A DNA stretch of 64,000 nt from Bdellovibrio sp. BCCA (GTDB lineage Bacteria > Bdellovibrionota > Bdellovibrionia > Bdellovibrionales > Bdellovibrionaceae), in assembly GCF_037996825.1 (NCBI RefSeq), contig NZ_JBBNAC010000001.1, positions 1,860,001 to 1,924,000 on the forward strand, in the 5' to 3' direction. Shown here piece after piece: positions 1-64,000 of the stretch (position 1 is the stretch's first letter; each line of letters begins with the position of its first letter). The position numbers were made by a program, and so were the translations under genes. Below the pieces are notes generated by a model that saw only the letters and a program-made list of their open reading frames with translations, was not told where the DNA came from and did not search any database.

Positions 1-52
1 GTCCAAAAGTTTTTAGCGAAATCAGAAACAGGAAAAGAAAAATCTTTTTCAT
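1..52 (-). CDS. 5' fragment of a putative exported protein
   Basis: On the minus strand an ATG at 52-50 opens a frame that stays open to the window edge (17 codons visible). The start MKKIFLFLFLISLKTFG has lysines followed by a hydrophobic core, as in a Sec signal peptide. It begins 3 bases after the stop codon of the pseudouridine synthase gene, so the two are probably co-transcribed. The mature protein lies outside the window, so no function can be given. Confidence 0.5.
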   Translation of the reverse strand, partial: MKKIFLFLFLISLKTFG

Positions 53-55
53 AGA

Positions 56-790
56 TTAATCAAGTGTCTCGTCATCTTCCAGAAAGCGCCATTTACCTTC
101 TGGCAATTGACCCAAGCGAAGTTTCCCGATGCGCACGCGTTTTAATCCGGTCACTTTAAGTCCGACAGCTTCACACATGCGACGGATCTGACGTTTTTTT
201 CCTTCACGTAAAATAAAGCGCAATTGGTCTTGATTGAGCCATTCCACTTTCGCAGGCTTTAAGGCTTTTCCATCTAAAGAAAGCCCATGATTGAGCAGCT
301 TTAATTTGTCGTCAGGCAAAGTGCCTTGCACACGCACGATGTATTCTTTTTCCAGTTTGGTTTCTTCACCGATGATTTTTTTGGCAATACGACCGTCTTG
401 CGTGAAAAGCAAAAGACCTTGAGAGTCGATATCCAAACGCCCGGCGACAGCCAATCCTTGAAAGTGTTCCTGACGTAAACGCTGTTTGGAATCGCCAAAC
501 TGATTTTCTGGCGTGATCAGTTTGATCGCAGGCTGATAGGGTGGTTCAGGTTGCGCTGACACGTAACCAATCGGTTTGTTCAAAATAATCGTCGCTAAAC
601 GCTTTTGTTTTTTTAAAGCTTCCGCTTCCAAGGTGATTTTAACGTTGGGATCTACTTTTGTTCCCAATTGATCAATTTTAATACCGTCAACAAGAACAAG
701 ACCCTTAGCAATGTATTCATCCGCTTCACGACGGGAACAAATGCCTCTTTCAGCCATGAGTTTTGATAAACGTACTTTTTCTTCGCTCAT
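56..790 (-). CDS. RsuA/RluB-family rRNA pseudouridine synthase
   Basis: This enzyme isomerises a specific uridine of rRNA to pseudouridine. An N-terminal S4 RNA-binding domain ([20 protein letters not shown]) is followed by the catalytic domain with the signature [17 protein letters not shown], whose Asp is the catalytic residue. The C-terminal part contains [15 protein letters not shown], typical of the RsuA/RluB/RluE/RluF group. The ATG at 790 is preferred because it makes an ATGA overlap with the stop of the upstream pterin synthase gene and has GGAG at a suitable distance. An upstream start at 808 would add only MDGDPP. The exact target (16S U516 or 23S U2605 class) cannot be told from sequence alone. 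Confidence 0.9.
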
Positions 791-1176
791 AGGCGGATCT
801 CCGTCCAAAGAGTGTCCATTTCATAAAGCTTGATATAAGAAAGATCTTTTTCTGAAACAGATGATTTTAATTTGTCTAAAAAATAAAGTGCGATGTTTTC
901 CGTAGTCGGAACTTTGTCTTTAAACTCTGGAATCACAAAATTAAGATGTTCGTGATCCAAGCGCGTCGTCAGTTGAGTTAAAAGATTTTGGTATTCTGAT
1001 CTTCTAGAAAGTTCTTGAGAGTTATGAAGAACAAAACCGACTTCCAGAGTGTAGTTGTGTCCATGGCCGTACTGTGTGTAGCAACGGCCAAAAGTATTCT
1101 CGTTTTGAGTTTTATCCCAAAGAGGCTGAGCATAAAAATGAGCGCTGCTAAATGAGCTTTTTAAAGTCAGAATCAT
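787..1176 (-). CDS. 6-pyruvoyl-tetrahydropterin synthase / QueD family protein
   Basis: The 129-residue protein belongs to the family converting 7,8-dihydroneopterin triphosphate to 6-pyruvoyl-tetrahydropterin (PTPS) or 6-carboxy-tetrahydropterin (QueD, queuosine pathway). Zinc ligands are visible as the His in FSSAHF and the two His of GHGHNY. The catalytic Cys lies in [13 protein letters not shown], giving a C-x5-HGH spacing that resembles PTPS-type enzymes (CNNPNGHGHNY) more than the shorter C-x3-HGH of typical QueD. The C-terminal Glu region ([12 protein letters not shown]) is present. It overlaps the genes on both sides by four bases (ATGA), so it sits in an operon with an SDR reductase and a pseudouridine synthase. 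Family membership is secure; whether it serves queuosine or biopterin synthesis is open. Confidence 0.85.
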
Positions 1177-1919
1177 GTGAGGCTGATTCCTCCATCCACA
1201 GTCAGGATAGCTCCCGTTGTCCAGCTTGAAAGATCCGAACCCAGGAAGTAAGCCGCTTTCGCGACGTCTTCAGGTGTACCAATCCGCCCTAGAGGTTGCA
1301 GCGATTTCATTTTATCTAAAGCCGCCGCTTTTTTGTCGGCGTCTAAACTATGGAAACCATGAATGGGTGTGTCGACAATTCCAGGGCACACACAGTTTGC
1401 ACGAATTTTAAAAGGTCCACCTTCAAGAGCCAGACACTGAGTCCAGTTTACCATCGCCGCTTTGCTGGCAGAGTAAGAAGAGGTTGGTCCCGCAGGGCGA
1501 AGTCCAAGCGTGGAAGAAATATTCACAATGCTTCCGCCGCCTTGCTCTTTAAAGTAAGGAAAAAAAGCACGGGCAATACGCACAGGTCCTAAGAGATTTA
1601 CTTCAAACTGTTTCATCCAAATCTCGTCAGTGCCTTCTTCCGTGGAATGCGTTTGATAAATTCCGGCGTTGTTCACAACGACTTCAATACGATGGATTTT
1701 TGCGGTGAGCATTTCATCAAGGCGTTTGTTCAAGGCTGTGACATCGGTGACATCACAAGAGACAATCGAAGCACCGCTACGGCACTTGGCTGCGACTTCT
1801 TGCAGACGTTCTTTATTGCGAGCCATGAGGTAAACGAAATAGCCGTTTTTAGCGTATTCAATAGCTGTCGCAGCACCGATCCCGCTACTAGCTCCGGTAA
1901 TTAAAGCGGCTTTCTTCAT
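1173..1919 (-). CDS. SDR-family oxidoreductase
   Basis: A classical short-chain dehydrogenase/reductase of 248 residues that uses NAD(P)H. Visible motifs are the Rossmann glycine motif TGASSGIGAATA near residue 9, NNAG near residue 86, a catalytic Ser in NISSTLG, YSASK with catalytic Tyr and Lys near residue 150, and the C-terminal [17 protein letters not shown] lies 6-12 bases before the ATG at 1919. It is the first gene of a tight operon with the pterin synthase, whose start overlaps this stop. In animals and some bacteria PTPS is followed by sepiapterin reductase, also an SDR, so a pterin substrate is possible. The sequence itself looks like a general SDR, so the substrate is unassigned. 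Confidence 0.85.
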   Translation of the reverse strand: MKKAALITGASSGIGAATAIEYAKNGYFVYLMARNKERLQEVAAKCRSGASIVSCDVTDVTALNKRLDEMLTAKIHRIEVVVNNAGIYQTHSTEEGTDEIWMKQFEVNLLGPVRIARAFFPYFKEQGGGSIVNISSTLGLRPAGPTSSYSASKAAMVNWTQCLALEGGPFKIRANCVCPGIVDTPIHGFHSLDADKKAAALDKMKSLQPLGRIGTPEDVAKAAYFLGSDLSSWTTGAILTVDGGISLT

Positions 1920-1980
1920 GGCACATCCCCTGTGGTTAAACTGGACTTATACTAGCAAAGGCGGGGACCGAAGAGAAGTC

Positions 1981-2070
1981 ATGTCCATGCGCGAAGCGTT
2001 TTCCGTCGGAATAAAATTCTTCTTTGTAGGCCTTATCCTATTTTCTGTATTTTGGGGACAGCTTCCTTAA
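1981..2070 (+). CDS. Possible 29-residue membrane peptide
   Basis: A short frame starts with ATG at 1981 and reads MSMREAFSVGIKFFFVGL, followed by a hydrophobic stretch and a final QLP. It has one predicted membrane segment. GAAGAGAAG precedes the ATG as a plausible ribosome binding site, and TATACT at about 1950 could be a -10 element. The frame ends ten bases before a strong hairpin, as expected for a real small transcription unit. It is divergent from the SDR gene. No homology can be claimed. Confidence 0.4.
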   Translation: MSMREAFSVGIKFFFVGLILFSVFWGQLP

Positions 2071-2079
2071 AAAGCAGAA

Positions 2080-2099
2080 AGCCGGGTTGGGTCCCGGCT
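2080..2099. terminator. Bidirectional hairpin terminator
   Basis: The arms AGCCGGG and CCCGGCT enclose a 6-base loop. On the minus strand the stem is followed by TTCTGCTTTTT and would end the small Cys-rich gene. On the plus strand it is followed by CTCTTT and would end the 29-residue peptide frame. Confidence 0.75.
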
Positions 2100-2133
2100 C
2101 TCTTTAACGGTAGAAATTTGAAATGCAAACGAA

Positions 2134-2352
2134 CTAAGCCGCTTTTTTCGCGACGTAGTGATAATACTTCTTATCAAAGTCAGGAGCTTTCATCCCTTCC
2201 TTCGTGATCAAGCCTGCTTTGAACCAATCAAAGTGTTCAGCGCAGAAACCCGCCTTTTCAGACTTTTTCTTGCAGCCTTCGCCGCAGCAGCGAGCCGATT
2301 CCAAGGAAACTACATTGTTTGGGATTTGTTTTTCGAATTTTTTGTCAGCCAT
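2134..2352 (-). CDS. Small Cys-rich protein, possible metal-binding
   Basis: A 72-residue soluble protein with the cluster CCGEGCKKKSEKAGFCAEHF, giving Cys, Cys, Cys, Cys and His ligands spaced like a small zinc-binding knuckle. It continues with FDWFKAGLITKEGMKAPDFD and a Lys/Ala-rich tail. AGGT lies about nine bases before the ATG at 2352. The gene is monocistronic: a terminator lies downstream and a 150-base palindromic spacer upstream. There is no signal peptide. I do not recognise the family; zinc binding is inferred from the cysteine spacing only. Confidence 0.7.
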   Translation of the reverse strand: MADKKFEKQIPNNVVSLESARCCGEGCKKKSEKAGFCAEHFDWFKAGLITKEGMKAPDFDKKYYHYVAKKAA

Positions 2353-2451
2353 CTTGAGTGACCTCCAGTTGAAATCTTAAGCTGGTTGATTGTCTTAAGA
2401 CATAAGACTTATCGGAGGAGGTCATTTGGACTTAAGGACCTAAACGAAAAA

Positions 2452-2511
2452 AGGTACGACGTACCTAGACAGTCTCATTTTGATCCGGGAAAAAGGTACC
2501 TGGTACCTTTT
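2452..2511. repeat. Two GGTACC-type perfect palindromes
   Basis: Two nearly identical palindromes lie 24 bases apart. The first is AGGTACG-A-CGTACCT (2452-2466), preceded by six A. The second is a 21-base perfect palindrome, AAAAGGTACC-T-GGTACCTTTT read across 2491-2511, which overlaps the stop codon of the EAL gene. Read on the minus strand both are hairpins followed by T runs, so they can act as tandem terminators for that gene. Their near-identity suggests a repeated extragenic element. Confidence 0.7.
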
Positions 2512-3721
2512 AAATCAATTTAAGGAAGCGGCCCATGTCGACGGGTTTCGAGAACAGGTACCCTTGGCCATAGCGGGCGCCTAGAGTTTCTAGAACCAGT
2601 GATTCTTCGTTGTTCTCAATACCTTCCGCGATGATTTCAATTCCCATGGCGTGGGCCAAGTGGATGATCGAACTCACAACGGCTTTGGATTTTGGATCGG
2701 TTAAAACCTTCATCACAAAGCAACGGTCAATCTTAAGGAAGCTGATCGGCATTTGTGTTAGGTATTGCAGGCTTGAGAAACCTGTTCCGAAGTCATCAAT
2801 GGAGATTGCATAACCCTGATTACGGCACTGATTTAGCGCTTCAAGAGCGATCGCGCCGTCCATCATGATTCTTTCAGTCATTTCAAGTTTGATGTTCTTT
2901 GTTTGCAGGTCGTGTTTTTCGCGAAGGTCTTCTAAGTTGTTCACGAAATCAGAGTGCGTGAACTGACGGCCCGAGATATTGATACTCATCATAAACTCGT
3001 CAGCCATTTTGTCTTTTTTGTTTAAGCGCAATTGATCCTGAATTGTGCGCAAATCTTTTAAAGCCTGATTGATAATCCAGTGTCCAATCGGAATCACCAT
3101 CGAAGAATTTTCAATCACATCGATGAAAAGATTCGGAGACACCAAGCCATGCAAAGGACTGTTCCAGCGAAGCAAAGCCTCGCAGCCTGTGATTTGTTTG
3201 GTTTTTAAATTCACGATCGGCTGATAGAAAAGTTCGAATTCTTTATTTTGAAAAGCCTGGAAAATTTGATTTTCCAATTTGATTTGATCTAAGGCACTTT
3301 GAGTCCCGTCATCACCAGCACCGGAGTTATCAAACTCGACGTCCGTCACGCGCGTGCCTGTCGGAGTGGTTAAGTTTTTACGGCGCAGTCTTTTAAGAAG
3401 AACACGCATTAAAAGCTGCACGACTTTATCGGCTGTTGAAACACGCTCAAGAACTTGTTGTTTTGTGACGATAGCCAGGCGCACATCTTCAAGAGCGCGC
3501 ACGGAGGCGGAGCGATTTTGATTGTCGATTAAAGCCATCTCACCAAAGATTTCGCCTTCACCTAAGATCGTCAGAGGAATTTCCTCTTTGTCTTTAGTGA
3601 TGTAAATCAGCACGCGGCCCTTTTCGATGATATAGGCACAATCACCGGCATCGCCTTCGCTAAAAATGATTTGATCTTTGTGAATGTCGACGGACTGAGT
3701 TGCTGAATTCATAGAAACCAT
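2510..3721 (-). CDS. Cyclic-nucleotide-binding domain + EAL phosphodiesterase
   Basis: The N-terminal ~130 residues form a CRP-type cyclic-nucleotide-binding domain (IIFSEGDAGDCAYIIEKGRV, then ILGEGEIFGEMALIDNQNRSASVRA). Residues about 155-400 form an EAL domain, which hydrolyses cyclic di-GMP. The motif EALLRW, the Asn of SINISGRQ, the metal-binding pair in SIDDFGTGFSS, the Lys of FLKIDR and AEGIENNEE are all present, so the domain looks catalytically competent. There is no membrane segment. The gene begins one base after the stop of the peptide-binding protein gene, so expression is probably coupled. The start (3721, or ATG at 3712) has no clear Shine-Dalgarno. Which nucleotide binds the N-terminal domain is not evident. 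Confidence 0.9.
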   Translation of the reverse strand: MVSMNSATQSVDIHKDQIIFSEGDAGDCAYIIEKGRVLIYITKDKEEIPLTILGEGEIFGEMALIDNQNRSASVRALEDVRLAIVTKQQVLERVSTADKVVQLLMRVLLKRLRRKNLTTPTGTRVTDVEFDNSGAGDDGTQSALDQIKLENQIFQAFQNKEFELFYQPIVNLKTKQITGCEALLRWNSPLHGLVSPNLFIDVIENSSMVIPIGHWIINQALKDLRTIQDQLRLNKKDKMADEFMMSINISGRQFTHSDFVNNLEDLREKHDLQTKNIKLEMTERIMMDGAIALEALNQCRNQGYAISIDDFGTGFSSLQYLTQMPISFLKIDRCFVMKVLTDPKSKAVVSSIIHLAHAMGIEIIAEGIENNEESLVLETLGARYGQGYLFSKPVDMGRFLKLI

Positions 3722-3722
3722 T

Positions 3723-5186
3723 TTAGGGTCTTAAGTGCAGGTCCGACAAGTCCAGCTGATTCATTTGATTCAATTTCCATCCAATAAATTCAGGTTTTAC
3801 GAGAATTGAGAAGTGAATGGCTCCCAGTGGAATCATCAAATGGTTCTTCATCAGATAATCAGCTCCGGCAAGGCACCATTTCTTTTGCTCTGCGGGCTTT
3901 TTCGTCTGCGCAAGTGAGGACAAAATCTTTTCGTATTCTGGCGATTTAATACGAAGATAGTTCTCAGGGCTTGTTGGCGCGAAAGTTTCTAAAGCCGCAA
4001 GGCAGGTGGGTCGATCCGGAGACACACCTTTACGGAACAGGGCTGGAGGGTTCTGTTGAAGGATTTGTAGAAAGACCTTGTTTTCTTTCACTTCAAGATG
4101 CGTTTTAAGCCCCGCATTTTTAGACCATTGATTTTGCAACCACTCGGTCGCACGTTTGTGATCTTCGCCACCAAGTGCTGAGAACATCAATGTGTAAGTT
4201 TTAGTGCTTGTGATTTTGGGAACCTTCTTAAGATCATAATCGAAGCACGGTGCTTTTTCTGGGAACCAAGAGTCGGGAAGTCCAATACAACCAGGTTTTC
4301 CTTCGGAAGAAAAAATCTTTTGCAATTCAACGTAGTTAAGAGAATAAGTGAAAGCTTTGCGCACATCTTCTTGTGTCGCTAATTCTGGACCAAATCCAAG
4401 ATAGTCCAAACGAATCACGGGATACCAGTAGAAGTCTTTGCGAGTTTTATGAGAAGGAATAAAAAGAGTGGGAAGGCGTCTTAAAAACTGCAATTCGTTC
4501 TTTTCATAAAGTTGCAAAGCCACAGTGTCTTCTTCAATAAAAAGAAATTCGACCTGCGGGCGTTGCGGATGACCGCCTTTGTAAAGGGCATTGGCTTCCA
4601 GAATGATTTTCTGTCCCTTTTTCCATTCTTTAAGCTTGTAAGGACCATTGTAAGCAGAAAGATCTTCTTTCGTCGGCGCTAAAAGAAAATTCGCCAGATT
4701 GTATTCGAAATCAGGATCGGAAGTTTGAAATTCAAATTTCAAAGTAAGTTTATCCGGAGCCGAAACACCTAAAGTTTCCAGACCCTTTTTGCCAGCAAAG
4801 ATGTCTTCCGCATTTTTAATTTTAAAAAGCAGATCCGCGCGGGGAGTGGCGTTTTTTGGATTTAGAATTTTTTTATAGGTGCGAAGAAAATCTTCGGAAG
4901 TCAGAGGCGAACCATCACTCCACACAAGATCTTTTTTAAGAGAGCAGATAAGGCTTTGTTTTTTATCGCGCTTACATCCTGTTCCTAAATCAGGAACAAG
5001 ACCTTTGCTGTCGTCATAACTAAAAATATTGCGATAAAGATTTCCTAAAACATAGCTTGAAGAAGAAGTGCGCTGTTTGTTCGGATCAAGCCCACCAGGT
5101 TCATTGGAAAGGTGAAGACGAAAAACCTTTTCCGCCGCAAAAGTTCCCGAAGAAAATAAAAGAAGAAATGCCAAGATGATTTTCAT
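3723..5186 (-). CDS. Peptide/oligopeptide ABC transporter substrate-binding protein (SBP_bac_5)
   Basis: A 487-residue periplasmic binding protein of the OppA/DppA class. It has a Sec signal peptide (MKIILAFLLLFSSGTFAAEK). The family signatures LSNEPGGLDPNKQRTSSSS near residue 30 and LVWSDGSPLTSEDFLRTY near residue 90 are visible. No permease or ATPase lies beside it; its neighbour is the cNMP-EAL protein one base downstream. It may therefore work with transporter subunits encoded elsewhere, or as a sensor of peptides coupled to c-di-GMP turnover, which is speculation. A hairpin at 5225-5252 separates it from the gene behind. Confidence 0.85.
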   Translation of the reverse strand: MKIILAFLLLFSSGTFAAEKVFRLHLSNEPGGLDPNKQRTSSSSYVLGNLYRNIFSYDDSKGLVPDLGTGCKRDKKQSLICSLKKDLVWSDGSPLTSEDFLRTYKKILNPKNATPRADLLFKIKNAEDIFAGKKGLETLGVSAPDKLTLKFEFQTSDPDFEYNLANFLLAPTKEDLSAYNGPYKLKEWKKGQKIILEANALYKGGHPQRPQVEFLFIEEDTVALQLYEKNELQFLRRLPTLFIPSHKTRKDFYWYPVIRLDYLGFGPELATQEDVRKAFTYSLNYVELQKIFSSEGKPGCIGLPDSWFPEKAPCFDYDLKKVPKITSTKTYTLMFSALGGEDHKRATEWLQNQWSKNAGLKTHLEVKENKVFLQILQQNPPALFRKGVSPDRPTCLAALETFAPTSPENYLRIKSPEYEKILSSLAQTKKPAEQKKWCLAGADYLMKNHLMIPLGAIHFSILVKPEFIGWKLNQMNQLDLSDLHLRP

Positions 5187-5224
5187 AGCTTTAAGCTTAA
5201 CCAGAATTTACGGGAAACGAAATA

Positions 5225-5252
5225 AAAAAGGCCTCCGTGGGGAGGCCTTTTT
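5225..5252 (-). terminator. Strong hairpin terminator of the acyl-CoA dehydrogenase gene
   Basis: The arms AAAAAGGCCTCC and GGAGGCCTTTTT enclose the loop GTGG. On the minus strand the stem is followed by a T run, 7 bases after the stop of the acyl-CoA dehydrogenase gene. Confidence 0.9.
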
Positions 5253-5259
5253 GTCAGAA

Positions 5260-6426
5260 CTATTTATCAAGTTCCATTTTCGCAATTGTTTGCAATTGCA
5301 TGTTTGTTGTTCCTTCGTAGATCTGGCCGATCTTAGCGTCGCGCCAGAATTTTTCTACAGGATACTCTTTAGTGAATCCGTTACCGCCGAAAAGGTCGAT
5401 CGCTTTAGAAGTGATCTTTTCAGCAGCGCGAGAAGCATAAAGTTTTGCCATAGCAGCCGCTTCGATGAAGTCTTGGCCCGCGTCTTTAAGGCGAGCAGCA
5501 TTGTAAACCATCAAACGAGCCGCTTCTAATTCCGTGCGCATTTCTGCCAATTGGAATTGAACGCCTTGGAAGTGAGCGATAGGTTTTCCGAATTGCTCAC
5601 GACCTTTAACATAGCCAAGAGCTGCTTCATAAGCGCCTTGAGCGATACCGATCATTTGTGCGCCGATACCGATACGACCTTCATTCAAAGTCTCGATAGC
5701 AATTTTATAACCTTTACCGACTTCACCTAGAACGTTGGCTTTAGGCACTTCGCAGTTTTCAAAAAGAAGTTCGCAAGTAGAGGAAGCGCGGATGCCCAAC
5801 TTATCTTCTTTCTTACCGACTTTGAAACCTGGGAATGATTTTTCAACTACGAACGCTGTGATGCCTTTGTAGCCTTTACCGTGGTCGATGTTTGCGAAAA
5901 CGATAAACACATTGGCTTCTTTACCGTTTGTGATCCAAAGTTTTGAACCGTTCAAAACCCATTTATCACCTTTATCTTCTGCTTTAAGTTTCAATGCGAA
6001 AGCATCAGAGCCAGAAGAAGATTCAGAAAGAGCGTAAGCGCCAACCCACTCTGTCGCCATTTTGCCCAAGTATTTTTCTTTTTGAGCTTCTGTTCCCCAT
6101 TTAAGGAACGCGTTTGTCGTCAAAGTGTTTTGAACGTCAACAAGAACAGAAACAGAGCCGTCAACGCGACCGATTTCTTCAACAGCTAAGCAAGCCATTG
6201 TGAAAGTCGAACCCGCTCCGCCGTATTTCTCTGGAGTCTCGATACCCATCAAGCCCATTTCGAAAAGTTTTTTAACGATAGCAGGATCCATCTCTGCTTT
6301 TTCGTCCATGTGTGTCACATGAGGTTTGATTTCAGATTCAGCAAAAGCACGAACAGCATCGCGGAACGCGGCTTCGTCTTCAGATAGCATCGTCAAAGCT
6401 GGACGAGCGTTAGATACGTCAGACAT
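5260..6426 (-). CDS. Acyl-CoA dehydrogenase, short-chain type
   Basis: This FAD enzyme introduces the alpha-beta double bond in acyl-CoA and passes electrons to ETF. The protein has the usual ~388-residue length. The FAD-binding segment YALSESSSGSDA, GSKLWITNG and the C-terminal QIYEGTTNMQLQTIAK are visible; the Glu of YEGT is the catalytic base in short-chain enzymes. The start at 6426 (MSDVSNARPALTML) is chosen because GGAGTGACC directly precedes it. A longer frame to 6492 has no comparable site. It is monocistronic with its own terminator. Substrate chain length is not determinable; branched-chain acyl-CoA is an alternative. Confidence 0.92.
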   Translation of the reverse strand: MSDVSNARPALTMLSEDEAAFRDAVRAFAESEIKPHVTHMDEKAEMDPAIVKKLFEMGLMGIETPEKYGGAGSTFTMACLAVEEIGRVDGSVSVLVDVQNTLTTNAFLKWGTEAQKEKYLGKMATEWVGAYALSESSSGSDAFALKLKAEDKGDKWVLNGSKLWITNGKEANVFIVFANIDHGKGYKGITAFVVEKSFPGFKVGKKEDKLGIRASSTCELLFENCEVPKANVLGEVGKGYKIAIETLNEGRIGIGAQMIGIAQGAYEAALGYVKGREQFGKPIAHFQGVQFQLAEMRTELEAARLMVYNAARLKDAGQDFIEAAAMAKLYASRAAEKITSKAIDLFGGNGFTKEYPVEKFWRDAKIGQIYEGTTNMQLQTIAKMELDK

Positions 6427-6611
6427 GGTCACTCCATTCAGTTTGGTTATAACAGTGCGCCTGAAAGTATATGGTTCAAAGAATTTATTCAAGGTCTTGG
6501 AAAGACGAGAGCTTTTCTCTTAACAAGCTGTGTTACACTGTTTGCACTTTATATAAGCAAGTGATTCGACATGCTAGACAAGAGTCTAGGCGTGCTTTAG
6601 CGTGAGGTGAT

Positions 6612-7274
6612 ATGGATTTCGTCGAGATTGGCGCCAAGATTGGCATTTATTTTATTCCGTTTCTTTTTGCACTCTGTTTCCATGAGTACGCTCACGGTTG
6701 GGTGGCGCGTCGTCGCGGTGACAACACGGCGGAGGTGATGGGACGTCTGACGATGAACCCTCTCGCGCACATGGATATGATCGGAACATTGATTCTTCCA
6801 ATCGTTTCTATCGTGTTGGCGACACCGATCTTTTTTGGTTGGGCAAAACCAGTTCCGGTCAATACGCGCAATTTGAAAAATCCAAGAGTGGATATGTTTT
6901 GGATTGCTTTGGCAGGACCTCTTTCTAATATTCTTTTGGCGATTGTCGGTTCGATTTTAATCGCCGTCGTCGCAAAGTATTTCATCGCTCTTAGTTATGC
7001 GGGCGGTCTGATCGAAATCCTCAAAACATTTATCATCACGAATTTGTTCTTAGCGGTTTTCAATATCTTACCTCTTCATCCACTGGATGGCGGAAAAGTT
7101 TTGGCGCGTTTTTTACCGGCACAACTCAACTACAAATTGGAACAGAACGAACACATCACAAGCATGATCTTAATGGCCTTGGTTTTAACTGGAGCTTTGC
7201 GCGTTCTCGCAGTTCCTGTGATCTGGGGATATAACAATCTTGTGACCTTGGCTTTGGGAGGCTTTGGAATATGA
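6612..7274 (+). CDS. Site-2-protease-like M50 metallopeptidase
   Basis: An integral membrane zinc protease of 220 residues. The HExxH motif is CFHEYAHGW (His24, Glu25, His28) in the first membrane segment. The third zinc ligand lies in NILPLHPLDGGKVL near residue 160. It lacks PDZ domains and is of the compact YwhC/Rip-like type, which cleaves membrane proteins within the bilayer. A small hairpin (CTAGAC-AAGA-GTCTAG, 6574-6589) lies between the upstream AT-rich region and the start. It overlaps trpS by four bases (ATGA) and opens a plus-strand operon with trpS, scpA and scpB. The natural substrate is unknown. Confidence 0.9.
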   Translation: MDFVEIGAKIGIYFIPFLFALCFHEYAHGWVARRRGDNTAEVMGRLTMNPLAHMDMIGTLILPIVSIVLATPIFFGWAKPVPVNTRNLKNPRVDMFWIALAGPLSNILLAIVGSILIAVVAKYFIALSYAGGLIEILKTFIITNLFLAVFNILPLHPLDGGKVLARFLPAQLNYKLEQNEHITSMILMALVLTGALRVLAVPVIWGYNNLVTLALGGFGI

Positions 7275-8296
7275 GTTCTGAAGTCAACGGAGTCGTTCAA
7301 GCCCCACCTGCTAAAAAACTGCGCGTAATGTCTGGTATGAGAGTGACGGGACGTCTGCATATCGGTCACTACTGGGGGGCTCTGCAAAACTGGGTGAAAC
7401 TTCAAGACGAGTATGAATGCTTCTTTGGGGCGATGGATTGGCACGGGATGACCACGGCCTACAAATCTCCCAAAGAAATCGCTCCGTGGACGCGCGAAAT
7501 GATCGCTGAGTTTCTTGCTTGGGGAGTCGATCCAGAAAAAGTAACTTTGTTTATTCAAAGCCGCATTCCTGAGCATATTGAACTTTTTATGATCTTCGCA
7601 AATCTAACTCCGATGGGCTGGCTTGAGCGTGTGAACACGTGGAAAGACGCCGTTGAAGAAATGAAGGCGAATGACACGCACAACTTGGGACGCTTTGCGT
7701 ATCCAGTTTTGCAAGCGGCCGATATCGCGATTTACCGTGCGCACAAAGTTCCGGTGGGCGCTGACCAGATTTCTCACTTGGAAATTTCTCGTGAGATCGT
7801 TCGTCGCTTTAATAATTTATATAAAGCAAAACTTCCAGAGATGAATCATCTCTTGACGGAAATTCCTTTGGTTCCAGGACTTGATGGCAGAAAGATGTCG
7901 AAGTCTTATGGCAACACTTTGTATCTCACAGAGGATTCCGAAAAAGATTTAAAGAAAAAAGTAAATATGATGGTCACTGATCCAGCCCGCGTTCGTCGCG
8001 AAGATGTCGGTGAGCCAACAAAATGTTCTGTCTATGGCTATCACAAACTGTATTCTTCTGCGGAAGATCTACAGTGGGTGGAGGCTGGATGTCGCTCTGC
8101 AGGAATCGGTTGTGGGGACTGCAAAGGACGTTTGGCGGCGAATATCGAAAAGATTTCGCTAGAGCCGCGAGAAAAGAAAAAAGAGTTGTTGAATAATCCA
8201 GGTCGCCTTGATTCAATCATCGACGCTGGATGCGACAAAGCGCGCAAGGAAGCCCAAAAAACTTTGGAAATCGTGCGCTCGAGTATGAAATGGTAA
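7271..8296 (+). CDS. trpS: Tryptophan--tRNA ligase
   Basis: A class I aminoacyl-tRNA synthetase that charges tRNA-Trp. The HIGH-type motif appears as GRLHIGHYWGAL near residue 30 and the KMSKS loop as DGRKMSKSYGNT near residue 210. The length of 341 residues is normal for bacterial TrpRS. The start makes an ATGA overlap with the M50 protease stop. The C-terminal part has a Cys-containing segment (GCRSAGIGCGDCKGRLAANI) also seen in other bacterial TrpRS proteins. It lies in the protease-trpS-scpA-scpB order. Confidence 0.95.
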   Translation: MSSEVNGVVQAPPAKKLRVMSGMRVTGRLHIGHYWGALQNWVKLQDEYECFFGAMDWHGMTTAYKSPKEIAPWTREMIAEFLAWGVDPEKVTLFIQSRIPEHIELFMIFANLTPMGWLERVNTWKDAVEEMKANDTHNLGRFAYPVLQAADIAIYRAHKVPVGADQISHLEISREIVRRFNNLYKAKLPEMNHLLTEIPLVPGLDGRKMSKSYGNTLYLTEDSEKDLKKKVNMMVTDPARVRREDVGEPTKCSVYGYHKLYSSAEDLQWVEAGCRSAGIGCGDCKGRLAANIEKISLEPREKKKELLNNPGRLDSIIDAGCDKARKEAQKTLEIVRSSMKW

Positions 8297-8312
8297 GAGG
8301 GGACCATCTTTC

Positions 8313-9353
8313 ATGAGTATTACAGTTCAGTTGCCTAAATTTGAAGGACCTCTAGGGCTTCTTCTTTACCTTATCCGTAAAGAAGAAATGGATATCATGG
8401 ATATCAAAGTTCATGAGATCACCAAGCAGTACCTTGAATATATCAAGTTGATGAAAGAATTGGATCTTGAAGTGGCCGGCGAGTTTGTCGCCATGGCTTC
8501 GACATTGATTCAAATCAAATCCCGCATGCTTCTTCCTCAGTACGATGAAAATGGGGAAGTGATCGAGCAAGAAGATCCGCGCAAAGAACTTGTGCAAAAA
8601 CTTCTTGAGTACCAAAAATATCAAGAAGCTTCGAAACTTCTTTACGACCGTCCTTTGGTGGGTCGTGACGTATGGCTTCGCGGAACTCGTGAATCTCTCG
8701 ATCAAAAGGAAGAAGAAATTATTCTTGAAGAGAACGCTTTGTTCTCGTTGATTTCGACTTACCGTAAAATGCTTCGATCGGTGAAAAAGAAAATCCATCA
8801 GGTGGCAGCGAAAGCTCAATCTATCTCCAGCCGTGTTCTTGAGATCAAAGATCGTTTGATCGTAGGTCAAAAAGTCACATTGATGGAGCTTGTGAATGCG
8901 ACGGAAGATCGCGCACGCCAAGCTTTGATCACATTCTTATCTTTACTTGAACTTGGTAAAATGGGTTTCGTTAGCCTTTATCAGTCTGAAGTTTATTCTG
9001 ACATCTGGGTTGATACAAAAAAGCCAATTGAAACGGACGTTTTGTCTCGCGTGGAAGAATACGACTCTATGAGAGCGGACGAAGTTGCTGCCAAGATGAT
9101 GGAAGAGTCTAAAAAGATTGATCCAACGGAAGATCTTTTGGCGGATGCAGCGGAAGCCGGCGGCACAGAAGGCCAGGAGTCCGAAGCTGAATTTGAATTC
9201 GCAGAATCTCCGCAAATGTCCATGAACCTTGATTTTGTCGAAGGGGACGGACAAGAGGTTTCTCTTGAAGAAGCCAGCCAAGACATCGCAAGCGATGAAG
9301 AAATCTTGGCGATGGAAAATGAATTATTTAAAGATGATGTGTCAGAAGTTTAG
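8313..9353 (+). CDS. scpA: Segregation and condensation protein A (kleisin)
   Basis: ScpA is the kleisin subunit that bridges SMC heads in the chromosome condensation complex. The N-terminus VQLPKFEGPLGLLLYLIRKE and the following MDIMDIKVHEITKQYLEYI are diagnostic. A C-terminal winged-helix region near residues 190-250 precedes an acidic tail of about 80 residues rich in Glu/Asp, longer than in typical ScpA of ~250 residues. It ends eight bases before scpB. SMC itself is not in the window. The acidic tail has no assigned function. Confidence 0.93.
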   Translation: MSITVQLPKFEGPLGLLLYLIRKEEMDIMDIKVHEITKQYLEYIKLMKELDLEVAGEFVAMASTLIQIKSRMLLPQYDENGEVIEQEDPRKELVQKLLEYQKYQEASKLLYDRPLVGRDVWLRGTRESLDQKEEEIILEENALFSLISTYRKMLRSVKKKIHQVAAKAQSISSRVLEIKDRLIVGQKVTLMELVNATEDRARQALITFLSLLELGKMGFVSLYQSEVYSDIWVDTKKPIETDVLSRVEEYDSMRADEVAAKMMEESKKIDPTEDLLADAAEAGGTEGQESEAEFEFAESPQMSMNLDFVEGDGQEVSLEEASQDIASDEEILAMENELFKDDVSEV

Positions 9354-9361
9354 AGGAAATC

Positions 9362-10768
9362 ATGGCTAGAAAACGCAAAAAAAACGAAGAAGTTCAGTCT
9401 GAAGTTGAAGTTCTAGCGGCGGAAGCCGACAGAGTGGAATCGTCGAACGACGATCTAACTGAAGTAGAAACCGAGTTTGAAGCCTCTGAAGAATCTTCTG
9501 AAGAGATGTCTTCTGAATTAGACGGTATTGAATCCGACGCCTCTGTCTTTCTTCAAGAGGAAGAAGAGTCTGAAGGTTTCTTACCTGAAGCCAGTGAAGA
9601 AGATGTTGAAGAAATGGAAATGTCTTCTGAAGACGATGTGTCTGTGGAAGGCACGGAGCTTGATAATTTTGATTCCGCAGAAATTGAAGAAATTGAATTC
9701 GTTGAAGAAGAACGTCTTGAAAGTATCGTTGAGAGCGTTCTTTTTGCCAGCGATCGTCCCGTAAGCTTGGCCTCTTTGAAACTTCTTTTCAAAGGCACAA
9801 ACATTAAGGGTGATAAAATCCGCAGAGCTCTTGACCAATTGGCTGTTGAATACGCCGGTGGACGCCGTGGTGTGACTTTGGAAGAAGTTCCAGGTGGCTA
9901 TCAATTGCGCACGAAAATCGACAATATGGATTTCCTCAAGCGCACATTGAAAACTCGTCAGTTCAAACTTTCAGGTCCTGCTTTGGAAGTTCTTTCTATC
10001 GTGGCTTACAAACAACCGACTGTGAAAGCCGAAGTGGATGAAATCCGCGGTGTGGAATCAGGTCACTTGTTGCGTGCGTTGATGGAAAAGAACTTGGTTG
10101 CTTTCGAAGGAAAATCAGAACTTCCTGGTCGTCCAATGCAATACGGAACAACGAAAAAATTCCTAGAGATCTTTGGTCTGAGAAGTTTGAAAGAGCTTCC
10201 GACGTTGTCACAAATCGATGAACTTCTTCCAGAAGGTATCGACGAACAACAAGCGGAAGAAAAACCGACTTTGGCAACAATCACAGATTCAATGTCAGAG
10301 ACTTTCGTAGGTTCTTACTCTCAAGGAGAAGAAGAGCTTATGAAGATTCAAGAGCAGCTTGAAGATATCGCTACAACGACAAATTTCTTTGAAGAAGAAA
10401 AACGTCGTCAAGCTGAGAAGCGCGATCAAGACCGTGCACAAACCATCCGTGATGCATTGGCCTTCGGTGAGCCGGTGTCCACTCGTGATGCAAACTGGTT
10501 GAAAAAATATGACGAAGCTTTGGCGGCAGGAACATCTCTTGTTGCGATTGCGGCCGAGAAAAAAGCGGCCTTCATGAAAAAACCAATGTCAGAAACTGAC
10601 GGTTCCGTTGAAGAAGGTTCATTAGAGGAATCTGAAATGATGATGGACGAAGTTTCTGAAGAAAATTCTATGGAAGAAATGGAATCCATGGAAATGGCTG
10701 AATCCGAAGAATTGCCATTCCTAGGCGAAGCGGATGATATTGATGAAGAAGGCGAAGCCTCTGTTTAA
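9362..10768 (+). CDS. scpB: Segregation and condensation protein B with long acidic extensions
   Basis: ScpB dimers bind the ScpA kleisin in the SMC-ScpAB complex. The conserved core spans about residues 120-285, beginning LESIVESVLFASDRPVSLAS and containing LSIVAYKQPTVKAEVDEIRG and the second winged helix (FGLRSLKELPTL). The protein is 468 residues, more than twice the usual ~190-200. About 115 N-terminal and 180 C-terminal residues are dominated by Glu, Asp and Ser, with a Lys/Arg-rich helical segment between the core and the C-terminal acidic block. AGAGGAA precedes the ATG. Its 3' end overlaps the next gene. The tails are low complexity and may regulate DNA association, which is inferred. 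Confidence 0.92.
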   Translation: MARKRKKNEEVQSEVEVLAAEADRVESSNDDLTEVETEFEASEESSEEMSSELDGIESDASVFLQEEEESEGFLPEASEEDVEEMEMSSEDDVSVEGTELDNFDSAEIEEIEFVEEERLESIVESVLFASDRPVSLASLKLLFKGTNIKGDKIRRALDQLAVEYAGGRRGVTLEEVPGGYQLRTKIDNMDFLKRTLKTRQFKLSGPALEVLSIVAYKQPTVKAEVDEIRGVESGHLLRALMEKNLVAFEGKSELPGRPMQYGTTKKFLEIFGLRSLKELPTLSQIDELLPEGIDEQQAEEKPTLATITDSMSETFVGSYSQGEEELMKIQEQLEDIATTTNFFEEEKRRQAEKRDQDRAQTIRDALAFGEPVSTRDANWLKKYDEALAAGTSLVAIAAEKKAAFMKKPMSETDGSVEEGSLEESEMMMDEVSEENSMEEMESMEMAESEELPFLGEADDIDEEGEASV

Positions 10769-11303
10769 GGCTCTGCTGAGCCTGTGGATAGTTTATAATA
10801 TATTGACCATGTTGGTGATGCCCAATGTAGCTGCCTACTTTGGGCGGGTCACATCCCGATTTCTCACTCCGTATGCCAATACAGTGGGGCTCAACGCGAG
10901 CTGGAACTTTTTTTCTCCGGATCCGGCTCACACCATGTATATTCGCTACACCATTCGTTATCTCGATACTGAAGGCAACGAGACCAAAGAATCTGTTGAA
11001 GGTTATTTTCCAAAAGAAAAAAACAAAGGCATTCCCGAGATGTCTCGTAAAAGAGAACTCTATGCCATGCGCTTTATGGTTATTGATCCAAAGCGTTTGC
11101 GTTTATTCTTAGGACCCTGGCTTTGTAAGCAATATCCAGGTTCTACTTCCATTGAAATGGAGCACGTGATTGAAACCGTGCCACCGTTGGACCAAGTGGT
11201 GACGCTGAAAGATGAATCTCTTAAAGATCTATCTCAAGAACTTCAGTACATTCGCGAATTCTATTCATGCGCCGGTGCCGAGAACGACGAGGTGGCGCTA
11301 TGA
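10743..11303 (+). CDS. Conserved membrane-anchored protein preceding an HTTM protein
   Basis: A ~186-residue protein with an N-terminal membrane segment (MKKAKPLFKALLSLWIVYNI and onwards). The soluble part contains LNASWNFFSPDPAHTMYIRY and a Lys-rich middle. The ATG at 10743 lies inside the 3' end of scpB; an ATG at 10734 is also possible. Its stop overlaps the start of the HTTM gene (ATGA), so the two form a coupled pair. The WNFFSPDP motif suggests a conserved family often paired with HTTM proteins, but I cannot assign a function. Confidence 0.7.
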   Translation: MKKAKPLFKALLSLWIVYNILTMLVMPNVAAYFGRVTSRFLTPYANTVGLNASWNFFSPDPAHTMYIRYTIRYLDTEGNETKESVEGYFPKEKNKGIPEMSRKRELYAMRFMVIDPKRLRLFLGPWLCKQYPGSTSIEMEHVIETVPPLDQVVTLKDESLKDLSQELQYIREFYSCAGAENDEVAL

Positions 11304-12214
11304 TAAAAAAGCTTTGGTCGACTTGGGATCAGTTCTGGTTTGCTCCGCGAAATCTTTTAGGTCTGGCATTTATGCGCGTTCTGCTCTGTGGAACGATGTT
11401 TTATATGTATGCCGTTCGTTTGCTGAATCTGGATTATTATAACGACAATGGTTGGATGCCTCGCTCGATGGCTTTGGAAGCTTTGCCGGAGCTGTATCGT
11501 CCGTTATTTTTGTGGAGCTTTTGGCCGGATTCTTTAAATCTAGTGATCCATGTTCTTTTGGTCGTGCTTTTGCTTCTTTTAACTGTGGGTATCGGCGGCC
11601 GTTGGATTATGTGGATCGCTTGGATCATTGATATGGGCTTTATTCAGCGAAATTATTCGGTGAATTTTGGTGCGGATATTATCGCGGCCTTGTTTTTGTT
11701 CTATATGTCTTTTTCACAGTCATGCGAGCGTTTGAGTGTTTTAAATCTTCTTCGTAAGAAAACGGATTTTAAGTTTTCAGATACGTTGAGTTCCGTGATG
11801 ATTCGCATGATGCAGGTGCAGATCTGTGTGATTTACGCTTACACCGGTTGGGAAAAACTCAAAGGGGGAAGCTGGTGGGACGGCACCGCTCTTTGGAGTG
11901 TGATGGCCAACCCGCAAATGACCACCATGGATTTTTCTTTCTTAAGAAGCGTTCCTTGGAGCATTCCAGTTATTGCTTATTTAACCATTATTTTTGAGAT
12001 CTATTTCCCGGCGATGGTCGCTTGGCCGAAGACGCGCAACCTGTGGTTGTTATTAGGCTTGTTCTTCCACGCGGGAATTGGCATCTTTATGGGGCTAGGA
12101 CCTTTTGCGACGACCATGGTGTCGACATATTTCCTGTTCTTAAACCCTCTCATTTTGGAACGGATCGGCAGCAATTGGGGATGGTTGAAGCGTCTCAAAA
12201 CTAGACCTTCTTAA
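11300..12214 (+). CDS. HTTM-domain multipass membrane protein
   Basis: A ~304-residue membrane protein with several hydrophobic segments, resembling the HTTM (vitamin-K-dependent gamma-carboxylase-like) membrane domain. Visible features are RNLLGLAFMRVLLCGTMF at the N-terminus, YAYTGWEKLKGGSWWDGTAL in the middle, and the late segment IIFEIYFPAMVAWPKTRNLW, followed by LLLGLFFHAGIGIFMGLGPF. These TGxxKL..W..G and FHxG...G elements are characteristic of the family. The start at 11300 is chosen for the ATGA overlap with the preceding gene; the longer frame from 11267 lies within that gene. Substrate unknown. Confidence 0.8.
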   Translation: MIKKLWSTWDQFWFAPRNLLGLAFMRVLLCGTMFYMYAVRLLNLDYYNDNGWMPRSMALEALPELYRPLFLWSFWPDSLNLVIHVLLVVLLLLLTVGIGGRWIMWIAWIIDMGFIQRNYSVNFGADIIAALFLFYMSFSQSCERLSVLNLLRKKTDFKFSDTLSSVMIRMMQVQICVIYAYTGWEKLKGGSWWDGTALWSVMANPQMTTMDFSFLRSVPWSIPVIAYLTIIFEIYFPAMVAWPKTRNLWLLLGLFFHAGIGIFMGLGPFATTMVSTYFLFLNPLILERIGSNWGWLKRLKTRPS

Positions 12215-12267
12215 AAACTCATTTAGCTCTGGGGCTCCCTCATTTATTCTATAAGAGTGGGGGATCT

Positions 12268-12756
12268 ATGAAATCTTCAGCGTTTAAACTTGCAGGAATC
12301 TCAAGTCTTCTTGTGTTGTTATCGGCGTGTCAGCCGATCAACGGCAATTCGCTTTTGACGGATCAAAAAGAAGAGTCTTCAAAAAATGCTGTAGATCCAA
12401 ATCCGAAATCTGAAGAACTTTATTTGAAGGTTTTTAACCCCACCATTCAAGCTACAGGTTTAGATCGTGTTGAGGTTTCCGGTGAATGCTATCTTTCGAC
12501 TTACCCAAGGCATTCTATCATCGTCTTAAGATCCGGTGTTCAGCTAAGTAATTTTGTTGTGGATATAAATCCTACTTCACCTGTTGATTCAAACACTGCC
12601 AGTTGCAAAAACGGCCGCTTTAATCTGGCTTTGAATACAGGGCAATTAGCCAACGGAGTTCATTCTCTTCGCTTCATCTTGCAGGCCTTCGATAAAGATA
12701 ACAATTTAGTTGTTAACGACGCTCAAGGCGCTAGTAACGTCACTCTTTCGAAGTAA
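12268..12756 (+). CDS. Putative lipoprotein of unknown function
   Basis: A 162-residue protein with a type II signal peptide and lipobox (ISSLLVLLSACQPINGN), so the lipidated Cys is at about residue 21. The mature part begins with a Ser/Lys/Asn-rich linker and contains two further Cys, in GECYLST and ASCKNGRF, which could form a disulfide. The fold looks beta-rich (HSIIVLRSGVQLSNFVVDI). GAGTGGGGG precedes the ATG. It is separated from the HTTM gene by ~50 bases and is convergent with the next gene. I do not recognise the family. Confidence 0.7.
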   Translation: MKSSAFKLAGISSLLVLLSACQPINGNSLLTDQKEESSKNAVDPNPKSEELYLKVFNPTIQATGLDRVEVSGECYLSTYPRHSIIVLRSGVQLSNFVVDINPTSPVDSNTASCKNGRFNLALNTGQLANGVHSLRFILQAFDKDNNLVVNDAQGASNVTLSK

Positions 12757-12812
12757 TGCGGCGGACGCCGGCAGTGCTGGAGCACCATGGGTGCGCAAGC
12801 TGAAGCAGCTCT

Positions 12813-13775
12813 CTACAAGATAAAATTAAACTGATTCTTAAGCTTGTTCTTAGCTTCTTGATCTTTGCTTTCAAGGATCAAGGTGTCTTTAAGTTGCAGA
12901 TCACGAATAAAAGTGGCGCGACGTTGAAGAGGAATTTCATTCCCGGTCACAGTCGAGAAGGCCGAATTAAACGGTGTTTTTAATAAAAACTTTTCCTGAT
13001 ACTCTGGAGTCGTCAAAGTATCCAAAACTTCCAAAACTAATTTCTTCTGGTTGGAGTTGACCGGAATTGCGGCTCCCCACATCAAAAGAGCCGAAAGCTG
13101 CGGAAAGGAATTTCCCTTAAACTCTTGAGTTAAAGAGGCTTCCATGGCGCCTTCTTTAGGGAGTTCTCTGGTAAGCTGATCTAATTGCAAAGTCAGGATT
13201 TTCTTTTGCGCCACTTGATCCCAAAGACCTTGTTCTTTCCACACTTGAAAGTGCTTCAACAAAAGATCTTCATCGGCGAGTAAAAATAAAATCGGTTCTT
13301 TTTTGTTTTTAAGGAAGTCGGGGAACGTTTCCCCTTGAGGAATTTTAATTCCCGTTTTCATCCAATAAAACGGCAGAAAATAAAATCCTTCTTGAGCTTT
13401 CCCGGTAAAATCAGAAGCCACTCTCTGCAAAAGTTCTTTGCGAGGTCCGGCAATATCAGAAAGCAAGTTTTGATGAACTAAAGTGTTGGCCCAAAAAGAG
13501 GGAAGAAAGATCAAGTCCGCAGAGGGGCTGGCAACCGTATTAGCTAAAATTCCATCCCAATCACGAGTGATGGTGACAGAAAACTTCACATGAAGTTCGT
13601 CCTCTAGTTTTTCACGAAGGTCTTCAGGAAAAAAGATTTCATCCGTGGTCAGGACTTGGATTTTAGTTGGACTGATAAAGTAGCTTCTAGAAAGACCTTG
13701 GGGGAGAACTCCGTGAAGAAATCCTACCCCCATGCAAATTAAAAAGAAAAAAAACCAGAATATGAAGTTTTTCAA
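12813..13775 (-). CDS. Putative extracellular solute-binding protein
   Basis: A ~320-residue protein with an N-terminal hydrophobic anchor (FIFWFFFFLICMGVGFLHG). The fold resembles type 2 periplasmic binding proteins of the spermidine/putrescine or iron class (VTITRDWDGILANTVASPSA, DLIFLPSFWANTL, LLMWGAAIPVNSNQKKLVLE). The frame opens with TTG at 13775, six bases after the nrdB stop, without a clear ribosome binding site, so the start is uncertain. It would be the last gene of the nrdA-nrdB transcript. No permease lies beside it. The ligand cannot be predicted. Confidence 0.6.
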   Translation of the reverse strand: MKNFIFWFFFFLICMGVGFLHGVLPQGLSRSYFISPTKIQVLTTDEIFFPEDLREKLEDELHVKFSVTITRDWDGILANTVASPSADLIFLPSFWANTLVHQNLLSDIAGPRKELLQRVASDFTGKAQEGFYFLPFYWMKTGIKIPQGETFPDFLKNKKEPILFLLADEDLLLKHFQVWKEQGLWDQVAQKKILTLQLDQLTRELPKEGAMEASLTQEFKGNSFPQLSALLMWGAAIPVNSNQKKLVLEVLDTLTTPEYQEKFLLKTPFNSAFSTVTGNEIPLQRRATFIRDLQLKDTLILESKDQEAKNKLKNQFNFIL

Positions 13776-13781
13776 TGGCGC

Positions 13782-14780
13782 TTAGAAAGTCTCGTCGAAA
13801 GCAACCGCGCCGCTGATACCAGTCTGGTAAGCAGAAACACGTCTTTCAAAGAAGTTAGCAAGTTCTTGCATGTCTTGAAGCTCCATGAACGCGAATGGAT
13901 TTTTCACGTTGTATCGTGGAGCAATATTCAAGCTCTCAAGGCGTTGGTCTGCGCAATATTCAAGATATTGGCGCATGTCTTTTGGAGACAAGCCTGCCAC
14001 GCCCAATTGAAGAACGTCATTAGCAAACTCCATCTCACACTCGATAGCGTCTTCAAGCATTTGCGTAACCATGTCTTCCATTTGTGAATTGAAAAGATCT
14101 GGTTCTTCACGGCGAGCCGTTTTGATCACCTCAATCGCAAAAGCCATGTGCATAGATTCGTCACGGAAAACCCAGTTTGTTCCAGACGCCAATCCTGCCA
14201 AAAGACCTTTTGAACGCAAGAAGTACACGTAAGCAAACGCTGCATAGAAGAACAAACCTTCCACGCAAGTTGCAAAGCAGATCAAGTTCATCAAGAAACG
14301 ACGACGATCTTCTTTTGTATTTAGAACTTCAAGTTCGTTGATGGAATCAATCCATTTAAAACAGAAATCCGCTTTCTTTTTGATTGAAGGAATGTTTTCA
14401 ACGGCAGCGAAAGCTTCCGCTCTTTCATCTGGATTTGGAATATAGTTATCCAAAAGAGTCAGATAGAATTGAACGTGCAAAGCTTCTTCGTAAAGCTGAC
14501 GAGACAAGTACATGCGACCTTCTGGAGAATTCACATGCTTGTAAAGGTTCAATACAAGATTGTTCCCAACAATAGAGTCACCTGTTGCAAAGAATGCCAC
14601 CAAGCGAGAGATCAAATGTTTCTCTGCCGGAGTCATTTTTGAGTGAAGGTCGACAAGGTCTGTAGAGAAGTCAACTTCGTCTACGGTCCATGTGTTTTTA
14701 ATACCGTTTTTGTACATTTCGTAAAAAACAGGGTATTTCATTGGGCGCAAAGTTAAGTTAAAGCCTGGATCAAGAATCAT
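13782..14780 (-). CDS. nrdB: Ribonucleoside-diphosphate reductase subunit beta (class Ia)
   Basis: This is the radical-generating R2 subunit, which with NrdA makes deoxyribonucleotides. The diiron ligands are visible as FATGDSIV (Asp), RQLYEEALHVQFY (Glu and His) and FRDESMHMAF (Glu and His). Four residues after the first ligand His is a Tyr, the position of the radical Tyr122 in E. coli, so this is a tyrosyl-radical enzyme and not a class Ic protein. GGAG lies ten bases before the ATG at 14780. It follows nrdA after ~110 bases that contain a stable hairpin. The length of 332 residues is normal. Confidence 0.95.
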   Translation of the reverse strand: MILDPGFNLTLRPMKYPVFYEMYKNGIKNTWTVDEVDFSTDLVDLHSKMTPAEKHLISRLVAFFATGDSIVGNNLVLNLYKHVNSPEGRMYLSRQLYEEALHVQFYLTLLDNYIPNPDERAEAFAAVENIPSIKKKADFCFKWIDSINELEVLNTKEDRRRFLMNLICFATCVEGLFFYAAFAYVYFLRSKGLLAGLASGTNWVFRDESMHMAFAIEVIKTARREEPDLFNSQMEDMVTQMLEDAIECEMEFANDVLQLGVAGLSPKDMRQYLEYCADQRLESLNIAPRYNVKNPFAFMELQDMQELANFFERRVSAYQTGISGAVAFDETF

Positions 14781-14850
14781 AACGTACTCCGAAAAAAAGT
14801 GTTTGCTCCATGGGAGCTATTTACGCGACCTCTGTCGCTGATTCAGTTCC

Positions 14851-14868
14851 GGCGTCCCGAAGGACGCC
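14851..14868 (-). other. Stable UUCG-loop hairpin between nrdA and nrdB
   Basis: On the minus strand the sequence reads GGCGTCC-TTCG-GGACGCC, a 7-bp GC stem closed by a C(UUCG)G tetraloop. There is no following T run. It lies in the nrdA-nrdB spacer and could protect mRNA ends or set the ratio of the two subunits; this role is inferred. Confidence 0.6.
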
Positions 14869-14892
14869 TTCACTCTTCGCGGCTACCGCCGC

Positions 14893-17310
14893 CTACTGAC
14901 AAGCTTCACAAGCCTCTGGGTTTTCCAAAGAACATGCGATCACTTCAGCGTCTGTGTAAGTCTTTTTAGGGGCAGCTTCTTGAGCAACGGGGGCTGCATC
15001 CATAGAATTCGCCGCGGCTGCTGAAAGATCTGCTCCTGTAGAAGAAGACTTCACAGTTGTTTTTGCGATCTTTGTCGCTGGACGAGAGCGCAAGTAGTAA
15101 GTCGTTTTCACACCTTTTTTCCATGCATACATATACATAGAAGAAACTTTACCGATAGTGGGGCTTTCCATGAACAAGTTCAAAGATTGAGCTTGGTCGA
15201 TGTAAGCTCCACGATCCGCCGCCATATCGATCAAGGACTTCATTGGGATTTCCCAAACTGTGCGGTACAACTCTTTCAATTGTGGAGGAATTGCCGCCAC
15301 GTCTTGGATAGAACCATCTTGAAGTTTGATCTCATTGCGGATGTCTTCATTCCAAAGACCGATCGCTTTCAATTCAGACACCAAGTATCTGTTGATTTGC
15401 ATGAACTCACCAGAAAGTGTTTCACGTTTAAACAAGTTAGATACTTGAGGCTCAATTGCTTCGTAGCAACCTACGATAGAAGCGATAGTTGCTGTTGGAG
15501 CAATCGCGATCATCAAAGAGTTGCGCAAACCGTGCTTTTTGATTTTTTCTTTCAAAGCGTTGAAACGCTCTGGTTGAGAAGGAGTCACGCCCCAAAGGTC
15601 GTATTGCAACAAACCTTTAGCCGCTTTTGTTTGTTCATAAGCGCCGTGAGTTCCGTGTTTTTCAGCCAATTCACAAGAAGTTAAAAGAGCATTGTAGTAA
15701 ATCTCTTCTTGGATTTTCGCAGACAAATCACGAGCCGCTGCTGAATCAAATGGAAGCTTCAATTGGAAGAACGCATCTTGAAGACCCATCACACCCAAGC
15801 CTACCGGACGCCATTTGTGGTTAGAATCCTTTGCAGTTTCGATAGGGTAGAAGTTGATATCAACAACGCGGTCGAGGTACTTCACAGCTGTGCGAACAGA
15901 TTTCGCCAGTTTTTCGAAGTTGAATTGACCGTTTTCAACGTGACGACCCAAGTTCACAGAACCCAAGTTGCACACCGCTGTTTCTTTGTTTGAAGTCACT
16001 TCAAGGATTTCAGTACAAAGGTTAGACAAGTGGATCACGTTGCCAGCTTCGCCAGTTTGGTTGGCTTTCATGTTGGCAGCGTCTTTAAATGTCATCCAGC
16101 CATTCCCTGTTTGCGCCAAAGTTTTCATCATGCGCGCATACAAGTCTTGAGCTTTGATTTGTTTTACATAAAGTTTTTTCGCTTCAGCTTCTTCGTAAGC
16201 TTTTTCGAATTCAGGACCGTAAGTGTCTACGAAATGAGGCACTACGCGTGGGTCGAACAAAGACCACATGCCATTTGTCTCAACGCGCTTCATGAACAAA
16301 TCTGGAACCCAGTTTGCCAAGTTCAAGTTGTGAGTGCGTTTTGCTTCGTCACCTGTGTTGTCGCGAAGTTCAAGGAATTCCTCGATGTCCGCGTGCCATG
16401 TTTCAAGATAAACGCAGGCAGCCCCTTTACGTTTTCCACCTTGGTTTACAGCCGCAACAGAAGAATCCATTGTTTTCAACCAAGGAATGATACCGTTCGA
16501 GTGACCGTTTGTTCCTTTGATCAAAGAACCGCGGGAACGAACGCGAGAGTAAGCAACACCGATACCGCCCGCGAATTTAGAAAGCAAAGCAATGTCTGTG
16601 TACTTATTGTAGATCGCTTGCAAATCATCATCTGGAGAGTCCAAAAGATAGCAAGAAGACATCTGAGGACGAGTTGTTCCAGAGTTGAAAAGAGTCGGAG
16701 TGGAAGCCATGTAATCGTGAGAAGAAATCAAACGATAGAATTCGATAGCTTCTTCAACAGATTGAGCAAGACCGCAAGCCACACGCATAAAGAAGTATTG
16801 AGGAGTCTCAAATACTTGGCGTGACATTGGGTTTTTCAAAAGATAACGATCGTAAACAGTTCTCAAACCGAAGTATTCAAAACGGTCTGTGCGGTAAGGC
16901 TCAATCGCCGCGCAAAGAGCTGCTTTGTTAGCTTCTACGAATTTATAAGTCGTCTCAGACAATAGACCTACAGAGTGACCGAAAGCCACAGAGTCCGCGA
17001 AAGATTGAATTTTCTGAGAACGAACTTCTTCATCAATATATGTAGAAAGAAGACGGGCCGCCAAACGAGAATATTCTGGCTCTTCGCCAATCAGCAAAGA
17101 CGCTGTTTGAATACAAAGATTATCAAGCTCGTTTGTTGTTGCTCCATCATAAAGACCGCTGATCGCCTTTGTTGCTACACGAAGTGGATCCACTTGTGTC
17201 AGGCCTTGGCAGTTACGAGTCACGCGTTCAACGATCTTTGTTACGTCGACGGGCTCAAGTGTGCCATCTCTCTTTTTAACTCTCATGATGTGAGCTGTTG
17301 TTTCCAACAT
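14893..17310 (-). CDS. nrdA: Ribonucleoside-diphosphate reductase subunit alpha
   Basis: This catalytic R1 subunit reduces ribonucleoside diphosphates. An N-terminal ATP-cone (about residues 8-95, beginning MRVKKRDGTLEPVDVTKI) provides allosteric activity control. Catalytic elements visible are the first redox Cys in RPQMSSCYLLDS, the active-site triad in SNLCTEILEV, the second redox Cys in AVCNLGSVNLG, and the radical-transfer tyrosines in KTTYYLRSRPAT. The protein ends PEACEACQ, the C-terminal CxxC pair that is re-reduced by thioredoxin or glutaredoxin. AGGGGAT precedes the ATG. A Ser/Ala-rich linker of ~50 residues precedes the CxxC tail. The long leader upstream is structured. Confidence 0.96.
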   Translation of the reverse strand: MLETTAHIMRVKKRDGTLEPVDVTKIVERVTRNCQGLTQVDPLRVATKAISGLYDGATTNELDNLCIQTASLLIGEEPEYSRLAARLLSTYIDEEVRSQKIQSFADSVAFGHSVGLLSETTYKFVEANKAALCAAIEPYRTDRFEYFGLRTVYDRYLLKNPMSRQVFETPQYFFMRVACGLAQSVEEAIEFYRLISSHDYMASTPTLFNSGTTRPQMSSCYLLDSPDDDLQAIYNKYTDIALLSKFAGGIGVAYSRVRSRGSLIKGTNGHSNGIIPWLKTMDSSVAAVNQGGKRKGAACVYLETWHADIEEFLELRDNTGDEAKRTHNLNLANWVPDLFMKRVETNGMWSLFDPRVVPHFVDTYGPEFEKAYEEAEAKKLYVKQIKAQDLYARMMKTLAQTGNGWMTFKDAANMKANQTGEAGNVIHLSNLCTEILEVTSNKETAVCNLGSVNLGRHVENGQFNFEKLAKSVRTAVKYLDRVVDINFYPIETAKDSNHKWRPVGLGVMGLQDAFFQLKLPFDSAAARDLSAKIQEEIYYNALLTSCELAEKHGTHGAYEQTKAAKGLLQYDLWGVTPSQPERFNALKEKIKKHGLRNSLMIAIAPTATIASIVGCYEAIEPQVSNLFKRETLSGEFMQINRYLVSELKAIGLWNEDIRNEIKLQDGSIQDVAAIPPQLKELYRTVWEIPMKSLIDMAADRGAYIDQAQSLNLFMESPTIGKVSSMYMYAWKKGVKTTYYLRSRPATKIAKTTVKSSSTGADLSAAAANSMDAAPVAQEAAPKKTYTDAEVIACSLENPEACEACQ

Positions 17311-17338
17311 GGTGTATCCCCTCTGCCCCGTTCCATTT

Positions 17339-17371
17339 GGGCAAAAAAATCCCTGACCCGGATTTTTGCCC
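17339..17371 (-). promoter_or_regulatory. nrdA leader hairpin
   Basis: On the minus strand GGGCAAAAATCC pairs with GGATTTTTTTGCCC across a short GC-rich loop, 30 bases before the nrdA start codon. The stem ends in T-rich sequence, so the structure could be an attenuator or an mRNA-stabilising element. Confidence 0.55.
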
Positions 17372-17395
17372 CTCGCAAAAATTCAGATCACGGTT

Positions 17396-17500
17396 CAATA
17401 TATAAATGTAAGTATTGTTTGAGACTGAATCGCTAATCCTTAGCTGTTGGTCCAGAGTTGTAGCTCGTCAACCTCCCTTAAGTCTCACCCCTATATCTAG
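17396..17500. promoter_or_regulatory. Two NrdR-box-like sites upstream of nrdA
   Basis: The published NrdR core is C-W-ATATATWG. CTATATCTAG at 17491-17500 matches with one deviation and sits inside an 18-bp palindrome with ACCCC/GGGGT flanks. CAATATATAA at 17396-17405 matches on the other strand with one deviation. Their centres are 95 bases apart, near nine helical turns, whereas classical NrdR boxes are closer together. The assignment is tentative. Confidence 0.3.
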
Positions 17501-17630
17501 GGGTCTCTTGTGGGTGCCTCATCAATAAGGCGGGTATCGATCTCAATTCTGATCCTGTAATTCTTTCTTTGAAGTTGCAAGAATATTTTTTCAATTAACG
17601 CCAACTTTTTTGTGACGTTGCTCATCAATT

Positions 17631-17652
17631 AAGCAGATCGGGCGATCTGCTT
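17631..17652. repeat. 22-bp palindrome AAGCAGATCG-GG-CGATCTGCTT
   Basis: The ten-base arms are perfect, with a two-base centre. No T run follows on either strand. It lies about 145 bases downstream of the radical SAM gene and 320 bases upstream of nrdA, so it could be a terminator of a local style or an operator. Confidence 0.5.
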
Positions 17653-17797
17653 GACTCAGTTCCAATGCAAACAAAATTGGCAAGAGCTTGTCATTTTACC
17701 TCGTAAAACCAAAGTCTAGCTTGAAAAGTCTGTCTAGGGCTGTTTTAAACGAGGAATTTCCTGTACTGATCTTACACGATCTTAAATTGTGCAGAAA

Positions 17798-18805
17798 CTA
17801 AGCAAGGTCTGAGGCCAAAGGAATCGATTTTTTCTGCAAAACAGTTTGTGCCAGGACATCTTCTTCGCTCTGGGCGTGGAAATGCTGCGATTGATACGAC
17901 TTTTGCGCGCGCAAATAATCAATGATGTACTGGTGCGTGCCCATTTTATCCTTTGTCCACTCCGGCGCCACCAACTCATCCCAACGAGAAGAGTAAGCCG
18001 CCAGCCTGTGGAGAGCAAAACGGGGAGACAAATGCTGTAAGAAGAGTTCCACGCGATGAGCGTAGGTATCACGATCAATCGGCATAAACTCTCCACGATG
18101 ATACATTTCTTCCAGCGGCGTCTGTTTTAAGACGTGCAGGTTGTGAAGTTTCACATTCGTGATCGGAAGAGTGTTCACGATCTCAGCGGTCTTAATAATA
18201 TGCTCGTCAGTTTCACCGGGATTTCCAAAGATCAGATGAATTCCTAAATCCACTTTCGTATTCGAAGCAATCTTGTGAACCGCTTCAATCGATGCTTCGG
18301 CTGTGTGACCCCGGCGCATGAATTCCAGCTGATCATTAAAAAAACTCTGCACGCCCAGTTCCACGGCGACAAAAGATTTTTCGTGATACTCCTGCCACAA
18401 ATCCAAAACTGCTTTCGACAAACAGTCAGGACGAGTTCCCACGGTGAAACCCTTCACCCAAGGATAAGAAAGAGCCACATCAAAGTTGTGACGAAGAGCA
18501 GACACTTTCGTGAACGTGTTTGTGTAAGCTTGGAAGTAGATCAAAAAGGCTTTGGCTTTGTAGCGCGCACTGATTTTAGATTGATAAGTCTCAATCTGCG
18601 TACGCAACTCCATGGAAAGGCTTTCGGCATTGGCGGCAGACCCCCACACGTCGCAAAACACGCAAGTCTGCATGCCTTTAAGGCCGCGGCGATTAGGGCA
18701 ATCATCCACAACAGAGACCGGGACCTTGTAGACCTTTTCTCCAAAGAGCTTATTGTAGTGCTCACTAATTGTATGATAGGGAAGACCTAACCAACCTTTT
18801 TCCAT
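17798..18805 (-). CDS. YhcC-type radical SAM protein (TIGR01212)
   Basis: A radical SAM enzyme of 335 residues. The cluster-binding cysteines lie in CPNRRGLKGMQTCVFCDVWG, the wide spacing typical of the TIGR01212/YhcC group. Other family motifs are YFQAYTNTF and VGTRPDCLS, and VELGVQSFFN followed by HLIFGNPGETD. E. coli YhcC function is not firmly established. The ATG at 18805 (MEKGWLGLPYH) is chosen; the frame could extend to a TTG at 18841, but that would overlap the divergent gene's promoter. It is divergent from the MnmC-like gene with a 40-base gap. Confidence 0.88.
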   Translation of the reverse strand: MEKGWLGLPYHTISEHYNKLFGEKVYKVPVSVVDDCPNRRGLKGMQTCVFCDVWGSAANAESLSMELRTQIETYQSKISARYKAKAFLIYFQAYTNTFTKVSALRHNFDVALSYPWVKGFTVGTRPDCLSKAVLDLWQEYHEKSFVAVELGVQSFFNDQLEFMRRGHTAEASIEAVHKIASNTKVDLGIHLIFGNPGETDEHIIKTAEIVNTLPITNVKLHNLHVLKQTPLEEMYHRGEFMPIDRDTYAHRVELFLQHLSPRFALHRLAAYSSRWDELVAPEWTKDKMGTHQYIIDYLRAQKSYQSQHFHAQSEEDVLAQTVLQKKSIPLASDLA

Positions 18806-18845
18806 TGGAAGCTTGTACAAGTTTTTACTGCGGGAAGTCAATCAA

Positions 18846-19613
18846 ATGAAGTCTTGGAAAGACATTGGATTTGAAATTGAGATCACAGGAGACCAAAGCC
18901 CGAGCTTGCGCCTATTAGAATCCGTGGATCCGACGAAGGATCGCGGTGAGTCCATGCATCATTCTGGTGGAGCTTGTGCTGAGACGTTGTTGATCTATGG
19001 AAAACCTATTCATGACGTTCTTAAAAAAGTTCAGAATCCTCACTTTTTAATCGTGGGCCTGGGACTTGGATATATAGAGATGACGATCGCTCGTGAAGCT
19101 CTGCTTTTAGGGAAAACGGCAAAGGAGATCGGACTTATCACAAGTTATGAGAGCGTTCCTGAGCTGCGCGAGTTTTTTTATCAGTGGTTGCATGGAAAAA
19201 CTGAAAATTTAAACAAAGAAGTCGTCGAGACTTATGACGCTGTCGCAAAATCCGTTCTTCAAGATACACATATAAGTAAAGAATCGCTTCAAGAGTTTTT
19301 AAGATTTCATTTCTTGTCTTTAGCGGACATTCAACTCGCCCTATCGGCGGATGTAAAACTGACCTCAAAATATCACTGCATTCTCTATGACGCTTTTAGC
19401 TCGAAGACTTCTCCTTATCTTTGGGAAGAAGAATTCTTGGTGCAGCTGCTTCATGAAGGCAGTGCAGAACAAAGTGTGCTTTCGACATATGCCTGCAAGG
19501 GGAGTTTAAAGCGTGCTTTGCGCAGAGAAGGTTTTGAAGTTTTTGTTCGTGAGGGTTTTCAAGGAAAACGAAATTCCACATTGGGTGTAAGGCATATTGC
19601 ACTTAATTTGTAA
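18846..19613 (+). CDS. MnmC-like methyltransferase domain protein
   Basis: The C-terminal half matches the methyltransferase half of MnmC (MnmD), which completes mnm5s2U34 in tRNA. The diagnostic stretch is ILYDAFSSKTSPYLWEEEFL, then LSTYACKGSLKRALRREGFE and a terminal GKRNSTLGVR. A SAM-binding segment LIVGLGLGYIEMTIA lies near residue 70. At 255 residues it lacks the FAD oxidase half of fused MnmC, as in stand-alone MnmD. The ATG at 18846 is supported by GGGAAG upstream; the frame is open from a TTG at 18813. It is divergent from the radical SAM gene. Confidence 0.8.
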   Translation: MKSWKDIGFEIEITGDQSPSLRLLESVDPTKDRGESMHHSGGACAETLLIYGKPIHDVLKKVQNPHFLIVGLGLGYIEMTIAREALLLGKTAKEIGLITSYESVPELREFFYQWLHGKTENLNKEVVETYDAVAKSVLQDTHISKESLQEFLRFHFLSLADIQLALSADVKLTSKYHCILYDAFSSKTSPYLWEEEFLVQLLHEGSAEQSVLSTYACKGSLKRALRREGFEVFVREGFQGKRNSTLGVRHIALNL

Positions 19614-19669
19614 CATTCACTGCCGCAAAAAAGACTTGCTTAATTTTTTCAACAAACATTTACTTAGTT

Positions 19670-20371
19670 ATGCAAATAATTCGGTACGTTTTCGCAGCTT
19701 TGCTATTTCCTTTCTTTGTCTCTGCAAAGCCTTTGGTTCTTGCAACATTTCCTATTCCTTTAATGGTAGAGAATACGGAAAAAGGTCTTTTCATTAATCT
19801 CACCAAAGAAATCGCCAAGCGCAACAATCGTGACATCAGTATTGTTGTCTATCCTACGGGAAAAACTCTTTTGGAGTTTAGTAATAATAAAGTGGACGGA
19901 ATTTTTCCGGCGCTCGACGTATATGTCCCGAAGCTTTCAGCAAGGACAGCACCTTTTTATTATAAAACCGATTATATTTTTTATAAAAAAAATCATCCTT
20001 TTAAAACAATCAAAGATCTTGAAGGACGCAAGGTGGGGCTTACGTTCCGCTATCCTTATGCTCAGGAACTTGTGCAAAATAAAAAAATCAAATTCGAGTT
20101 CGCAGCGGATGATGTTTTGAATATGAAAAAATTGGGGCGCGGAACAATTGATGCTTTCGTTGTCGAGCAAAGATCCGGCCTAAAAGCCTTGCAACTCAGC
20201 GGTGAAAAAGACATTGAGTTCGATAAGGATAAACCTCTTTCCCAGCAAGTCGTCTTTTACGCCTTTCAAAATACCGAAGAAGGAAAAATGCTCGCAGAGA
20301 TTTTTTCCAAAACGATCGAAAGCATGAAAAAAGACGGCAGTCTCAGCCGTGTTTTGGCTGAGACTGAGTAG
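19670..20371 (+). CDS. Periplasmic amino-acid-type substrate-binding protein (SBP_bac_3-like)
   Basis: A 233-residue exported protein with signal peptide MQIIRYVFAALLFPFFVSAK. The type 2 binding-protein fold is visible as LVLATFPIPLMVENTEKGLF, IVVYPTGKTLLEFSNNKVDG, TIKDLEGRKVGLTFRYPYAQ and GTIDAFVVEQRSG. No transporter subunits lie beside it, which is common for orphan binding proteins of this class. No clear Shine-Dalgarno is seen. The last codons encode one arm of a hairpin that acts as terminator for the opposing gene. The ligand is unknown. Confidence 0.8.
   Translation: MQIIRYVFAALLFPFFVSAKPLVLATFPIPLMVENTEKGLFINLTKEIAKRNNRDISIVVYPTGKTLLEFSNNKVDGIFPALDVYVPKLSARTAPFYYKTDYIFYKKNHPFKTIKDLEGRKVGLTFRYPYAQELVQNKKIKFEFAADDVLNMKKLGRGTIDAFVVEQRSGLKALQLSGEKDIEFDKDKPLSQQVVFYAFQNTEEGKMLAEIFSKTIESMKKDGSLSRVLAETE
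20338..20366 (-). terminator. Terminator of the C45 gene embedded in a converging gene
   Basis: The arms CAGTCTCAGCC and GGCTGAGACTG are 11-bp perfect, with a 7-base loop. On the minus strand the stem is followed by CCGTCTTTTTT, as in an intrinsic terminator for the C45 hydrolase gene. The whole hairpin lies within the final codons of the plus-strand binding-protein gene. Confidence 0.8.
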
Positions 20372-20376
20372 AGGAC

Positions 20377-22353
20377 TTATTCGACGGTGCCTAAGCGAAT
20401 TTCCGCATCAAGCACGATATAGAGCTGAGCACTTTCGCCTAAACTCCACTGCAAATCATAAAGTTCGCTTTGACGAGGATACTGTTGAATCAAGTTCAGA
20501 ATCACTTGTTGAGCTCGGACTTGCGCTGAACCTTGGAAAGATTTGTTTTGTTTGGCTCGAGGCTTTAAGGTCTCTGCGCGAAAGTTCCAAAGATTTAATT
20601 GGAATTGTTCGTAAGGATGTAAAGTTGAACTGACCTTAGTAGAAATTTCCGCGAACTTTTCTTGGGCTTCGACGAGGTCCTGGTAAGCCATCTCTTTTTG
20701 CCCCTGCATAATCAAGCGGGCCGCACGATACACTTTAATACGAGCCCACATGAAGTGATAAGGGAACTCGTAAACCTGGGATTCTTCCGCTGTGCGAGCC
20801 GCATTTTCTAAAAGTCCCAAGGTTCTATCAATACCTGCAATTGTTTTACTGTCGTTTTCATTCGAGAGATAAGCGCGGATGTAAGAACTCATCGAATCAT
20901 ACCAACGCGTTTTATTGGGATCTTCCCAAGCTTTTGTGACGCCGATGATTTCAACAGGTGTGGCGCCTTGGCTCAGTCTGAAACCAACAAAATGAGAACG
21001 GTTTGTCGGGTAAGTTTCTGGCAAACTCATCCACCATTCTTGACGACCTGGAACCATCACGTGTGTGGCTGCTGTATAAACTTTTGTTGTCGTACGACCG
21101 AAGCTGCGCGGACCTACCAGTTCATCTTGGTGTCCTGAAAGACGATTGATCACCCATTGATAATCAATGTGTCCCCAGTCCTCTTGTAAAGTGCGCGAGA
21201 CATGAGCAAGGCGGGCTCTGGTTTCTAAAGTTTTATTCAAACTGTATTCATAGCCCTCTTGACTGGTCGCATCGCCTAAGAAGTGATTACTCTGTCCTAA
21301 GAATTTATTTTTCGCACGGCGAGCGACGACAACGGTGTTTCCGCTTAATTCAATAGATGCGACTTCATCTGTTTTAGAATCTGAAATAAAGAAGGTCCAT
21401 GCGCCAAAGCCTTTTCTTGTTTTAATCATGGAGATAGCCTCATCCAAAGTGTGGGCTTTCATAATGATTGAATGAAGAAGGTAAGGAGCAATGTCTGATG
21501 TTCCAGACTCATAACGAATCTTTGTGCCTTCCGTTTGCAACTCGTGAAGACTTACGGAAAGTCCATAGTTATTAAATCCACTGATGCCACCGGCATAGTG
21601 CAGGCCTGCAGAGCCTAAGCCTACAGAAGTAATGCCATTTCTTTGTCTATTGATCACGACCACTTGTTCGGGCTCATAGAAGCCCAGAAGACCGGTATCA
21701 AAATTTCTTCCGTGAACGAGGGCTCCGTCCTTGGAACCGCTGGCAGAGGCACTAATCCCTGTGCATCCCATTTTAATAGAACGTAAGCCCTTTGCTAAAA
21801 TCTTAAAGGGTTTTAAAAGTGAATGTCCGATAAAATAAGGCGCGCAAGAGGCGAACACTTGTATTTTTCCCTTGCGTGGATTTTCACTGAGTTGTCTTTG
21901 CATGGCATCTGTGAAAATCGAAAACTCAACCATATAATTGGTCTCTTCAAAAGTTTTCCAATCGACAGGACTGCCGGCGTCTTTAAGACCCTTATAAAGA
22001 TTCTGCAAACCTGATTTGAAATCGTCAGAGACACTGGTGCGATAGTTGTCCATCACGCATCTTTTGATAAGCATGACCTGTTCACGCTCTTTGCCACTCA
22101 GCTCACCGAAGGCTTGATCTGCACGAGTTTGCACGCCTTTAAGAACGCCCTGCTCAATTTCATTGCGAAGAAAATAGCCATGATAGTAAGCCGTCTCTCC
22201 AAATCCGCCTTGCAGGTCCAGCACATGAATCGCTTTGCTGGTCCCTGAGGCTTGGCAAATAAAATGCCTTTGCCCGTGGAGTTCTTGCTTAAGAATACAG
22301 TCAGCCCATGACAAAGACGGAAGAAGCAAAAAAATAAAAAGGATGTGTTTCAT
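20377..22353 (-). CDS. Exported C45-type Ntn-hydrolase / acyltransferase
   Basis: A 658-residue protein with signal peptide MKHILFIFLLLPSLSWADC. The peptidase C45 (isopenicillin N acyltransferase-type) nucleophile region is MGCTGISASASGSKDGALVH, followed by GRNFD. Cys197 would become the N-terminal nucleophile after autocleavage. The hydrolase domain runs to about residue 430 (AGGISGFNNYGLSVS, SGNTVVVARRAKNKFLGQSN), followed by a helical C-terminal region. Family members form or break amide bonds between acyl groups and amino compounds. It is the last gene of an operon with LysE and GH3 homologues; both junctions are ATGA overlaps. A role in processing N-acyl amino acids is inferred from context. 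Confidence 0.8.
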   Translation of the reverse strand: MKHILFIFLLLPSLSWADCILKQELHGQRHFICQASGTSKAIHVLDLQGGFGETAYYHGYFLRNEIEQGVLKGVQTRADQAFGELSGKEREQVMLIKRCVMDNYRTSVSDDFKSGLQNLYKGLKDAGSPVDWKTFEETNYMVEFSIFTDAMQRQLSENPRKGKIQVFASCAPYFIGHSLLKPFKILAKGLRSIKMGCTGISASASGSKDGALVHGRNFDTGLLGFYEPEQVVVINRQRNGITSVGLGSAGLHYAGGISGFNNYGLSVSLHELQTEGTKIRYESGTSDIAPYLLHSIIMKAHTLDEAISMIKTRKGFGAWTFFISDSKTDEVASIELSGNTVVVARRAKNKFLGQSNHFLGDATSQEGYEYSLNKTLETRARLAHVSRTLQEDWGHIDYQWVINRLSGHQDELVGPRSFGRTTTKVYTAATHVMVPGRQEWWMSLPETYPTNRSHFVGFRLSQGATPVEIIGVTKAWEDPNKTRWYDSMSSYIRAYLSNENDSKTIAGIDRTLGLLENAARTAEESQVYEFPYHFMWARIKVYRAARLIMQGQKEMAYQDLVEAQEKFAEISTKVSSTLHPYEQFQLNLWNFRAETLKPRAKQNKSFQGSAQVRAQQVILNLIQQYPRQSELYDLQWSLGESAQLYIVLDAEIRLGTVE

Positions 22354-22937
22354 AATATCTCCAAAGACAGATAGACGGAAAAAGTTAGAAATCCAAAAGC
22401 CGCGACCATTTCGATTCTTCTAAGAACATTCTTTAAAGAACTCTGCAAAGAGCGAAGTGCCCAAAGAAGCGCAAAGAAAGTCACAAGGAAGGCCATAAAG
22501 TAAACCATCACTCCGGCAAACAAAGAAAAATGCCTGCTGTGGCTGATGTTGACGAAAAGTCCTGCGTAAATAAAAACCAAATGGAAATTTGAAAGAGTTA
22601 AAAGGAGACTGTTTTTAAAGCCTTGCTGTTGTTGCTGCAAAGGTTTCACTTCCTGATCTTTGTCTTTCAGTGAAGGAAAAAGAATTTTCCCGGAATAAAG
22701 AACAAGAGAAGCGACAGTCAGTCCCGTTAAAAGTGTTTTAAGCCAAGTAAGCTGCAAAAGCGGACTTTGCAGTAAAAGCAAAGCCAAGGTGATATAAAAA
22801 ATATCACCTAAAAGAAATCCCGCGATAGAACCCCAAGGCCAAGTGCGTTTGTTAATAAGACTGCGAATGATATTAAAACTCGCAGGACCCAAAGCAAAGG
22901 CGGAAAGAAATCCGACAAGGATCAACCACAAAATCAT
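22350..22937 (-). CDS. LysE/RhtB-family exporter
   Basis: A 195-residue inner-membrane protein with about six hydrophobic segments. The N-terminus LVGFLSAFALGPASFNIIRS carries the family's conserved G-PGP-like segment, here ALGPASF, followed by SIAGFLLGDIFYITLALLLL. Family members export amino acids and related small molecules. A Gln-rich loop (KPLQQQQQGFKN) lies in the middle. It overlaps GH3 upstream and the C45 gene downstream by four bases each, so all three are translationally coupled. The likely cargo is an amino acid or the conjugate made by its neighbours. Confidence 0.82.
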   Translation of the reverse strand: MILWLILVGFLSAFALGPASFNIIRSLINKRTWPWGSIAGFLLGDIFYITLALLLLQSPLLQLTWLKTLLTGLTVASLVLYSGKILFPSLKDKDQEVKPLQQQQQGFKNSLLLTLSNFHLVFIYAGLFVNISHSRHFSLFAGVMVYFMAFLVTFFALLWALRSLQSSLKNVLRRIEMVAAFGFLTFSVYLSLEIL

Positions 22938-24454
22938 TGGAGAACCTCGCCCTGACCGATGTGAGCGCGGATGAAATTTAAATATTCTTCCGCCGTTTCA
23001 AAAGTCGTTTTCATTTTGAACTGGCCACGGCTGCGGTTTTGTTCAAAGTATTTTTGCAAGTAATCAGCACTCATGAGGGTCACTTGCGCAGGACCTAGAA
23101 CTCCGACATCACGGCAGTCTTTGTAGTCGCCATTCAGTCTTTGCATTTCTTGCTCAAAAGTGTGCGCTAAAAGTTCCGTGTTCACTTCGCTGTGCGCAGG
23201 CACAAACAAAGTCCAAAGATAAGATGCTTTTCCGTCTTTCATTATCGGAGATAAAAAGAAATGGCGAAGATCGACGTTTGTGAGATTCTTTGTCGCTAAA
23301 TAACAATCTAGAATCTCATCATCACTGACTTTTTCTGCGGCTAAATTCATTCCGGTGCTTTTGCGGCCGACGAATTCAAATACCAAATCTCCTTGGTATT
23401 CTTCAAAGCAGATCACATCTTTCATGGAGTAATGAATAAACCCATTTGGTGCACCGATGTTAATATAATACGCAACGCCCATTTCAATTTCATGAAGACC
23501 TAAGTTCTTTTTTTCACCAACAACGGGCGTAAAAGAGTAAAGAAGATCGGGATTTAAAATATACCGTTGACGACCATTTTGATATTTTTCATAAGGAAGA
23601 CCAATAGCGGCTTCTGTGGCGGCATAAACGCCATAATAGTTCAGTTCATGACCCACAAGACGGTTGATGCGCTCTTGGTATTGCTTAATGGGTGTTGCGG
23701 CATAAATAAAAACTTTAAGATTAGGCCAGATCTCATTGATGTGTTGTTTTCCGGTTTTCTGTAAGATCGCCTCAAGGATACTGATGATATAAGTTGGAAT
23801 TCCGCTGACGACTTGAATGTCTTGTTCTAAGGATTCTTTGATAAGCATATCAATTTTGCGATCCCAATTGGAAATCGCCAATACTTCGCTGGAAGGAAAA
23901 GTATTTTTTGCCAAAGACTTTGGAACACGCGTGCTTAAGATTCCAGAAATATATCCAAATTTAATACCGTTTTGCGAGTACAAATAAGGATCAGAACCAA
24001 ACGTCAGGCGACCGACTTTAAGAAAATTAATATCAGGTTCTAATGTGCTGAGTTTGCTCGCAATGCGCTTTTGGGATTTTAAGAACATCTTAATCATTCG
24101 CTCGTTATAAGGAACGCGTTTACTGTCCTTACCTGAGGTTCCTGATGAAAGACCGCAGTGTTCAACGCTGTCTTTAAATAAGATGTTCTTGTGTCCTGCT
24201 GCGATCATATCAACATAAGGAGCATAGTCGTCATAACCATGCACGGGCACGTGGTTCACGAATTCTTCGTAGCTGCGAATATGGGACAGGCGAAGATCTT
24301 TGTGTAAACGGGTGCCTGAAAGATTTCTGCGCAGGCTTGCGTAGTTCTTTTCTTGTTTCGTTAAAAGATCGGCGCGCTTCACGCTTATATAGTTTGCATA
24401 AGTCTTTAAGTATTTTTGACCCAAGTTTTGTACGACAGAATCCATTGCGAACAT
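22934..24454 (-). CDS. GH3-family acyl-adenylating enzyme
   Basis: A 506-residue member of the GH3 family, whose plant members adenylate a carboxylic acid and conjugate it to an amino acid. Visible motifs are the phosphate loop CGLSSGTSGKDSKRVPYNE near residue 103, the second motif NYYGVYAATEAAIGLPYE near residue 275, and FVGRKSTGMNLAAEKVSDDE near residue 365. AAAGGAGAG precedes the ATG. It is the first gene of the GH3-lysE-C45 operon and is divergent from a TetR regulator. There is no signal peptide, so the reaction is cytoplasmic. Substrates are unknown; bacterial GH3 functions are poorly characterised. Confidence 0.85.
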   Translation of the reverse strand: MFAMDSVVQNLGQKYLKTYANYISVKRADLLTKQEKNYASLRRNLSGTRLHKDLRLSHIRSYEEFVNHVPVHGYDDYAPYVDMIAAGHKNILFKDSVEHCGLSSGTSGKDSKRVPYNERMIKMFLKSQKRIASKLSTLEPDINFLKVGRLTFGSDPYLYSQNGIKFGYISGILSTRVPKSLAKNTFPSSEVLAISNWDRKIDMLIKESLEQDIQVVSGIPTYIISILEAILQKTGKQHINEIWPNLKVFIYAATPIKQYQERINRLVGHELNYYGVYAATEAAIGLPYEKYQNGRQRYILNPDLLYSFTPVVGEKKNLGLHEIEMGVAYYINIGAPNGFIHYSMKDVICFEEYQGDLVFEFVGRKSTGMNLAAEKVSDDEILDCYLATKNLTNVDLRHFFLSPIMKDGKASYLWTLFVPAHSEVNTELLAHTFEQEMQRLNGDYKDCRDVGVLGPAQVTLMSADYLQKYFEQNRSRGQFKMKTTFETAEEYLNFIRAHIGQGEVLQ

Positions 24455-24515
24455 AAAACTCTCCTTTGTTTTGATGAAGGTAATCTATTTGAGTTTAGGT
24501 CCTATGTCGCGGAAT

Positions 24516-24588
24516 CGAGTTGACAGGAAAGGGGCAAATCTGTCGAAAACTCGATCTTCCATTGACACTTTTCCAGGGTTTTTGTCAA
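24516..24588. promoter_or_regulatory. Divergent promoter region with TTGACA-containing dyads
   Basis: Between the GH3 and TetR starts are two dyads. CGAGTTGACAG (24516-24526) faces CTGTCGAAAACTCG (24540-24553), and TTGACA (24562-24567) faces TGTCAA (24583-24588). TetR regulators often bind such dyads and repress both divergent genes. Autoregulation and control of the GH3 operon are inferred. Confidence 0.4.
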
Positions 24589-24597
24589 AATTGCGGT

Positions 24598-25095
24598 ATG
24601 GCAACTCAGTCTAAAGAAGATATTTATTTTGCTGTCTGTAACGCGATTCTAAAGATGGAAGTTGCAAAAGGCCACTTGAAGTGGACTTTAACGGATATCT
24701 CCCGCGAATCCGGGATCACGCGATCGTTGATTTATTATTACTTCGGAAAAGAAAAGAAATCAGCCTTGCAAGAGGCTTACAAATTTGTGCTTTCAAATTT
24801 CTTTAATATCGAGCGCACAAAATCCATGGGAATCCGTGAACGTCTTAAAAAAGTTCTCGAAGACGTAAAAAAGATGCCTTATCTTTTCGTTCTTTATTAT
24901 CTCGAAAGAAATACAGGCGGGGAGATCGGATTGATGATCCGCGAGGCTGAAGGCATGTTGCTGCAGGCTTTGAAAAAAGAATTTCCAAAGCTCAACGACA
25001 ATCAAATCTTAGAAATCTATTTAAAAGAATTAGGAGCGATCACGTTCCAGCTTCCGCCGGAACGCGTGAAGGATCTTTTCGCAGATCATCTTTAG
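24598..25095 (+). CDS. TetR-family transcriptional regulator
   Basis: A 165-residue regulator. The N-terminal helix-turn-helix reads LKWTLTDISRESGITRSLIY, followed by YYFGKEKKSALQEA, which is typical of TetR. The ligand-binding part is all-helical, with no cysteines after the start. The ATG at 24598 (MATQSKEDIYF) is preferred; the frame is open from a TTG at 24520 but would run through the dyad region. It is divergent from the GH3 operon, the likely target, and convergent (4-base overlap) with the RND-LolA fusion gene. Confidence 0.85.
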   Translation: MATQSKEDIYFAVCNAILKMEVAKGHLKWTLTDISRESGITRSLIYYYFGKEKKSALQEAYKFVLSNFFNIERTKSMGIRERLKKVLEDVKKMPYLFVLYYLERNTGGEIGLMIREAEGMLLQALKKEFPKLNDNQILEIYLKELGAITFQLPPERVKDLFADHL

Positions 25096-25874
25096 TCTTC
25101 AGCCAAAGCCTTTGGTGTAAAGCGGCTGGATTTTATGTTTTGATCAATTTTCACCTGAGAAATAGTAATTTCAGTTCCGCGCTTGTTTTGCACGTTGCGG
25201 ATTTTAATTTTTCCCGCACGCCATTTTGTCGGGGATACTTTTTTGTAGCCCGTGATATCTAGAACTTTTAAAAGTTTTCCTTGCTTATCAAAACATTCAG
25301 CTTTTACAGGAAGATAGTCGCTCGCAGCAACGTAGCTTACGATTTTTGAATAGTTCGCCGATGTGGAATTCACATCGCTCTCAATCAAATAATACTTCTT
25401 CCCTTTGACTTCGATTTCTTTTTTTAAAGCATTCTGAGCACCTTGCTCACGGTTAAAATCGAAATCCTCAACACTGAGTTCAGAACCAAGAATGCCGCCT
25501 TGGCCGCTTTCGCCAGTCAATCTTCGTGTTTGTTTAGTAGATGGCAGATAAATCCACTTGTCTTCTTGTTCGCCTTTCAGAGTGGCAAGCAGGGCCGTGC
25601 CTTTAAGATCTTGCGGCTTTTGCATGCGCACCAAAAGATAGTGTTCTTTTTTTTCGGGACTCAACCTCCAAATACGCATCTGACGATCCTTGCTTGAACC
25701 GTCGGCTTCAATGATTTTCATATTCACAACGAACTCTTCATCATGAGAACGCAAGCGACTGCTCATCTCCTCGCCAATTTTTTGCACCGAAGGAGCTGCT
25801 GTTGCTTCGGCTTGAACAAAGCGCGGTGCAAATGAAATCACAAGAACAAGAACAAATGAAGACGCTATAGCCAT
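25092..25874 (-). CDS. Nested LolA-like protein with its own ribosome binding site
   Basis: Inside the fusion gene AAAAAGGAGAAAGTT precedes an in-frame ATG at 25874. The 260 codons from there encode MAIASSFVLVLVISFAPRFV, a signal peptide ending near QAEA, and then the complete LolA-like domain. This is what a separate gene would look like if the upstream RND gene had lost its stop codon. A free periplasmic form may be made in addition to the fusion. Both routes place the domain in the periplasm. Confidence 0.6.
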   Translation of the reverse strand: MAIASSFVLVLVISFAPRFVQAEATAAPSVQKIGEEMSSRLRSHDEEFVVNMKIIEADGSSKDRQMRIWRLSPEKKEHYLLVRMQKPQDLKGTALLATLKGEQEDKWIYLPSTKQTRRLTGESGQGGILGSELSVEDFDFNREQGAQNALKKEIEVKGKKYYLIESDVNSTSANYSKIVSYVAASDYLPVKAECFDKQGKLLKVLDITGYKKVSPTKWRAGKIKIRNVQNKRGTEITISQVKIDQNIKSSRFTPKALAED

Positions 25875-28172
25875 AACTTTCTCCTTTTTCCACGGTACTG
25901 AAGTCAAGAGCCACGGGCAACTTTTCAAGAGTGTTGGGAGAAGAATCAAATCTCCGACAAGACCAGCCAGCATCGACAAAAGCATGTAGAAGCCAAAGAT
26001 GCGATTCATGGCAAAATAAGACGCCATAAACACGGAGAATCCTGCGAGAAGGGTTAGGCTTGATATCAAACAAGGATTTCCTTCACGCCACAATGTTTTT
26101 TCGATCTCAAGATTTTTTGATTTCGAGGCCTTTTGGATCAGGCGCAGCCTCTCTAAAAGATAAACCGTGTTGTTAAACGCCAATCCCAAGGCGATTGAAA
26201 AGATAATCGCAACACTCGGCTTAATCGGTGTCTGTGAAATCGCAAGAAACCCTAAAAGAGCTGCGGGGGGAACTAAATTTGGAATACAAGCCACCAGGGC
26301 CCAGCGCAAAGATCTAAAGACAAAAACTAAAACCAAACAAATAGCTGCCATTGATTGCCAGAAACCAAAGATCAATTCATGGGAAAGTTCATTGTTTAAA
26401 TGATGAATGGTTGAGCCCATTCCGGTCACTTCCACTGTCATCTGCGGAAAACTGTTTTGCGTAATAGATTTGATGTTCGCAACCAATGAGTGAAGCTCAT
26501 TAGCTGGCAAATCGCGCGTTCGCACGGAAACCCGTGTATTGGAAGAATCCGTATTTAAAAAGTTCTTTAAAGGACTGTTGTTGGAAAGCGAATACAAAAA
26601 GAAAATCTCCGCCGTTGAAGAACGGCTCGCCGGAAGACGAGAGTGATGGAGGTTGGCGGCAGCCACCAAGTCCGGAAGGCCCACGACGCTGCCAACACCA
26701 TTGAGTGCGCGAATATCACTTAAGAGTTGATCAAGCTTTGCTAAAAGCTTTGGATCATTCCATACATCGGCAGCCCCTTTGATTTCAATATCAACCGGGA
26801 TCATGCCACCGAGTTCTTTATCAATCGTCTCCGTCGATAAACGCACCTGATGATTTGTTGGAAGATCATCAAAAAGACGGGCAGACCATGAAAGGCTTTG
26901 TCCTTTCAAGGCTAAACCTGAACACACAAGAATAATTAAGAACGCCCACACACCGGATCTTCTAAAAAGATACAAAGCCCAACGCGCCTTACTCCACGCC
27001 CATTCGCGTGCGCGTGGTCCAGGCAGGAAATGCAAAAGAGGAAAGAGAAGAGCTGTCGTTGCAATCCAACCAATGATAATAGCCATGGCCGCCGTTAAAC
27101 CGTAATCGCGGATTAAGGGTACCTTCACAGTGAGCAAAGCCAAGAAACCAATCATCGTTGTTGTTGAGGCAAAGAAGTTCGGCCCTAACAGAGTTTTAAA
27201 AGTATAGTTCACCAATTGATGGTGACTTAGATGCGGTTGATTTTTTCTTTCTTCCGTAAACCTTAAAAGCGTGTGAATACATAAAGACACGACATCCACA
27301 GTCGTCAAAATAGGAATCGTGCTGGAAAGAATTGAGAACGGATATCCGGCAAGCGCCATCACCGCAAGCACCATGATGTTCGCGCAAATAATCACAATAA
27401 ATGAAATGATCAGAGGCGACCAGTTCGCAAAGATAAGACCTAAGACTAAAAAGCATGCGATAAACCCTAGAACCACGAAGTTGCGAATTTCGGTTTGCAA
27501 AAGAACGCCGACATCTGTTTGTACAGCCGGAGTTCCGCCGATTTCAACGTGAGAAAATGGCACGGAGGCACTGGCTGTCACAGCCAAGTTTTGGCGAAGA
27601 TGCAAGAGCTCTTGCGTATTCAGAGGCTGGATGTTCACAATGATCGAAGCCGTTTTTCCGTCTTTAGAAATCAGTGTCGGAGAAATTAAAGGATTGTTCA
27701 AAGTTTCAGACTGCCATTTTTCTGTAGGTAAACTTTGCAGAAGCGGTCCCACACTTAGACCATGGTCACTATTTATTGCACCCTGAACGGTCGCCAAACT
27801 CAGAGTGTTTTTCACTCCTGGGAAGTGCGCAAGAAGATCTGTGAGCCTTTCTAAGCTTTGAATCTTTTCTTTTTGAAACCAGGTCTCGCTCTCGGAAGGA
27901 ATTTTTGCTGTAATGATGAACGGTTGCGAGTCAGAAAGCTGAAACAGCTGTCGTGTGTGTTCATCCCTCTTCAATAGCGGATTATCCTGGGGAAGAAACT
28001 GTTTTAAACTGTACTGCGTCTGTAATTTTGGGAGAGCGAAAAGTCCTAGGACTGTAAGAACGAAAACTACAAGTAGAGAGGAAATGGAAATTCTTTTGAC
28101 GGAATTTGGAAAATTAGAATTTTCAGTTTTCTTTTTCTTCATGCGTATGTCTTCTTTCGATTCTTGTTGCAC
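25092..28172 (-). CDS. RND/MMPL transporter fused to a LolA-like lipoprotein-sorting domain
   Basis: A 1026-residue protein. Residues ~25-765 form an MMPL-type RND exporter with two large periplasmic loops and about 12 membrane segments (VLGFIACFLVLGLIFANWSP, GFWQSMAAICLVLVFVFRSL, SSLTLLAGFSVFMASYFAMN). Residues ~767-1026 form an outer-membrane lipoprotein-sorting (LolA-like) domain with KGEQEDKWIYLPSTKQTRRL, GSELSVEDFDF and SYVAASDYLPVKAECFDKQG. The joint carries a signal-peptide-like segment. In other genomes these are usually separate neighbouring genes. The start may be GTG at 28172 (AAAGGAT upstream) or ATG at 28142. It is divergent from a large exported protein. It likely moves lipid-like cargo to the outer membrane. 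Confidence 0.85.
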   Translation of the reverse strand: MQQESKEDIRMKKKKTENSNFPNSVKRISISSLLVVFVLTVLGLFALPKLQTQYSLKQFLPQDNPLLKRDEHTRQLFQLSDSQPFIITAKIPSESETWFQKEKIQSLERLTDLLAHFPGVKNTLSLATVQGAINSDHGLSVGPLLQSLPTEKWQSETLNNPLISPTLISKDGKTASIIVNIQPLNTQELLHLRQNLAVTASASVPFSHVEIGGTPAVQTDVGVLLQTEIRNFVVLGFIACFLVLGLIFANWSPLIISFIVIICANIMVLAVMALAGYPFSILSSTIPILTTVDVVSLCIHTLLRFTEERKNQPHLSHHQLVNYTFKTLLGPNFFASTTTMIGFLALLTVKVPLIRDYGLTAAMAIIIGWIATTALLFPLLHFLPGPRAREWAWSKARWALYLFRRSGVWAFLIILVCSGLALKGQSLSWSARLFDDLPTNHQVRLSTETIDKELGGMIPVDIEIKGAADVWNDPKLLAKLDQLLSDIRALNGVGSVVGLPDLVAAANLHHSRLPASRSSTAEIFFLYSLSNNSPLKNFLNTDSSNTRVSVRTRDLPANELHSLVANIKSITQNSFPQMTVEVTGMGSTIHHLNNELSHELIFGFWQSMAAICLVLVFVFRSLRWALVACIPNLVPPAALLGFLAISQTPIKPSVAIIFSIALGLAFNNTVYLLERLRLIQKASKSKNLEIEKTLWREGNPCLISSLTLLAGFSVFMASYFAMNRIFGFYMLLSMLAGLVGDLILLPTLLKSCPWLLTSVPWKKEKVMAIASSFVLVLVISFAPRFVQAEATAAPSVQKIGEEMSSRLRSHDEEFVVNMKIIEADGSSKDRQMRIWRLSPEKKEHYLLVRMQKPQDLKGTALLATLKGEQEDKWIYLPSTKQTRRLTGESGQGGILGSELSVEDFDFNREQGAQNALKKEIEVKGKKYYLIESDVNSTSANYSKIVSYVAASDYLPVKAECFDKQGKLLKVLDITGYKKVSPTKWRAGKIKIRNVQNKRGTEITISQVKIDQNIKSSRFTPKALAED

Positions 28173-28232
28173 AAGATCCTTTAGAAATTTCTTCTCTCGC
28201 CGTATTCTTGAAACATGATGATGGGAACAATG

Positions 28233-29747
28233 ATGAAAAAAACAATGATAACGACGAAAGGCCTATCGGCCGCGCTATTTACATTCTTTATATCTTCACA
28301 CGGATTTTGTTTTTCGCAAATTAATTCAGAATTTGAATTGTCGCTACCTAGACAGTTTCAACAAAATATCATTGATAAAAAATGGGAAACGCTCATGAAC
28401 AAAGAATTCCAGGGAAACTGGCAATTTCCTGATCAGGAGATCGTTTCTCAAGATGTCCCAGTAAGACTCAAACAGATCTCTTTAAAGATTAAAACGAATT
28501 TGCAAAAACCGTCTCTGAGCGACGGTCAAAGCATGTTGGAATTGATGTCTAAGAATATGCAAGCAGAACTGCATATGGGCGAAGTTTCAGTTGATCATAT
28601 TGTAGAGCGTGAAGTCGGCGGCATCATCGGTCGCTTTCGTGTTCAGGCGCTTTGTAAAGATGTCGTTCTTAATTTGACTCCGGGAAAAGGCTCTTTCTCT
28701 GTGGTGATTGCGCCGTCGTTGGAAAACACGCGCGCAGGAACGGAAGTTCAAGCCGTGAATCTTTCTTGGTTGCCGGGAAGTTGGACTTCGCAAGGAATTC
28801 AGTGTTCAGGAGTGGAAGGTTTTGCGGATCTTATTAAGCAAGAGATTAATAAAGTCGCCAATGATTCAAAAAGTTTCGTTGAGCCGCAAAAAGAATTATT
28901 AAAAAAATACGTCCAAGATTATCTCAAAGATATTCAAATTGATTTTTCAAAACCACGTCAACTCATTGTGGCTCGTCCCGATTTGAGTATCGTGATGAAA
29001 GTAGATGAATACAAAGATCTTGGAAATGATGGTGCCAAGATTAAAGGTGTTTTAGAAATTCAATTTCAAAAGTCTGCTGATGCGGATTTCAAAGTTTTAA
29101 CTTTAGATCCCAAGGCTAATGACGTTAAAACAGACCAGGCACGTTTGCGTCTTCCACAAAACTTTGTCAAAGAAGTTATGCGAAGAGCTTATTCTGCAAA
29201 CTCTTGGTTGCATCAGGTAACATCGGACAAGCTTCCCGGTTTTTCTACTTTGATGAACTCCCGATTTTCGCAATGGTGGGTCTGGCCGGAACTTATGAAC
29301 TTCTCAAAGTCAGCGAAGTTCCGCTTTGATGTGTATTCTAATAAAGACGTGGACATTCAAGGTTCAGGTCTTGAATACAAAATGAAGTCGACACTTCTTG
29401 CAAAAATGAATGCTCCGATGAGCGGAAATTATATTCCGTTTATGAATTTTTCTATTCCGTTAAATTCAACAGTGCGACTTAAAGTGGAAAGCGGAAAAGC
29501 TCAAGCCACATTTGTCGATCCTATTATGGGACTGACGCCGCAATGGGATTCCAGCTACGTGAATAAATATGGAGCCAATAGAAAATTCTCTTCAGGAACC
29601 ATCCGGGATCGCATCGTGGGCTCTCTTTGGGGGCAGACGGTGAGTGTGGCCGTTCCGAATATTCCTTTAAGCGATGATCTTTCACTGAAAATCAAAAAGG
29701 TTCTTGCTCCAGCAAATCAGGATATCGTTCTGCAACTCTCGCCTTAA
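28233..29747 (+). CDS. Large exported protein of unknown function
   Basis: A ~504-residue protein with signal peptide (MKKTMITTKGLSAALFTFFI, ending near CFS). The mature part is beta-rich with a Trp-containing segment FSQWWVWPELMNFSKSAKF and a C-terminal ANQDIVLQLSP. There is no membrane helix after the signal. The start is uncertain: the ATG codons at 28215, 28218, 28221, 28230, 28233 and 28242 are all in frame and none has a clear ribosome binding site. It is divergent from the RND-LolA gene by ~40-60 bases and overlaps the outer-membrane barrel gene convergently by four bases. A periplasmic role in the same export system is inferred from position. Confidence 0.7.
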   Translation: MKKTMITTKGLSAALFTFFISSHGFCFSQINSEFELSLPRQFQQNIIDKKWETLMNKEFQGNWQFPDQEIVSQDVPVRLKQISLKIKTNLQKPSLSDGQSMLELMSKNMQAELHMGEVSVDHIVEREVGGIIGRFRVQALCKDVVLNLTPGKGSFSVVIAPSLENTRAGTEVQAVNLSWLPGSWTSQGIQCSGVEGFADLIKQEINKVANDSKSFVEPQKELLKKYVQDYLKDIQIDFSKPRQLIVARPDLSIVMKVDEYKDLGNDGAKIKGVLEIQFQKSADADFKVLTLDPKANDVKTDQARLRLPQNFVKEVMRRAYSANSWLHQVTSDKLPGFSTLMNSRFSQWWVWPELMNFSKSAKFRFDVYSNKDVDIQGSGLEYKMKSTLLAKMNAPMSGNYIPFMNFSIPLNSTVRLKVESGKAQATFVDPIMGLTPQWDSSYVNKYGANRKFSSGTIRDRIVGSLWGQTVSVAVPNIPLSDDLSLKIKKVLAPANQDIVLQLSP

Positions 29748-31054
29748 AAGGATCTAGAAACCGACAGAGTGTACGAGTCATTTTTCTCGTACACTCCTAG
29801 CGGTGTATCACTCGGGCCTTGAATAAGGCTCGCCGTGAGCGAAACAAGCCACGCATCAAAGAAGCGGCGGCCTAACGTCACTTCTTCGTAGTTGCTACCG
29901 TGAATTTCATCGTAAAGACCCAAAAGAGAAAAATTCCAAACTTCTTTCCAAGTCATTCTTCCGCCTAGCATCCAAGCACGACGGAAGATTTCCGTGTAAG
30001 AAAGATTCGAGTCGTTTTCCCGCTGAGAAGAAATAAAAGAATGTTGAAGTATCGCGATTAAAACAGCGTCAGAACCAATATTGAAAGTCTTTTCTAAACC
30101 CAAAACATTTTCATGGGTCCACCCAGGAAGATTTTTGTCGTCGCCAAGACTTTGCGTATAGGCCGTCGCATATTTAAATAAAAAATCCCATTGGTTGCTC
30201 ACGAAAGTAAATCCACCCTGACGAATGCGATAATTTTTGGTGTTAAGAACCACGTCAGGATCGACTTGCACCACGGTCTTTGGTGACACTTGCACAATCG
30301 TCCCAGTCACCATGGGTTGAACTAAAGGAAATGAAGCCACCCCTTCAAAATACGTTAAGCCCAAATCAATAAAGCTCCCGCGTCTTTGAATGCGAAGAGC
30401 GGCATTGTTATCTAGCGCGTGATCCAAATCCTGCCTTGAGGTGTAACTGTAACGTAATGTTTTCGGTAAAAGTAAAACGATATCGTTATCAGGAGTTTCA
30501 GGAACAAACACTTCGCGAGGCAACCAACGGCTTTGCGGGCCTGGCATTGTAGATCCGCGATTTTTGGGAATATAAACGGCTTCTAAATCCCAATTATCGA
30601 AAGTGTGAGCATAAACCAAAGAGGTGGCTCCTAATTTGCGACTATGAAGTGGATCAAAATACTGTCTGGAATTGATCACATCCAGCGGGTTGTATCCGTC
30701 AGTGACTCCCCAGGTGAAAATATTATTTCCAGCTTTGATCGAAAAGCTTTCCGTCTGATAGCGAACGTAGGCTTCGCTTAAATCAAAAAAATATTTTTCT
30801 TCATCGGATTTATTGTTGGGGTCCGCGATAAAAGTAGGTTTTAAATAAAAACGAAAAAAATCTTTGTATTTCCAGTCGTAAATGGGATCAAGTTCCAGTT
30901 TGTAGAATTCTTGATTGGTGTCCTCGCCATACACTTCACGGAAATACGTGACATCCAACTTTGTGTCCAAGTGCAAACTCCACTCCGTGTTCGAGCGGGC
31001 GGCCAAAGCTTTTGCACTTAAAAGAAAAAATAAAACAAAGAGGACTTTTCTCAT
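29744..31054 (-). CDS. Outer-membrane beta-barrel protein (DUF1302-like)
   Basis: A ~436-residue protein with signal peptide (MRKVLFVLFFLLSAKALAAR). Alternating beta strands run through it, for example DLSEAYVRYQTESFSIKAGN, and FTWGVTDGYNPLDVINSRQY resembles the DUF1302/alginate-export type barrel. The C-terminus SYTLSVSRSF ends in Phe, the usual barrel-assembly signal. The ATG at 31054 is chosen because it gives a clean signal peptide; the frame is open to 31093. In other bacteria such barrels accompany MMPL-RND and LolA-like genes, which fits this locus. Confidence 0.75.
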   Translation of the reverse strand: MRKVLFVLFFLLSAKALAARSNTEWSLHLDTKLDVTYFREVYGEDTNQEFYKLELDPIYDWKYKDFFRFYLKPTFIADPNNKSDEEKYFFDLSEAYVRYQTESFSIKAGNNIFTWGVTDGYNPLDVINSRQYFDPLHSRKLGATSLVYAHTFDNWDLEAVYIPKNRGSTMPGPQSRWLPREVFVPETPDNDIVLLLPKTLRYSYTSRQDLDHALDNNAALRIQRRGSFIDLGLTYFEGVASFPLVQPMVTGTIVQVSPKTVVQVDPDVVLNTKNYRIRQGGFTFVSNQWDFLFKYATAYTQSLGDDKNLPGWTHENVLGLEKTFNIGSDAVLIAILQHSFISSQRENDSNLSYTEIFRRAWMLGGRMTWKEVWNFSLLGLYDEIHGSNYEEVTLGRRFFDAWLVSLTASLIQGPSDTPLGVYEKNDSYTLSVSRSF

Positions 31055-31114
31055 ACCCTTAAGAACACCATACCCTGATTTAGAAAACCACACGAACTTG
31101 CGTGTGAAATATCA

Positions 31115-31801
31115 CTAAGTGGTGGCAAATTTATTCACGTACTCAATGATGGAACTTTTAAACTCTGTAGGAAGTCCAACAAAACGAAGACCCGCATATC
31201 CATCATTTCCCACATAGACGACCTCACAAGTGGCCGTGATGGTGACAAATAAATTCGGACTGGTCAGAGTGGATTCGAAACGCTCACCAATTTGCAGGTT
31301 GCGCGCATCATTGACACCCAAGCCGCCTTCGCTAATAGAAATCACGCGGCAAGTGAATTCACCTTTGTCGCTTTCACATTTCAAGGTTCCAACGATTGGG
31401 ACGCGCGGATGGGATCGACGACTGATGCCCAAATCTTCCACAACACGTGGGATGGCATAAACCTCTTTCCAAGAAGAACTGCCTTCAGGGAGAAGATCCA
31501 CTGCAGAGTAATCTTTAAGGGTCTTAAGATGAGCAATCATATCTGAATACTTCATCGGGCTTTTTTCTTGCCCCTCAATGCGCATTTTCCAAATGCCTTG
31601 GGATTCCGCTGACGGAGGTGTGATTTGGAACGCTTCTTTAAGAGATTGTCTCCAGCGCGAAGGAGTCATCCATTCAGATTGACCACGCCCCCAGATCTGC
31701 GGTTCCTTTGCAGAATTTAAACGTGCTTCGATCTCTTCATGATCGTAAGGTCCCGTTACTTGACCTTCGCTGAGAATAAACCAAATCTTTGGATGCGCCA
31801 C
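31115..31801 (-). CDS. PilZ-domain protein with N-terminal GYF_2-like repeats
   Basis: A 228-residue cytoplasmic protein. Residues ~5-110 contain two GYF_2-like modules (WFILSEGQVTGPYDHEEIEA and WKMRIEGQEKSPMKYSDMIA). Residues ~125-225 are a PilZ domain that normally binds cyclic di-GMP. The RxxxR element is present (SRRSHPRVPI), but the second motif reads SISEGG where D/N-x-S-x-x-G is expected, so one binding residue is replaced. The start is GTG at 31801, supported by GAGGAG nine bases upstream. It may be a weak or modified c-di-GMP receptor. Confidence 0.82.
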   Translation of the reverse strand: MAHPKIWFILSEGQVTGPYDHEEIEARLNSAKEPQIWGRGQSEWMTPSRWRQSLKEAFQITPPSAESQGIWKMRIEGQEKSPMKYSDMIAHLKTLKDYSAVDLLPEGSSSWKEVYAIPRVVEDLGISRRSHPRVPIVGTLKCESDKGEFTCRVISISEGGLGVNDARNLQIGERFESTLTSPNLFVTITATCEVVYVGNDGYAGLRFVGLPTEFKSSIIEYVNKFATT

Positions 31802-31877
31802 GAACGTGCTCCTCGCAGTTGACTCTTGTGTTTTATTACAGCGAAAGGTATATCACTTTGTCTAGGAGAATTAATTC

Positions 31878-32471
31878 ATGAAGTACATTATCGCTGGAAC
31901 AGATCGCCCTGATTCGAACACTCTGAAAGTTTCAAAATACATCCAAGCCATCTACAAAAACTTGGGTGAAGATGTCGAGATCATGGATCTTAAAGTGATG
32001 AAAAAAGATCTTCACGATGACATGCAATACGGAAAAACCAGCGAAAGTTTAAAGCCGTATCTGGAAAAGATCGCAAAGAGCGAAGGTTTGATTGTTGTTT
32101 GTCCCGAGTACAATGGCTCTATGCCGGGCGTTCTTAAGTACTTTATCGATCACTGGCGTTATCCCGAGTCTTTTGAATTTCGTCCGGTATGTTTCGTAGG
32201 TCTTGGCGGAATGTTTGGTGCTCTTCGCCCAGTGGAACATCTGCAGCAAGTTTTCGGATACAGAAATTCCTTTATCTATCCAGAGCGCGTTTTCATTATG
32301 AATGTGCATAAAGTACTAAGTGCTGACGGACAGGTGCAGGACGACATGATTAAGCAGCTTTTGGTCAAACAAGCCGAGGGCTTCCAAAAGTTCACGCAGG
32401 CTTTAAGTTCATTTAAGATTGATGCTAACGCGGTTATCGAGCAAAAGAAGCAGCCGTCGGCTCGCGGTTAA
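31878..32471 (+). CDS. NADPH-dependent FMN reductase family protein
   Basis: A 197-residue flavodoxin-like protein. The signature LIVVCPEYNGSMPGVLKYFI near residue 78 and FVGLGGMFGALRPVEHLQQV near residue 115 place it in the NAD(P)H-dependent FMN/azo/chromate reductase family. TAGGAG precedes the ATG by nine bases. It is divergent from the PilZ gene, with ~75 bases of promoter space between them. The physiological acceptor cannot be determined. Confidence 0.88.
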   Translation: MKYIIAGTDRPDSNTLKVSKYIQAIYKNLGEDVEIMDLKVMKKDLHDDMQYGKTSESLKPYLEKIAKSEGLIVVCPEYNGSMPGVLKYFIDHWRYPESFEFRPVCFVGLGGMFGALRPVEHLQQVFGYRNSFIYPERVFIMNVHKVLSADGQVQDDMIKQLLVKQAEGFQKFTQALSSFKIDANAVIEQKKQPSARG

Positions 32472-32562
32472 CCATCTTATCGTGAACGCGGCCCTCAAAA
32501 TAAATTAATCCTAGGATTAGAAGGGCTGCTAGTAACCATTTAGAACGAAATATCGGTGTCAT
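32434..32562 (-). CDS. Possible 42-residue membrane peptide
   Basis: The minus strand carries an ATG at 32562 and reads MTPIFRSKWLLAALLILGLI, then a polar tail ending at a TAA at 32434. It has one clear membrane segment preceded by basic residues. The 3' part overlaps the end of the FMN reductase gene on the other strand. There is no strong ribosome binding site, so the call is tentative. Confidence 0.35.
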   Translation of the reverse strand: MTPIFRSKWLLAALLILGLIYFEGRVHDKMVNREPTAASFAR

Positions 32563-32623
32563 AGTAGTTCTATGATCTCAAACCGCTCAAAATGAAGGCA
32601 ACTAAACTTCTTGTAATGAGGGA

Positions 32624-34621
32624 TTGTGCGTCATTTTTAATGAGCACCTACTGACAAGCGTCTGGTTCCGCTCTAGACTCAGGGCTTATTGCGAAAATTT
32701 AGACGGGGTTTGTGTCATCGAAAAACCGGGCCATAATAAGAATGCAAATATTTTAATGCTCTCGCTGGGGGCTCTTGGTGTGGTCTTTGGGGACATCGGA
32801 ACGAGTCCTCTATACGCCCTTCGTGAGTGCTTTGGAGAATACGGTCTCGCACCCACGCCGGAAAACGTGATCGGAATTCTTTCTCTGATTTTCTGGACTC
32901 TTATCACCGTGATTTGCATCAAGTACATGGCGTTCGTGATGAGAGCAGACAATAAAGGGGAGGGAGGAATTCTCTCTTTGATGGCTCTTGCTGTTCGCAG
33001 TCAGCACAATAAAGACGTCACTCATCGTCGTTGGATCATGACCATCTTAGGACTTTTCGGTGCGGCTCTTTTATACGGAGACGGAATTATCACTCCCGCC
33101 GTTTCGGTTTTATCTGCGATGGAAGGTCTCTCTCTTGTCGCGCCCAATTTAGAATCCTTCGTCATTCCTTTAACCATCTTCGTGATGAATGCCCTGTTCT
33201 TGATGCAAAAATACGGCACGGGTCGTATTGGTGTGATCTTCGGCCCCATCCTTCTGATCTGGTTCGTTGCCCTCGGGGCTTTAGGCATCAACGGCATGTC
33301 TGAAAATCTTCACATCTTTGAAGCTCTTCTTCCGCACCATGCGTTTGAATTCTTCTTCCGCAATGGCTGGCATGGCTTTATCGTTCTTGGTTCTGTGTTC
33401 CTAGTCGTAACAGGTGGTGAGGCCCTTTACGCTGACATGGGACACTTTGGAAAAAGACCGATCCGTTTGGCGTGGTTCACAATTGCGCTTCCAGCTTTGA
33501 CTTTAAATTATTTCGGTCAAGGTGCTTTGCTCCTCAATCATCCGGATGCGGTTTCAAATCCGTTTTACCTTCTCGCTCCAAAGTGGGCGCTTCTTCCGAT
33601 GGTTATCTTAGCGACGTTAGCTACCGTGATCGCTTCGCAGGCTTTGATCTCGGGCGTATTTTCAATCACTCGCCAGGCCATTCAATTGGGTTTCTGTCCG
33701 CGTATTTCAATCATTCACACTTCAAGTCAGGAAATCGGTCAGATCTATGTGCCTGCCGTGAACTGGGCTCTTTTTGCGGGTGTTATCTGGCTTGTCTTAA
33801 CATTTAAAACTTCCAGCAACTTGGCGGCAGCTTACGGTATCGCCGTGACGGGAACAATGGTCATCACGACAGTTCTTGCTTACGAAGTCGCCCGACAAAA
33901 ATGGAATTGGAGCCTCCTAAAAGCTTCTTCTATCTTTGGCGCTTTCTTGATTATGGACATGGCTTTCTTCGGAGCCAATGCTCGTAAGATCACACACGGT
34001 GGCTGGGTGCCGCTCGTGATTGGTGCAATCATTTATCTTTTGATGACGACATGGCAAAAAGGCCGTCAGGTTTTATTCCGCCGTTTGAAAGAACGCTCCA
34101 TGCCGATTGAAGAGTTCTGTCAGAAAATTTTGCGTGAGCCGCCTCTGCGCGCTCCAGGAACGGCGATCTATATGACCGGAGATCCTTGGGGTGTGCCAGT
34201 GCCGTTGCTTCACAATTTAAAACACAACAAGGTTCTGCATCAGCGTGTGGCGATTCTTACGATTCAAACGCGCGAAGTTCCTTTTGTGACGAAAAAAGAT
34301 CGCATCTCCATTCAGGAAGTCATTCCGAATATGTACCGCATTCTTGCGTACTACGGATTTATGGAGACGCCGAAGATGAAACACATTCTTGAGGCGTGCC
34401 GACAAAAAGACATTAATTTCAACGTGCACGATACGACTTTTGTGTTAGGCCGTGAAACAATCATCGCCGATAAAGGCCCGAACAACAGTGATGAACCGGG
34501 GATGTCGCATTGGCGCGAGCGTCTTTTTGCCGTGATGTCGAAAAATGCGCAAAGACCAACGGCGTTCTTCCGTATTCCTCCGAATCAAGTGATTGAAGTG
34601 GGTATTCAAGTTGAAATCTAA
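32624..34621 (+). CDS. kup: Kup-family potassium uptake protein
   Basis: A KUP/HAK/KT potassium symporter with ~12 membrane segments and a C-terminal soluble domain. The diagnostic first segment is SLGALGVVFGDIGTSPLYAL, with a later segment FGAALLYGDGIITPAVSVLS and GGEALYADMGHFGKRPIRLA. The start is unclear: the frame opens at TTG 32624, an in-frame ATG occurs only at 32756 (already at the first membrane segment), and no ATG or GTG lies at the expected place. It overlaps the patatin gene convergently by four bases. Confidence 0.9.
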   Translation: MCVIFNEHLLTSVWFRSRLRAYCENLDGVCVIEKPGHNKNANILMLSLGALGVVFGDIGTSPLYALRECFGEYGLAPTPENVIGILSLIFWTLITVICIKYMAFVMRADNKGEGGILSLMALAVRSQHNKDVTHRRWIMTILGLFGAALLYGDGIITPAVSVLSAMEGLSLVAPNLESFVIPLTIFVMNALFLMQKYGTGRIGVIFGPILLIWFVALGALGINGMSENLHIFEALLPHHAFEFFFRNGWHGFIVLGSVFLVVTGGEALYADMGHFGKRPIRLAWFTIALPALTLNYFGQGALLLNHPDAVSNPFYLLAPKWALLPMVILATLATVIASQALISGVFSITRQAIQLGFCPRISIIHTSSQEIGQIYVPAVNWALFAGVIWLVLTFKTSSNLAAAYGIAVTGTMVITTVLAYEVARQKWNWSLLKASSIFGAFLIMDMAFFGANARKITHGGWVPLVIGAIIYLLMTTWQKGRQVLFRRLKERSMPIEEFCQKILREPPLRAPGTAIYMTGDPWGVPVPLLHNLKHNKVLHQRVAILTIQTREVPFVTKKDRISIQEVIPNMYRILAYYGFMETPKMKHILEACRQKDINFNVHDTTFVLGRETIIADKGPNNSDEPGMSHWRERLFAVMSKNAQRPTAFFRIPPNQVIEVGIQVEI

Positions 34622-35754
34622 GACGTCAAAAGGCGAGTGATATCGTCTTTTGATCGCATCGCATCTTCAAAACCAAGCTCAATCAATTGCCCGCAATAAG
34701 CCGGATCAAATAAAAGAAAACTGGCGACTTCGGTGGTCTCTTGAAGAGATCCAAAGCCACGCAAAAGATAGCGAATCATTCCCGGCAAACGTCGCACGTG
34801 GTGAGACGCAATTTCGGAAATATCCCGCGATGGCGAAATCCATAAATATTCAATAGAACGAACTGAAAGATTGCGTCTTTCGTTTTCAGAGAGCTTTGCG
34901 ATATTCGCATTGATGCGATCCAGTCTTTCAATGTCAATCTCAAGACCATCCATCATCAAGGTGTGCAAAAGGACGCTCACAACACGTCCCACGGACGGAG
35001 GCTTGTTTTCATTGAGATGGCGAGAAGTAAAGCAGACATCTTGTCGCTTTCTGACTCCGATGGCGATAAGTTTGTTTGCCCCCATAAAAATCGCAGGCCC
35101 GCAGGGCGACTGATTGCGAATACTGCCATCGCCAAAATGACGGTCGCCAATTTGAATAGGTGGAAACAGCAGTGGAATCGCCGCAGAAGCCAGAACATGA
35201 TCAATCTTGATATCACTTCTTTCAGATTGTCTTCGCACTCTTTGCCACATCGGAATTTCATTTCCACCTTGAATAAAAGTCACCGTAGAGGTGGAGAAAT
35301 ATTCCAAAGCGGAAACCGCAACGGCTTTAAATTTTCCATCATGAATATTTTTTTGTATGTTTTCAAAATGACAATTATCGTGAACAAGTTTTTTAAGAGG
35401 ACTCGGATCTAAAAGAGATTTTCGCGGCGTTGGCTTCATCAATCCCCCCAAAGAAAGATCGGCAATCCATTGCAAGCCACCAACGGAAAGTGAAACTGGA
35501 TCTGTGATGTAAACTTGCTCCGAGTTGACACGACTCCAAAGATCCGCAAGTTTTTTACTACCCTCTGCGATATGACAACCTTCGGTCGCAGCGAGCATCG
35601 CTGTATTAATGGCACCGGCACTGATTCCGGTGTAGTACGTAAATGGATGGGCGATTCCCAGATCATCACAGATATCTGCAATGGCGACCATCGCGCCCGC
35701 TTGATAAGCCGCGCGCGCTCCGCCACCAGATAAGACAAGACTTAGGGACGACAT
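34618..35754 (-). CDS. Patatin-like phospholipase
   Basis: A 378-residue serine lipase of the patatin family. The oxyanion motif is LSGGGARAAYQAGAM, the nucleophile is the Ser of GISAGAINTAML, and the catalytic Asp is in FGDGSIRNQSP. Patatins cleave acyl esters of membrane lipids and some are effectors in predatory or pathogenic bacteria. No signal peptide is visible, so it is cytoplasmic or exported by another route. There is a polar/basic C-terminal region. It is convergent with kup. Confidence 0.88.
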   Translation of the reverse strand: MSSLSLVLSGGGARAAYQAGAMVAIADICDDLGIAHPFTYYTGISAGAINTAMLAATEGCHIAEGSKKLADLWSRVNSEQVYITDPVSLSVGGLQWIADLSLGGLMKPTPRKSLLDPSPLKKLVHDNCHFENIQKNIHDGKFKAVAVSALEYFSTSTVTFIQGGNEIPMWQRVRRQSERSDIKIDHVLASAAIPLLFPPIQIGDRHFGDGSIRNQSPCGPAIFMGANKLIAIGVRKRQDVCFTSRHLNENKPPSVGRVVSVLLHTLMMDGLEIDIERLDRINANIAKLSENERRNLSVRSIEYLWISPSRDISEIASHHVRRLPGMIRYLLRGFGSLQETTEVASFLLFDPAYCGQLIELGFEDAMRSKDDITRLLTS

Positions 35755-35918
35755 CTTCTTTCACCCCCTTGTTAAAACACTAATATGTTCGTGTTCTTTT
35801 TAACAGTGATTTCTAGACTTGTAGAAAAATACAAAGGGGAGATAATGAAGATGAAACGAAGCCACAATAATCATTCACTCGATTATTGATTCCATTGAAG
35901 GAAAACCTGCTTCGTCAA

Positions 35919-35939
35919 AGGGAGCCCGAGCGGCTCTCT
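35919..35939 (+). terminator. Terminator-like hairpin
   Basis: AGGGAGCC pairs with GGCTCTCT around CGAGC, followed by TCTATTTTAT. It could end the tiny transcript at 35845-35889. Confidence 0.45.
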
Positions 35940-35979
35940 TCTATTTTATCCCCTTTCTTCTTTCGTTGGTTCTCGGTTG

Positions 35980-36109
35980 CTTTCAAAGTTGGTTATGTAC
36001 TTACCCGCTGCGTGAGACTCGCGCGTCCGGCGCTCGCCGGCCTGGAATACCGCATCCTGCGGGGCCGGAGGTCTCACTCCGCAGGTAAGTACATAACCAA
36101 CTTTGAAAG
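35980..36109. repeat. 130-base element with perfect 26-bp inverted ends
   Basis: The stretch 35980-36005 (starting CTTTCAAAGTTGG) is the exact reverse complement of 36084-36109 (ending CCAACTTTGAAAG). Inside, TGAGAC and GTCTCA also pair, and the 78-base centre is unusually GC-rich with CCGGC/GCCGG segments. The whole could fold into one long hairpin. No transposase is present. It looks like a miniature mobile or extragenic palindromic element, or a very strong transcription stop. Confidence 0.7.
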
Positions 36110-36334
36110 ACGACGTCCACGTAAGGAGGGGGACAAAAGAGCTTTCGCCTTTTGTTTGATTCTTTTGATCGGTTTGTTTTTAGTTTTTTTGTTTCTTTGG
36201 TCTTGGTGATGAAAGCTTTTTGAGAGTGGTTTATGGATCTAAGTTTAATTCTTTTTGTCAAAAGTTGATCTTGTTAATCAATTGCGAAATAGTTTGTTTG
36301 TTCATGGATGTAACTTTTGAAGGAGAGTTTTACG

Positions 36335-36925
36335 ATGATGAAGTTTGTTTTGGGTGCTCTTGTTTTGGTGGTGGCTGGTTCTGTTCATGCTGCTGATGTT
36401 TATAAGATTGATGCTAAGGCTAGTTCTGTGGCTTGGAAGGGGTCTAAGAAGATGGGGAGTTCTCATCATGGTGGGATCTCTGTTAAGGATGGGGATGTTA
36501 CTTTCAATAAAGGGCAATTGACGGGTGGTAATGTTGTTATTGATATGACGACTGTGACTAATGATGATTTGAAAGACAGTCCTGACTATCAGAAGAAACT
36601 TGTTGGTCATCTTTCTAGTGATGATTTCTTTAGCGTCACAAAATTCCCTACGGCTTCTTTTAAGATCACTAATGTGACTGCGAAGTCTAAGACAGAAGCT
36701 GTTGTAAAAGGTGAATTGACGATGATCGGTAAAACAAATCCTATCGAATTCCCTGTGAAGTTTACTGTTGATAAGGGAATTGCCACTGGTGAAGCTCTTG
36801 TGAAAATTGATCGTACGAAGTGGGGTCTTAAATATGGTTCTGGCAACTTCTTTAAAGAACTTGCTGGTGACAAGATCATCAACGACGAGTTTGAATTGAA
36901 TTTGAAACTTGTTGCTAAGAAATAG
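36335..36925 (+). CDS. YceI-family periplasmic protein
   Basis: A ~196-residue exported protein with signal peptide MMKFVLGALVLVVAGSVHAA. The YceI lipocalin-like fold, which binds polyisoprenoid or lipid, is shown by YKIDAKASSVAWKGSKKMGS, LSSDDFFSVTKFPTASFKIT and GELTMIGKTNPIEFPVKF. AAGGAG lies eight bases before the ATG at 36335; the frame is open from a TTG at 36317. Codons are strongly biased to T-ending GGT, GTT, GCT and TCT, which suggests high expression. It has its own terminator. Confidence 0.9.
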   Translation: MMKFVLGALVLVVAGSVHAADVYKIDAKASSVAWKGSKKMGSSHHGGISVKDGDVTFNKGQLTGGNVVIDMTTVTNDDLKDSPDYQKKLVGHLSSDDFFSVTKFPTASFKITNVTAKSKTEAVVKGELTMIGKTNPIEFPVKFTVDKGIATGEALVKIDRTKWGLKYGSGNFFKELAGDKIINDEFELNLKLVAKK

Positions 36926-36948
36926 TTTTTTCTTTCAATGAAAACGAA

Positions 36949-36975
36949 AGGCGCTGACTCCCGGCGCCTTTTTTA
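36949..36975 (+). terminator. Terminator of the yceI gene
   Basis: AGGCGC pairs with GCGCCT around a 9-base loop and is followed by TTTTTTATTTT. It lies 24 bases after the stop codon. Confidence 0.85.
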
Positions 36976-37171
36976 TTTTGTGCATCTGTTTTCTCTCTTA
37001 GAATTAATGTCGAAAGTCTGTTCGAACTTTTCCCAAAAATGTCTTTTTTCTTTGTTATCTCTTTAAATGAGTTTGTCTCAAGATGAGATTCATTTGTAGT
37101 CTCGAGTGCTTAACCGTGTTCTTCCTCTGGCGAAGGCTTTGCATTTCACTTCGTTGAATGAGGAGTGCCCT

Positions 37172-37774
37172 ATGAAAAACTTTAAATTTTTATTTATCGC
37201 TCTGCTTGCTACAGCTGCTATGACAATGAGTGCTTGTGCTAAAAAGGACTCTGAGTTTGCGGCTCGTTACGCGAAAAATAAAATGGGCGCCAGTGTGGCT
37301 GACGGAGCCAAAACCCAGGAAGCCGGTGAGCGCGCTGAAGCTCAAGGTCTTTTGGCTGACGTTGTAGATATTCAAAGATACTTCACTCCCGAAGGACAAC
37401 CGGGTCCTCGCGTGGTGATGGCAAAGATTCTCATTAATAATCAAGAGATGCCCGTGACGACTCATCACTGGGGAACTGAGACTGTTGAAGGGCGTGTCGA
37501 TGTCGCAGGCTTTACTGTTGTATTTCATGCGATGTGCGGAACTGTCGACTGCCAACCTTATTACGCTGCCATGGAAATCTATAAAAACAATCAAATGGTC
37601 ATTCAAGAAGGTGTCAGAAAGTATTTCGACGAAAGAGCGGCTGATGGAGATCGCTATCAATGGTTCACTCCAGAGAAAGCTTTACCATTGATGGGCTCAG
37701 ACTCCATGGATCCGCGCGGTATGGTGGGGTTCTTGAACTCCAGCGGGAATTCGACAAGCTCTGGAATTAAATAA
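37172..37774 (+). CDS. Putative lipoprotein of unknown function
   Basis: A 200-residue protein with lipobox signal (MKNFKFLFIALLATAAMTMS, then AC as the lipidated Cys). The mature part contains RYAKNKMGASVADGAKTQEA, a beta-rich middle with two Cys (HAMCGTVDCQPYYAAM) and ends in a Ser/Gly-rich tail (SSGNSTSSGIK). GAGGAG lies eight bases before the ATG at 37172; a longer frame to 37106 lacks support. I do not recognise the family. Confidence 0.72.
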   Translation: MKNFKFLFIALLATAAMTMSACAKKDSEFAARYAKNKMGASVADGAKTQEAGERAEAQGLLADVVDIQRYFTPEGQPGPRVVMAKILINNQEMPVTTHHWGTETVEGRVDVAGFTVVFHAMCGTVDCQPYYAAMEIYKNNQMVIQEGVRKYFDERAADGDRYQWFTPEKALPLMGSDSMDPRGMVGFLNSSGNSTSSGIK

Positions 37775-37786
37775 ATGATTTAAATT

Positions 37787-38080
37787 TTATAACTGACGGG
37801 AAGGAGAGTTGCGTTGACTCTCCTTTTCTTTTTTTATCTCTTCATCTAAAACTTCCGCTAAATGTGTGTGACGAGTCTTCACAAGTTTATCGACTTTGAC
37901 TAAATAGCCCGCCAGGTGATGAAAGAGCTTTTCGATTTCCGCATCCGTTTCCAAGCGTCCTTCCTCTTCTTTGATTTCTTCAATCAGGCGATCGACGATA
38001 AAGAGAGCCGCATTTAATGAGACCCCTACATCATGAAGAAAGTCGCGTTCCTGATAAAGCTGACTGTGCGGGTCAATCAT
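37787..38080 (-). CDS. Small helical protein resembling a histidine-kinase dimerisation (DHp) helix
   Basis: A 97-residue soluble helical protein. The segment ERDFLHDVGVSLNAALFIVD resembles the H-box of HisKA domains, where H-E/D-x-x-x-x-L-N carries the phosphorylated His. A second long helix follows (LVKVDKLVKTRHTHLAEVLD). No ATPase domain is present. AGGAGG stands five bases before the ATG at 38080, so the longer frame to 38197 is not used. The final codons encode the hairpin that terminates the opposing gene. A phosphotransfer or kinase-binding role is only inferred from the H-box likeness. Confidence 0.6.
   Translation of the reverse strand: MIDPHSQLYQERDFLHDVGVSLNAALFIVDRLIEEIKEEEGRLETDAEIEKLFHHLAGYLVKVDKLVKTRHTHLAEVLDEEIKKEKESQRNSPSRQL
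37801..37835 (+). terminator. Terminator of the lipoprotein gene inside a converging gene
   Basis: AAGGAGAGT pairs perfectly with ACTCTCCTT around a 7-base loop and is followed by TTCTTTTTTT. It ends the plus-strand lipoprotein gene and lies within the 3' codons of the small DHp-like gene. Confidence 0.85.
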
Positions 38081-38507
38081 AAGGACCTCCTCAAAACAGT
38101 ATTCGGAGACCTCAGAACCAGTGCAACTTGTAGATTTGCACGTCCGGAAGCCGGCCGGAGAAGGTGAATAATTTTCATCAGCGATTGTGATTTCCACAGA
38201 ACAACTTCTTTATCCCATATGTCCGCATTGAAATAAATGACGCCAAAACGCCTTTAAATCGAATATAACCGCGGAACATTTTAGGATTTCGTTAAGAAAT
38301 GGTGTTGAAACGGGACCAAAGTCATGGCACCTTACTTGCTCATTAGGGATCGGTGGCTCCAAATTGGGACCAAGTTGACCCTTTTCGGAACTGAAGGTAT
38401 TCAGGTCTCCGAAATGATGGAACGTATTTGAATTTGAATTTGAATTGAAGAAACTTAAATAGTTTAAGGAAAACATAAATAAATAACCACGAAGGAAAGG
38501 GAAACCA
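38081..38507. other. 427-base divergent promoter region, non-coding
   Basis: It separates the small DHp-like gene from the outer-membrane protein gene. It holds a dyad GTGCAA/TTGCAC near 38117, a GC-rich palindromic patch GTCCGGAAGCCGGCCGGA near 38140, two copies of GGGACCAA near 38310 and 38367, three tandem TTTGAA copies (38427-38444), and an A-rich stretch before the ribosome binding site. Confidence 0.5.
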
Positions 38508-39527
38508 GTGAAAAAACAAGTTCTAATGTCACTGATTTTGGCGGGATCAATGGTTACTGTAGCGGCTCACGCTGAAGAGCAAGCTCAAAACCAAAGCTCA
38601 AACACAAGCACTATTAAAGTGACTGATGTTCAAAACAAAGATGAGCAAAGAAAAGACATCGACGAAGAGATCACGAATGCTCGTATGAGAGCACAATTGG
38701 GTTCTAAGTCTAAATGGTCTTTCAAATCTGCTCTTGCTTACAACGGTGGATCTGTTCAAAAACCATTCGAAAGAATCCGTCCTAACTACCGTGCATCTGC
38801 TTCTGCAGAAGCTTTGACAACTCTTTCTGGTTCTATCGGTATCAACTACCGTATGAATGACAGAGACAGCCTTTCTTTGAGCACTGGTGTTGCGATGAGA
38901 AATCCATTCCACGATGAAACTGGCCGTTCTGACTTTGCGGATCCTCGTAAAGCTAAAGCTGGTAAAAAGGTTGACCGTTACTACGTAAGCAACCCATCTG
39001 TTGACTGGAGCCGCGCTTATAAAGCTGCTGGCCTTCAAATGATCAGCTCTGCTGGTTACACTCACGTGACTGACCCAGATTCAATCCAAAATACAGCAGC
39101 TCTTGGCTCTATCAGCTTGGATCAAACTGTTTTGGCTGACTTCGGTACTTCTAATTGGTCCGGTGGTTTGGCATTCTCTTTCTACTACTCACTTTACAGC
39201 GCTGATACTCCAGATATCGGTGTTCAAAACGGTTGGCAGCAAGATGACTACGGCTATGGTATCTACCCATTTGCTGAGTACTCTTTCAACGACACCTACT
39301 CTTTCAGAACTGTATTCGGTTACTTCGAAGCTGTTCACTACAAAGATGGTCAACCAGGTGCATTGCCTGCTGGTCAAGTTGAGTCACAAACACCTTACCA
39401 ATCTATGGGCGTAGGTATCTCTGTAACTCGTGACATCTACTTGTATCCAAACGTTCAGTTCACTCCGCTTGATATCAGAGCTGACAGAACAAACGTTGCA
39501 TTGTCTACGAACATCAACTTGTTCTAA
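38508..39527 (+). CDS. Outer-membrane beta-barrel protein, probably abundant
   Basis: A 339-residue protein with signal peptide KQVLMSLILAGSMVTVAAHA. A short N-terminal helical region rich in Asp/Lys (IKVTDVQNKDEQRKDIDEEI) precedes beta strands with many aromatic and Ser residues, ending NVALSTNINLF with terminal Phe. The start is GTG with GAAGGAAAGGG upstream. Codons are strongly biased to GCT, TCT, GGT and AAC, as in highly expressed genes. It has a strong terminator and a 427-base upstream region. The exact family is not recognised. Confidence 0.8.
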   Translation: MKKQVLMSLILAGSMVTVAAHAEEQAQNQSSNTSTIKVTDVQNKDEQRKDIDEEITNARMRAQLGSKSKWSFKSALAYNGGSVQKPFERIRPNYRASASAEALTTLSGSIGINYRMNDRDSLSLSTGVAMRNPFHDETGRSDFADPRKAKAGKKVDRYYVSNPSVDWSRAYKAAGLQMISSAGYTHVTDPDSIQNTAALGSISLDQTVLADFGTSNWSGGLAFSFYYSLYSADTPDIGVQNGWQQDDYGYGIYPFAEYSFNDTYSFRTVFGYFEAVHYKDGQPGALPAGQVESQTPYQSMGVGISVTRDIYLYPNVQFTPLDIRADRTNVALSTNINLF

Positions 39528-39552
39528 TCTGCAGATACAAATGCAAATTCAA

Positions 39553-39582
39553 AAACCCACAGTTAAAAGCTGTGGGTTTTTT
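39553..39582 (+). terminator. Strong terminator of the outer-membrane protein gene
   Basis: AAACCCACAG pairs with CTGTGGGTTT around a 7-base loop and is followed by a T run. Confidence 0.9.
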
Positions 39583-39665
39583 ATTATTTTTCTTACAAAC
39601 ACTTATTCATTTATTTACTGTCCTTATCAAAACTCTTATAAACTAGCAAAAGTTTGGAGTTCAAA

Positions 39666-39719
39666 ATGAAGGTGTTGTGCTTTTTGGCGCTTATTATCCT
39701 CCGTTGTCGGAGCAATTAA
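39666..39719 (+). pseudogene. Out-of-frame signal-peptide leader of the RHS gene
   Basis: GGAG lies eight bases before an ATG whose frame reads MKVLCFLALIILRCRSN and then stops. This looks like the start of a secreted or lipoprotein precursor. The RHS frame begins 11 bases later in another frame. The 5' end of a formerly larger RHS gene was probably lost by deletion or frameshift here. Confidence 0.55.
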
Positions 39720-41590
39720 ATAACGGCATTGAATATCGCTATGATAATGAAGATCGAGTTTCGGAAATTTTGATTGGTGGTATCTCAGCAACTTCTTACA
39801 AATATGGAGCTCAAGAGTCCAGATTGTTTGAAGTTAAAAATAGTCATGCTACAGTTGGAATTGCTTACGCCGTGAATGAAAATAAGAAACCGACGAACTT
39901 AATAAGCTCTCTGGTAACTTCCGATGGCGTTAGAATAAACTATTCATATCTTTGGAAGTTGCCAGTGGCTGTGGATACGCAAGGCCCTGTATCATCTTCT
40001 CTACGTTATAAATATAATGCAGATGCGACCTTGGCCAGTATTGATGTAGCAGGGGCGGATGGAAAGCTTTTTTCATATGCTCTTGGCTATGATCTCGACG
40101 GTCTTCCGATAAAAGTAGGAAGTATTTCTTTCGCCTTGGATACAGTTGGGCGAGTTCAAGGCTCATCTCATGGCGTAATTAAAGGACAAACGCAATACAA
40201 CTTAAATGGATATGTCGTTAGCGATGCTTATTCAGTAAATGGAAAGACCATTGCAAATTTAACCTATTCTAGAGATCCTCTCGGAAGAATTTCGACAACA
40301 GTCTCATCATATCCATCTCAAAAATTGAATTATAGCTACGATAAATTAGGAAGACTAGTTGCAGTTCAAAGTAGCAACGGCATTCGCGAATACTCCTACG
40401 ATGATAATGGCAATCGCTTAAGCTTTAAGTCTGGGTCGGTTGCTATTAAAGGCGAATACGATGATCAAGATCGTTTAATTTTCTATGGTCAGAATAAGTA
40501 CACTTATTCTAAATTCGGAAATCTCGCAAAAGTTGAAGAATATGTTTCACCGTCGCAACAACCAAGAATCACCGAGTACGACTATGACTCCATGGGAAAT
40601 CTTCGCGCTGTAAAGTTACCTGACGGACGTTTAATCGAATACATTATCGACGGCCAAAATCGCCGAATTGGGAAAAAAATAAACGGAAAACTTGTTCAAG
40701 GATTTATATTTCAATCTCAATATCAAATCGCTGCCGAAACCGACGGATCTGGCAAAATCATCCGACGTTTTGTATACGGATCAAAACTCAATATTCCTGA
40801 TTATGTTGTAACTGGGGGCAAAGAGTATCGTATTATCTCCGACCAAGTCGGAACACCGAAAGTAATTGTCGAAGCGGCAACAGGAAAAATCATTGAGTCA
40901 TTAAATTATGACGAGTTCGGTGTTTCTTTAAATGGAAAACATAGCGCTTATCTTCCTTTTGGTTTTGCGGGCGGAGTAAATGATAGCGACACCGGGTTAG
41001 TACGCTTTGGCGCTCGTGATTACTCTCCTATCGTTGGAAGGTGGACAAATAAAGATCCTATCGGATTTAATGGCGGAGATACGAATTTGTATGGGTATGT
41101 TGCCAATAACCCTGTGAGCTATATTGACCCAACTGGGAATTGTCCTTGGTGTATAGGCGCGGTTGTAGGCGGTGTGGCCTCCGGAGTGTCAGCTTATTTA
41201 GCTGGCGGTGACGTGAAAACAATCGCGGTTTCTGCTGCGGTGGGAGCTGTTGCTGGAGCCGCATCCATGGGGGTAAGTGCATTCACCTCATCAGCGACAG
41301 CTGCAATTGCTGCGAATGCGGTAATTGGGGGTAGCGCTAGTGTAGTAAATCAGATCGCAACAGGGACCTCGCTTAGCGCCCTGAATTATTCCCAGATTGG
41401 TATAGGTGCTCTGGCTGGTGGAATTGGAGCAGGCGTCGGATTGGGGGTTGGAACAGCCGCATTTTACGGTACGCCGGTCATTGGGCGAAGCATCGGGCTT
41501 GGTCTTGCACGAACCAATGAATTCTGGGCATCGCTACTAACTGGTACTGCAATTGGAACAACTATTGAGGGAGTCGGCGCTTGCAGGTAG
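39677..41590 (+). CDS. RHS/YD-repeat protein, N-terminally truncated, with a C-terminal tip
   Basis: The open frame (from GTG) covers 637 residues. YD-type repeats run through residues ~15-400 (YRYDNEDRV, LNYSYDKLGRLV, REYSYDDNGNRLSFK). The RHS core ends with LVRFGARDYSPIVGRW and LYGYVANNPVSYIDPTG at residue 487. The last 150 residues are a Gly/Ala-rich hydrophobic tip (VGAVAGAASMGVSAF, GALAGGIGAGVGLGVG). Full RHS proteins are usually much longer, so the 5' part is missing. Codons 243-487 are repeated in the second cassette downstream. The tip may be a membrane-acting toxin or a pre-toxin spacer; the function is not established. Confidence 0.75.
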   Translation: MLFGAYYPPLSEQLNNGIEYRYDNEDRVSEILIGGISATSYKYGAQESRLFEVKNSHATVGIAYAVNENKKPTNLISSLVTSDGVRINYSYLWKLPVAVDTQGPVSSSLRYKYNADATLASIDVAGADGKLFSYALGYDLDGLPIKVGSISFALDTVGRVQGSSHGVIKGQTQYNLNGYVVSDAYSVNGKTIANLTYSRDPLGRISTTVSSYPSQKLNYSYDKLGRLVAVQSSNGIREYSYDDNGNRLSFKSGSVAIKGEYDDQDRLIFYGQNKYTYSKFGNLAKVEEYVSPSQQPRITEYDYDSMGNLRAVKLPDGRLIEYIIDGQNRRIGKKINGKLVQGFIFQSQYQIAAETDGSGKIIRRFVYGSKLNIPDYVVTGGKEYRIISDQVGTPKVIVEAATGKIIESLNYDEFGVSLNGKHSAYLPFGFAGGVNDSDTGLVRFGARDYSPIVGRWTNKDPIGFNGGDTNLYGYVANNPVSYIDPTGNCPWCIGAVVGGVASGVSAYLAGGDVKTIAVSAAVGAVAGAASMGVSAFTSSATAAIAANAVIGGSASVVNQIATGTSLSALNYSQIGIGALAGGIGAGVGLGVGTAAFYGTPVIGRSIGLGLARTNEFWASLLTGTAIGTTIEGVGACR

Positions 41591-41600
41591 AGTCATATTA

Positions 41601-41846
41601 ATGAGTACGAAAGACATAACTATAGTAGTCGTCTTAATATTGGCTTGTATCTTCGGATTCAAGCCAATATTAAATACTTTCAAAATTGTCTTAAATGACA
41701 GGAATAATCCCAAGTCCACGCCTGGAATGCGCAGATTTGTTCTTTTTTGGTTAGGCCTTGGGCTGTTCTGTTGCGCTTTTTTGTTGTTTGCTTTGGCCTA
41801 CTCTGTTGGGGCGCGACTTGGATGGCTCCCGGATTTCAAACTATAG
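41601..41846 (+). CDS. Small membrane protein, candidate immunity protein of the first RHS tip
   Basis: An 81-residue protein with two membrane segments (ITIVVVLILACIFGF and FVLFWLGLGLFCCAFLLFAL). It starts ten bases after the RHS stop and precedes the duplicated core. RHS tips are usually followed directly by their cognate immunity gene, and a membrane-embedded immunity protein would match a hydrophobic tip. No ribosome binding site is obvious. The role is inferred from position. Confidence 0.5.
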   Translation: MSTKDITIVVVLILACIFGFKPILNTFKIVLNDRNNPKSTPGMRRFVLFWLGLGLFCCAFLLFALAYSVGARLGWLPDFKL

Positions 41847-41886
41847 CGTGCCAAAAATATTCGGCAAATTTGATAAAGTCATTTAT

Positions 41887-42621
41887 GATAACGGCAACCG
41901 TTTAAGTTTTAAATCTGGTTCGGTTGCTATTAAAGGCGAATACGATGATCAAGATCGTTTAATTTCCTATGGTCAGAATAAATACGTCTATTCTAAATTC
42001 GGAAATCTCTCCAAAGTTGAAGAATACGTTTCACCGTCGCAACAACCAAGAATCACTGAGTACGAATATGATTCTGTGGGAAATCTTCGCGCCGTAAAGC
42101 TGCCTGACGGACGTTTAATTGAATATGTTATCGACGGCCAAAATCGCCGAATTGGTAAAAAGATAAACGGAAAACTTATTCAGGGATTTATATTTCAATC
42201 TCAATATCAAATCGATGCCGAAACCGATGGAGCTGGCAAAATCATTCGCCGTTTCGTGTACGGATCAAAATTCAATACTCCTGATTATGTTGTAACTGGG
42301 GGCAAAGAGTATCGTATTATCTCCGACCAAGTCGGAACACCGAAAGTAATTGTCGAAGCGGCAACAGGAAAAATCGTTGAGTCATTAAATTATGACGAGT
42401 TCGGTATTTCATTAGATGGAAAACATAGCGCTTATCTTCCTTTTGGTTTCGCTGGCGGAGTAAATGATCGAGATACAGGATTAGTACGTTTTGGTGCTCG
42501 TGATTATGATCCATCTATTGGGCGTTGGACGAACAAAGATCCGATTCTTTTCAGAGGTGGGGATGCGAATCTTTATGGATACGTTGTCAATGATCCCATC
42601 AACTTAATCGACCCAAGTGGT
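41887..42621 (+). repeat. 735-bp duplication of the RHS core 3' end
   Basis: Bases 41887-42621 align with 40403-41137 at a constant offset of 1484 bases, with no insertion or deletion. Both end at the DPTG/DPSG core boundary. Most changes are single substitutions, many synonymous. The sequence outside these borders differs completely. It is the homology block expected for exchange between a main RHS gene and a displaced tip. Confidence 0.9.
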
Positions 42622-42906
42622 CTTTATTGGTTTCGCCAAGATTGGCAAACTCCGGGCGCTGTTGGGCGGCCCGGTACGATCGTGCCGCCAGGGGGTATAA
42701 TAAGCGAAGCCATTGAGAGGTATATACCTGCGGGTTATACATTTGGCCAAAGTCATGACACGTTTGTAGATTGGGCGACCTCAAAAGGAGTGCCCGACTG
42801 GCTAGCCAATATTCCTTCAATGATCCCGGCATATGTGTATTCTATAGGTCTGGAAATTAACCGTACCCAAGGATTAGCTAGCCAACCGGAGCCTATATGC
42901 AAATGA
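41887..42906 (+). pseudogene. Displaced (orphan) RHS core-and-tip cassette
   Basis: This frame carries the duplicated core (245 codons) and then a new 94-residue tip after DPSG: LYWFRQDWQTPGAVGRPGTI, then FGQSHDTFVDWATSKGVPDW and NIPSMIPAYVYS. The frame is formally open from 41758, but that part is the other-frame reading of the small membrane gene and has no core homology. It has no start of its own, so it is probably silent until recombined into a full RHS gene. The tip's HD-containing motif could be a toxin domain, but I cannot assign a family. Confidence 0.65.
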
Positions 42907-43322
42907 TGAAAAAAATAAACCTCATAATGATTGTGTTTTTCCTCTTCAGTAGGAGTTACGCAGAAGATCTTAAGGCAGGGCAAAAGTATAAAATCATTAA
43001 ACCAGTTTATTTGATGGGTGTGTATAACAGTCATAATAATAAAACACTTAGCAAAGACACAGCGAAGGCATATCTTCATGCGGAAAAGTACGTAGAAAAA
43101 TCCTTCGTAGCATTTCAAACGGAAGTGCCAGTAGGAACTGTTATGACCATTATTGGTCCAGCTTCCAAGGCTTGGTATTTATTCTTTCAAGGCGATAAAT
43201 ACTTTATTAAGTTAGAGCCAGACTTGTCGCAGGGACTTGAGATCGAAGTTCAACTTGATAGAGGAATTGAAGGTAGTTTGGATGGACTGAATCCAGAAAT
43301 ATTTAGTCGGAGTGAAGAATAA
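42897..43322 (+). CDS. Exported protein, candidate immunity protein of the second RHS tip
   Basis: A 141-residue protein with signal peptide (MKKINLIMIVFFLFSRSYAE). The mature part is charged (YKIIKPVYLMGVYNSHNNKT, LEPDLSQGLEIEVQLDRGIE). GGAG precedes the ATG at 42897; that start overlaps the RHS stop, and in-frame ATGs at 42903 and 42906 are alternatives. Overlap with the tip suggests a toxin-immunity pair with a periplasmic antidote. Inferred from position only. Confidence 0.55.
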   Translation: MQMMKKINLIMIVFFLFSRSYAEDLKAGQKYKIIKPVYLMGVYNSHNNKTLSKDTAKAYLHAEKYVEKSFVAFQTEVPVGTVMTIIGPASKAWYLFFQGDKYFIKLEPDLSQGLEIEVQLDRGIEGSLDGLNPEIFSRSEE

Positions 43323-43402
43323 ATTTATCGCACAGTTGATGCGAGAGAATTTCCGTTGGCTCCGACGTTGCAGGTCCGTAATTTTAATGAAAGAAATTTG
43401 CA

Positions 43403-43627
43403 ATGAACGTAGTTTACATTTTTCTCCTTTTTATTACGATTATATCGTTTTCTTTTCTTATCCCGGCTGCGCTCGAGGTAAGAAGCCTTTCTAGGAAAGC
43501 CAATACTCAATTGAAAGTAGGTGAGCCTAACGCAAATCTTGTAGCGTCATCCAGGCTTCGAATGAGATTTAGAGTTTTTTTATGTATAGGAATAATTGAC
43601 CTTATTGTGCTTTTTATCACGTGCTAA
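43403..43627 (+). CDS. Small two-segment membrane protein
   Basis: A 74-residue protein with two membrane segments (VVYIFLLFITIISFSFLIPA and FRVFLCIGIIDLIVLFITC) joined by a basic loop. A weak AAAGAA precedes the ATG. It lies at the end of the RHS locus and could be a further immunity gene. It has no recognised family. Confidence 0.5.
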   Translation: MNVVYIFLLFITIISFSFLIPAALEVRSLSRKANTQLKVGEPNANLVASSRLRMRFRVFLCIGIIDLIVLFITC

Positions 43628-43651
43628 AGGTTCCGAAAACTCGTTGATACC

Positions 43652-43674
43652 GCTAATGCTTTGCAAGCATTAGC
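43652..43674. terminator. Palindromic hairpin closing the RHS locus
   Basis: GCTAATGCTT pairs perfectly with AAGCATTAGC around TGC. There is no T run on either side. It lies between the last RHS-locus gene and the convergent M23 gene. Confidence 0.5.
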
Positions 43675-43685
43675 ACAGATAAACT

Positions 43686-44258
43686 CTATAAACCCGCAGT
43701 CGCCGAGTGAGGCAAAAGCGGAAGAGGATCAATCGGTCCTCGGTCTTTGCGGATTTCGAAGTGCAGGTGAACGCCGGTAGCTCTTCCGGTGCGGCCCATG
43801 GCGCCGATCACTTCGCCTTGGCGGACTTTTTGTCCTTCTGCTACTAAGATCTTATCAAAGTGCGCATAGAGAGTCGCCCAGCCGTCACCAGACTCCACCA
43901 GAACCATTTTTCCGTAACCACGGAACTCACGACCTGCATAGATCACAGTACCGCCTTGGGCTGCCAAAATAGGCGTGCCTTTAGGAGCTGCTAGATCAAT
44001 CCCTAAATGAGGACGCTTTTTATTGGGTAAGAATCCACGAGTCATGCGCGCGCGATCCACCGGCCAGTCAAACGTCAACTGTTGCTGAATATAGGGGCTT
44101 TGGTCTGAGGCGGCGTTGCGCGGGGAGTTTGGTGGCTGATTTCCCGCCGCAAAATATTCGCGAGACAAAGGTGTATGAAAAGTAGTGCAGGAACCTAATG
44201 TTCCTACAACGACAATGCTTCCTGCAAAACTAACGAGCTGCTTCCATCCTGGTGACAT
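43686..44258 (-). CDS. M23-family (LytM-type) peptidoglycan endopeptidase lipoprotein
   Basis: A ~190-residue protein. The N-terminus has a lipobox (VSFAGSIVVVGTLGSCTTF), so it is anchored to a membrane. The M23 zinc site is complete: RPHLGIDLAAPKG (His, Asp) and GVHLHFEIRKD (HxH). Such enzymes cut peptide cross-links in peptidoglycan or activate amidases. The ATG at 44258 is used because the frame's earlier codon at 44297 is TTG and adds a poor signal. Downstream of the glyA gene on the same strand. Confidence 0.88.
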   Translation of the reverse strand: MSPGWKQLVSFAGSIVVVGTLGSCTTFHTPLSREYFAAGNQPPNSPRNAASDQSPYIQQQLTFDWPVDRARMTRGFLPNKKRPHLGIDLAAPKGTPILAAQGGTVIYAGREFRGYGKMVLVESGDGWATLYAHFDKILVAEGQKVRQGEVIGAMGRTGRATGVHLHFEIRKDRGPIDPLPLLPHSATAGL

Positions 44259-44359
44259 GCTTTGAGTATACTTAATAAGTCCTTGGATCCAAAGCAATAT
44301 TTTGAAAATAGCCCGGTGTATTTCTTAAAAAATCTCAAGAAGAGATTACTTATTAAGCA

Positions 44360-45607
44360 TTAATAAATGGGGAAGTGTTTGCAAAGTTGCTTCACATCTT
44401 CATGGATCTTCGCTTTCATCGCAACATCCTCTGGATTATTGAGAACTTGCGCGATCCATTTTGCAATTTGCTTCATCTCTGTTGTGCCCATTCCTCTTGT
44501 GGTCAAAGCCGGGGTTCCAATACGAACACCACTTGTGACAAACGGTGAGCGTTTTTCATTTGGCACTGTGTTTTTATTCACAGTGATTCCCGCTTCATCC
44601 AAAGAAGCTTCCGCAAGCTTGCCTGTGATTTCGCGATCGCTTAAATCCACAAGGATTAAGTGATTGTCTGTTCCACCAGTCACAAGTTTGAAACCTAAAG
44701 AAAGCATTTCATCAGCTAACACTTTTGCATTCTGAATCACTTGTTCACTGTATTTTTTAAATTCTGGTTTCAATGCTTCACCGAAGGCCACAGCTTTACC
44801 CGCGATCACATGCTCAAGTGGTCCCCCTTGAATGCCAGGGAAGATGCGCGAATTCATTGTCTTCGCTTTTTCTTCAGAGTTCGTCAGGATCATGCCACCA
44901 CGAGGACCACGCAAAGTTTTGTGTGTTGTTGTCGTGATATAATCAGCATAAGGAACTGGAGACGGGTGGTGCCCTGTCGCTACAAGACCTGCAAAGTGCG
45001 CCATGTCCACTAGCAACTGTGCGCCCACTTCATCAGCGATTTCTTTAAATTTCGCAAAATCCAAAGTGCGTGGATAAGCACTGTAACCAGCGATGATTAA
45101 TTTCGGTTGAACTTCTTTTGCCGTCGCACGGATTGTATCATAATTGATGCGTCCTGTTTCCGCGTCCAACTTGTAAGAAGCGGCTTTAAACAAAAGACCA
45201 CTGAAATTCACAGGAGAACCGTGAGTCAAGTGACCACCATGAGAAAGATCCATTCCAAGAATCGTGTCGCCAGACTTACAAGCCGCTAAGTAAACCGCCA
45301 TGTTGGCTTGAGAGCCTGAGTGAGGTTGAACGTTGGCAAAGCCCACTCCGAAAAGTTTTTTTGCGCGCTCAATAGCTAAAGATTCGACTGTGTCGACATT
45401 CACGCAACCGCCGTAATAGCGTTTGCCAGGATAACCTTCTGCATACTTGTTTGTCAGAATAGAGCCTTGCGCTTCCATCACGGCACGTGACGTGTAGTTT
45501 TCTGAAGCGATCATTTCTAGACCGAATTGTTGGCGCTCAGATTCTTTTTGAATCGCAGATAAAACTTCAGGATCTACTTGAGCTAAAGACAATGACGTTG
45601 AATGCAT
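44360..45607 (-). CDS. glyA: Serine hydroxymethyltransferase
   Basis: A PLP enzyme that interconverts serine and glycine and charges tetrahydrofolate with a one-carbon unit. The PLP-lysine motif is [18 protein letters not shown]. The N-terminal [18 protein letters not shown], followed by [16 protein letters not shown], is typical. The start at 45607 (MHSTSLSLA) is supported by GGAGATCCCT just upstream; an ATG at 45619 adds four residues. It is the last gene of the fab-rpiB-glyA run. Confidence 0.96.
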
Positions 45608-45667
45608 AGGGATCTCCATTAGATAATCTGTCTAAAGTATCCCTCGTACAGGCGAAAATTAAAAGCC

Positions 45668-46144
45668 TCAACAACCAGTGTCGCTAGAGAGTTTATCAAC
45701 ACGACGTTGGTGGCGGCCGCCTTCAAATTTGGATTGAAGGAATACTTTAATCATTTTGATTGCTAAATCGGGCGCAGTAAAACGAGCACTTAAAACTAAA
45801 ATGTTCGCATTATTATGTTCACGTGAAAGACGAGCAATATCCTCATTCCAGCAAAGCGCAGCACGCACTTGTGGATAACGATTTGCACGAATAGCCATAC
45901 CTTGGCCTGAGCCACAGATGAGGATTCCCATTGCGGGTCCTTCTAAAGAGTCTGCGATTTTGTTTTTGTGATTTTCAAGTTCTGCTTGAACAATGTTTTT
46001 GCAAACTTGATCGGCATAGTCAGGGTAATCTACAGAGTCTCCATTGTGGGTTCCCACATCTTTCCAGGAAAGTTCCGGGAAGGCTGCCATCACTTTAAGT
46101 TTTAAATCCAACCCAGCGTGATCACAACCTGTGTAAACTACCAT
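45668..46144 (-). CDS. rpiB: Ribose-5-phosphate isomerase B
   Basis: RpiB interconverts ribose 5-phosphate and ribulose 5-phosphate. The N-terminal YTGCDHAGLDLKLKV and the anion-binding ILICGSGQGMAIRANR are the family signatures. VDYPDYAD carries the conserved substrate region, and the active-site Cys is likely that of ICGSG. It begins seven bases after the fabF stop. The length of 158 residues is normal. Confidence 0.93.
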   Translation of the reverse strand: MVVYTGCDHAGLDLKLKVMAAFPELSWKDVGTHNGDSVDYPDYADQVCKNIVQAELENHKNKIADSLEGPAMGILICGSGQGMAIRANRYPQVRAALCWNEDIARLSREHNNANILVLSARFTAPDLAIKMIKVFLQSKFEGGRHQRRVDKLSSDTGC

Positions 46145-46151
46145 GTTTCAC

Positions 46152-47420
46152 CTATTTCAGTTTTGAGAAAATCATGCAGGCGTTTGTGCCGCCGAATCCA
46201 AAACTGTTATTAAGAACGTTGTCGATTTTTCCTTCACGAGCTTTGTTAGGAACGTAATCCAAATCACAGTCTTCGCTAGGATTTTCCAAATTGATTGTTG
46301 GAGGCACTTTTTGATCGCGAATGGCCATCACACAGAAAGCCGACTCAATTGCACCAGCGGCACCCAACGCGTGTCCCGTCATGGACTTCGTACTAGAAAC
46401 CCATACTTTCTTCGCGTGATCGCCCATAAGACGTTTGATCGCAGCTGTCTCAAGGCCGTCTCCCACAGGAGTGCTTGTGCCGTGAGCATTGATGTATTGA
46501 ATTTCAGATGCCTGCAATCCAGAGTCTTTCACAGCCGCAGCCATGGCTCTGTATCCACCTTCTCCTTCTGGAGCTGGGGACGTCATGTGGTAAGCGTCTG
46601 AAGAAACGCCATAGCCTGTGATCTCACAAAGAATTTTAGCGCCGCGTTTTTCCGCGTGCTCAAGAGACTCAATGCAAAGAACCGCAGCACCTTCACCAAG
46701 AACAAAACCATCACGGTCTTTATCCCAAGGACGGCTGGCTTTTTCGGGAGCGTCGTTGCGAGTAGAAAGGGCTCGCATCGCTGCGAATCCTCCAACAGCA
46801 AGTCCGCACACCGTGCTCTCAGCGCCACCAGCGAGCATCACATCCGTCAAACCTTCGCGAATATAGCGAACGGCATCACCAATAGAGTGCACACCCGAAG
46901 CACACGCTGAGGTCACAGAGTAGTTAGGACCTTTAAGTCCCAACTCGATAGAAACTTGTCCCGCTGCCAAGTTTGTGATGACAGAAGGAATAAAGAAAGG
47001 ACTGATGCGACCAGGACCTTTCTCTTTCATTTTGATTGATGTTTCTTCGAGGGTTTGGAGACCTCCGATGCCCACACCAATAATAACTCCCGCTTGATTT
47101 TTCACATCCTCTGTCAGTTCTAGTTTGGCCATTTCCACAGCCATCTTAGAAGCAGCGATAGAGTAGTGAATAAACAAATCCATCTTCTTTTGCTCTTTTT
47201 TCTCAATGTAAAGATCAGGGTTAAAGCCCTTCACTTCACCGGCAAAAGTCACATCAAAGCCTGTTGTGTCGAATTTTGTGATCTTCGCGATACCAGATTG
47301 GCCACGAAGTGCAGCAGTCCAGCTGTCCTCAATGTTGTTACCAAGGGGAGTGACTGCGCCCACTCCAGTGACGACAACTCTTCTTTGTGGTTTTGATGGA
47401 CGTTCAAATCGGGAGTTCAT
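46152..47420 (-). CDS. fabF: 3-oxoacyl-ACP synthase II
   Basis: A condensing enzyme that elongates acyl-ACP with malonyl-ACP in fatty-acid synthesis. The active-site Cys is in SVTSACASGVHSIGDAV, the catalytic His in NAHGTSTPVGD, and the second His in STKSMTGHALGAAG. The C-terminal NNSFGFGGTNACM is present. The start lies six bases after the acpP stop. Confidence 0.96.
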   Translation of the reverse strand: MNSRFERPSKPQRRVVVTGVGAVTPLGNNIEDSWTAALRGQSGIAKITKFDTTGFDVTFAGEVKGFNPDLYIEKKEQKKMDLFIHYSIAASKMAVEMAKLELTEDVKNQAGVIIGVGIGGLQTLEETSIKMKEKGPGRISPFFIPSVITNLAAGQVSIELGLKGPNYSVTSACASGVHSIGDAVRYIREGLTDVMLAGGAESTVCGLAVGGFAAMRALSTRNDAPEKASRPWDKDRDGFVLGEGAAVLCIESLEHAEKRGAKILCEITGYGVSSDAYHMTSPAPEGEGGYRAMAAAVKDSGLQASEIQYINAHGTSTPVGDGLETAAIKRLMGDHAKKVWVSSTKSMTGHALGAAGAIESAFCVMAIRDQKVPPTINLENPSEDCDLDYVPNKAREGKIDNVLNNSFGFGGTNACMIFSKLK

Positions 47421-47426
47421 AAAAAA

Positions 47427-47663
47427 TTAAGCTTTTCCTTTTTTCTCAAGGTAAGAAGCTACGTCTTGAACAGTCTTAAGCTTTTCAGCGTCTTCGTCTG
47501 GAATTTCAAGATCGAATTCTTCTTCCATTGCCATCACAAGTTCAACGATATCAAGGCTGTCAGCGCCAAGATCGTCGATGAAAGAAGCCTCAGGCTTAAC
47601 TTTATCTGGATCTACGCCTAATTGCTCAACGATGATGTCTTTTACTTTTGGATGAATTGCCAT
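47427..47663 (-). CDS. acpP: Acyl carrier protein
   Basis: A 78-residue carrier of growing acyl chains. The phosphopantetheine Ser is in [20 protein letters not shown]. The start at 47663 ([16 protein letters not shown]) is fixed by AGGAGG six bases upstream; a longer frame to 47753 is not the gene. It sits between fabG and fabF as in many bacteria. Confidence 0.97.
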
Positions 47664-47760
47664 TTGTCCTCCTAATATGCGTTCATCTAATTTAATCTTC
47701 AAGTCTAGTAAGCTCATTGCGAGTAAAGTCGAAATTAGAACTTTATTCTGCAAAAAACTT

Positions 47761-48510
47761 TTAATTCATATGCATTCCGCCATTCACATCCAGCGTGTGG
47801 CCTGTGATGTATTTAGATTCATCACTCAAAAGGAAACGCACCGCTTGCGCCACGTCGTTGCCTTCGCCGATTTTTGCCAGAGGAATGCGTTCCATCATTT
47901 TTGCTTTTACGTCTTCTGAAAGAATGTCTGTCATTTCAGTGCCGATAAAACCTGGAGCAACGTTATTCACGCGCACGTTGCGAGAAGCCAGTTCCAACGC
48001 CACAGACTTCGCGAAAGCAATTGTTCCTGCTTTCGAAGCTGCGTAGTTGGCTTGTCCTGCGTTTCCAGTTTCGCCGATGATAGAAGTAATATTAACAATC
48101 GAACCTTTGCGCGCTTTCATCATTGGTTTTGTGAAAGCTTTTGTTACTAAGAATGTTCCGCGAAGGTTTGTGTTGATAACAGAATCAAAGTCTTCCGCTT
48201 TCATGCGCAGAAGAAGTTGGTCTTTTGTGATGCCGGCATTGTTCACAACGCCGTCCACTTCAGGCCATTTTTCAAGGATGTGCTCAACAGCTTCATTTAC
48301 AGAAGTTTCGTTGGCGATATCCATTTTGATGTAGAAGTGACCTTCACCCGTTAAAGAGTGAGCGACTTGTTGAGCAGCTTCTTCGCGAGAGGAATAAGTG
48401 AAAGCAACTTGCGCGCCTTCTTCAGCTAAAAGCTTTACGATGGCAGCGCCGATACCGCGGCTTCCGCCAGTGACAACAATTTTCTTTCCTTGAAGCGATT
48501 TTCCGCTCAT
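47761..48510 (-). CDS. fabG: 3-oxoacyl-ACP reductase
   Basis: An NADPH-dependent SDR that reduces 3-oxoacyl-ACP. The Rossmann motif is [15 protein letters not shown], then [31 protein letters not shown] and YAASKAG with the catalytic Tyr and Lys. The start at 48510 ([10 protein letters not shown]) is preferred; the frame is open to 48576 without support. It lies between fabD and acpP. Confidence 0.95.
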
Positions 48511-48589
48511 GTGCAAAATCCTTTTTCTGCGCAACCTTGTGTTGTTTTCAGCACACTCTGACTGAACTCCGAGCAAAGCTCAAGAAATT

Positions 48590-49564
48590 TCAATGACTCG
48601 AAGCTTTCAAAAATTCTTCAATAGTTTTAATATCTTCCATGCTTGTTGTAGTCATGACTTTGAAGAAATCACCGTCGATCTTTTTAAGCAGACCTTGAAG
48701 CACTTTTCCAGCGCCACATTCGATCACATTGGCGTGACCCATGGCTTTTAAAACTTCCATGCTTTGAGTCCAACGAACCGGAGCCGAAACCTGACGGATC
48801 AAGTTTTCACGCAAAACAGAACCTTCTGTTTCCGCTTTTGCGTGGAAGTTTTGAATGACCGGGAAGGCTGCTGTTTTAAATTCCATCGCGGTCAAGACCA
48901 TGCGCATTTTGTCTTCGGCAGGTTTCATCATTTCACAATGGAAAGGCGCTGAAACCGTGAGTGGGATCAGCTTTGCGCGTTTTGGAGCTTCCGTGAAGAT
49001 CACTTCTGGTTTGAAATTGTCTTTCAACCAGTTGATCGCTTTTTGTGAACCAGAAATAACAATCTGTCCTGGAGAATTAAAATTCGCCGGAGACAAAGGA
49101 CCAAAACCGGAATTCTTCACAACGTAATTGCAAAGAGTTTCAACTTGATCGGGCTCTAATCCAAGAACCGCCACCATTCCGCCTTGTCCGACAGGAACAG
49201 CTGATTGCATCGCTTGACCACGAGTGCGAACCGCTCTCATCGCTTCATCAAAGCGGATCACGTCAGCAGCAACAAGAGCTGCATATTCACCAATGGAGTG
49301 ACCCGCAGCTGCAACAGCTTTAACACCGAAATCGTGGCGTAAAACTTTTTGTGTTGCTGTAGAAACAAGAAGAAGAGCCGGTTGAGTGTTTTCAGTCAGA
49401 GCAAGATCTGCTTCAGAACCTTCGAAGCAGAGTTTTTTCATGTCTTGCTTTAGCGCCTCAGAACCTTCTTCGAAGATTTCTTGAGCGATTTTGAAGTTAT
49501 CAAATAAAAAACGGCCCATACCAGGTTGCTGGCTGCCTTGTCCGGGGAATGCCAATGTAAACAT
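48590..49564 (-). CDS. fabD: Malonyl-CoA:ACP transacylase
   Basis: Transfers malonyl from CoA to ACP. The N-terminal TLAFPGQGSQQPGMGRFL and the active-site Ser in AAGHSIGEYAALVA are diagnostic, with a second His in TVSAPFHCEMM. The gene starts three bases after the fabH stop. 324 residues, normal length. Confidence 0.96.
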   Translation of the reverse strand: MFTLAFPGQGSQQPGMGRFLFDNFKIAQEIFEEGSEALKQDMKKLCFEGSEADLALTENTQPALLLVSTATQKVLRHDFGVKAVAAAGHSIGEYAALVAADVIRFDEAMRAVRTRGQAMQSAVPVGQGGMVAVLGLEPDQVETLCNYVVKNSGFGPLSPANFNSPGQIVISGSQKAINWLKDNFKPEVIFTEAPKRAKLIPLTVSAPFHCEMMKPAEDKMRMVLTAMEFKTAAFPVIQNFHAKAETEGSVLRENLIRQVSAPVRWTQSMEVLKAMGHANVIECGAGKVLQGLLKKIDGDFFKVMTTTSMEDIKTIEEFLKASSH

Positions 49565-49567
49565 GCT

Positions 49568-50563
49568 TTAGTACCTCAAAAGAATACTGCCAGAAGTCAG
49601 ACCAGCTCCAAATGCTGTGAGCAAAATTGTCTGTCCTCTTTTGATTTTTCCATTTTTGACGGCCCAGTCGAAGGCCACAGGTATAGAAGCTGCCGATGTG
49701 TTACCAGTTTCCTGAAGGTACACAATCACACGCTCCATTGGAAATTTAAACTGATCAGCCACAGCTTCAATAATGCGCTTGTTGGCTTGATGAGGAACAA
49801 TCCAGTCCACGCTTTCAGGTGAGACTTGATTGTGTTCAAGGGCTTCTTTGCAACAAAGAGCCATTGTGCGAACCGCGTTTTTGAAAATCTCACGGCCACG
49901 CATAGAAACATAATTCAACTTATTGTCGATGACATATTGAGATTGTGGCATCGCACTTCCGCCACCTGGCAGAGTGAGAAGATCCGCAAGATCTCCATCG
50001 GCATGAAGATGTGTGCTTTCAACAACATTTTTGTCGCCATCTTGAGCGCGGGACAAAACCCACGCACCGGCGGCGTCACCGAACAAAATGCAAGTTTCAC
50101 GATCTTGGTAATTGACGAAACGATGAAGAACTTCAGCGCCGACAACAAGAACATTCTTATACATTCCTGTGCGGATGAATTGATCAGCGATAGAAACACC
50201 GTAGATAAAACCAGAGCAAGCGGCATTCAAATCAAACGCAACGATGTTGCGGCAACCAAGCTTGCTTTGCAGATAACATGCTGTCGACGGCATCTGGCGG
50301 TCGCCAGAAACAGTGCCAACAACAATCATATCGATGTCTTCGGGTTTTAATCCTGCGTCTTCAAGAGCTCTGCGAGAAGCCTGAAGGCAAAGGTCCGATG
50401 TGGCTTCACCTTCAGCTGCGATATGGCGGCGTTCGATCCCAGTTCTTTCAACAATCCACTGATCGCTCGTCTCTACCATTTTTTCGAGATCTTGGTTCGT
50501 GAGAACCTTCTCTGGTAGATACGAGCCTATCCCTGCTACACGAGACCGAAACATTCCTGCCAT
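49568..50563 (-). CDS. fabH: 3-oxoacyl-ACP synthase III
   Basis: Condenses an acyl-CoA starter with malonyl-ACP. The catalytic Cys is in FDLNAACSGFIYGVS, the His in DWIVPHQANKRI and the Asn in QETGNTSAASIP. The start is ATG 50563, with an alternative at 50554 (MFRSRVAGIGSYLPE). It follows rpmF after 23 bases; plsX, which often lies between them, is absent. Confidence 0.95.
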   Translation of the reverse strand: MAGMFRSRVAGIGSYLPEKVLTNQDLEKMVETSDQWIVERTGIERRHIAAEGEATSDLCLQASRRALEDAGLKPEDIDMIVVGTVSGDRQMPSTACYLQSKLGCRNIVAFDLNAACSGFIYGVSIADQFIRTGMYKNVLVVGAEVLHRFVNYQDRETCILFGDAAGAWVLSRAQDGDKNVVESTHLHADGDLADLLTLPGGGSAMPQSQYVIDNKLNYVSMRGREIFKNAVRTMALCCKEALEHNQVSPESVDWIVPHQANKRIIEAVADQFKFPMERVIVYLQETGNTSAASIPVAFDWAVKNGKIKRGQTILLTAFGAGLTSGSILLRY

Positions 50564-50586
50564 GGAGTCAACCGTTCTGTAAGAGA

Positions 50587-50772
50587 TTACTTAGCTGCGC
50601 TGATTTGTTTGCCTTTGTAGTACAAAGCACCGTCAGCACCTTTGTGTGCACGGTGTGGACGAGTCAATTCGCCAGTCTTTTTTTCTACAGATACTGCTGG
50701 AGTAGACAAACCGTCATGTGAACGGCGCATATCACGTTTAGCACGAGATGTTTTCTTCTTAGGAGTTGGCAT
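50587..50772 (-). CDS. rpmF: 50S ribosomal protein L32
   Basis: A 61-residue ribosomal protein (MPTPKKKTSRAKRDMRRSHD). The version lacks the four zinc-binding cysteines found in some L32 proteins. AGAGG precedes the ATG. It lies between yceD and fabH, the usual bacterial order. Confidence 0.95.
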   Translation of the reverse strand: MPTPKKKTSRAKRDMRRSHDGLSTPAVSVEKKTGELTRPHRAHKGADGALYYKGKQISAAK

Positions 50773-50854
50773 TTCAAACCTCTTTTTGAGTCATTTATAA
50801 TCGAAGCACGTTAATTTAACCAAAGAATGATAAAAATCAACCCTTTAATTGGGG

Positions 50855-51409
50855 TTAGTTGATTTTGATATTCTTTAAAACAGCGAAAGGATTCTGAGGC
50901 TTATCCTCAGGCATCTGCTCGTCGTAGCTAAAGCTGCGTCCTTTCACAGGAATCTTGCAAATTGAGCAGTCGCCATTTTCATCTTCAGGGCCTGCTGGAT
51001 TAAAAGGCGCAGCAAGAGCGACGACCTCATGAAGGTATTCCCCAATATCAAACAAATTTCCCTCATATTCAGAGACGTCAGGGCCGTTCTCTGGAAGGTC
51101 ACTCACATGGTTGACCTTGGAATATTTACTGCCGCGAGGGTGATCTTGTTTCGGGATCAGGAATTCATGGAACTTTGTATCCACAGGGAATGCGAAATCA
51201 ATCCCACAACGAGCGCATTGCTCAGGAAGCTTGGTTTTCATTGTTCCGACAAGTTCAAAGTCTCTGGAATTCAACGGTTTAATAAAAAACTCAGCTTCGT
51301 GGGGAGTTTTCCCAATCAGATCCGCTAAAACGGAGTTGAGCTCTGCTGTCTGTGAATTCCAGTGATACGCTCGGCCTTCTTCGGGAATTTCAGTTAGATT
51401 GATTTTCAT
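50855..51409 (-). CDS. YceD-family (DUF177) protein
   Basis: A 184-residue protein of the YceD/DUF177 family, linked in other organisms to 23S rRNA accumulation. The Cys-containing segment QCARCGIDFAFPVDTKF and a later CSICKIPVKG could bind metal. It is directly upstream of rpmF, the position typical for this family. AGGAG precedes the ATG. A possible promoter (TTGACC about 90 bases upstream) serves the fab cluster. Confidence 0.85.
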   Translation of the reverse strand: MKINLTEIPEEGRAYHWNSQTAELNSVLADLIGKTPHEAEFFIKPLNSRDFELVGTMKTKLPEQCARCGIDFAFPVDTKFHEFLIPKQDHPRGSKYSKVNHVSDLPENGPDVSEYEGNLFDIGEYLHEVVALAAPFNPAGPEDENGDCSICKIPVKGRSFSYDEQMPEDKPQNPFAVLKNIKIN

Positions 51410-51576
51410 AAAAAACTCCTAAACACCCCACTAAGGACCTTAAATAGAGTGATATATGTGGGGGAGATCGTTTTAGTTTAAATGGGGCGGTTGGTCAAGG
51501 TCTGTTTTGGTCGGGGCTCCCTTGTGACAGCCTCTAGAGGGAGTAGTCTTGGGCTGGAAGCAAAAAGGGGGTAGTT

Positions 51577-52443
51577 ATGGCAACTCTCAAAGTTAACGGT
51601 ACCGAATACTACTATGAAGAGCACGGTCCCAAAGAGGCTCCGGCAATTGTACTCAGTCCACTTCTTTATACAGACACTTCAGTTTATGAGCCTCTCATTC
51701 GTATGTTCTCTGATGATTACAGAGTCATTGTTTATGATCATCGTGGTTTAGGAAAATCCGCAGGTGCACCGAGTGCCAGCCTTGAAAATTCCGCCAAAGA
51801 TGTCGCCGCTTTAATTGAAAAATTAAATTTAGGTCCTTGTCATTTTGTTGGAAACTGTCTTGGCTCTTTTGTAGGTTTGCATTTGGCGATTCATCGCTCG
51901 GATCTTTTAAAAAGTTGTACGTTGATGGGCGCCACGGCAGAGTCTGAAAGTGACGAGACTGTTCGTGATATGGATACGTTCATCACGAATGCAAAGAAAA
52001 ACGGAATGAAATCGAGTGCGAAGTCTTTTTCTGAAATGTGGTTTGGTTCTACGTTCCGCAATACGAAAGATCCAATTCAAGTCACTCGCAGGGAAAAATG
52101 GATCAATCATCTGGGAAAACTAAAACCAGAAAGTCTGGATGCCGCCACGCAAATCTATCATCGCAGTGATGTGACAAAAGACCTTTCAAAAATCAGCTGT
52201 GCGGTTTTGGTGATTGCCGGTGATGAAGATTCACCTACGAATTTGGAAGCTTACCGACGTATGGTTAAAGCTATTCCGAATGCAGAATTTAAAACCATTC
52301 ATCATGCAGGATATGCGCTTGTGATTGAGCAACCTGAAGAGATCGCAGAAAACATTTTAACATTCATCGAAAGAGTGGAGCACCACTGGGCTGCAAAACA
52401 AAAACAATCTCCCCGCGAGTTTGGTTTTAGAAAAGCGAGTTAA
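51577..52443 (+). CDS. Alpha/beta hydrolase with Cys at the nucleophile position
   Basis: A 288-residue hydrolase of the alpha/beta fold. The N-terminus and RVIVYDHRGLGKSAGAP are typical. The nucleophile elbow reads HFVGNCLGSFVGLHLA: Cys94 stands where most members have Ser. The Asp in VIAGDEDSPT and the His in TIHHAGYALVIEQPEE complete a triad. Such Cys variants occur in dienelactone hydrolases. There is no signal peptide. It is monocistronic, followed by a hairpin. Confidence 0.85.
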   Translation: MATLKVNGTEYYYEEHGPKEAPAIVLSPLLYTDTSVYEPLIRMFSDDYRVIVYDHRGLGKSAGAPSASLENSAKDVAALIEKLNLGPCHFVGNCLGSFVGLHLAIHRSDLLKSCTLMGATAESESDETVRDMDTFITNAKKNGMKSSAKSFSEMWFGSTFRNTKDPIQVTRREKWINHLGKLKPESLDAATQIYHRSDVTKDLSKISCAVLVIAGDEDSPTNLEAYRRMVKAIPNAEFKTIHHAGYALVIEQPEEIAENILTFIERVEHHWAAKQKQSPREFGFRKAS

Positions 52444-52460
52444 AATGAGACGTTTTTAGG

Positions 52461-52480
52461 GCTGCCGAAGTTTCGGCAGC
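52461..52480 (+). terminator. Tight palindromic terminator
   Basis: GCTGCCGAA pairs with TTCGGCAGC around two bases and is followed by TTTCC. It lies 18 bases after the hydrolase stop. Confidence 0.7.
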
Positions 52481-52575
52481 TTTCCGAAGGGGCGGAGTCT
52501 CAACTGTCGGACTCTCGGTAGGATTTTTTTCATCTTTAAAATAAGGCGCTTTTAGGACTCTTTTTAGTGGTTCTG

Positions 52576-52607
52576 CCTTTGCTTTATAAATCTGCAAAGC
52601 AAAGGAG
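52576..52607 (+). promoter_or_regulatory. Leader hairpin covering the ribosome binding site
   Basis: CCTTTGCTTT (52576-52585) pairs perfectly with AAAGCAAAGG (52596-52605). The right arm contains most of the AAAGGAG site for the gene at 52613. The hairpin could block translation until opened. A related element precedes the gene at 56783. Confidence 0.5.
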
Positions 52608-52612
52608 TTTTT

Positions 52613-52987
52613 ATGAAAAAGAAAATCATGTCTTTGTTTCTTTTAGTCGCTGTTCTTGGCCCTGCGGCTGCAATGGCGGACTCACGATCTGTAAACACGG
52701 AGGATCTTTTTGATGCGTGTACATCGGAGGAACTGAAGAACGGTTGTAAGAAAACGCTGTATTTCGGTTTAGGTACTATCAACAATATTCAACTAAACCG
52801 AGGTGAGAGGTTTATTGTAGACGTTCAGACGCGCGATTGTTTTAACAAGCTGGATATAGAAACGAATTCGTGGGACCGCCATCGTCTTTACACAGGTGAT
52901 ATGTTTATAAAGTCGGGAGTTTATACAATTCTGAATCAAAGCCAAGACAGCTGCGAAGTTGTGCTTAAGGTGGTCGGAAGAAGATAA
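52613..52987 (+). CDS. Small exported Cys-containing protein
   Basis: A 124-residue protein with signal peptide (MKKKIMSLFLLVAVLGPAAA, cut near MADS). The mature part has four Cys (DACTSEELKNGCKK, RDCFNKL, DSCEVVL), so two disulfides are possible. The fold appears beta-rich. AAAGGAG lies six bases before the ATG and is part of a leader hairpin. No family is recognised. It is followed by another small exported protein in the same direction. Confidence 0.7.
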   Translation: MKKKIMSLFLLVAVLGPAAAMADSRSVNTEDLFDACTSEELKNGCKKTLYFGLGTINNIQLNRGERFIVDVQTRDCFNKLDIETNSWDRHRLYTGDMFIKSGVYTILNQSQDSCEVVLKVVGRR

Positions 52988-53134
52988 GTGTCGTTTGTTG
53001 GCGAGGGCTGTGAAAACTTCATGGCCCCGTGTTAAAACAGTCTTATAAATTCATTTAATTTCATTTGAGCAAAATTCATGTCGGCACAAGGCTTGTAATA
53101 AAGGCGGTGTTATCTCAGGACGTGTGAGGAAGTT

Positions 53135-53530
53135 ATGATGAATTTAATCGCCTTTTTTAGCTTAATTCTGTTCACAACAGAGGCGCTTGCAAATGAGGTC
53201 GTTGTTACTTGCCGTGGGTCTTTAAAGCCAACTATGGCCTCTGTTGAAACGTACAAGGTTTCGCTGACGGATCGTGGAAACATAATTATTGAAGGTCAGT
53301 ATAAAGACACTCCTTCGATTTTTATCAATGTGGATAAAGATGAAGTCGTAAAACAAAACGATGATGAAGGTTTGCACTTGGAATCTTCAAAGAAACGCTT
53401 GGGAATGGTTTTCTCTAAGCAGTCTGTGCAGATCAATTATAAAACGGGTAAAGGCTCGGCTCGCGATTTTCAAACCATGGACAGCATGGTGAAACCACGA
53501 ACCGTATTTTTGGATAACTGCCGTCGTTAG
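53135..53530 (+). CDS. Small exported protein of unknown function
   Basis: A 131-residue protein with signal peptide (MMNLIAFFSLILFTTEALAN). The mature part begins EVVVTCRGSLKPTMASVETY and ends VFLDNCRR; these two Cys may pair. GAGGAAG precedes the ATG. It ends in a four-base convergent overlap with the ABC-importer binding protein. No family is recognised. Confidence 0.68.
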   Translation: MMNLIAFFSLILFTTEALANEVVVTCRGSLKPTMASVETYKVSLTDRGNIIIEGQYKDTPSIFINVDKDEVVKQNDDEGLHLESSKKRLGMVFSKQSVQINYKTGKGSARDFQTMDSMVKPRTVFLDNCRR

Positions 53531-54459
53531 TAATTCACAAAAAGATCTTGGGCTTTCGGAGTGCTCTTGATGAGCTTAAGATCTTTCATTTGCTGAACCA
53601 AAGTCTCCCAGCGAGTCGCTGTCATAGATCCCAAAGTTTCTTTTGTTTCGATCAAAGGCTTTTGCACGTCTGCTGCTTTATTAAATGTCTCTAAGTCTAA
53701 AGATTTGTTCAGGGTTGCCATGTATTGATTCGTAGCTTTGGGGTCTTTCAAGTAAGCAGCCCAACCTTCACGAGAAGCTGCGACAAGTTTTTTTGCCAGT
53801 TCTGGTTTCTTGTTCAAAGTCTCTTCCGTTGCACCAATCACAACAAGATATGGATTAAAGCCTTCGTCGGCGATTAAGAAGTTCTTCACTTTCGCGCCGG
53901 CTTTTTCTGCACTCAAGGGTTCTGTGGTGATAAAACCTTGTTGAGAGAAGTCTTTGTTGTTGAGGAAATTACTTACCCCGCCAGTATAAGGAACCACTTT
54001 AACTTTGGGTTTCCCAAACTTTTGTACCAGGAATTGATAATAGGGAAGACCTGACTGCATGGAAAGAATGCCTTCACCGGCAAAAACATCTTTGAGTGAT
54101 TTGAAGTTCTTTTCAGCGTGAGTCATCACGATGTAGGGAGCTGTTTGATAAACGGCAAAAAGACCTTTCACCTTGTTCTTCGTATTTCTATCTTGAGAAA
54201 GAATGATTTCATCAGCACTTACGATCGCAAATTCAACTTTGTTATTCGCAAGCATTTGCACCGTCGGAGTTCCTGAACCGCCTTCTAAGATTTTTACATC
54301 AAGTCCGTGTTTTTTATAGATTCCTTGAAGAACGGCCGCATAGAATCCGCCAAATTCAGGCTCGGCTTTCCAGTTTAAAGCCAGTGTGACTTGAGTCGGG
54401 CTTTGCGCAAAAGCAGATGAAGCCAAAAGAAAAACTAAAGAAAGAATCCATGTTTTCAT
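53527..54459 (-). CDS. NMT1/THI5-type ABC transporter substrate-binding protein
   Basis: A 310-residue periplasmic protein with signal peptide (MKTWILSLVFLLASSAFAQS). The start of the mature protein, TLALNWKAEPEFGGFYAAVL, then GIYKKHGLDVKILEGGSG, matches the NMT1/THI5 family that binds pyrimidine precursors of thiamine and related compounds. AAGGAT precedes the ATG at 54459; a frame open to 54621 overlaps the permease. It is the third ABC component. A thiamine-precursor (ThiY-like), sulfonate or riboflavin ligand is possible. Confidence 0.85.
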   Translation of the reverse strand: MKTWILSLVFLLASSAFAQSPTQVTLALNWKAEPEFGGFYAAVLQGIYKKHGLDVKILEGGSGTPTVQMLANNKVEFAIVSADEIILSQDRNTKNKVKGLFAVYQTAPYIVMTHAEKNFKSLKDVFAGEGILSMQSGLPYYQFLVQKFGKPKVKVVPYTGGVSNFLNNKDFSQQGFITTEPLSAEKAGAKVKNFLIADEGFNPYLVVIGATEETLNKKPELAKKLVAASREGWAAYLKDPKATNQYMATLNKSLDLETFNKAADVQKPLIETKETLGSMTATRWETLVQQMKDLKLIKSTPKAQDLFVNY

Positions 54460-54469
54460 TTTAAATCCT

Positions 54470-55225
54470 TTATTCCTGAGATGAAGATGCAAAAGGGCGT
54501 CGCCATGTGATGATCTTGTGAGCTCCTGCAAGAACTCCCATAAATAACAATCCCATAATGGATAACAATAATAACGCTCCAAAGACGATGTCCACTCTTT
54601 GCTGCGTGCGTGCAGAGTCAATCATAGCGCCTAAGCCTCCGCCCCCGACAAATTCTCCTGCGATCGCACCAATGATGGAAAGACCTGCAGAAATTTTAAG
54701 TCCTGAATAAATATAAGAATAAGCGCTGGGAAGTTTAAGTTTGATTAAAGTTTGAATGCGGCTGGCGTGATAAATACGGAAGAGGTCTCTTTGTGATTCA
54801 CTAGCACTCTCTAGACCCATCAGCGTGTTTGCAATGATCGGAAAGACAGAAACAATAAAGCTTGAGGCGATCACTGTTGGAGCGCCGAAGCCAAAATAGA
54901 TCACAAGCAATGGAGCGATAGCGATAATAGGAACAGTCTGAAAGAAAATTGCAAAGGGTAGGATCGCTCTTTTTAAAAGATCGGAAAGAGAAAATAAGAA
55001 TGCTGTGAGACTTCCAGCTACGATACTGATCGCTAGACCTAATAGCACGTTGATCAGAGTTTCTTTAAACGCTGTTAGGAAGTCTGCCTTTAACTCTTGA
55101 AGTGTTTGAATCACAGTGGAAGGAGCAGAAAACAAAGTGTCGCTAATCACGCCCTGGCGCACGCAGAACTCTAAGAGCACCGTTAAGATGACAAAACTAA
55201 TAAAGGCTGGAAGAAAACGTCTCAT
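54470..55225 (-). CDS. ABC transporter permease (BPD_transp_1)
   Basis: A 251-residue inner-membrane permease with about six segments. The coupling loop GEFVGGGGLGAMIDSARTQ is the EAA-type motif of SsuC/TauC/ThiX-like permeases. It overlaps the ATPase gene by four bases (ATGA) and precedes the binding-protein gene by ten bases. Confidence 0.9.
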   Translation of the reverse strand: MRRFLPAFISFVILTVLLEFCVRQGVISDTLFSAPSTVIQTLQELKADFLTAFKETLINVLLGLAISIVAGSLTAFLFSLSDLLKRAILPFAIFFQTVPIIAIAPLLVIYFGFGAPTVIASSFIVSVFPIIANTLMGLESASESQRDLFRIYHASRIQTLIKLKLPSAYSYIYSGLKISAGLSIIGAIAGEFVGGGGLGAMIDSARTQQRVDIVFGALLLLSIMGLLFMGVLAGAHKIITWRRPFASSSQE

Positions 55226-55971
55226 GCTTTCAGCCTTTCAGAAAGATATCTAACGATACGGTTGAGGTCTTCAGAGGTTCTTAAAGCTTCTGTGCGATTT
55301 TTCGGGAGATCCAATGTTTGATCTAAAGTGATTTTCGCACCGGCTCCTTTTAACATAATAATTCGCTCAGATAAGTAAGTGGATTCAAACAATGAGTGCG
55401 TGACAAACACGATGGTCATCTTTTCGTTTTTCCACAACTCTAACAATTGATTTTGCATTTCAAAGCGTGTCGTTTCATCCAGGGCTGCGAAAGGTTCGTC
55501 CATCAACAAAAGTCGTGGAGAACTGACAAGGGCTCTGGCTAAAGAAACACGCATTTTCATACCGCCAGAAAGTTCATGGGGAAAAAGTTTTGCGAATTCT
55601 TCCAGTTTTACTTTTTTAAGAGCGGCCATCACACGGTTTGATTTTTCTTCATAAGAAAGATTTTTGAATGAAGAATTCAGTTCAAATGGTAGAAAGACAT
55701 TTTCAAAAACAGAGCGCCACGGAAGTAGGTTGGCCTCTTGAAAGACAAAACTAAAAGATCTTTTTGCGGTAGGGGAGAGACTCACCTCCCCGCTTGTCGG
55801 ATTTTCTAGACCTGCAATGAGTCTTAACAATGTTGATTTACCGCAACCTGAAGGACCGACAATAGAAACAAAAGAGCCGGGCTCAATATCAAGATTCAAA
55901 TCTTTAATCACTTCACGCTTTGGGAAGTTTTTTGCAAGATCCTTGATGTGAATGCCAAGTCCTTCTGTCAT
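55222..55971 (-). CDS. ABC transporter ATP-binding protein
   Basis: A nucleotide-binding subunit of the SsuB/ThiZ type. Walker A is VGPSGCGKSTLLRLIAGLEN, the signature is ELSGGMKMRVSLARAL, Walker B is LLLMDEPFAALDE, and the H-loop is FVTHSLFES. The ATG at 55971 is used; the codon at 55974 is TTG. It starts three bases after the stop of the 2OG-oxygenase gene and couples by ATGA to the permease. Confidence 0.92.
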   Translation of the reverse strand: MTEGLGIHIKDLAKNFPKREVIKDLNLDIEPGSFVSIVGPSGCGKSTLLRLIAGLENPTSGEVSLSPTAKRSFSFVFQEANLLPWRSVFENVFLPFELNSSFKNLSYEEKSNRVMAALKKVKLEEFAKLFPHELSGGMKMRVSLARALVSSPRLLLMDEPFAALDETTRFEMQNQLLELWKNEKMTIVFVTHSLFESTYLSERIIMLKGAGAKITLDQTLDLPKNRTEALRTSEDLNRIVRYLSERLKA

Positions 55972-55974
55972 CAA

Positions 55975-56589
55975 TTACACCCAATCGTAGTTAAAGCTGA
56001 TGCTGATACGCTCTTTGTTGGAATCGTTCTTAGGGACCTCGTGACGAAGCCAACTCTCAAAGAGCACCACGTGGCCTTCTTTAGGATCTAACGAATAATA
56101 GCGTTGGTTATAGTCTTTAGCGTTGTGTTTGCGCGGCGGGGACGCCATGAAGGAATCCATGCGCGGATCTTCAAATTTTAAGGAAGAACAATTTTTCGGA
56201 GTTTGAACATAATAAGTTCCGCTGATTACGGAAAGTGGATGCAAGTGCATGGTGTGAATCACGTCCGTCGGCATGACGTTCACCCAGCAAGAGGTCATCT
56301 TGAGTTCTTTGGGATTGATGTCCATTTCAAGATGCTTCACGAATTTACGAACGTGCTTATCGATTTCTTTTTCTAACTCTTCAAAGGTGCTGGAAACTTT
56401 GTGCAAAGACGAAATTGATCCGTAAGAGGTGTATCCGCCTTTATAGTTTTTGCGCGACCAAACCTGACCTTCCTCATCGATCTCTGCGAATTTTAGAGCT
56501 TCTATTTTTAAATCTTTATTGAGCTCCGCCAGGCCTCGTGATTTCAGGGGAGAATAATAGATAAAAGTGGGGAATAAGGTCTTTATCAT
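55975..56589 (-). CDS. 2OG-Fe(II) oxygenase family protein (TIGR02466-like)
   Basis: A 204-residue protein. The iron ligands are suggested by TMHLHPLSVISGTYYVQTP (first His) and VVLFESWLRHEVPKNDS (last His), with the Arg of NKERISISFNYDWV as 2-oxoglutarate binder. The ATG at 56589 (MIKTLFPTFIYYSPL) is preferred over the frame open to 56631. It leads the ABC importer operon. An inverted repeat TTGAGACAC (56591-56599) / GTGTCTCAA (56642-56650) lies directly upstream and may be an operator. The substrate may be the compound imported. Confidence 0.82.
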   Translation of the reverse strand: MIKTLFPTFIYYSPLKSRGLAELNKDLKIEALKFAEIDEEGQVWSRKNYKGGYTSYGSISSLHKVSSTFEELEKEIDKHVRKFVKHLEMDINPKELKMTSCWVNVMPTDVIHTMHLHPLSVISGTYYVQTPKNCSSLKFEDPRMDSFMASPPRKHNAKDYNQRYYSLDPKEGHVVLFESWLRHEVPKNDSNKERISISFNYDWV

Positions 56590-56743
56590 TTTGAGACACC
56601 TTCGCAAATACTCTAGAGATATCCTCAACATAGGGCCAATTGTGTCTCAATTCAAGAACAGAACGTCAATTGTTAGACAGATGTTAGCCCCTTCATCAAA
56701 GCAACACCGTCAGATAGAAATAGAGGCACTCCTGCGTGGCACC

Positions 56744-56776
56744 GCCTTTGCTTTAAGTAAAGGCATTACCAAGGAG
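56744..56776 (+). promoter_or_regulatory. Leader element related to that of the gene at 52613
   Basis: GCCTTTGCTTTAAGTAAAGG begins a hairpin (GCCTTT 56744-56749 with AAAGGC 56759-56764) a few bases before the AAGGAG ribosome binding site. The string GCCTTTGCTTTA also occurs at 52575. Confidence 0.45.
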
Positions 56777-56782
56777 TGAATT

Positions 56783-57115
56783 ATGAAAAAGCAATTACTT
56801 GTAACAGTTATCGCAATGATCCCTGCTATGAGCTTTGCGAAAATCTCTGACTTTAACGCTCTTATTTCTGAGAACGTGAAAGCTCAAAATGAACTTCACT
56901 CTACGGTGAAACACAATCTTGATGATGCGAGAGATGCAGTTGCTGCCGCTCAAGTTCGCGAGCGCATCGTTGTAGTTGAAAACTCAGGTGTTACTTACAA
57001 TGCACCTACTAAAAAAGATCTTTTGGCTTTCAAAAAAGAAAAACGCAGTCACCGTGCTTCTGAAGGCAAACAGTTCGAGCGTCTGGCTTCAGAAATCAAC
57101 TCTGCTGACTACTAA
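56783..57115 (+). CDS. Small exported helical protein
   Basis: A 110-residue protein with signal peptide (MKKQLLVTVIAMIPAMSFAK). The mature part is helical and charged (AQNELHSTVKHNLDDARDAV, FKKEKRSHRASEGKQFERLA). AAGGAG precedes the ATG and a strong terminator follows. No Cys. The GCT- and CGT-rich codon use suggests good expression. No family is recognised. Confidence 0.7.
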   Translation: MKKQLLVTVIAMIPAMSFAKISDFNALISENVKAQNELHSTVKHNLDDARDAVAAAQVRERIVVVENSGVTYNAPTKKDLLAFKKEKRSHRASEGKQFERLASEINSADY

Positions 57116-57140
57116 TTAGAAGTTTAAATTTTGAATCACC

Positions 57141-57170
57141 AAGGCCTTCCGAATCCGGAGGGCCTTTTTT
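57141..57170 (+). terminator. Terminator of the small exported protein gene
   Basis: AAGGCC pairs with GGCCTT with an extended TCCG/CGGA inner stem, followed by TTTTTTATT. On the opposite strand it also lies close after the recombinase stop. Confidence 0.88.
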
Positions 57171-57175
57171 ATTGG

Positions 57176-57709
57176 TCAAAGAATGAGTTTACGAAGCTCT
57201 TGTTGAGAGTAGACGTAATCTGCATAGACCATCGTGTTCGTGATATTTCTGTGTCCCAAAGCCACTTGAACGAGGCGCAAATCCTTCGTTTTTTGATAGA
57301 GCTCAATAGCGAAAGTGTGTCTTAAAGCGTGAAACTTCTTTGGAACGGGGCGATACATTTCCCAGACCTGATAGAGGCGATTGTAAGAGATTGGAAAGAC
57401 CGAGGTTCCGCCTTGCTGTTCAGCGAAGCGATGAAGTCGATTAAAAAGGTCGGAATGAACCGGAATCTCGCGATCATTGGAGCCCTTTAAACCCCGGATA
57501 AAAATGCTTTCATCATAAGGGTTCAAATCACTGCGTTGAATGTTGAGAACTTCTTGAGCACGGGCCCCGGTCCGCAAAGCCACCCAAATCATCAAACAAT
57601 TGCGTGGGTCTTTATCTTGAAAATCCCCGAGAATTTTTCGCAAACGTTCCGTTTCGGGCGCGAGAAGATATTTGTTCTTATTAAGCTGATACCGAGATGC
57701 CGTGGCCAT
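57176..57709 (-). CDS. Tyrosine recombinase, catalytic domain only
   Basis: A 177-residue site-specific recombinase. The catalytic set is complete: Arg50 in LRTGARAQEVL, Lys75 in IRGLKGSNDREI, His127 and Arg130 in KFHALRHTFAIEL, His153 in VALGHRNITNT, and Tyr162 in MVYADYV. The N-terminal core-binding (SAM-like) domain found in XerC/XerD and phage integrases is missing, so the protein is about 120 residues shorter than usual. It may be a natural minimal recombinase or the remnant of an integrase. The adjacent AT-rich region carries a large palindrome. Confidence 0.85.
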   Translation of the reverse strand: MATASRYQLNKNKYLLAPETERLRKILGDFQDKDPRNCLMIWVALRTGARAQEVLNIQRSDLNPYDESIFIRGLKGSNDREIPVHSDLFNRLHRFAEQQGGTSVFPISYNRLYQVWEMYRPVPKKFHALRHTFAIELYQKTKDLRLVQVALGHRNITNTMVYADYVYSQQELRKLIL

Positions 57710-57888
57710 AACCCATCATTCAGAAGTCGAGGTGCCTTTGACAAGGGGATCTTGCGACGCAGCGCATTCAAAGTGTTGATATATAGAAATACTTTGTTTA
57801 GATGCACCTAGACATAATATTGTGCAGCGCATAAAGATCTAACCACCAGAAATCACTAAATAAAATACATAGTAAAATCATATACTTA

Positions 57889-57920
57889 ACACTAAAGCTT
57901 ATAACTATAAGCTTTAGTGT
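57889..57920. repeat. 32-bp perfect palindrome near the recombinase
   Basis: ACACTAAAGCTTATA and TATAAGCTTTAGTGT are exact reverse complements separated by AC. It lies 180 bases from the recombinase start on the upstream side. It could be a recombination site, an operator or a terminator. Confidence 0.65.
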
Positions 57921-58038
57921 GATTTGAAAATGGGGTGCCTGGGGTATACCTGGAAGAATTCTTTTGTAGTTTCAATGACTTAGCTTGACGCCCGGAAACC
58001 TCTTCTGGAATCATATCTGTATTATACAACGTTATTTA

Positions 58039-58072
58039 TTGTGAATAACAACATAAATGTTGTGAAAAACAA
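58039..58072. promoter_or_regulatory. Two operator-like direct repeats before the HTH gene
   Basis: TTGTGAATAACAA (58039-58051) and TTGTGAAAAACAA (58060-58072) differ by one base and start 21 bases apart, two helical turns. Each is an imperfect palindrome (TTGT/ACAA). They end 19 bases before the ATG. Autoregulation by the encoded HTH protein is a natural inference. Confidence 0.5.
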
Positions 58073-58091
58073 TAGTCCAGATGGGGTTTAA

Positions 58092-58682
58092 ATGGAAATG
58101 GACGTTCAGGGTCTAGGTCAGGAAGGGTTTGAAAAAGCCACGTTTGACGGGGGTTTTTTGGAGGGGGATTTAGGGCCTCGTTCAAAGACATCTTTAAGGA
58201 TGCATTATGAAGCACAGGTTTCAGTCATCCAAAATCAGATCGGAAATTTGGAAGAAATTCGGGGGTCTTTAGGGCTTTCTCAACGCAAAATGGCCCAACT
58301 TCTTTTGGTCGATCCGTCCACTTGGACTCGTTGGACGAAGCAGGGCGATGAAGCTCCCCCGCATATTTGGCGGGCTCTTCAATGGTATTTGGCTTTGCGG
58401 GAGAAAATCCCAGGTTTAACGCCTCAATATTTTATCAGTACAAATCCGCAGGTTTTGCATCAAAAGGCTTTGAAGGAGTTGGAAAACGAACGCCAAGAAC
58501 GCCTTGAAAACATGGGAAATTTCTCTCAGAAATTGCAGATTTTGGTGGATGAACGCGCAGGACTTGAAGGAGAGCTTAAGAAGCTTAAAAAAGACCTGAA
58601 TTTTCACAAGAAGATGAGTATAGTCATCCTTCTTATTAGTATCTCTTGGGCAGCCGTTTTCTGGTTTTGGAAAGGTCTATGA
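58092..58682 (+). CDS. HTH protein with coiled coil and C-terminal membrane anchor
   Basis: A 196-residue protein. Residues ~55-95 form an XRE-like helix-turn-helix (IRGSLGLSQRKMAQLLLVDP, then STWTRWTKQGDEAPPHIWRA). Residues ~125-170 are a Glu/Lys-rich coiled coil (KELENERQERLENMGN, GLEGELKKLKKDLNFHKK). The last 20 residues are a membrane segment (VILLISISWAAVFWFWKGL). The DNA-binding part faces the cytoplasm. The stop overlaps argS by four bases, so the two are coupled. A membrane-tethered DNA-binding protein co-expressed with a tRNA synthetase is unusual. Target unknown. Confidence 0.8.
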   Translation: MEMDVQGLGQEGFEKATFDGGFLEGDLGPRSKTSLRMHYEAQVSVIQNQIGNLEEIRGSLGLSQRKMAQLLLVDPSTWTRWTKQGDEAPPHIWRALQWYLALREKIPGLTPQYFISTNPQVLHQKALKELENERQERLENMGNFSQKLQILVDERAGLEGELKKLKKDLNFHKKMSIVILLISISWAAVFWFWKGL

Positions 58683-60454
58683 TTAAACACGACACCATTC
58701 GACTTTTAGTCACGCAAACCATCTTTGAAGTTGTTTCTTCTGTTTATCCGGACGTTGTGCCGCATGTTTTATCACGTGAAGCTTTGGAAATCGAAATTTA
58801 CAAAGCTCTTGTATTGCCTCCGCAATCAGAATTGGGTGATCTCGCTTTTGGCTGCTTTTTGCTTTCAAAATCTTTGAAAAAATCGCCAGCCGACGTGGCA
58901 AAAGAAATCGCCAACGGCATTGCTGCTAAAAATACATCCGATATTAAGGCTGTTGCCGCAGGTCCGTATGTGAACATCACTGTGGCTGCTGAACTTCACG
59001 GAAAACTTGTTTTAAGTGATATATTAAGCGGCGGTTTCTTTAAAAAACAGCTTGTCGAAAAATCTCCAAAGACAATGATTGAGTATTCTCAACCAAACAC
59101 TCACAAAGAGCTTCACGTGGGTCATATGAGAAATCTTTGTTTGGGAGATGCGATCGTTCGCATGCAAAGATACGCAGGCCGTGAAATTGTGGCTTCTACA
59201 TTCCCTGGTGATATGGGAACTCACGTGGCGAAATGTCTTTGGTATATGAAAAAGCACAACCAAGAGCCAGTTCCTGAGACAGGAAAAGGGGAGTGGCTGG
59301 GGCGTATGTATTCTAAAGCCAATCTGCTTTTGGAAGATCAAAACGGCACTCCGCAAGAGGCGATCAATCGCCAGGAACTGACAGACATTCTTCATCAATT
59401 GGAATCAAAAAAAGGACCTTACTTCGATCTTTGGAAAGAGACTCGCGAGTGGTCTATTGAATTGATGAAAAAGGTCTATAAATGGGCCGATGTGACTTTT
59501 GATGAATGGTATTTTGAATCAGACATGGATTCTCCGTCTGCGGCGTGGGTGAAAGAACTCTACGCTCAGGGAAAACTTGAAATGTCTGAAGGCGCTATCG
59601 GAAAGAATTTAGAATCTGAAAATCTTGGATTCTGCATGCTTTTAAAATCCGATGGCACAGGACTTTACGCGACGAAAGATTTGTTGCTCGCAAAACATAA
59701 ATTTGAAGACGTGCACATCGAAAAAAGCGTTTACATCGTAGATATGCGCCAGGCTTTGCACTTTAAACAAGTCTTCCGCGTTCTTGAAATCTTAGGCTTT
59801 GAACAAGCAAAGAACTGCTTCCACCTTCAATATAATTATGTGGAACTTCCCGATGGAGCGATGAGTTCTCGTAAAGGCAATATCGTGCCTTTAACTGAAC
59901 TTGTTCACCGCATGGAGGATCACGTGAAGACGACTTACTTAAGTCGTTATGAAAATGAATGGACGAAAGAAGATATCAACACCATCGCTGGACAAGTGGC
60001 GAAAGGGGCGATCTTTTACGGCATGCTTCGTATCGATACGAATAAGAAAATCGTTTTTGATATGAATGAGTGGCTAAAACTGGATGGGGAGTCTGGACCT
60101 TTTGTTCAGTACTCTTACGCGCGTATTTCAAGTCTTGGCAGAAAGTTCCCGCGTACACAAAAAGATGTGAACTGGGGACTTCTGACTCACGCTTCAGAAC
60201 GTCAGTTGATGCAGGCGTTGTTTGGATTTAACTCTTCAGTTGCACAAGCAGCAGAAAATTATAAACCAGCTGCGATCTGCACTTATTTGTATGAACTCGC
60301 GAAAAAATTTAACGTCTTCTATCATGAGTGTCCGATTGGAACAGAAAAAGATGAAGCGATTCGCGAAGCACGTCTGGCTTTGAGTTCTGCTGTCGGTATC
60401 ACTCTCAAACAAGGTCTGGCTGTTTTAGGAATGCCGGCTCCAGAGAAAATGTAG
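58679..60454 (+). CDS. argS: Arginine--tRNA ligase
   Basis: A class I synthetase that charges tRNA-Arg. The HIGH-type motif is SQPNTHKELHVGHMRNLCLG near residue 130 and the KMSK-type loop is GAMSSRKGNIVPL. The N-terminal Add1-type domain and a C-terminal all-helical anticodon-binding domain (VQYSYARISSLGRKFPR) are present. The start at 58679 makes an ATGA overlap with the HTH gene; the frame open to 58646 is within it. 591 residues, normal. Confidence 0.95.
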   Translation: MIKHDTIRLLVTQTIFEVVSSVYPDVVPHVLSREALEIEIYKALVLPPQSELGDLAFGCFLLSKSLKKSPADVAKEIANGIAAKNTSDIKAVAAGPYVNITVAAELHGKLVLSDILSGGFFKKQLVEKSPKTMIEYSQPNTHKELHVGHMRNLCLGDAIVRMQRYAGREIVASTFPGDMGTHVAKCLWYMKKHNQEPVPETGKGEWLGRMYSKANLLLEDQNGTPQEAINRQELTDILHQLESKKGPYFDLWKETREWSIELMKKVYKWADVTFDEWYFESDMDSPSAAWVKELYAQGKLEMSEGAIGKNLESENLGFCMLLKSDGTGLYATKDLLLAKHKFEDVHIEKSVYIVDMRQALHFKQVFRVLEILGFEQAKNCFHLQYNYVELPDGAMSSRKGNIVPLTELVHRMEDHVKTTYLSRYENEWTKEDINTIAGQVAKGAIFYGMLRIDTNKKIVFDMNEWLKLDGESGPFVQYSYARISSLGRKFPRTQKDVNWGLLTHASERQLMQALFGFNSSVAQAAENYKPAAICTYLYELAKKFNVFYHECPIGTEKDEAIREARLALSSAVGITLKQGLAVLGMPAPEKM

Positions 60455-60484
60455 AAAAATAAAGCAAAGAAAAATACTGCTCCA

Positions 60485-60508
60485 GCTGAAGTGTCCCGAC
60501 ACTTCAGC
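60485..60508 (+). terminator. 24-bp palindrome after argS
   Basis: GCTGAAGTGTC and GACACTTCAGC are perfect reverse complements around CC. No T run follows. It is probably the argS terminator in the same tight-loop style as those at 52461 and 43652. Confidence 0.6.
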
Positions 60509-60598
60509 ACTGCGTCCTGCCGGACCGCATTATCACTAGTCTTTTTACTCAAATGGAACCATGATCTCCTCGCAATTTAAATTACGAAGGAGCCTACA

Positions 60599-61714
60599 TT
60601 GGGAACTTTTGAGCTTATTTCTAAGCATGGAGACCATGAGCAAGTTGTATTCTGTAACGACCCTCATGTCGGACTGAAAGCGATCATCGCTATTCATAAC
60701 ACTTCTTTGGGACCTGCTTTGGGTGGTACCCGTATGTGGAACTACAAGAATGAAGATGAAGCTCTTGTCGACGTTCTTCGTTTGTCTAAAGGGATGACTT
60801 ATAAAGCGGCGGCTTCTGGTTTGAACTTGGGTGGTGGTAAAGCTGTTATCATCGGCGATCCAAAAACTCAAAAATCAGAAGGATTGTTCCGTGCATTCGG
60901 TCAATTCGTAAACTCTTTGAATGGTAAATACATCACGGCTGAAGACGTGGGCACTTCTGTTCAAGATATGGAGCACATCTACATGGAAACTCCTTGGGTG
61001 ACAGGTATCCCTAAGGATTTCGGTGGATCTGGTGACCCATCTCCCTACACAGCACATGGTGTTTTGATGGGGATTAAAGCCTCTGCAAAAGAAAAATTCG
61101 GAACTGATTCTTTGAAAGGCATGAGAATCGCCGTTCAAGGTCTTGGAAACGTAGGTTCTAACCTTGTGAAGTACCTTAAAGAAGAAGGTGCTGTGATCAC
61201 AGTGGCTGATATCGATATGAACCGCACGAAAAACGTGGCGGAAGCTTACTCTGCAAAAGCGGTTTCACCTGATGAAATCCTTTTCACTGAGTGCGATATC
61301 TTGGCTCCATGTGCATTGGGTGCGATCGTAAACGATCAAACAATCACAAAGTTTAAAACAAAAGTGATCGCTGGTGGCGCGAACAACGTCCTTGCTGAAG
61401 CACGTCACGGTGACCAATTGAAAGAATTGGGCATCCTTTACGCTCCAGACTACGTGATCAATGCCGGTGGTTTGATGAACGTATTCGTTGAACTTGAAGG
61501 TTACTCTCCAGAGCGCGCCTTTGAGAAAACAAAACGCGTTTACGACAATATCTTGAAAGTTTACGAAGTTGCAAAACGCGACAATATCGGAACTCACACA
61601 GCTGCGGACCGTTTGGCTGAAGAGCGCATCAACACAATTGGTCGCTTGAAACAACGTCACCCAGGTAAATCTTCTCGCGCGTTTACGACGCTTAAAGAAG
61701 TACATAACCGTTAG
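60599..61714 (+). CDS. Leucine dehydrogenase family protein
   Basis: An NAD-dependent amino-acid dehydrogenase of the Leu/Phe/Val type, deaminating branched-chain amino acids. The substrate Lys lies in [20 protein letters not shown], the Rossmann motif is [16 protein letters not shown], and [13 protein letters not shown] and [17 protein letters not shown] are typical. The start is TTG with GAAGGAG seven bases upstream. 371 residues, usual length. It is monocistronic. Such an enzyme fits growth on prey amino acids (inferred). Confidence 0.9.
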
Positions 61715-61768
61715 TCTTCGTTCAGCTGCTCTCGGAGGCACTTAGTGTGGCCATCCGTGAGCAGTCTT

Positions 61769-61852
61769 TCTGACGGCCTTCGTGGCCGACAGAGCAAAGT
61801 ACTTATAAACCTCGGGCCATACTCTTCTTTCCTGGCCACGATGGCCAGGAAA
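61769..61852. other. Two hairpins between the dehydrogenase and yfgM-like genes
   Basis: TCTGACGGCC faces GGCCGACAGA (one mismatch, 61769-61795), and TTTCCTGGCCA faces TGGCCAGGAAA around CGA (61828-61852). They may end the dehydrogenase transcript. No coding frame is supported in the surrounding 265 bases. Confidence 0.5.
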
Positions 61853-61911
61853 CAGCCTTCTCATGGACGGAGGCACCTCGCATCATTGTCTCAGCTGTAT
61901 AAAGCACTCTA

Positions 61912-61940
61912 TTGACATCCCACCTCGACCAAAGAACAAT
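61912..61940 (+). promoter_or_regulatory. Possible promoter of the yfgM-bamB genes
   Basis: TTGACA at 61912 and AACAAT at 61935 are separated by 17 bases, resembling a sigma-70 type promoter with a weak -10 box, 40 bases before the TTG start. Confidence 0.4.
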
Positions 61941-61979
61941 CTTTCTTCGTGTAAGTATTTATTAACAGCGAGGAATATC

Positions 61980-62786
61980 TTGAGCACTAAGTTTACAAAA
62001 GATGAGTTGAAATCTCCGGATCAAGTGACACAAACCCTTAGAAAAGGTTTTGTTTGGACAACGGGACATTCCAAAATGGTTATCACAGCCATTGCCGTTT
62101 TTATCGTGATCGGCGCTGGTGCTTCGATCATGAACTACATGACTGAGAAAAAAGAAGTTTCTCAGCAAGAGAAATACTTCCTTCTTGAGAAAGCCTATAG
62201 TGAGAAAAAACGTGGTTTTGAAGAAGCGGCTCGCGCTGAAGTGATGGCTGCTCAGTCTAAAGATAAAAAGAATGTTCCAGCCGTAGATCCTTCTAAAAAA
62301 GCTTCTGGTGACATGCAAAAAGACTATGGTACGGAAATCACGGGCTTTGAAGCTTTCATCAATCAAGCTCCAGATACAAAAGCAGCTCAAATGGCGGCTT
62401 TGAATTTGAGCGAAATCTACATGAACTACAAAAAGAACGACGAAGCGCTTGCGACGTTGGCGAAAGTAGAAAAAGGTCTTGATAAGAAAGACGTGCTGAC
62501 AGGTCTTGTTCTTATGCAGATGGGAAATGCTTTGGCAGATAAGAGCGATTGCAAAGCGGCGATTGAAAAATGGCAAACTTTGACAAACAATAAAGCTTTG
62601 GCCTTTGCTCATGATGAAGCGAAACTTCGCATGGGTCTTTGCTTTGAATCTATGAATGACTTGGCAAAAGCAGAAGAAATCTACACTGAGATCGGCAAAA
62701 AAGACGATCAAGGCACAACAGATTTCGCGGCTTCTCGTGAAGCTCAAAAATATTTGCGTTTGTTAAAAGCGAAAAAGAATCTTTAG
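61980..62786 (+). CDS. YfgM-like membrane-anchored TPR protein
   Basis: A 268-residue protein with one membrane segment (MVITAIAVFIVIGAGASIM) near residue 32 and a periplasmic part of TPR-like helical pairs (AAQMAALNLSEIYMNYKKND, AEEIYTEIGKKDDQG). Gene order with bamB downstream matches E. coli yfgM-bamB, where YfgM helps periplasmic chaperones. The TTG start at 61980 is chosen for AGCGAGGA just upstream; the ATG at 61863 lies far from the conserved region. Confidence 0.78.
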   Translation: MSTKFTKDELKSPDQVTQTLRKGFVWTTGHSKMVITAIAVFIVIGAGASIMNYMTEKKEVSQQEKYFLLEKAYSEKKRGFEEAARAEVMAAQSKDKKNVPAVDPSKKASGDMQKDYGTEITGFEAFINQAPDTKAAQMAALNLSEIYMNYKKNDEALATLAKVEKGLDKKDVLTGLVLMQMGNALADKSDCKAAIEKWQTLTNNKALAFAHDEAKLRMGLCFESMNDLAKAEEIYTEIGKKDDQGTTDFAASREAQKYLRLLKAKKNL

Positions 62787-62798
62787 TCAGGGGACTTC

Positions 62799-63953
62799 AT
62801 GAAGTCGATTCTTCTCGGATCTCTGGTGCTGGCTTTGGCAGGATGTGTGACAGTGGATCGCACTCTTGAGCAATGGAGTTCAAAAAATAACAGCAAAAGA
62901 GAATACGAAGTTAAAACGGCGTGGGTTCGTCAGACGACTGTTAAAGACAATCTAGGCTTTCGTAAAATCAATCGCATGACACCTCTTTTGGTGAATGATC
63001 TGGTCATTCAAGGCAATGGTCTTGATGGCATCGTCGCTTACGAAAAAGAAAATGGCCGTCAGAAATGGCGTTTGGCGATTCCAAATGGTGTTGAGCCCAG
63101 TGCTACATCCATTCGTGATCGTTTGTTCGTAGGTGCGAGCGACGGGAATTTTTATTCTGTTGAATCCAGCTCCGGTCAAATTCAGTGGAGTTTTCCAACG
63201 AAGGCCGAAAATCTTTCCGCACCTTTGCTTGAAGAAGGCGTGGTTTATTTCTTAGCGGGCAACAACGTGTTTTACGCGCTTGATGCGGCGACGGGACGTC
63301 AATTGTGGTTGTATTCCCGTCAGGACACATCGCAGTTTTCAATTCGCGGTGGCAGCCAAGCGGCGTTTCATAACGGCACTTTGTATGTCGGATTCTCTGA
63401 CGGATCTTTGGTGGCTTTGAATGCGAAGACAGGCGCTGTGGTTTGGGAATTACAACTGAATCGCAACAAACGTTTCCGTGATATCGATGCAACTCCTGTG
63501 ATTGATGGAAATCAAATTTATATCGCAGGCTATGATGATAAACTTTATTGCGTGTCTTTAGATAAAGGCGAAGTGATCTGGCGTATTGATGGCGGCGGTT
63601 ATAGTGCTGTCACTATGATTGGAGACAAAATCATTTATCCTACGACCAATGGTGAAGTCTGGGCTTTGAAAAAAGCCAATGGCGATAAAGTTTGGAGCTA
63701 TAAACTTAAAGAAGGTATTGCTACTCAAGTAAAAGCTTACAAAGGTTCGCTGGTGTTTGGGGAGTCTCAGGGGAAATTAAAATTCCTAGATCCAAACTCT
63801 GGGGCGGAACTGGGCGCGATGGAACCTGGTCGGGGCATTCTTTCAGCTCCTCAGGTGGATGAAAAAGCTGGTCGCGTGTATTTCATTTCAGGCGAAGCCA
63901 ACCTTTTCGCGATCAACGCGGGTTGGATTAAAACACCTTATTTTAAGGAGTAA
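62799..63953 (+). CDS. bamB: BamB-like outer-membrane assembly lipoprotein
   Basis: A 384-residue lipoprotein (lipobox LVLALAGCVTVD) with an eight-bladed beta-propeller of PQQ-like repeats: GIVAYEKENGRQKWRLAIPN, VESSSGQIQWSFPTKAEN, LDAATGRQLWLYSRQDTS, LNAKTGAVVWELQLN, VSLDKGEVIWRIDG and LKKANGDKVWSYKLKEG. BamB supports beta-barrel insertion by the BAM complex. AGGGGA precedes the ATG. It follows the YfgM-like gene by 12 bases. Confidence 0.9.
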   Translation: MKSILLGSLVLALAGCVTVDRTLEQWSSKNNSKREYEVKTAWVRQTTVKDNLGFRKINRMTPLLVNDLVIQGNGLDGIVAYEKENGRQKWRLAIPNGVEPSATSIRDRLFVGASDGNFYSVESSSGQIQWSFPTKAENLSAPLLEEGVVYFLAGNNVFYALDAATGRQLWLYSRQDTSQFSIRGGSQAAFHNGTLYVGFSDGSLVALNAKTGAVVWELQLNRNKRFRDIDATPVIDGNQIYIAGYDDKLYCVSLDKGEVIWRIDGGGYSAVTMIGDKIIYPTTNGEVWALKKANGDKVWSYKLKEGIATQVKAYKGSLVFGESQGKLKFLDPNSGAELGAMEPGRGILSAPQVDEKAGRVYFISGEANLFAINAGWIKTPYFKE

Positions 63954-63956
63954 GAG

Positions 63957-64000
63957 ATGAAAAAGCTGCTTATGACTTTACCTCTTGTGTTCGTTTTGGG
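63957..64000 (+). CDS. 5' fragment of a putative exported protein
   Basis: An ATG at 63957 with AAGGAG seven bases upstream opens MKKLLMTLPLVFVL, a signal-peptide-like start that runs off the window. It starts three bases after the bamB stop and so belongs to the same operon. Confidence 0.55.
   Translation, partial: MKKLLMTLPLVFVL

What the first reader, a model, noticed from the sequence alone, without database searches (positions are those of the whole stretch)
20377..25095. GH3 + LysE + C45 hydrolase operon facing a TetR regulator
Three genes with ATGA overlaps encode a GH3-type acid-adenylating enzyme, a LysE exporter and an exported C45 Ntn-hydrolase/acyltransferase (Cys197). Known families suggest a chemistry of making, exporting and then cleaving or transferring acyl-amino acid amides across the membrane. 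A divergent TetR gene with dyads suggests inducible control. The combination could be an undescribed N-acyl-amino-acid (signal or metabolite) system. The pathway itself is inference.
Basis: partly seen in the sequence, partly recalled or inferred. Interest (0 to 1): 0.7.

Follow-up and report, generated by a model that had tools for sequence, protein, structure and literature searches.

The report
Four-gene acyl-amide export and processing unit
In Bdellovibrio and related bacteria, four genes that are kept, lost and moved together (a switch, an enzyme that probably joins an acid to an amino acid, a membrane exporter and a secreted enzyme that probably acts on the exported product) look like one undescribed chemical pathway across the cell membrane, whose product is not yet known.

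Summary
TetR, GH3, LysE and C45 genes lie as described, with two ATGA overlaps; the only correction is the TetR start (ATG at 24598, not TTG at 24520). It is far more than chance. Over 369 genomes of the phylum, exactly the same 27 carry the GH3 and the C45 orthologue. A LysE-type gene adjoins in 24 and is fused in frame to C45 in a 25th. The unit sits in several different neighbourhoods and is cleanly absent from the same site in five related genomes. The local operator, TTGACA-N15-TGTC(A/G)AA, occurs twice in the 4.0-Mb genome, both times between TetR and GH3. It recurs next to the module in other families.

GH3 keeps its adenylation motifs and is nearest to OlsH, which makes N-acyl-ornithine. 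C45 folds like isopenicillin N acyltransferase, NAAA and acid ceramidase, with an invariant Cys197. Most likely the GH3 makes an N-acyl amino acid, LysE exports it, and the periplasmic C45 cleaves it or transfers its acyl group. Substrates and the final step are inferred.

The module is present in predator HD100 but absent from predators W and NC01, so it is accessory. I found no description of it in the papers searched.

The parts
22934..24454 (-). GH3-family acyl-amide synthetase, 506 aa; adenylation motifs 103-SSGTSGKDSK-112, 277-YAATE-281, 338-GFIHYSMKD-346, C-terminal K480
   Evidence: Pfam GH3; nearest NCBIfam OlsH 162 bits, below its cut-off of 620; model resembles plant GH3, Z ~22; S104, T280, E281, D346 and K480 invariant in 27 genomes
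22350..22937 (-). LysE-type exporter, 195 aa, with a GP motif near the N-terminus; ATGA overlaps with both neighbours
   Evidence: Pfam LysE 1.4e-6; LysE-type genes at the same place in 24 of 27 genomes, fused to C45 in one more
20377..22353 (-). Exported C45 Ntn-hydrolase/acyltransferase, 658 aa: signal peptide ~1-17, autoprocessing site G196-C197, GRNFD 215-219, N356, C-terminal helical domain ~479-649, invariant tail T-V-E 656-658
   Evidence: NCBIfam C45_proenzyme; model pLDDT 76; 2x1c Z 30.0, NAAA Z 25.2, acid ceramidase Z 24.4; invariants
24598..25095 (+). TetR-type regulator, 165 aa, divergent from GH3; probably leaderless mRNA
   Evidence: conserved start and HTH residues; adjacent in 24 of 27 genomes
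24520..24547 (.). Operator copy 1, TTGACAGGAAAGGGGCAAATCTGTCGAA, just upstream of the GH3 promoter
24562..24589 (.). Operator copy 2, TTGACACTTTTCCAGGGTTTTTGTCAAA, covering the likely tetR core promoter
24482..24510 (-). Likely GH3-operon promoter: -35 GCGACA (24510-24505), 17-bp spacer, -10 TAGATT (24487-24482)
   Evidence: read from sequence; both hexamers largely kept in orthologues; no experiment

Best explanation
A TetR-controlled make-export-process module for an acyl-amide. (1) GH3 uses ATP to activate an acid, probably a fatty acid, as acyl-AMP and joins it to the amino group of an amino acid in the cytoplasm. (2) LysE carries the N-acyl amino acid, or flips its head group, out of the cytoplasm. 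(3) The C45 enzyme, exported by Sec and self-cleaved at Gly196-Cys197, attacks the amide with Cys197, forms an acyl-enzyme, and passes the acyl group to water or to another acceptor. (4) TetR, released by an inducer, controls its own gene and the operon through two operators. Shown here by computation: that the genes form one unit, the fold and catalytic residues of both enzymes, and a unique conserved operator-like element. Inferred: the substrates, transport direction, TetR binding, and hydrolysis versus transfer.
For: Identical 27-genome sets for GH3 (>=326 bits, next 201) and C45 (>=387 bits, next 276) among 369 genomes. Same gene order in Bdellovibrio, two further lineages of its order and a Bacteriovoracaceae-type family, in different neighbourhoods. 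LysE-C45 fusion protein of 811 aa in G336, LysE part 7e-26. Clean empty site in five genomes. The operator occurs only at this locus in the genome. GH3 motifs match those of OlsH and plant GH3 (PMC12493201). C45 fold relatives are N-acyl-amide enzymes. GH3 and C45 distances co-vary, r = 0.98.
Against: The GH3 falls far below the OlsH cut-off, so its substrates may differ. Known LysE exporters carry small amino acids (own knowledge), which fits long-chain N-acyl amino acids poorly. G361 has GH3-C45 without an adjacent LysE, and in G017 and G364 the unit is split. Nothing shows that C45 acts on the product of GH3. The r = 0.98 partly reflects common descent.
Confidence: 0.58

Rival explanations
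1. Membrane aminolipid synthesis like OlsH/OlsI: GH3 makes the lyso-lipid (N-acyl amino acid), LysE flips it, and C45 adds the second acyl chain in the periplasm, taking it from phospholipids.
For: Nearest characterised GH3 is OlsH; in the OlsH/OlsI pathway a hydrolase-fold protein is the O-acyltransferase (PMC12493201). C45 includes a true acyltransferase, the isopenicillin N enzyme.
Against: OlsI is an alpha/beta-hydrolase, not C45. OlsH/OlsI was described without an exporter. Known C45 enzymes form or cleave amides, not esters (own knowledge).
Confidence: 0.2
2. Inducible detoxification: GH3 conjugates a harmful organic acid to an amino acid, LysE expels the conjugate, and C45 cleaves it outside so that the amino acid can be recovered; TetR senses the acid.
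For: A TetR gene next to an exporter gene is the usual layout of inducible efflux (own knowledge). Plant GH3 enzymes conjugate hormone acids (PMC12493201). Distribution is patchy, 14 of 24 genus genomes.
Against: Cleaving outside regenerates the harmful acid. C45 is the constant partner (27 of 27), more constant than LysE, which is odd if export is the point.
Confidence: 0.15
3. Neighbouring genes with separate functions that happen to be co-regulated.
For: GH3 and C45 are found apart in G017 and G364.
Against: Both are still retained there. 27 of 27 co-occurrence, a LysE-C45 fusion and movement as a block.
Confidence: 0.04

Closest known systems
OlsH/OlsI ornithine-lipid pathway of Singulisphaera acidiphila (PMC12493201)
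   Same: A bacterial GH3 enzyme with the same three nucleotide-binding motifs joins fatty acid and amino acid; operon with a hydrolase-fold partner
   Different: Partners are an alpha/beta-hydrolase and a methyltransferase, with no LysE and no C45; OlsH model score 162 against cut-off 620
Isopenicillin N acyltransferase (C45 type enzyme, 2x1c)
   Same: Fold over ~337 residues (Z 30.0), autoprocessing Gly-Cys, nucleophile Cys
   Different: Ours is exported and has an extra C-terminal helical domain and an invariant T-V/A-E tail
NAAA and acid ceramidase
   Same: Ntn amidase fold; Cys197 is the first aligned residue where their mature chains begin (Z 25.2 and 24.4 for the precursors)
   Different: Different family (C89, own knowledge); lysosomal, no link to GH3
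Ebony/Tan cycle of insects (PMC10194958)
   Same: An amide-forming enzyme paired with a C45 enzyme that cleaves the amide again
   Different: Ebony is not GH3 (own knowledge); eukaryotic; no shared operon
Plant GH3 acyl-acid amido synthetases
   Same: Fold and motifs
   Different: Low sequence identity (about 15% in the model alignments); substrates are hormones

Membership tests
GH3 acyl-acid amido synthetases | Pfam GH3 N-terminal domain over cut-off | tested here: met
   93 bits against 23.6
GH3 acyl-acid amido synthetases | Three nucleotide-binding motifs and catalytic serine (OlsH S115) | tested here: met
   S104, T106, K112, E281, D346 invariant in 27; motif 3 is divergent (K345 in place of G in most)
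GH3 acyl-acid amido synthetases | ATP-dependent amide synthesis | not testable with these tools
   needs enzyme assay
OlsH (lyso-ornithine lipid synthetase) | NCBIfam NF052613 equivalog cut-off 620 bits | tested here: not met
   162 bits
OlsH (lyso-ornithine lipid synthetase) | Operon with OlsI alpha/beta-hydrolase | tested here: not met
   partners are LysE and C45
C45 autoproteolytic acyltransferase/hydrolase | NCBIfam C45_proenzyme cut-off 85 bits | tested here: met
   94.1 bits
C45 autoproteolytic acyltransferase/hydrolase | Gly-Cys processing site and Ntn fold | tested here: met
   G196-C197 invariant; Z 30.0 to 2x1c
C45 autoproteolytic acyltransferase/hydrolase | Self-cleavage into two chains | not testable with these tools
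   needs protein
LysE translocators | Pfam LysE over cut-off | tested here: met
   28.4 bits against 25.6; weak
LysE translocators | Amino-acid export | not testable with these tools
   needs transport assay
TetR regulators | Pfam TetR_N over cut-off | tested here: inconclusive
   window protein 20.6 bits against 24; orthologue in L090 passes with 25.6
TetR regulators | Palindromic operator by its own promoter | tested here: met
   binding itself not tested

The most novel reading that the evidence does not exclude
The module is an acyl-group shuttle across the membrane: the N-acyl amino acid, made at the cost of ATP inside, serves as the energised acyl donor outside, and C45 transfers its acyl group to amines in the envelope where there is no ATP. 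In predatory members the acceptor could be prey peptidoglycan, which B. bacteriovorus 109J is reported to acylate with long-chain fatty acids (Thomashow and Rittenberg 1978, as cited in PMC7511926 and PMC10482364).
Probability: 0.15. Interest if true: 0.85.

Novelty: new variant of a known kind. Interest (0 to 1): 0.58.

Why it matters
GH3 enzymes were known mainly from plant hormone biology until one was shown in 2025 to make N-acyl-ornithine in a planctomycete. Here a GH3 is tied to an exporter and a secreted Ntn-hydrolase in a regulated unit across several families of one phylum, including the model predator HD100. It predicts a definite class of compound and a clean genetic test. If C45 transfers rather than hydrolyses, it would be a way to power acylation outside the cytoplasm.

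Tried and rejected
1) Viral contigs: no relative of the GH3. 2) Plasmids: seven remote GH3s (21-25% identity); the three neighbourhoods opened showed no listed LysE or C45, but two of those records carry almost no annotation; two remote C45s. 3) Genome contigs: only Bdellovibrionota relatives, but the patterns were narrow and missed known family-f12 members, so absence elsewhere is not shown. 4) Wider regulon: extra exact operator matches in G145, G147, G361, G017, G188, G189, G096 and G364 lie by unrelated genes and are about as many as chance gives; rejected. The one by a PlsC-like gene in G361 is tempting but is a single case. 5) Essential for predation: rejected, because W and NC01 lack the module (PMC7137782). 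6) Literature on the HD100 locus (just after Bd1984): no held paper mentions Bd1989-Bd1992; supplementary tables could not be read. 7) The MMPL gene as part of the unit: rejected, because the module occurs without it and it occurs without the module.

Full report
What is there. The four genes are as described. On the - strand GH3 (22934-24454), LysE (22350-22937) and C45 (20377-22353) overlap by ATGA at both joints; TetR is divergent on the + strand. The TetR start should be ATG 24598, because the orthologues begin there and the stretch 24520-24597 is operator and promoter. Family searches give GH3 (2.5e-26), LysE (1.4e-6), AAT/C45 (1.5e-6) and a weak TetR_N.

It is a unit. Orthologues of the GH3 were found in 14 of 24 genomes of the genus and in two further lineages of the order; TetR-GH3-LysE-C45 is intact in 15 of those 16, the window included. 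In G011, G033 and G096 the unit stands in other neighbourhoods. In five genus members that lack it, the flanking genes (a solute-binding protein and an MMPL transporter) sit next to each other and the block is simply missing. In G017 GH3+TetR and C45 are on different contigs, yet both are kept.

Across the phylum. A C45 profile over 369 genomes gives 27 strong hits (>=387 bits, next 276); a GH3 profile gives 27 strong hits (>=326 bits, next 201); the two sets of genomes are identical. Relatedness makes a plain probability meaningless, but the set reaches four families besides the genus's own and shows losses in between. A family that includes Bacteriovoracaceae (L081-L087; L086 is the same contig as L049, titled Bacteriovoracaceae) has GH3-LysE-C45, with TetR behind it in five of seven. 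In family f28 the order is loosened: G360 and G364 keep a LysE gene behind GH3, G361 has none nearby. In G336 (family f26) the LysE is fused to C45 in one 811-aa frame that overlaps GH3 by ATGA: residues 1-178 match the LysE profiles (7e-26 and 1.9e-17), followed directly by C45. The fusion argues that LysE and C45 work on one substrate flow, with C45 on the outer side.

Regulation. TTGACA-N15-TGTC(A/G)AA occurs twice in the 4.01-Mb genome, both in the TetR-GH3 gap, 42 bp apart; the reversed control has none. About 0.2 are expected by base count (my estimate). The element is conserved down to ~50% identical relatives and stands by the module in 19 of 21 module genomes searched (not G364 or G336), against one stray site in six genomes without the module. 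In G360 it lies in front of C45, which is transcribed apart there. Copy 2 covers the likely tetR promoter, and tetR appears leaderless. A likely GH3 promoter (-35 GCGACA, -10 TAGATT) lies between copy 1 and GH3. TetR binding itself is inferred.

Enzymes. In 27 GH3s the residues equivalent to the OlsH motifs are kept: S104 (OlsH S115, needed for activity, PMC12493201), T106, K112, T280, E281, D346, and the C-terminal K480. The GH3 model is poor (pLDDT 66) but its best solved matches are plant GH3 enzymes (Z ~22). The C45 model (pLDDT 76) matches isopenicillin N acyltransferase at Z 30.0, NAAA at 25.2 and acid ceramidase at 24.4. Cys197, R216, N217, D219 and N356 are invariant. C45 has a signal peptide by eye, a C-terminal helical domain not covered by these matches, and a tail T-V/A-E that is the same in all 27 while the preceding stretch varies. 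The tail is unexplained.

Mechanism. The economical reading is: make an acyl-amide inside with ATP, export it, process it outside. GH3 as amide synthetase: about 0.85. LysE as exporter of that amide: about 0.6. C45 acting on it in the periplasm: about 0.65. Fatty acid plus amino acid as partners: about 0.45. Hydrolysis or transfer: even. These are judgements, not results.

Biology. G006 has exactly the length of HD100 and G002 that of Tiberius (PMC3539863), so both predators carry the module; in HD100 it follows the ribonucleotide reductase gene (Bd1984, PMC12546842). G013 and G005 have the lengths of W and NC01 (PMC7137782) and lack it. It is therefore not required for predation. The link to prey-wall acylation is a speculation kept as the novel case.

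Novelty. The parts are known families; the combination, its operator and its fusion form were not found in the papers searched (the query failed). Presence outside the phylum was not adequately tested.

Noticed in passing
window 20377-20400 (C45 C-terminus), and L081-L098: All 27 GH3-partnered C45 proteins end in T-V/A-E; remoter C45 relatives without GH3 often end in a similar acidic [ST]-x-[DE]. Function unknown.
   Followed up: partly
window 25092-28172: An MMPL/RND transporter fused at its C-terminus to a LolA-like lipoprotein-sorting domain in one 1026-aa protein; convergent with and overlapping tetR by 4 bp.
   Followed up: no
L042 9324-10880 (G000:C1 near 3,600,383): A second, distant GH3 in the same genome lies in a different cluster with a fatty-acid desaturase-like and a Rieske-type oxygenase-like gene.
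   Followed up: no
L039, L040 and L041: Other GH3 subfamilies in the order sit next to a 633-aa ketosynthase-like gene (L039, L040) or in a cluster with PlsC-like, thioesterase-like and desaturase-like genes (L041), suggesting further lipid pathways (functions by eye).
   Followed up: no
L127 near 4761 (G361:C17:66260): A perfect operator-like palindrome lies between an alpha/beta-hydrolase gene and a PlsC-like acyltransferase gene; at chance level alone, but a candidate extra target.
   Followed up: partly
window 24562-24600: The tetR gene appears to be transcribed without a leader: the likely -10 box ends about 7 bp before the ATG, and the arrangement is conserved in the genus.
   Followed up: partly
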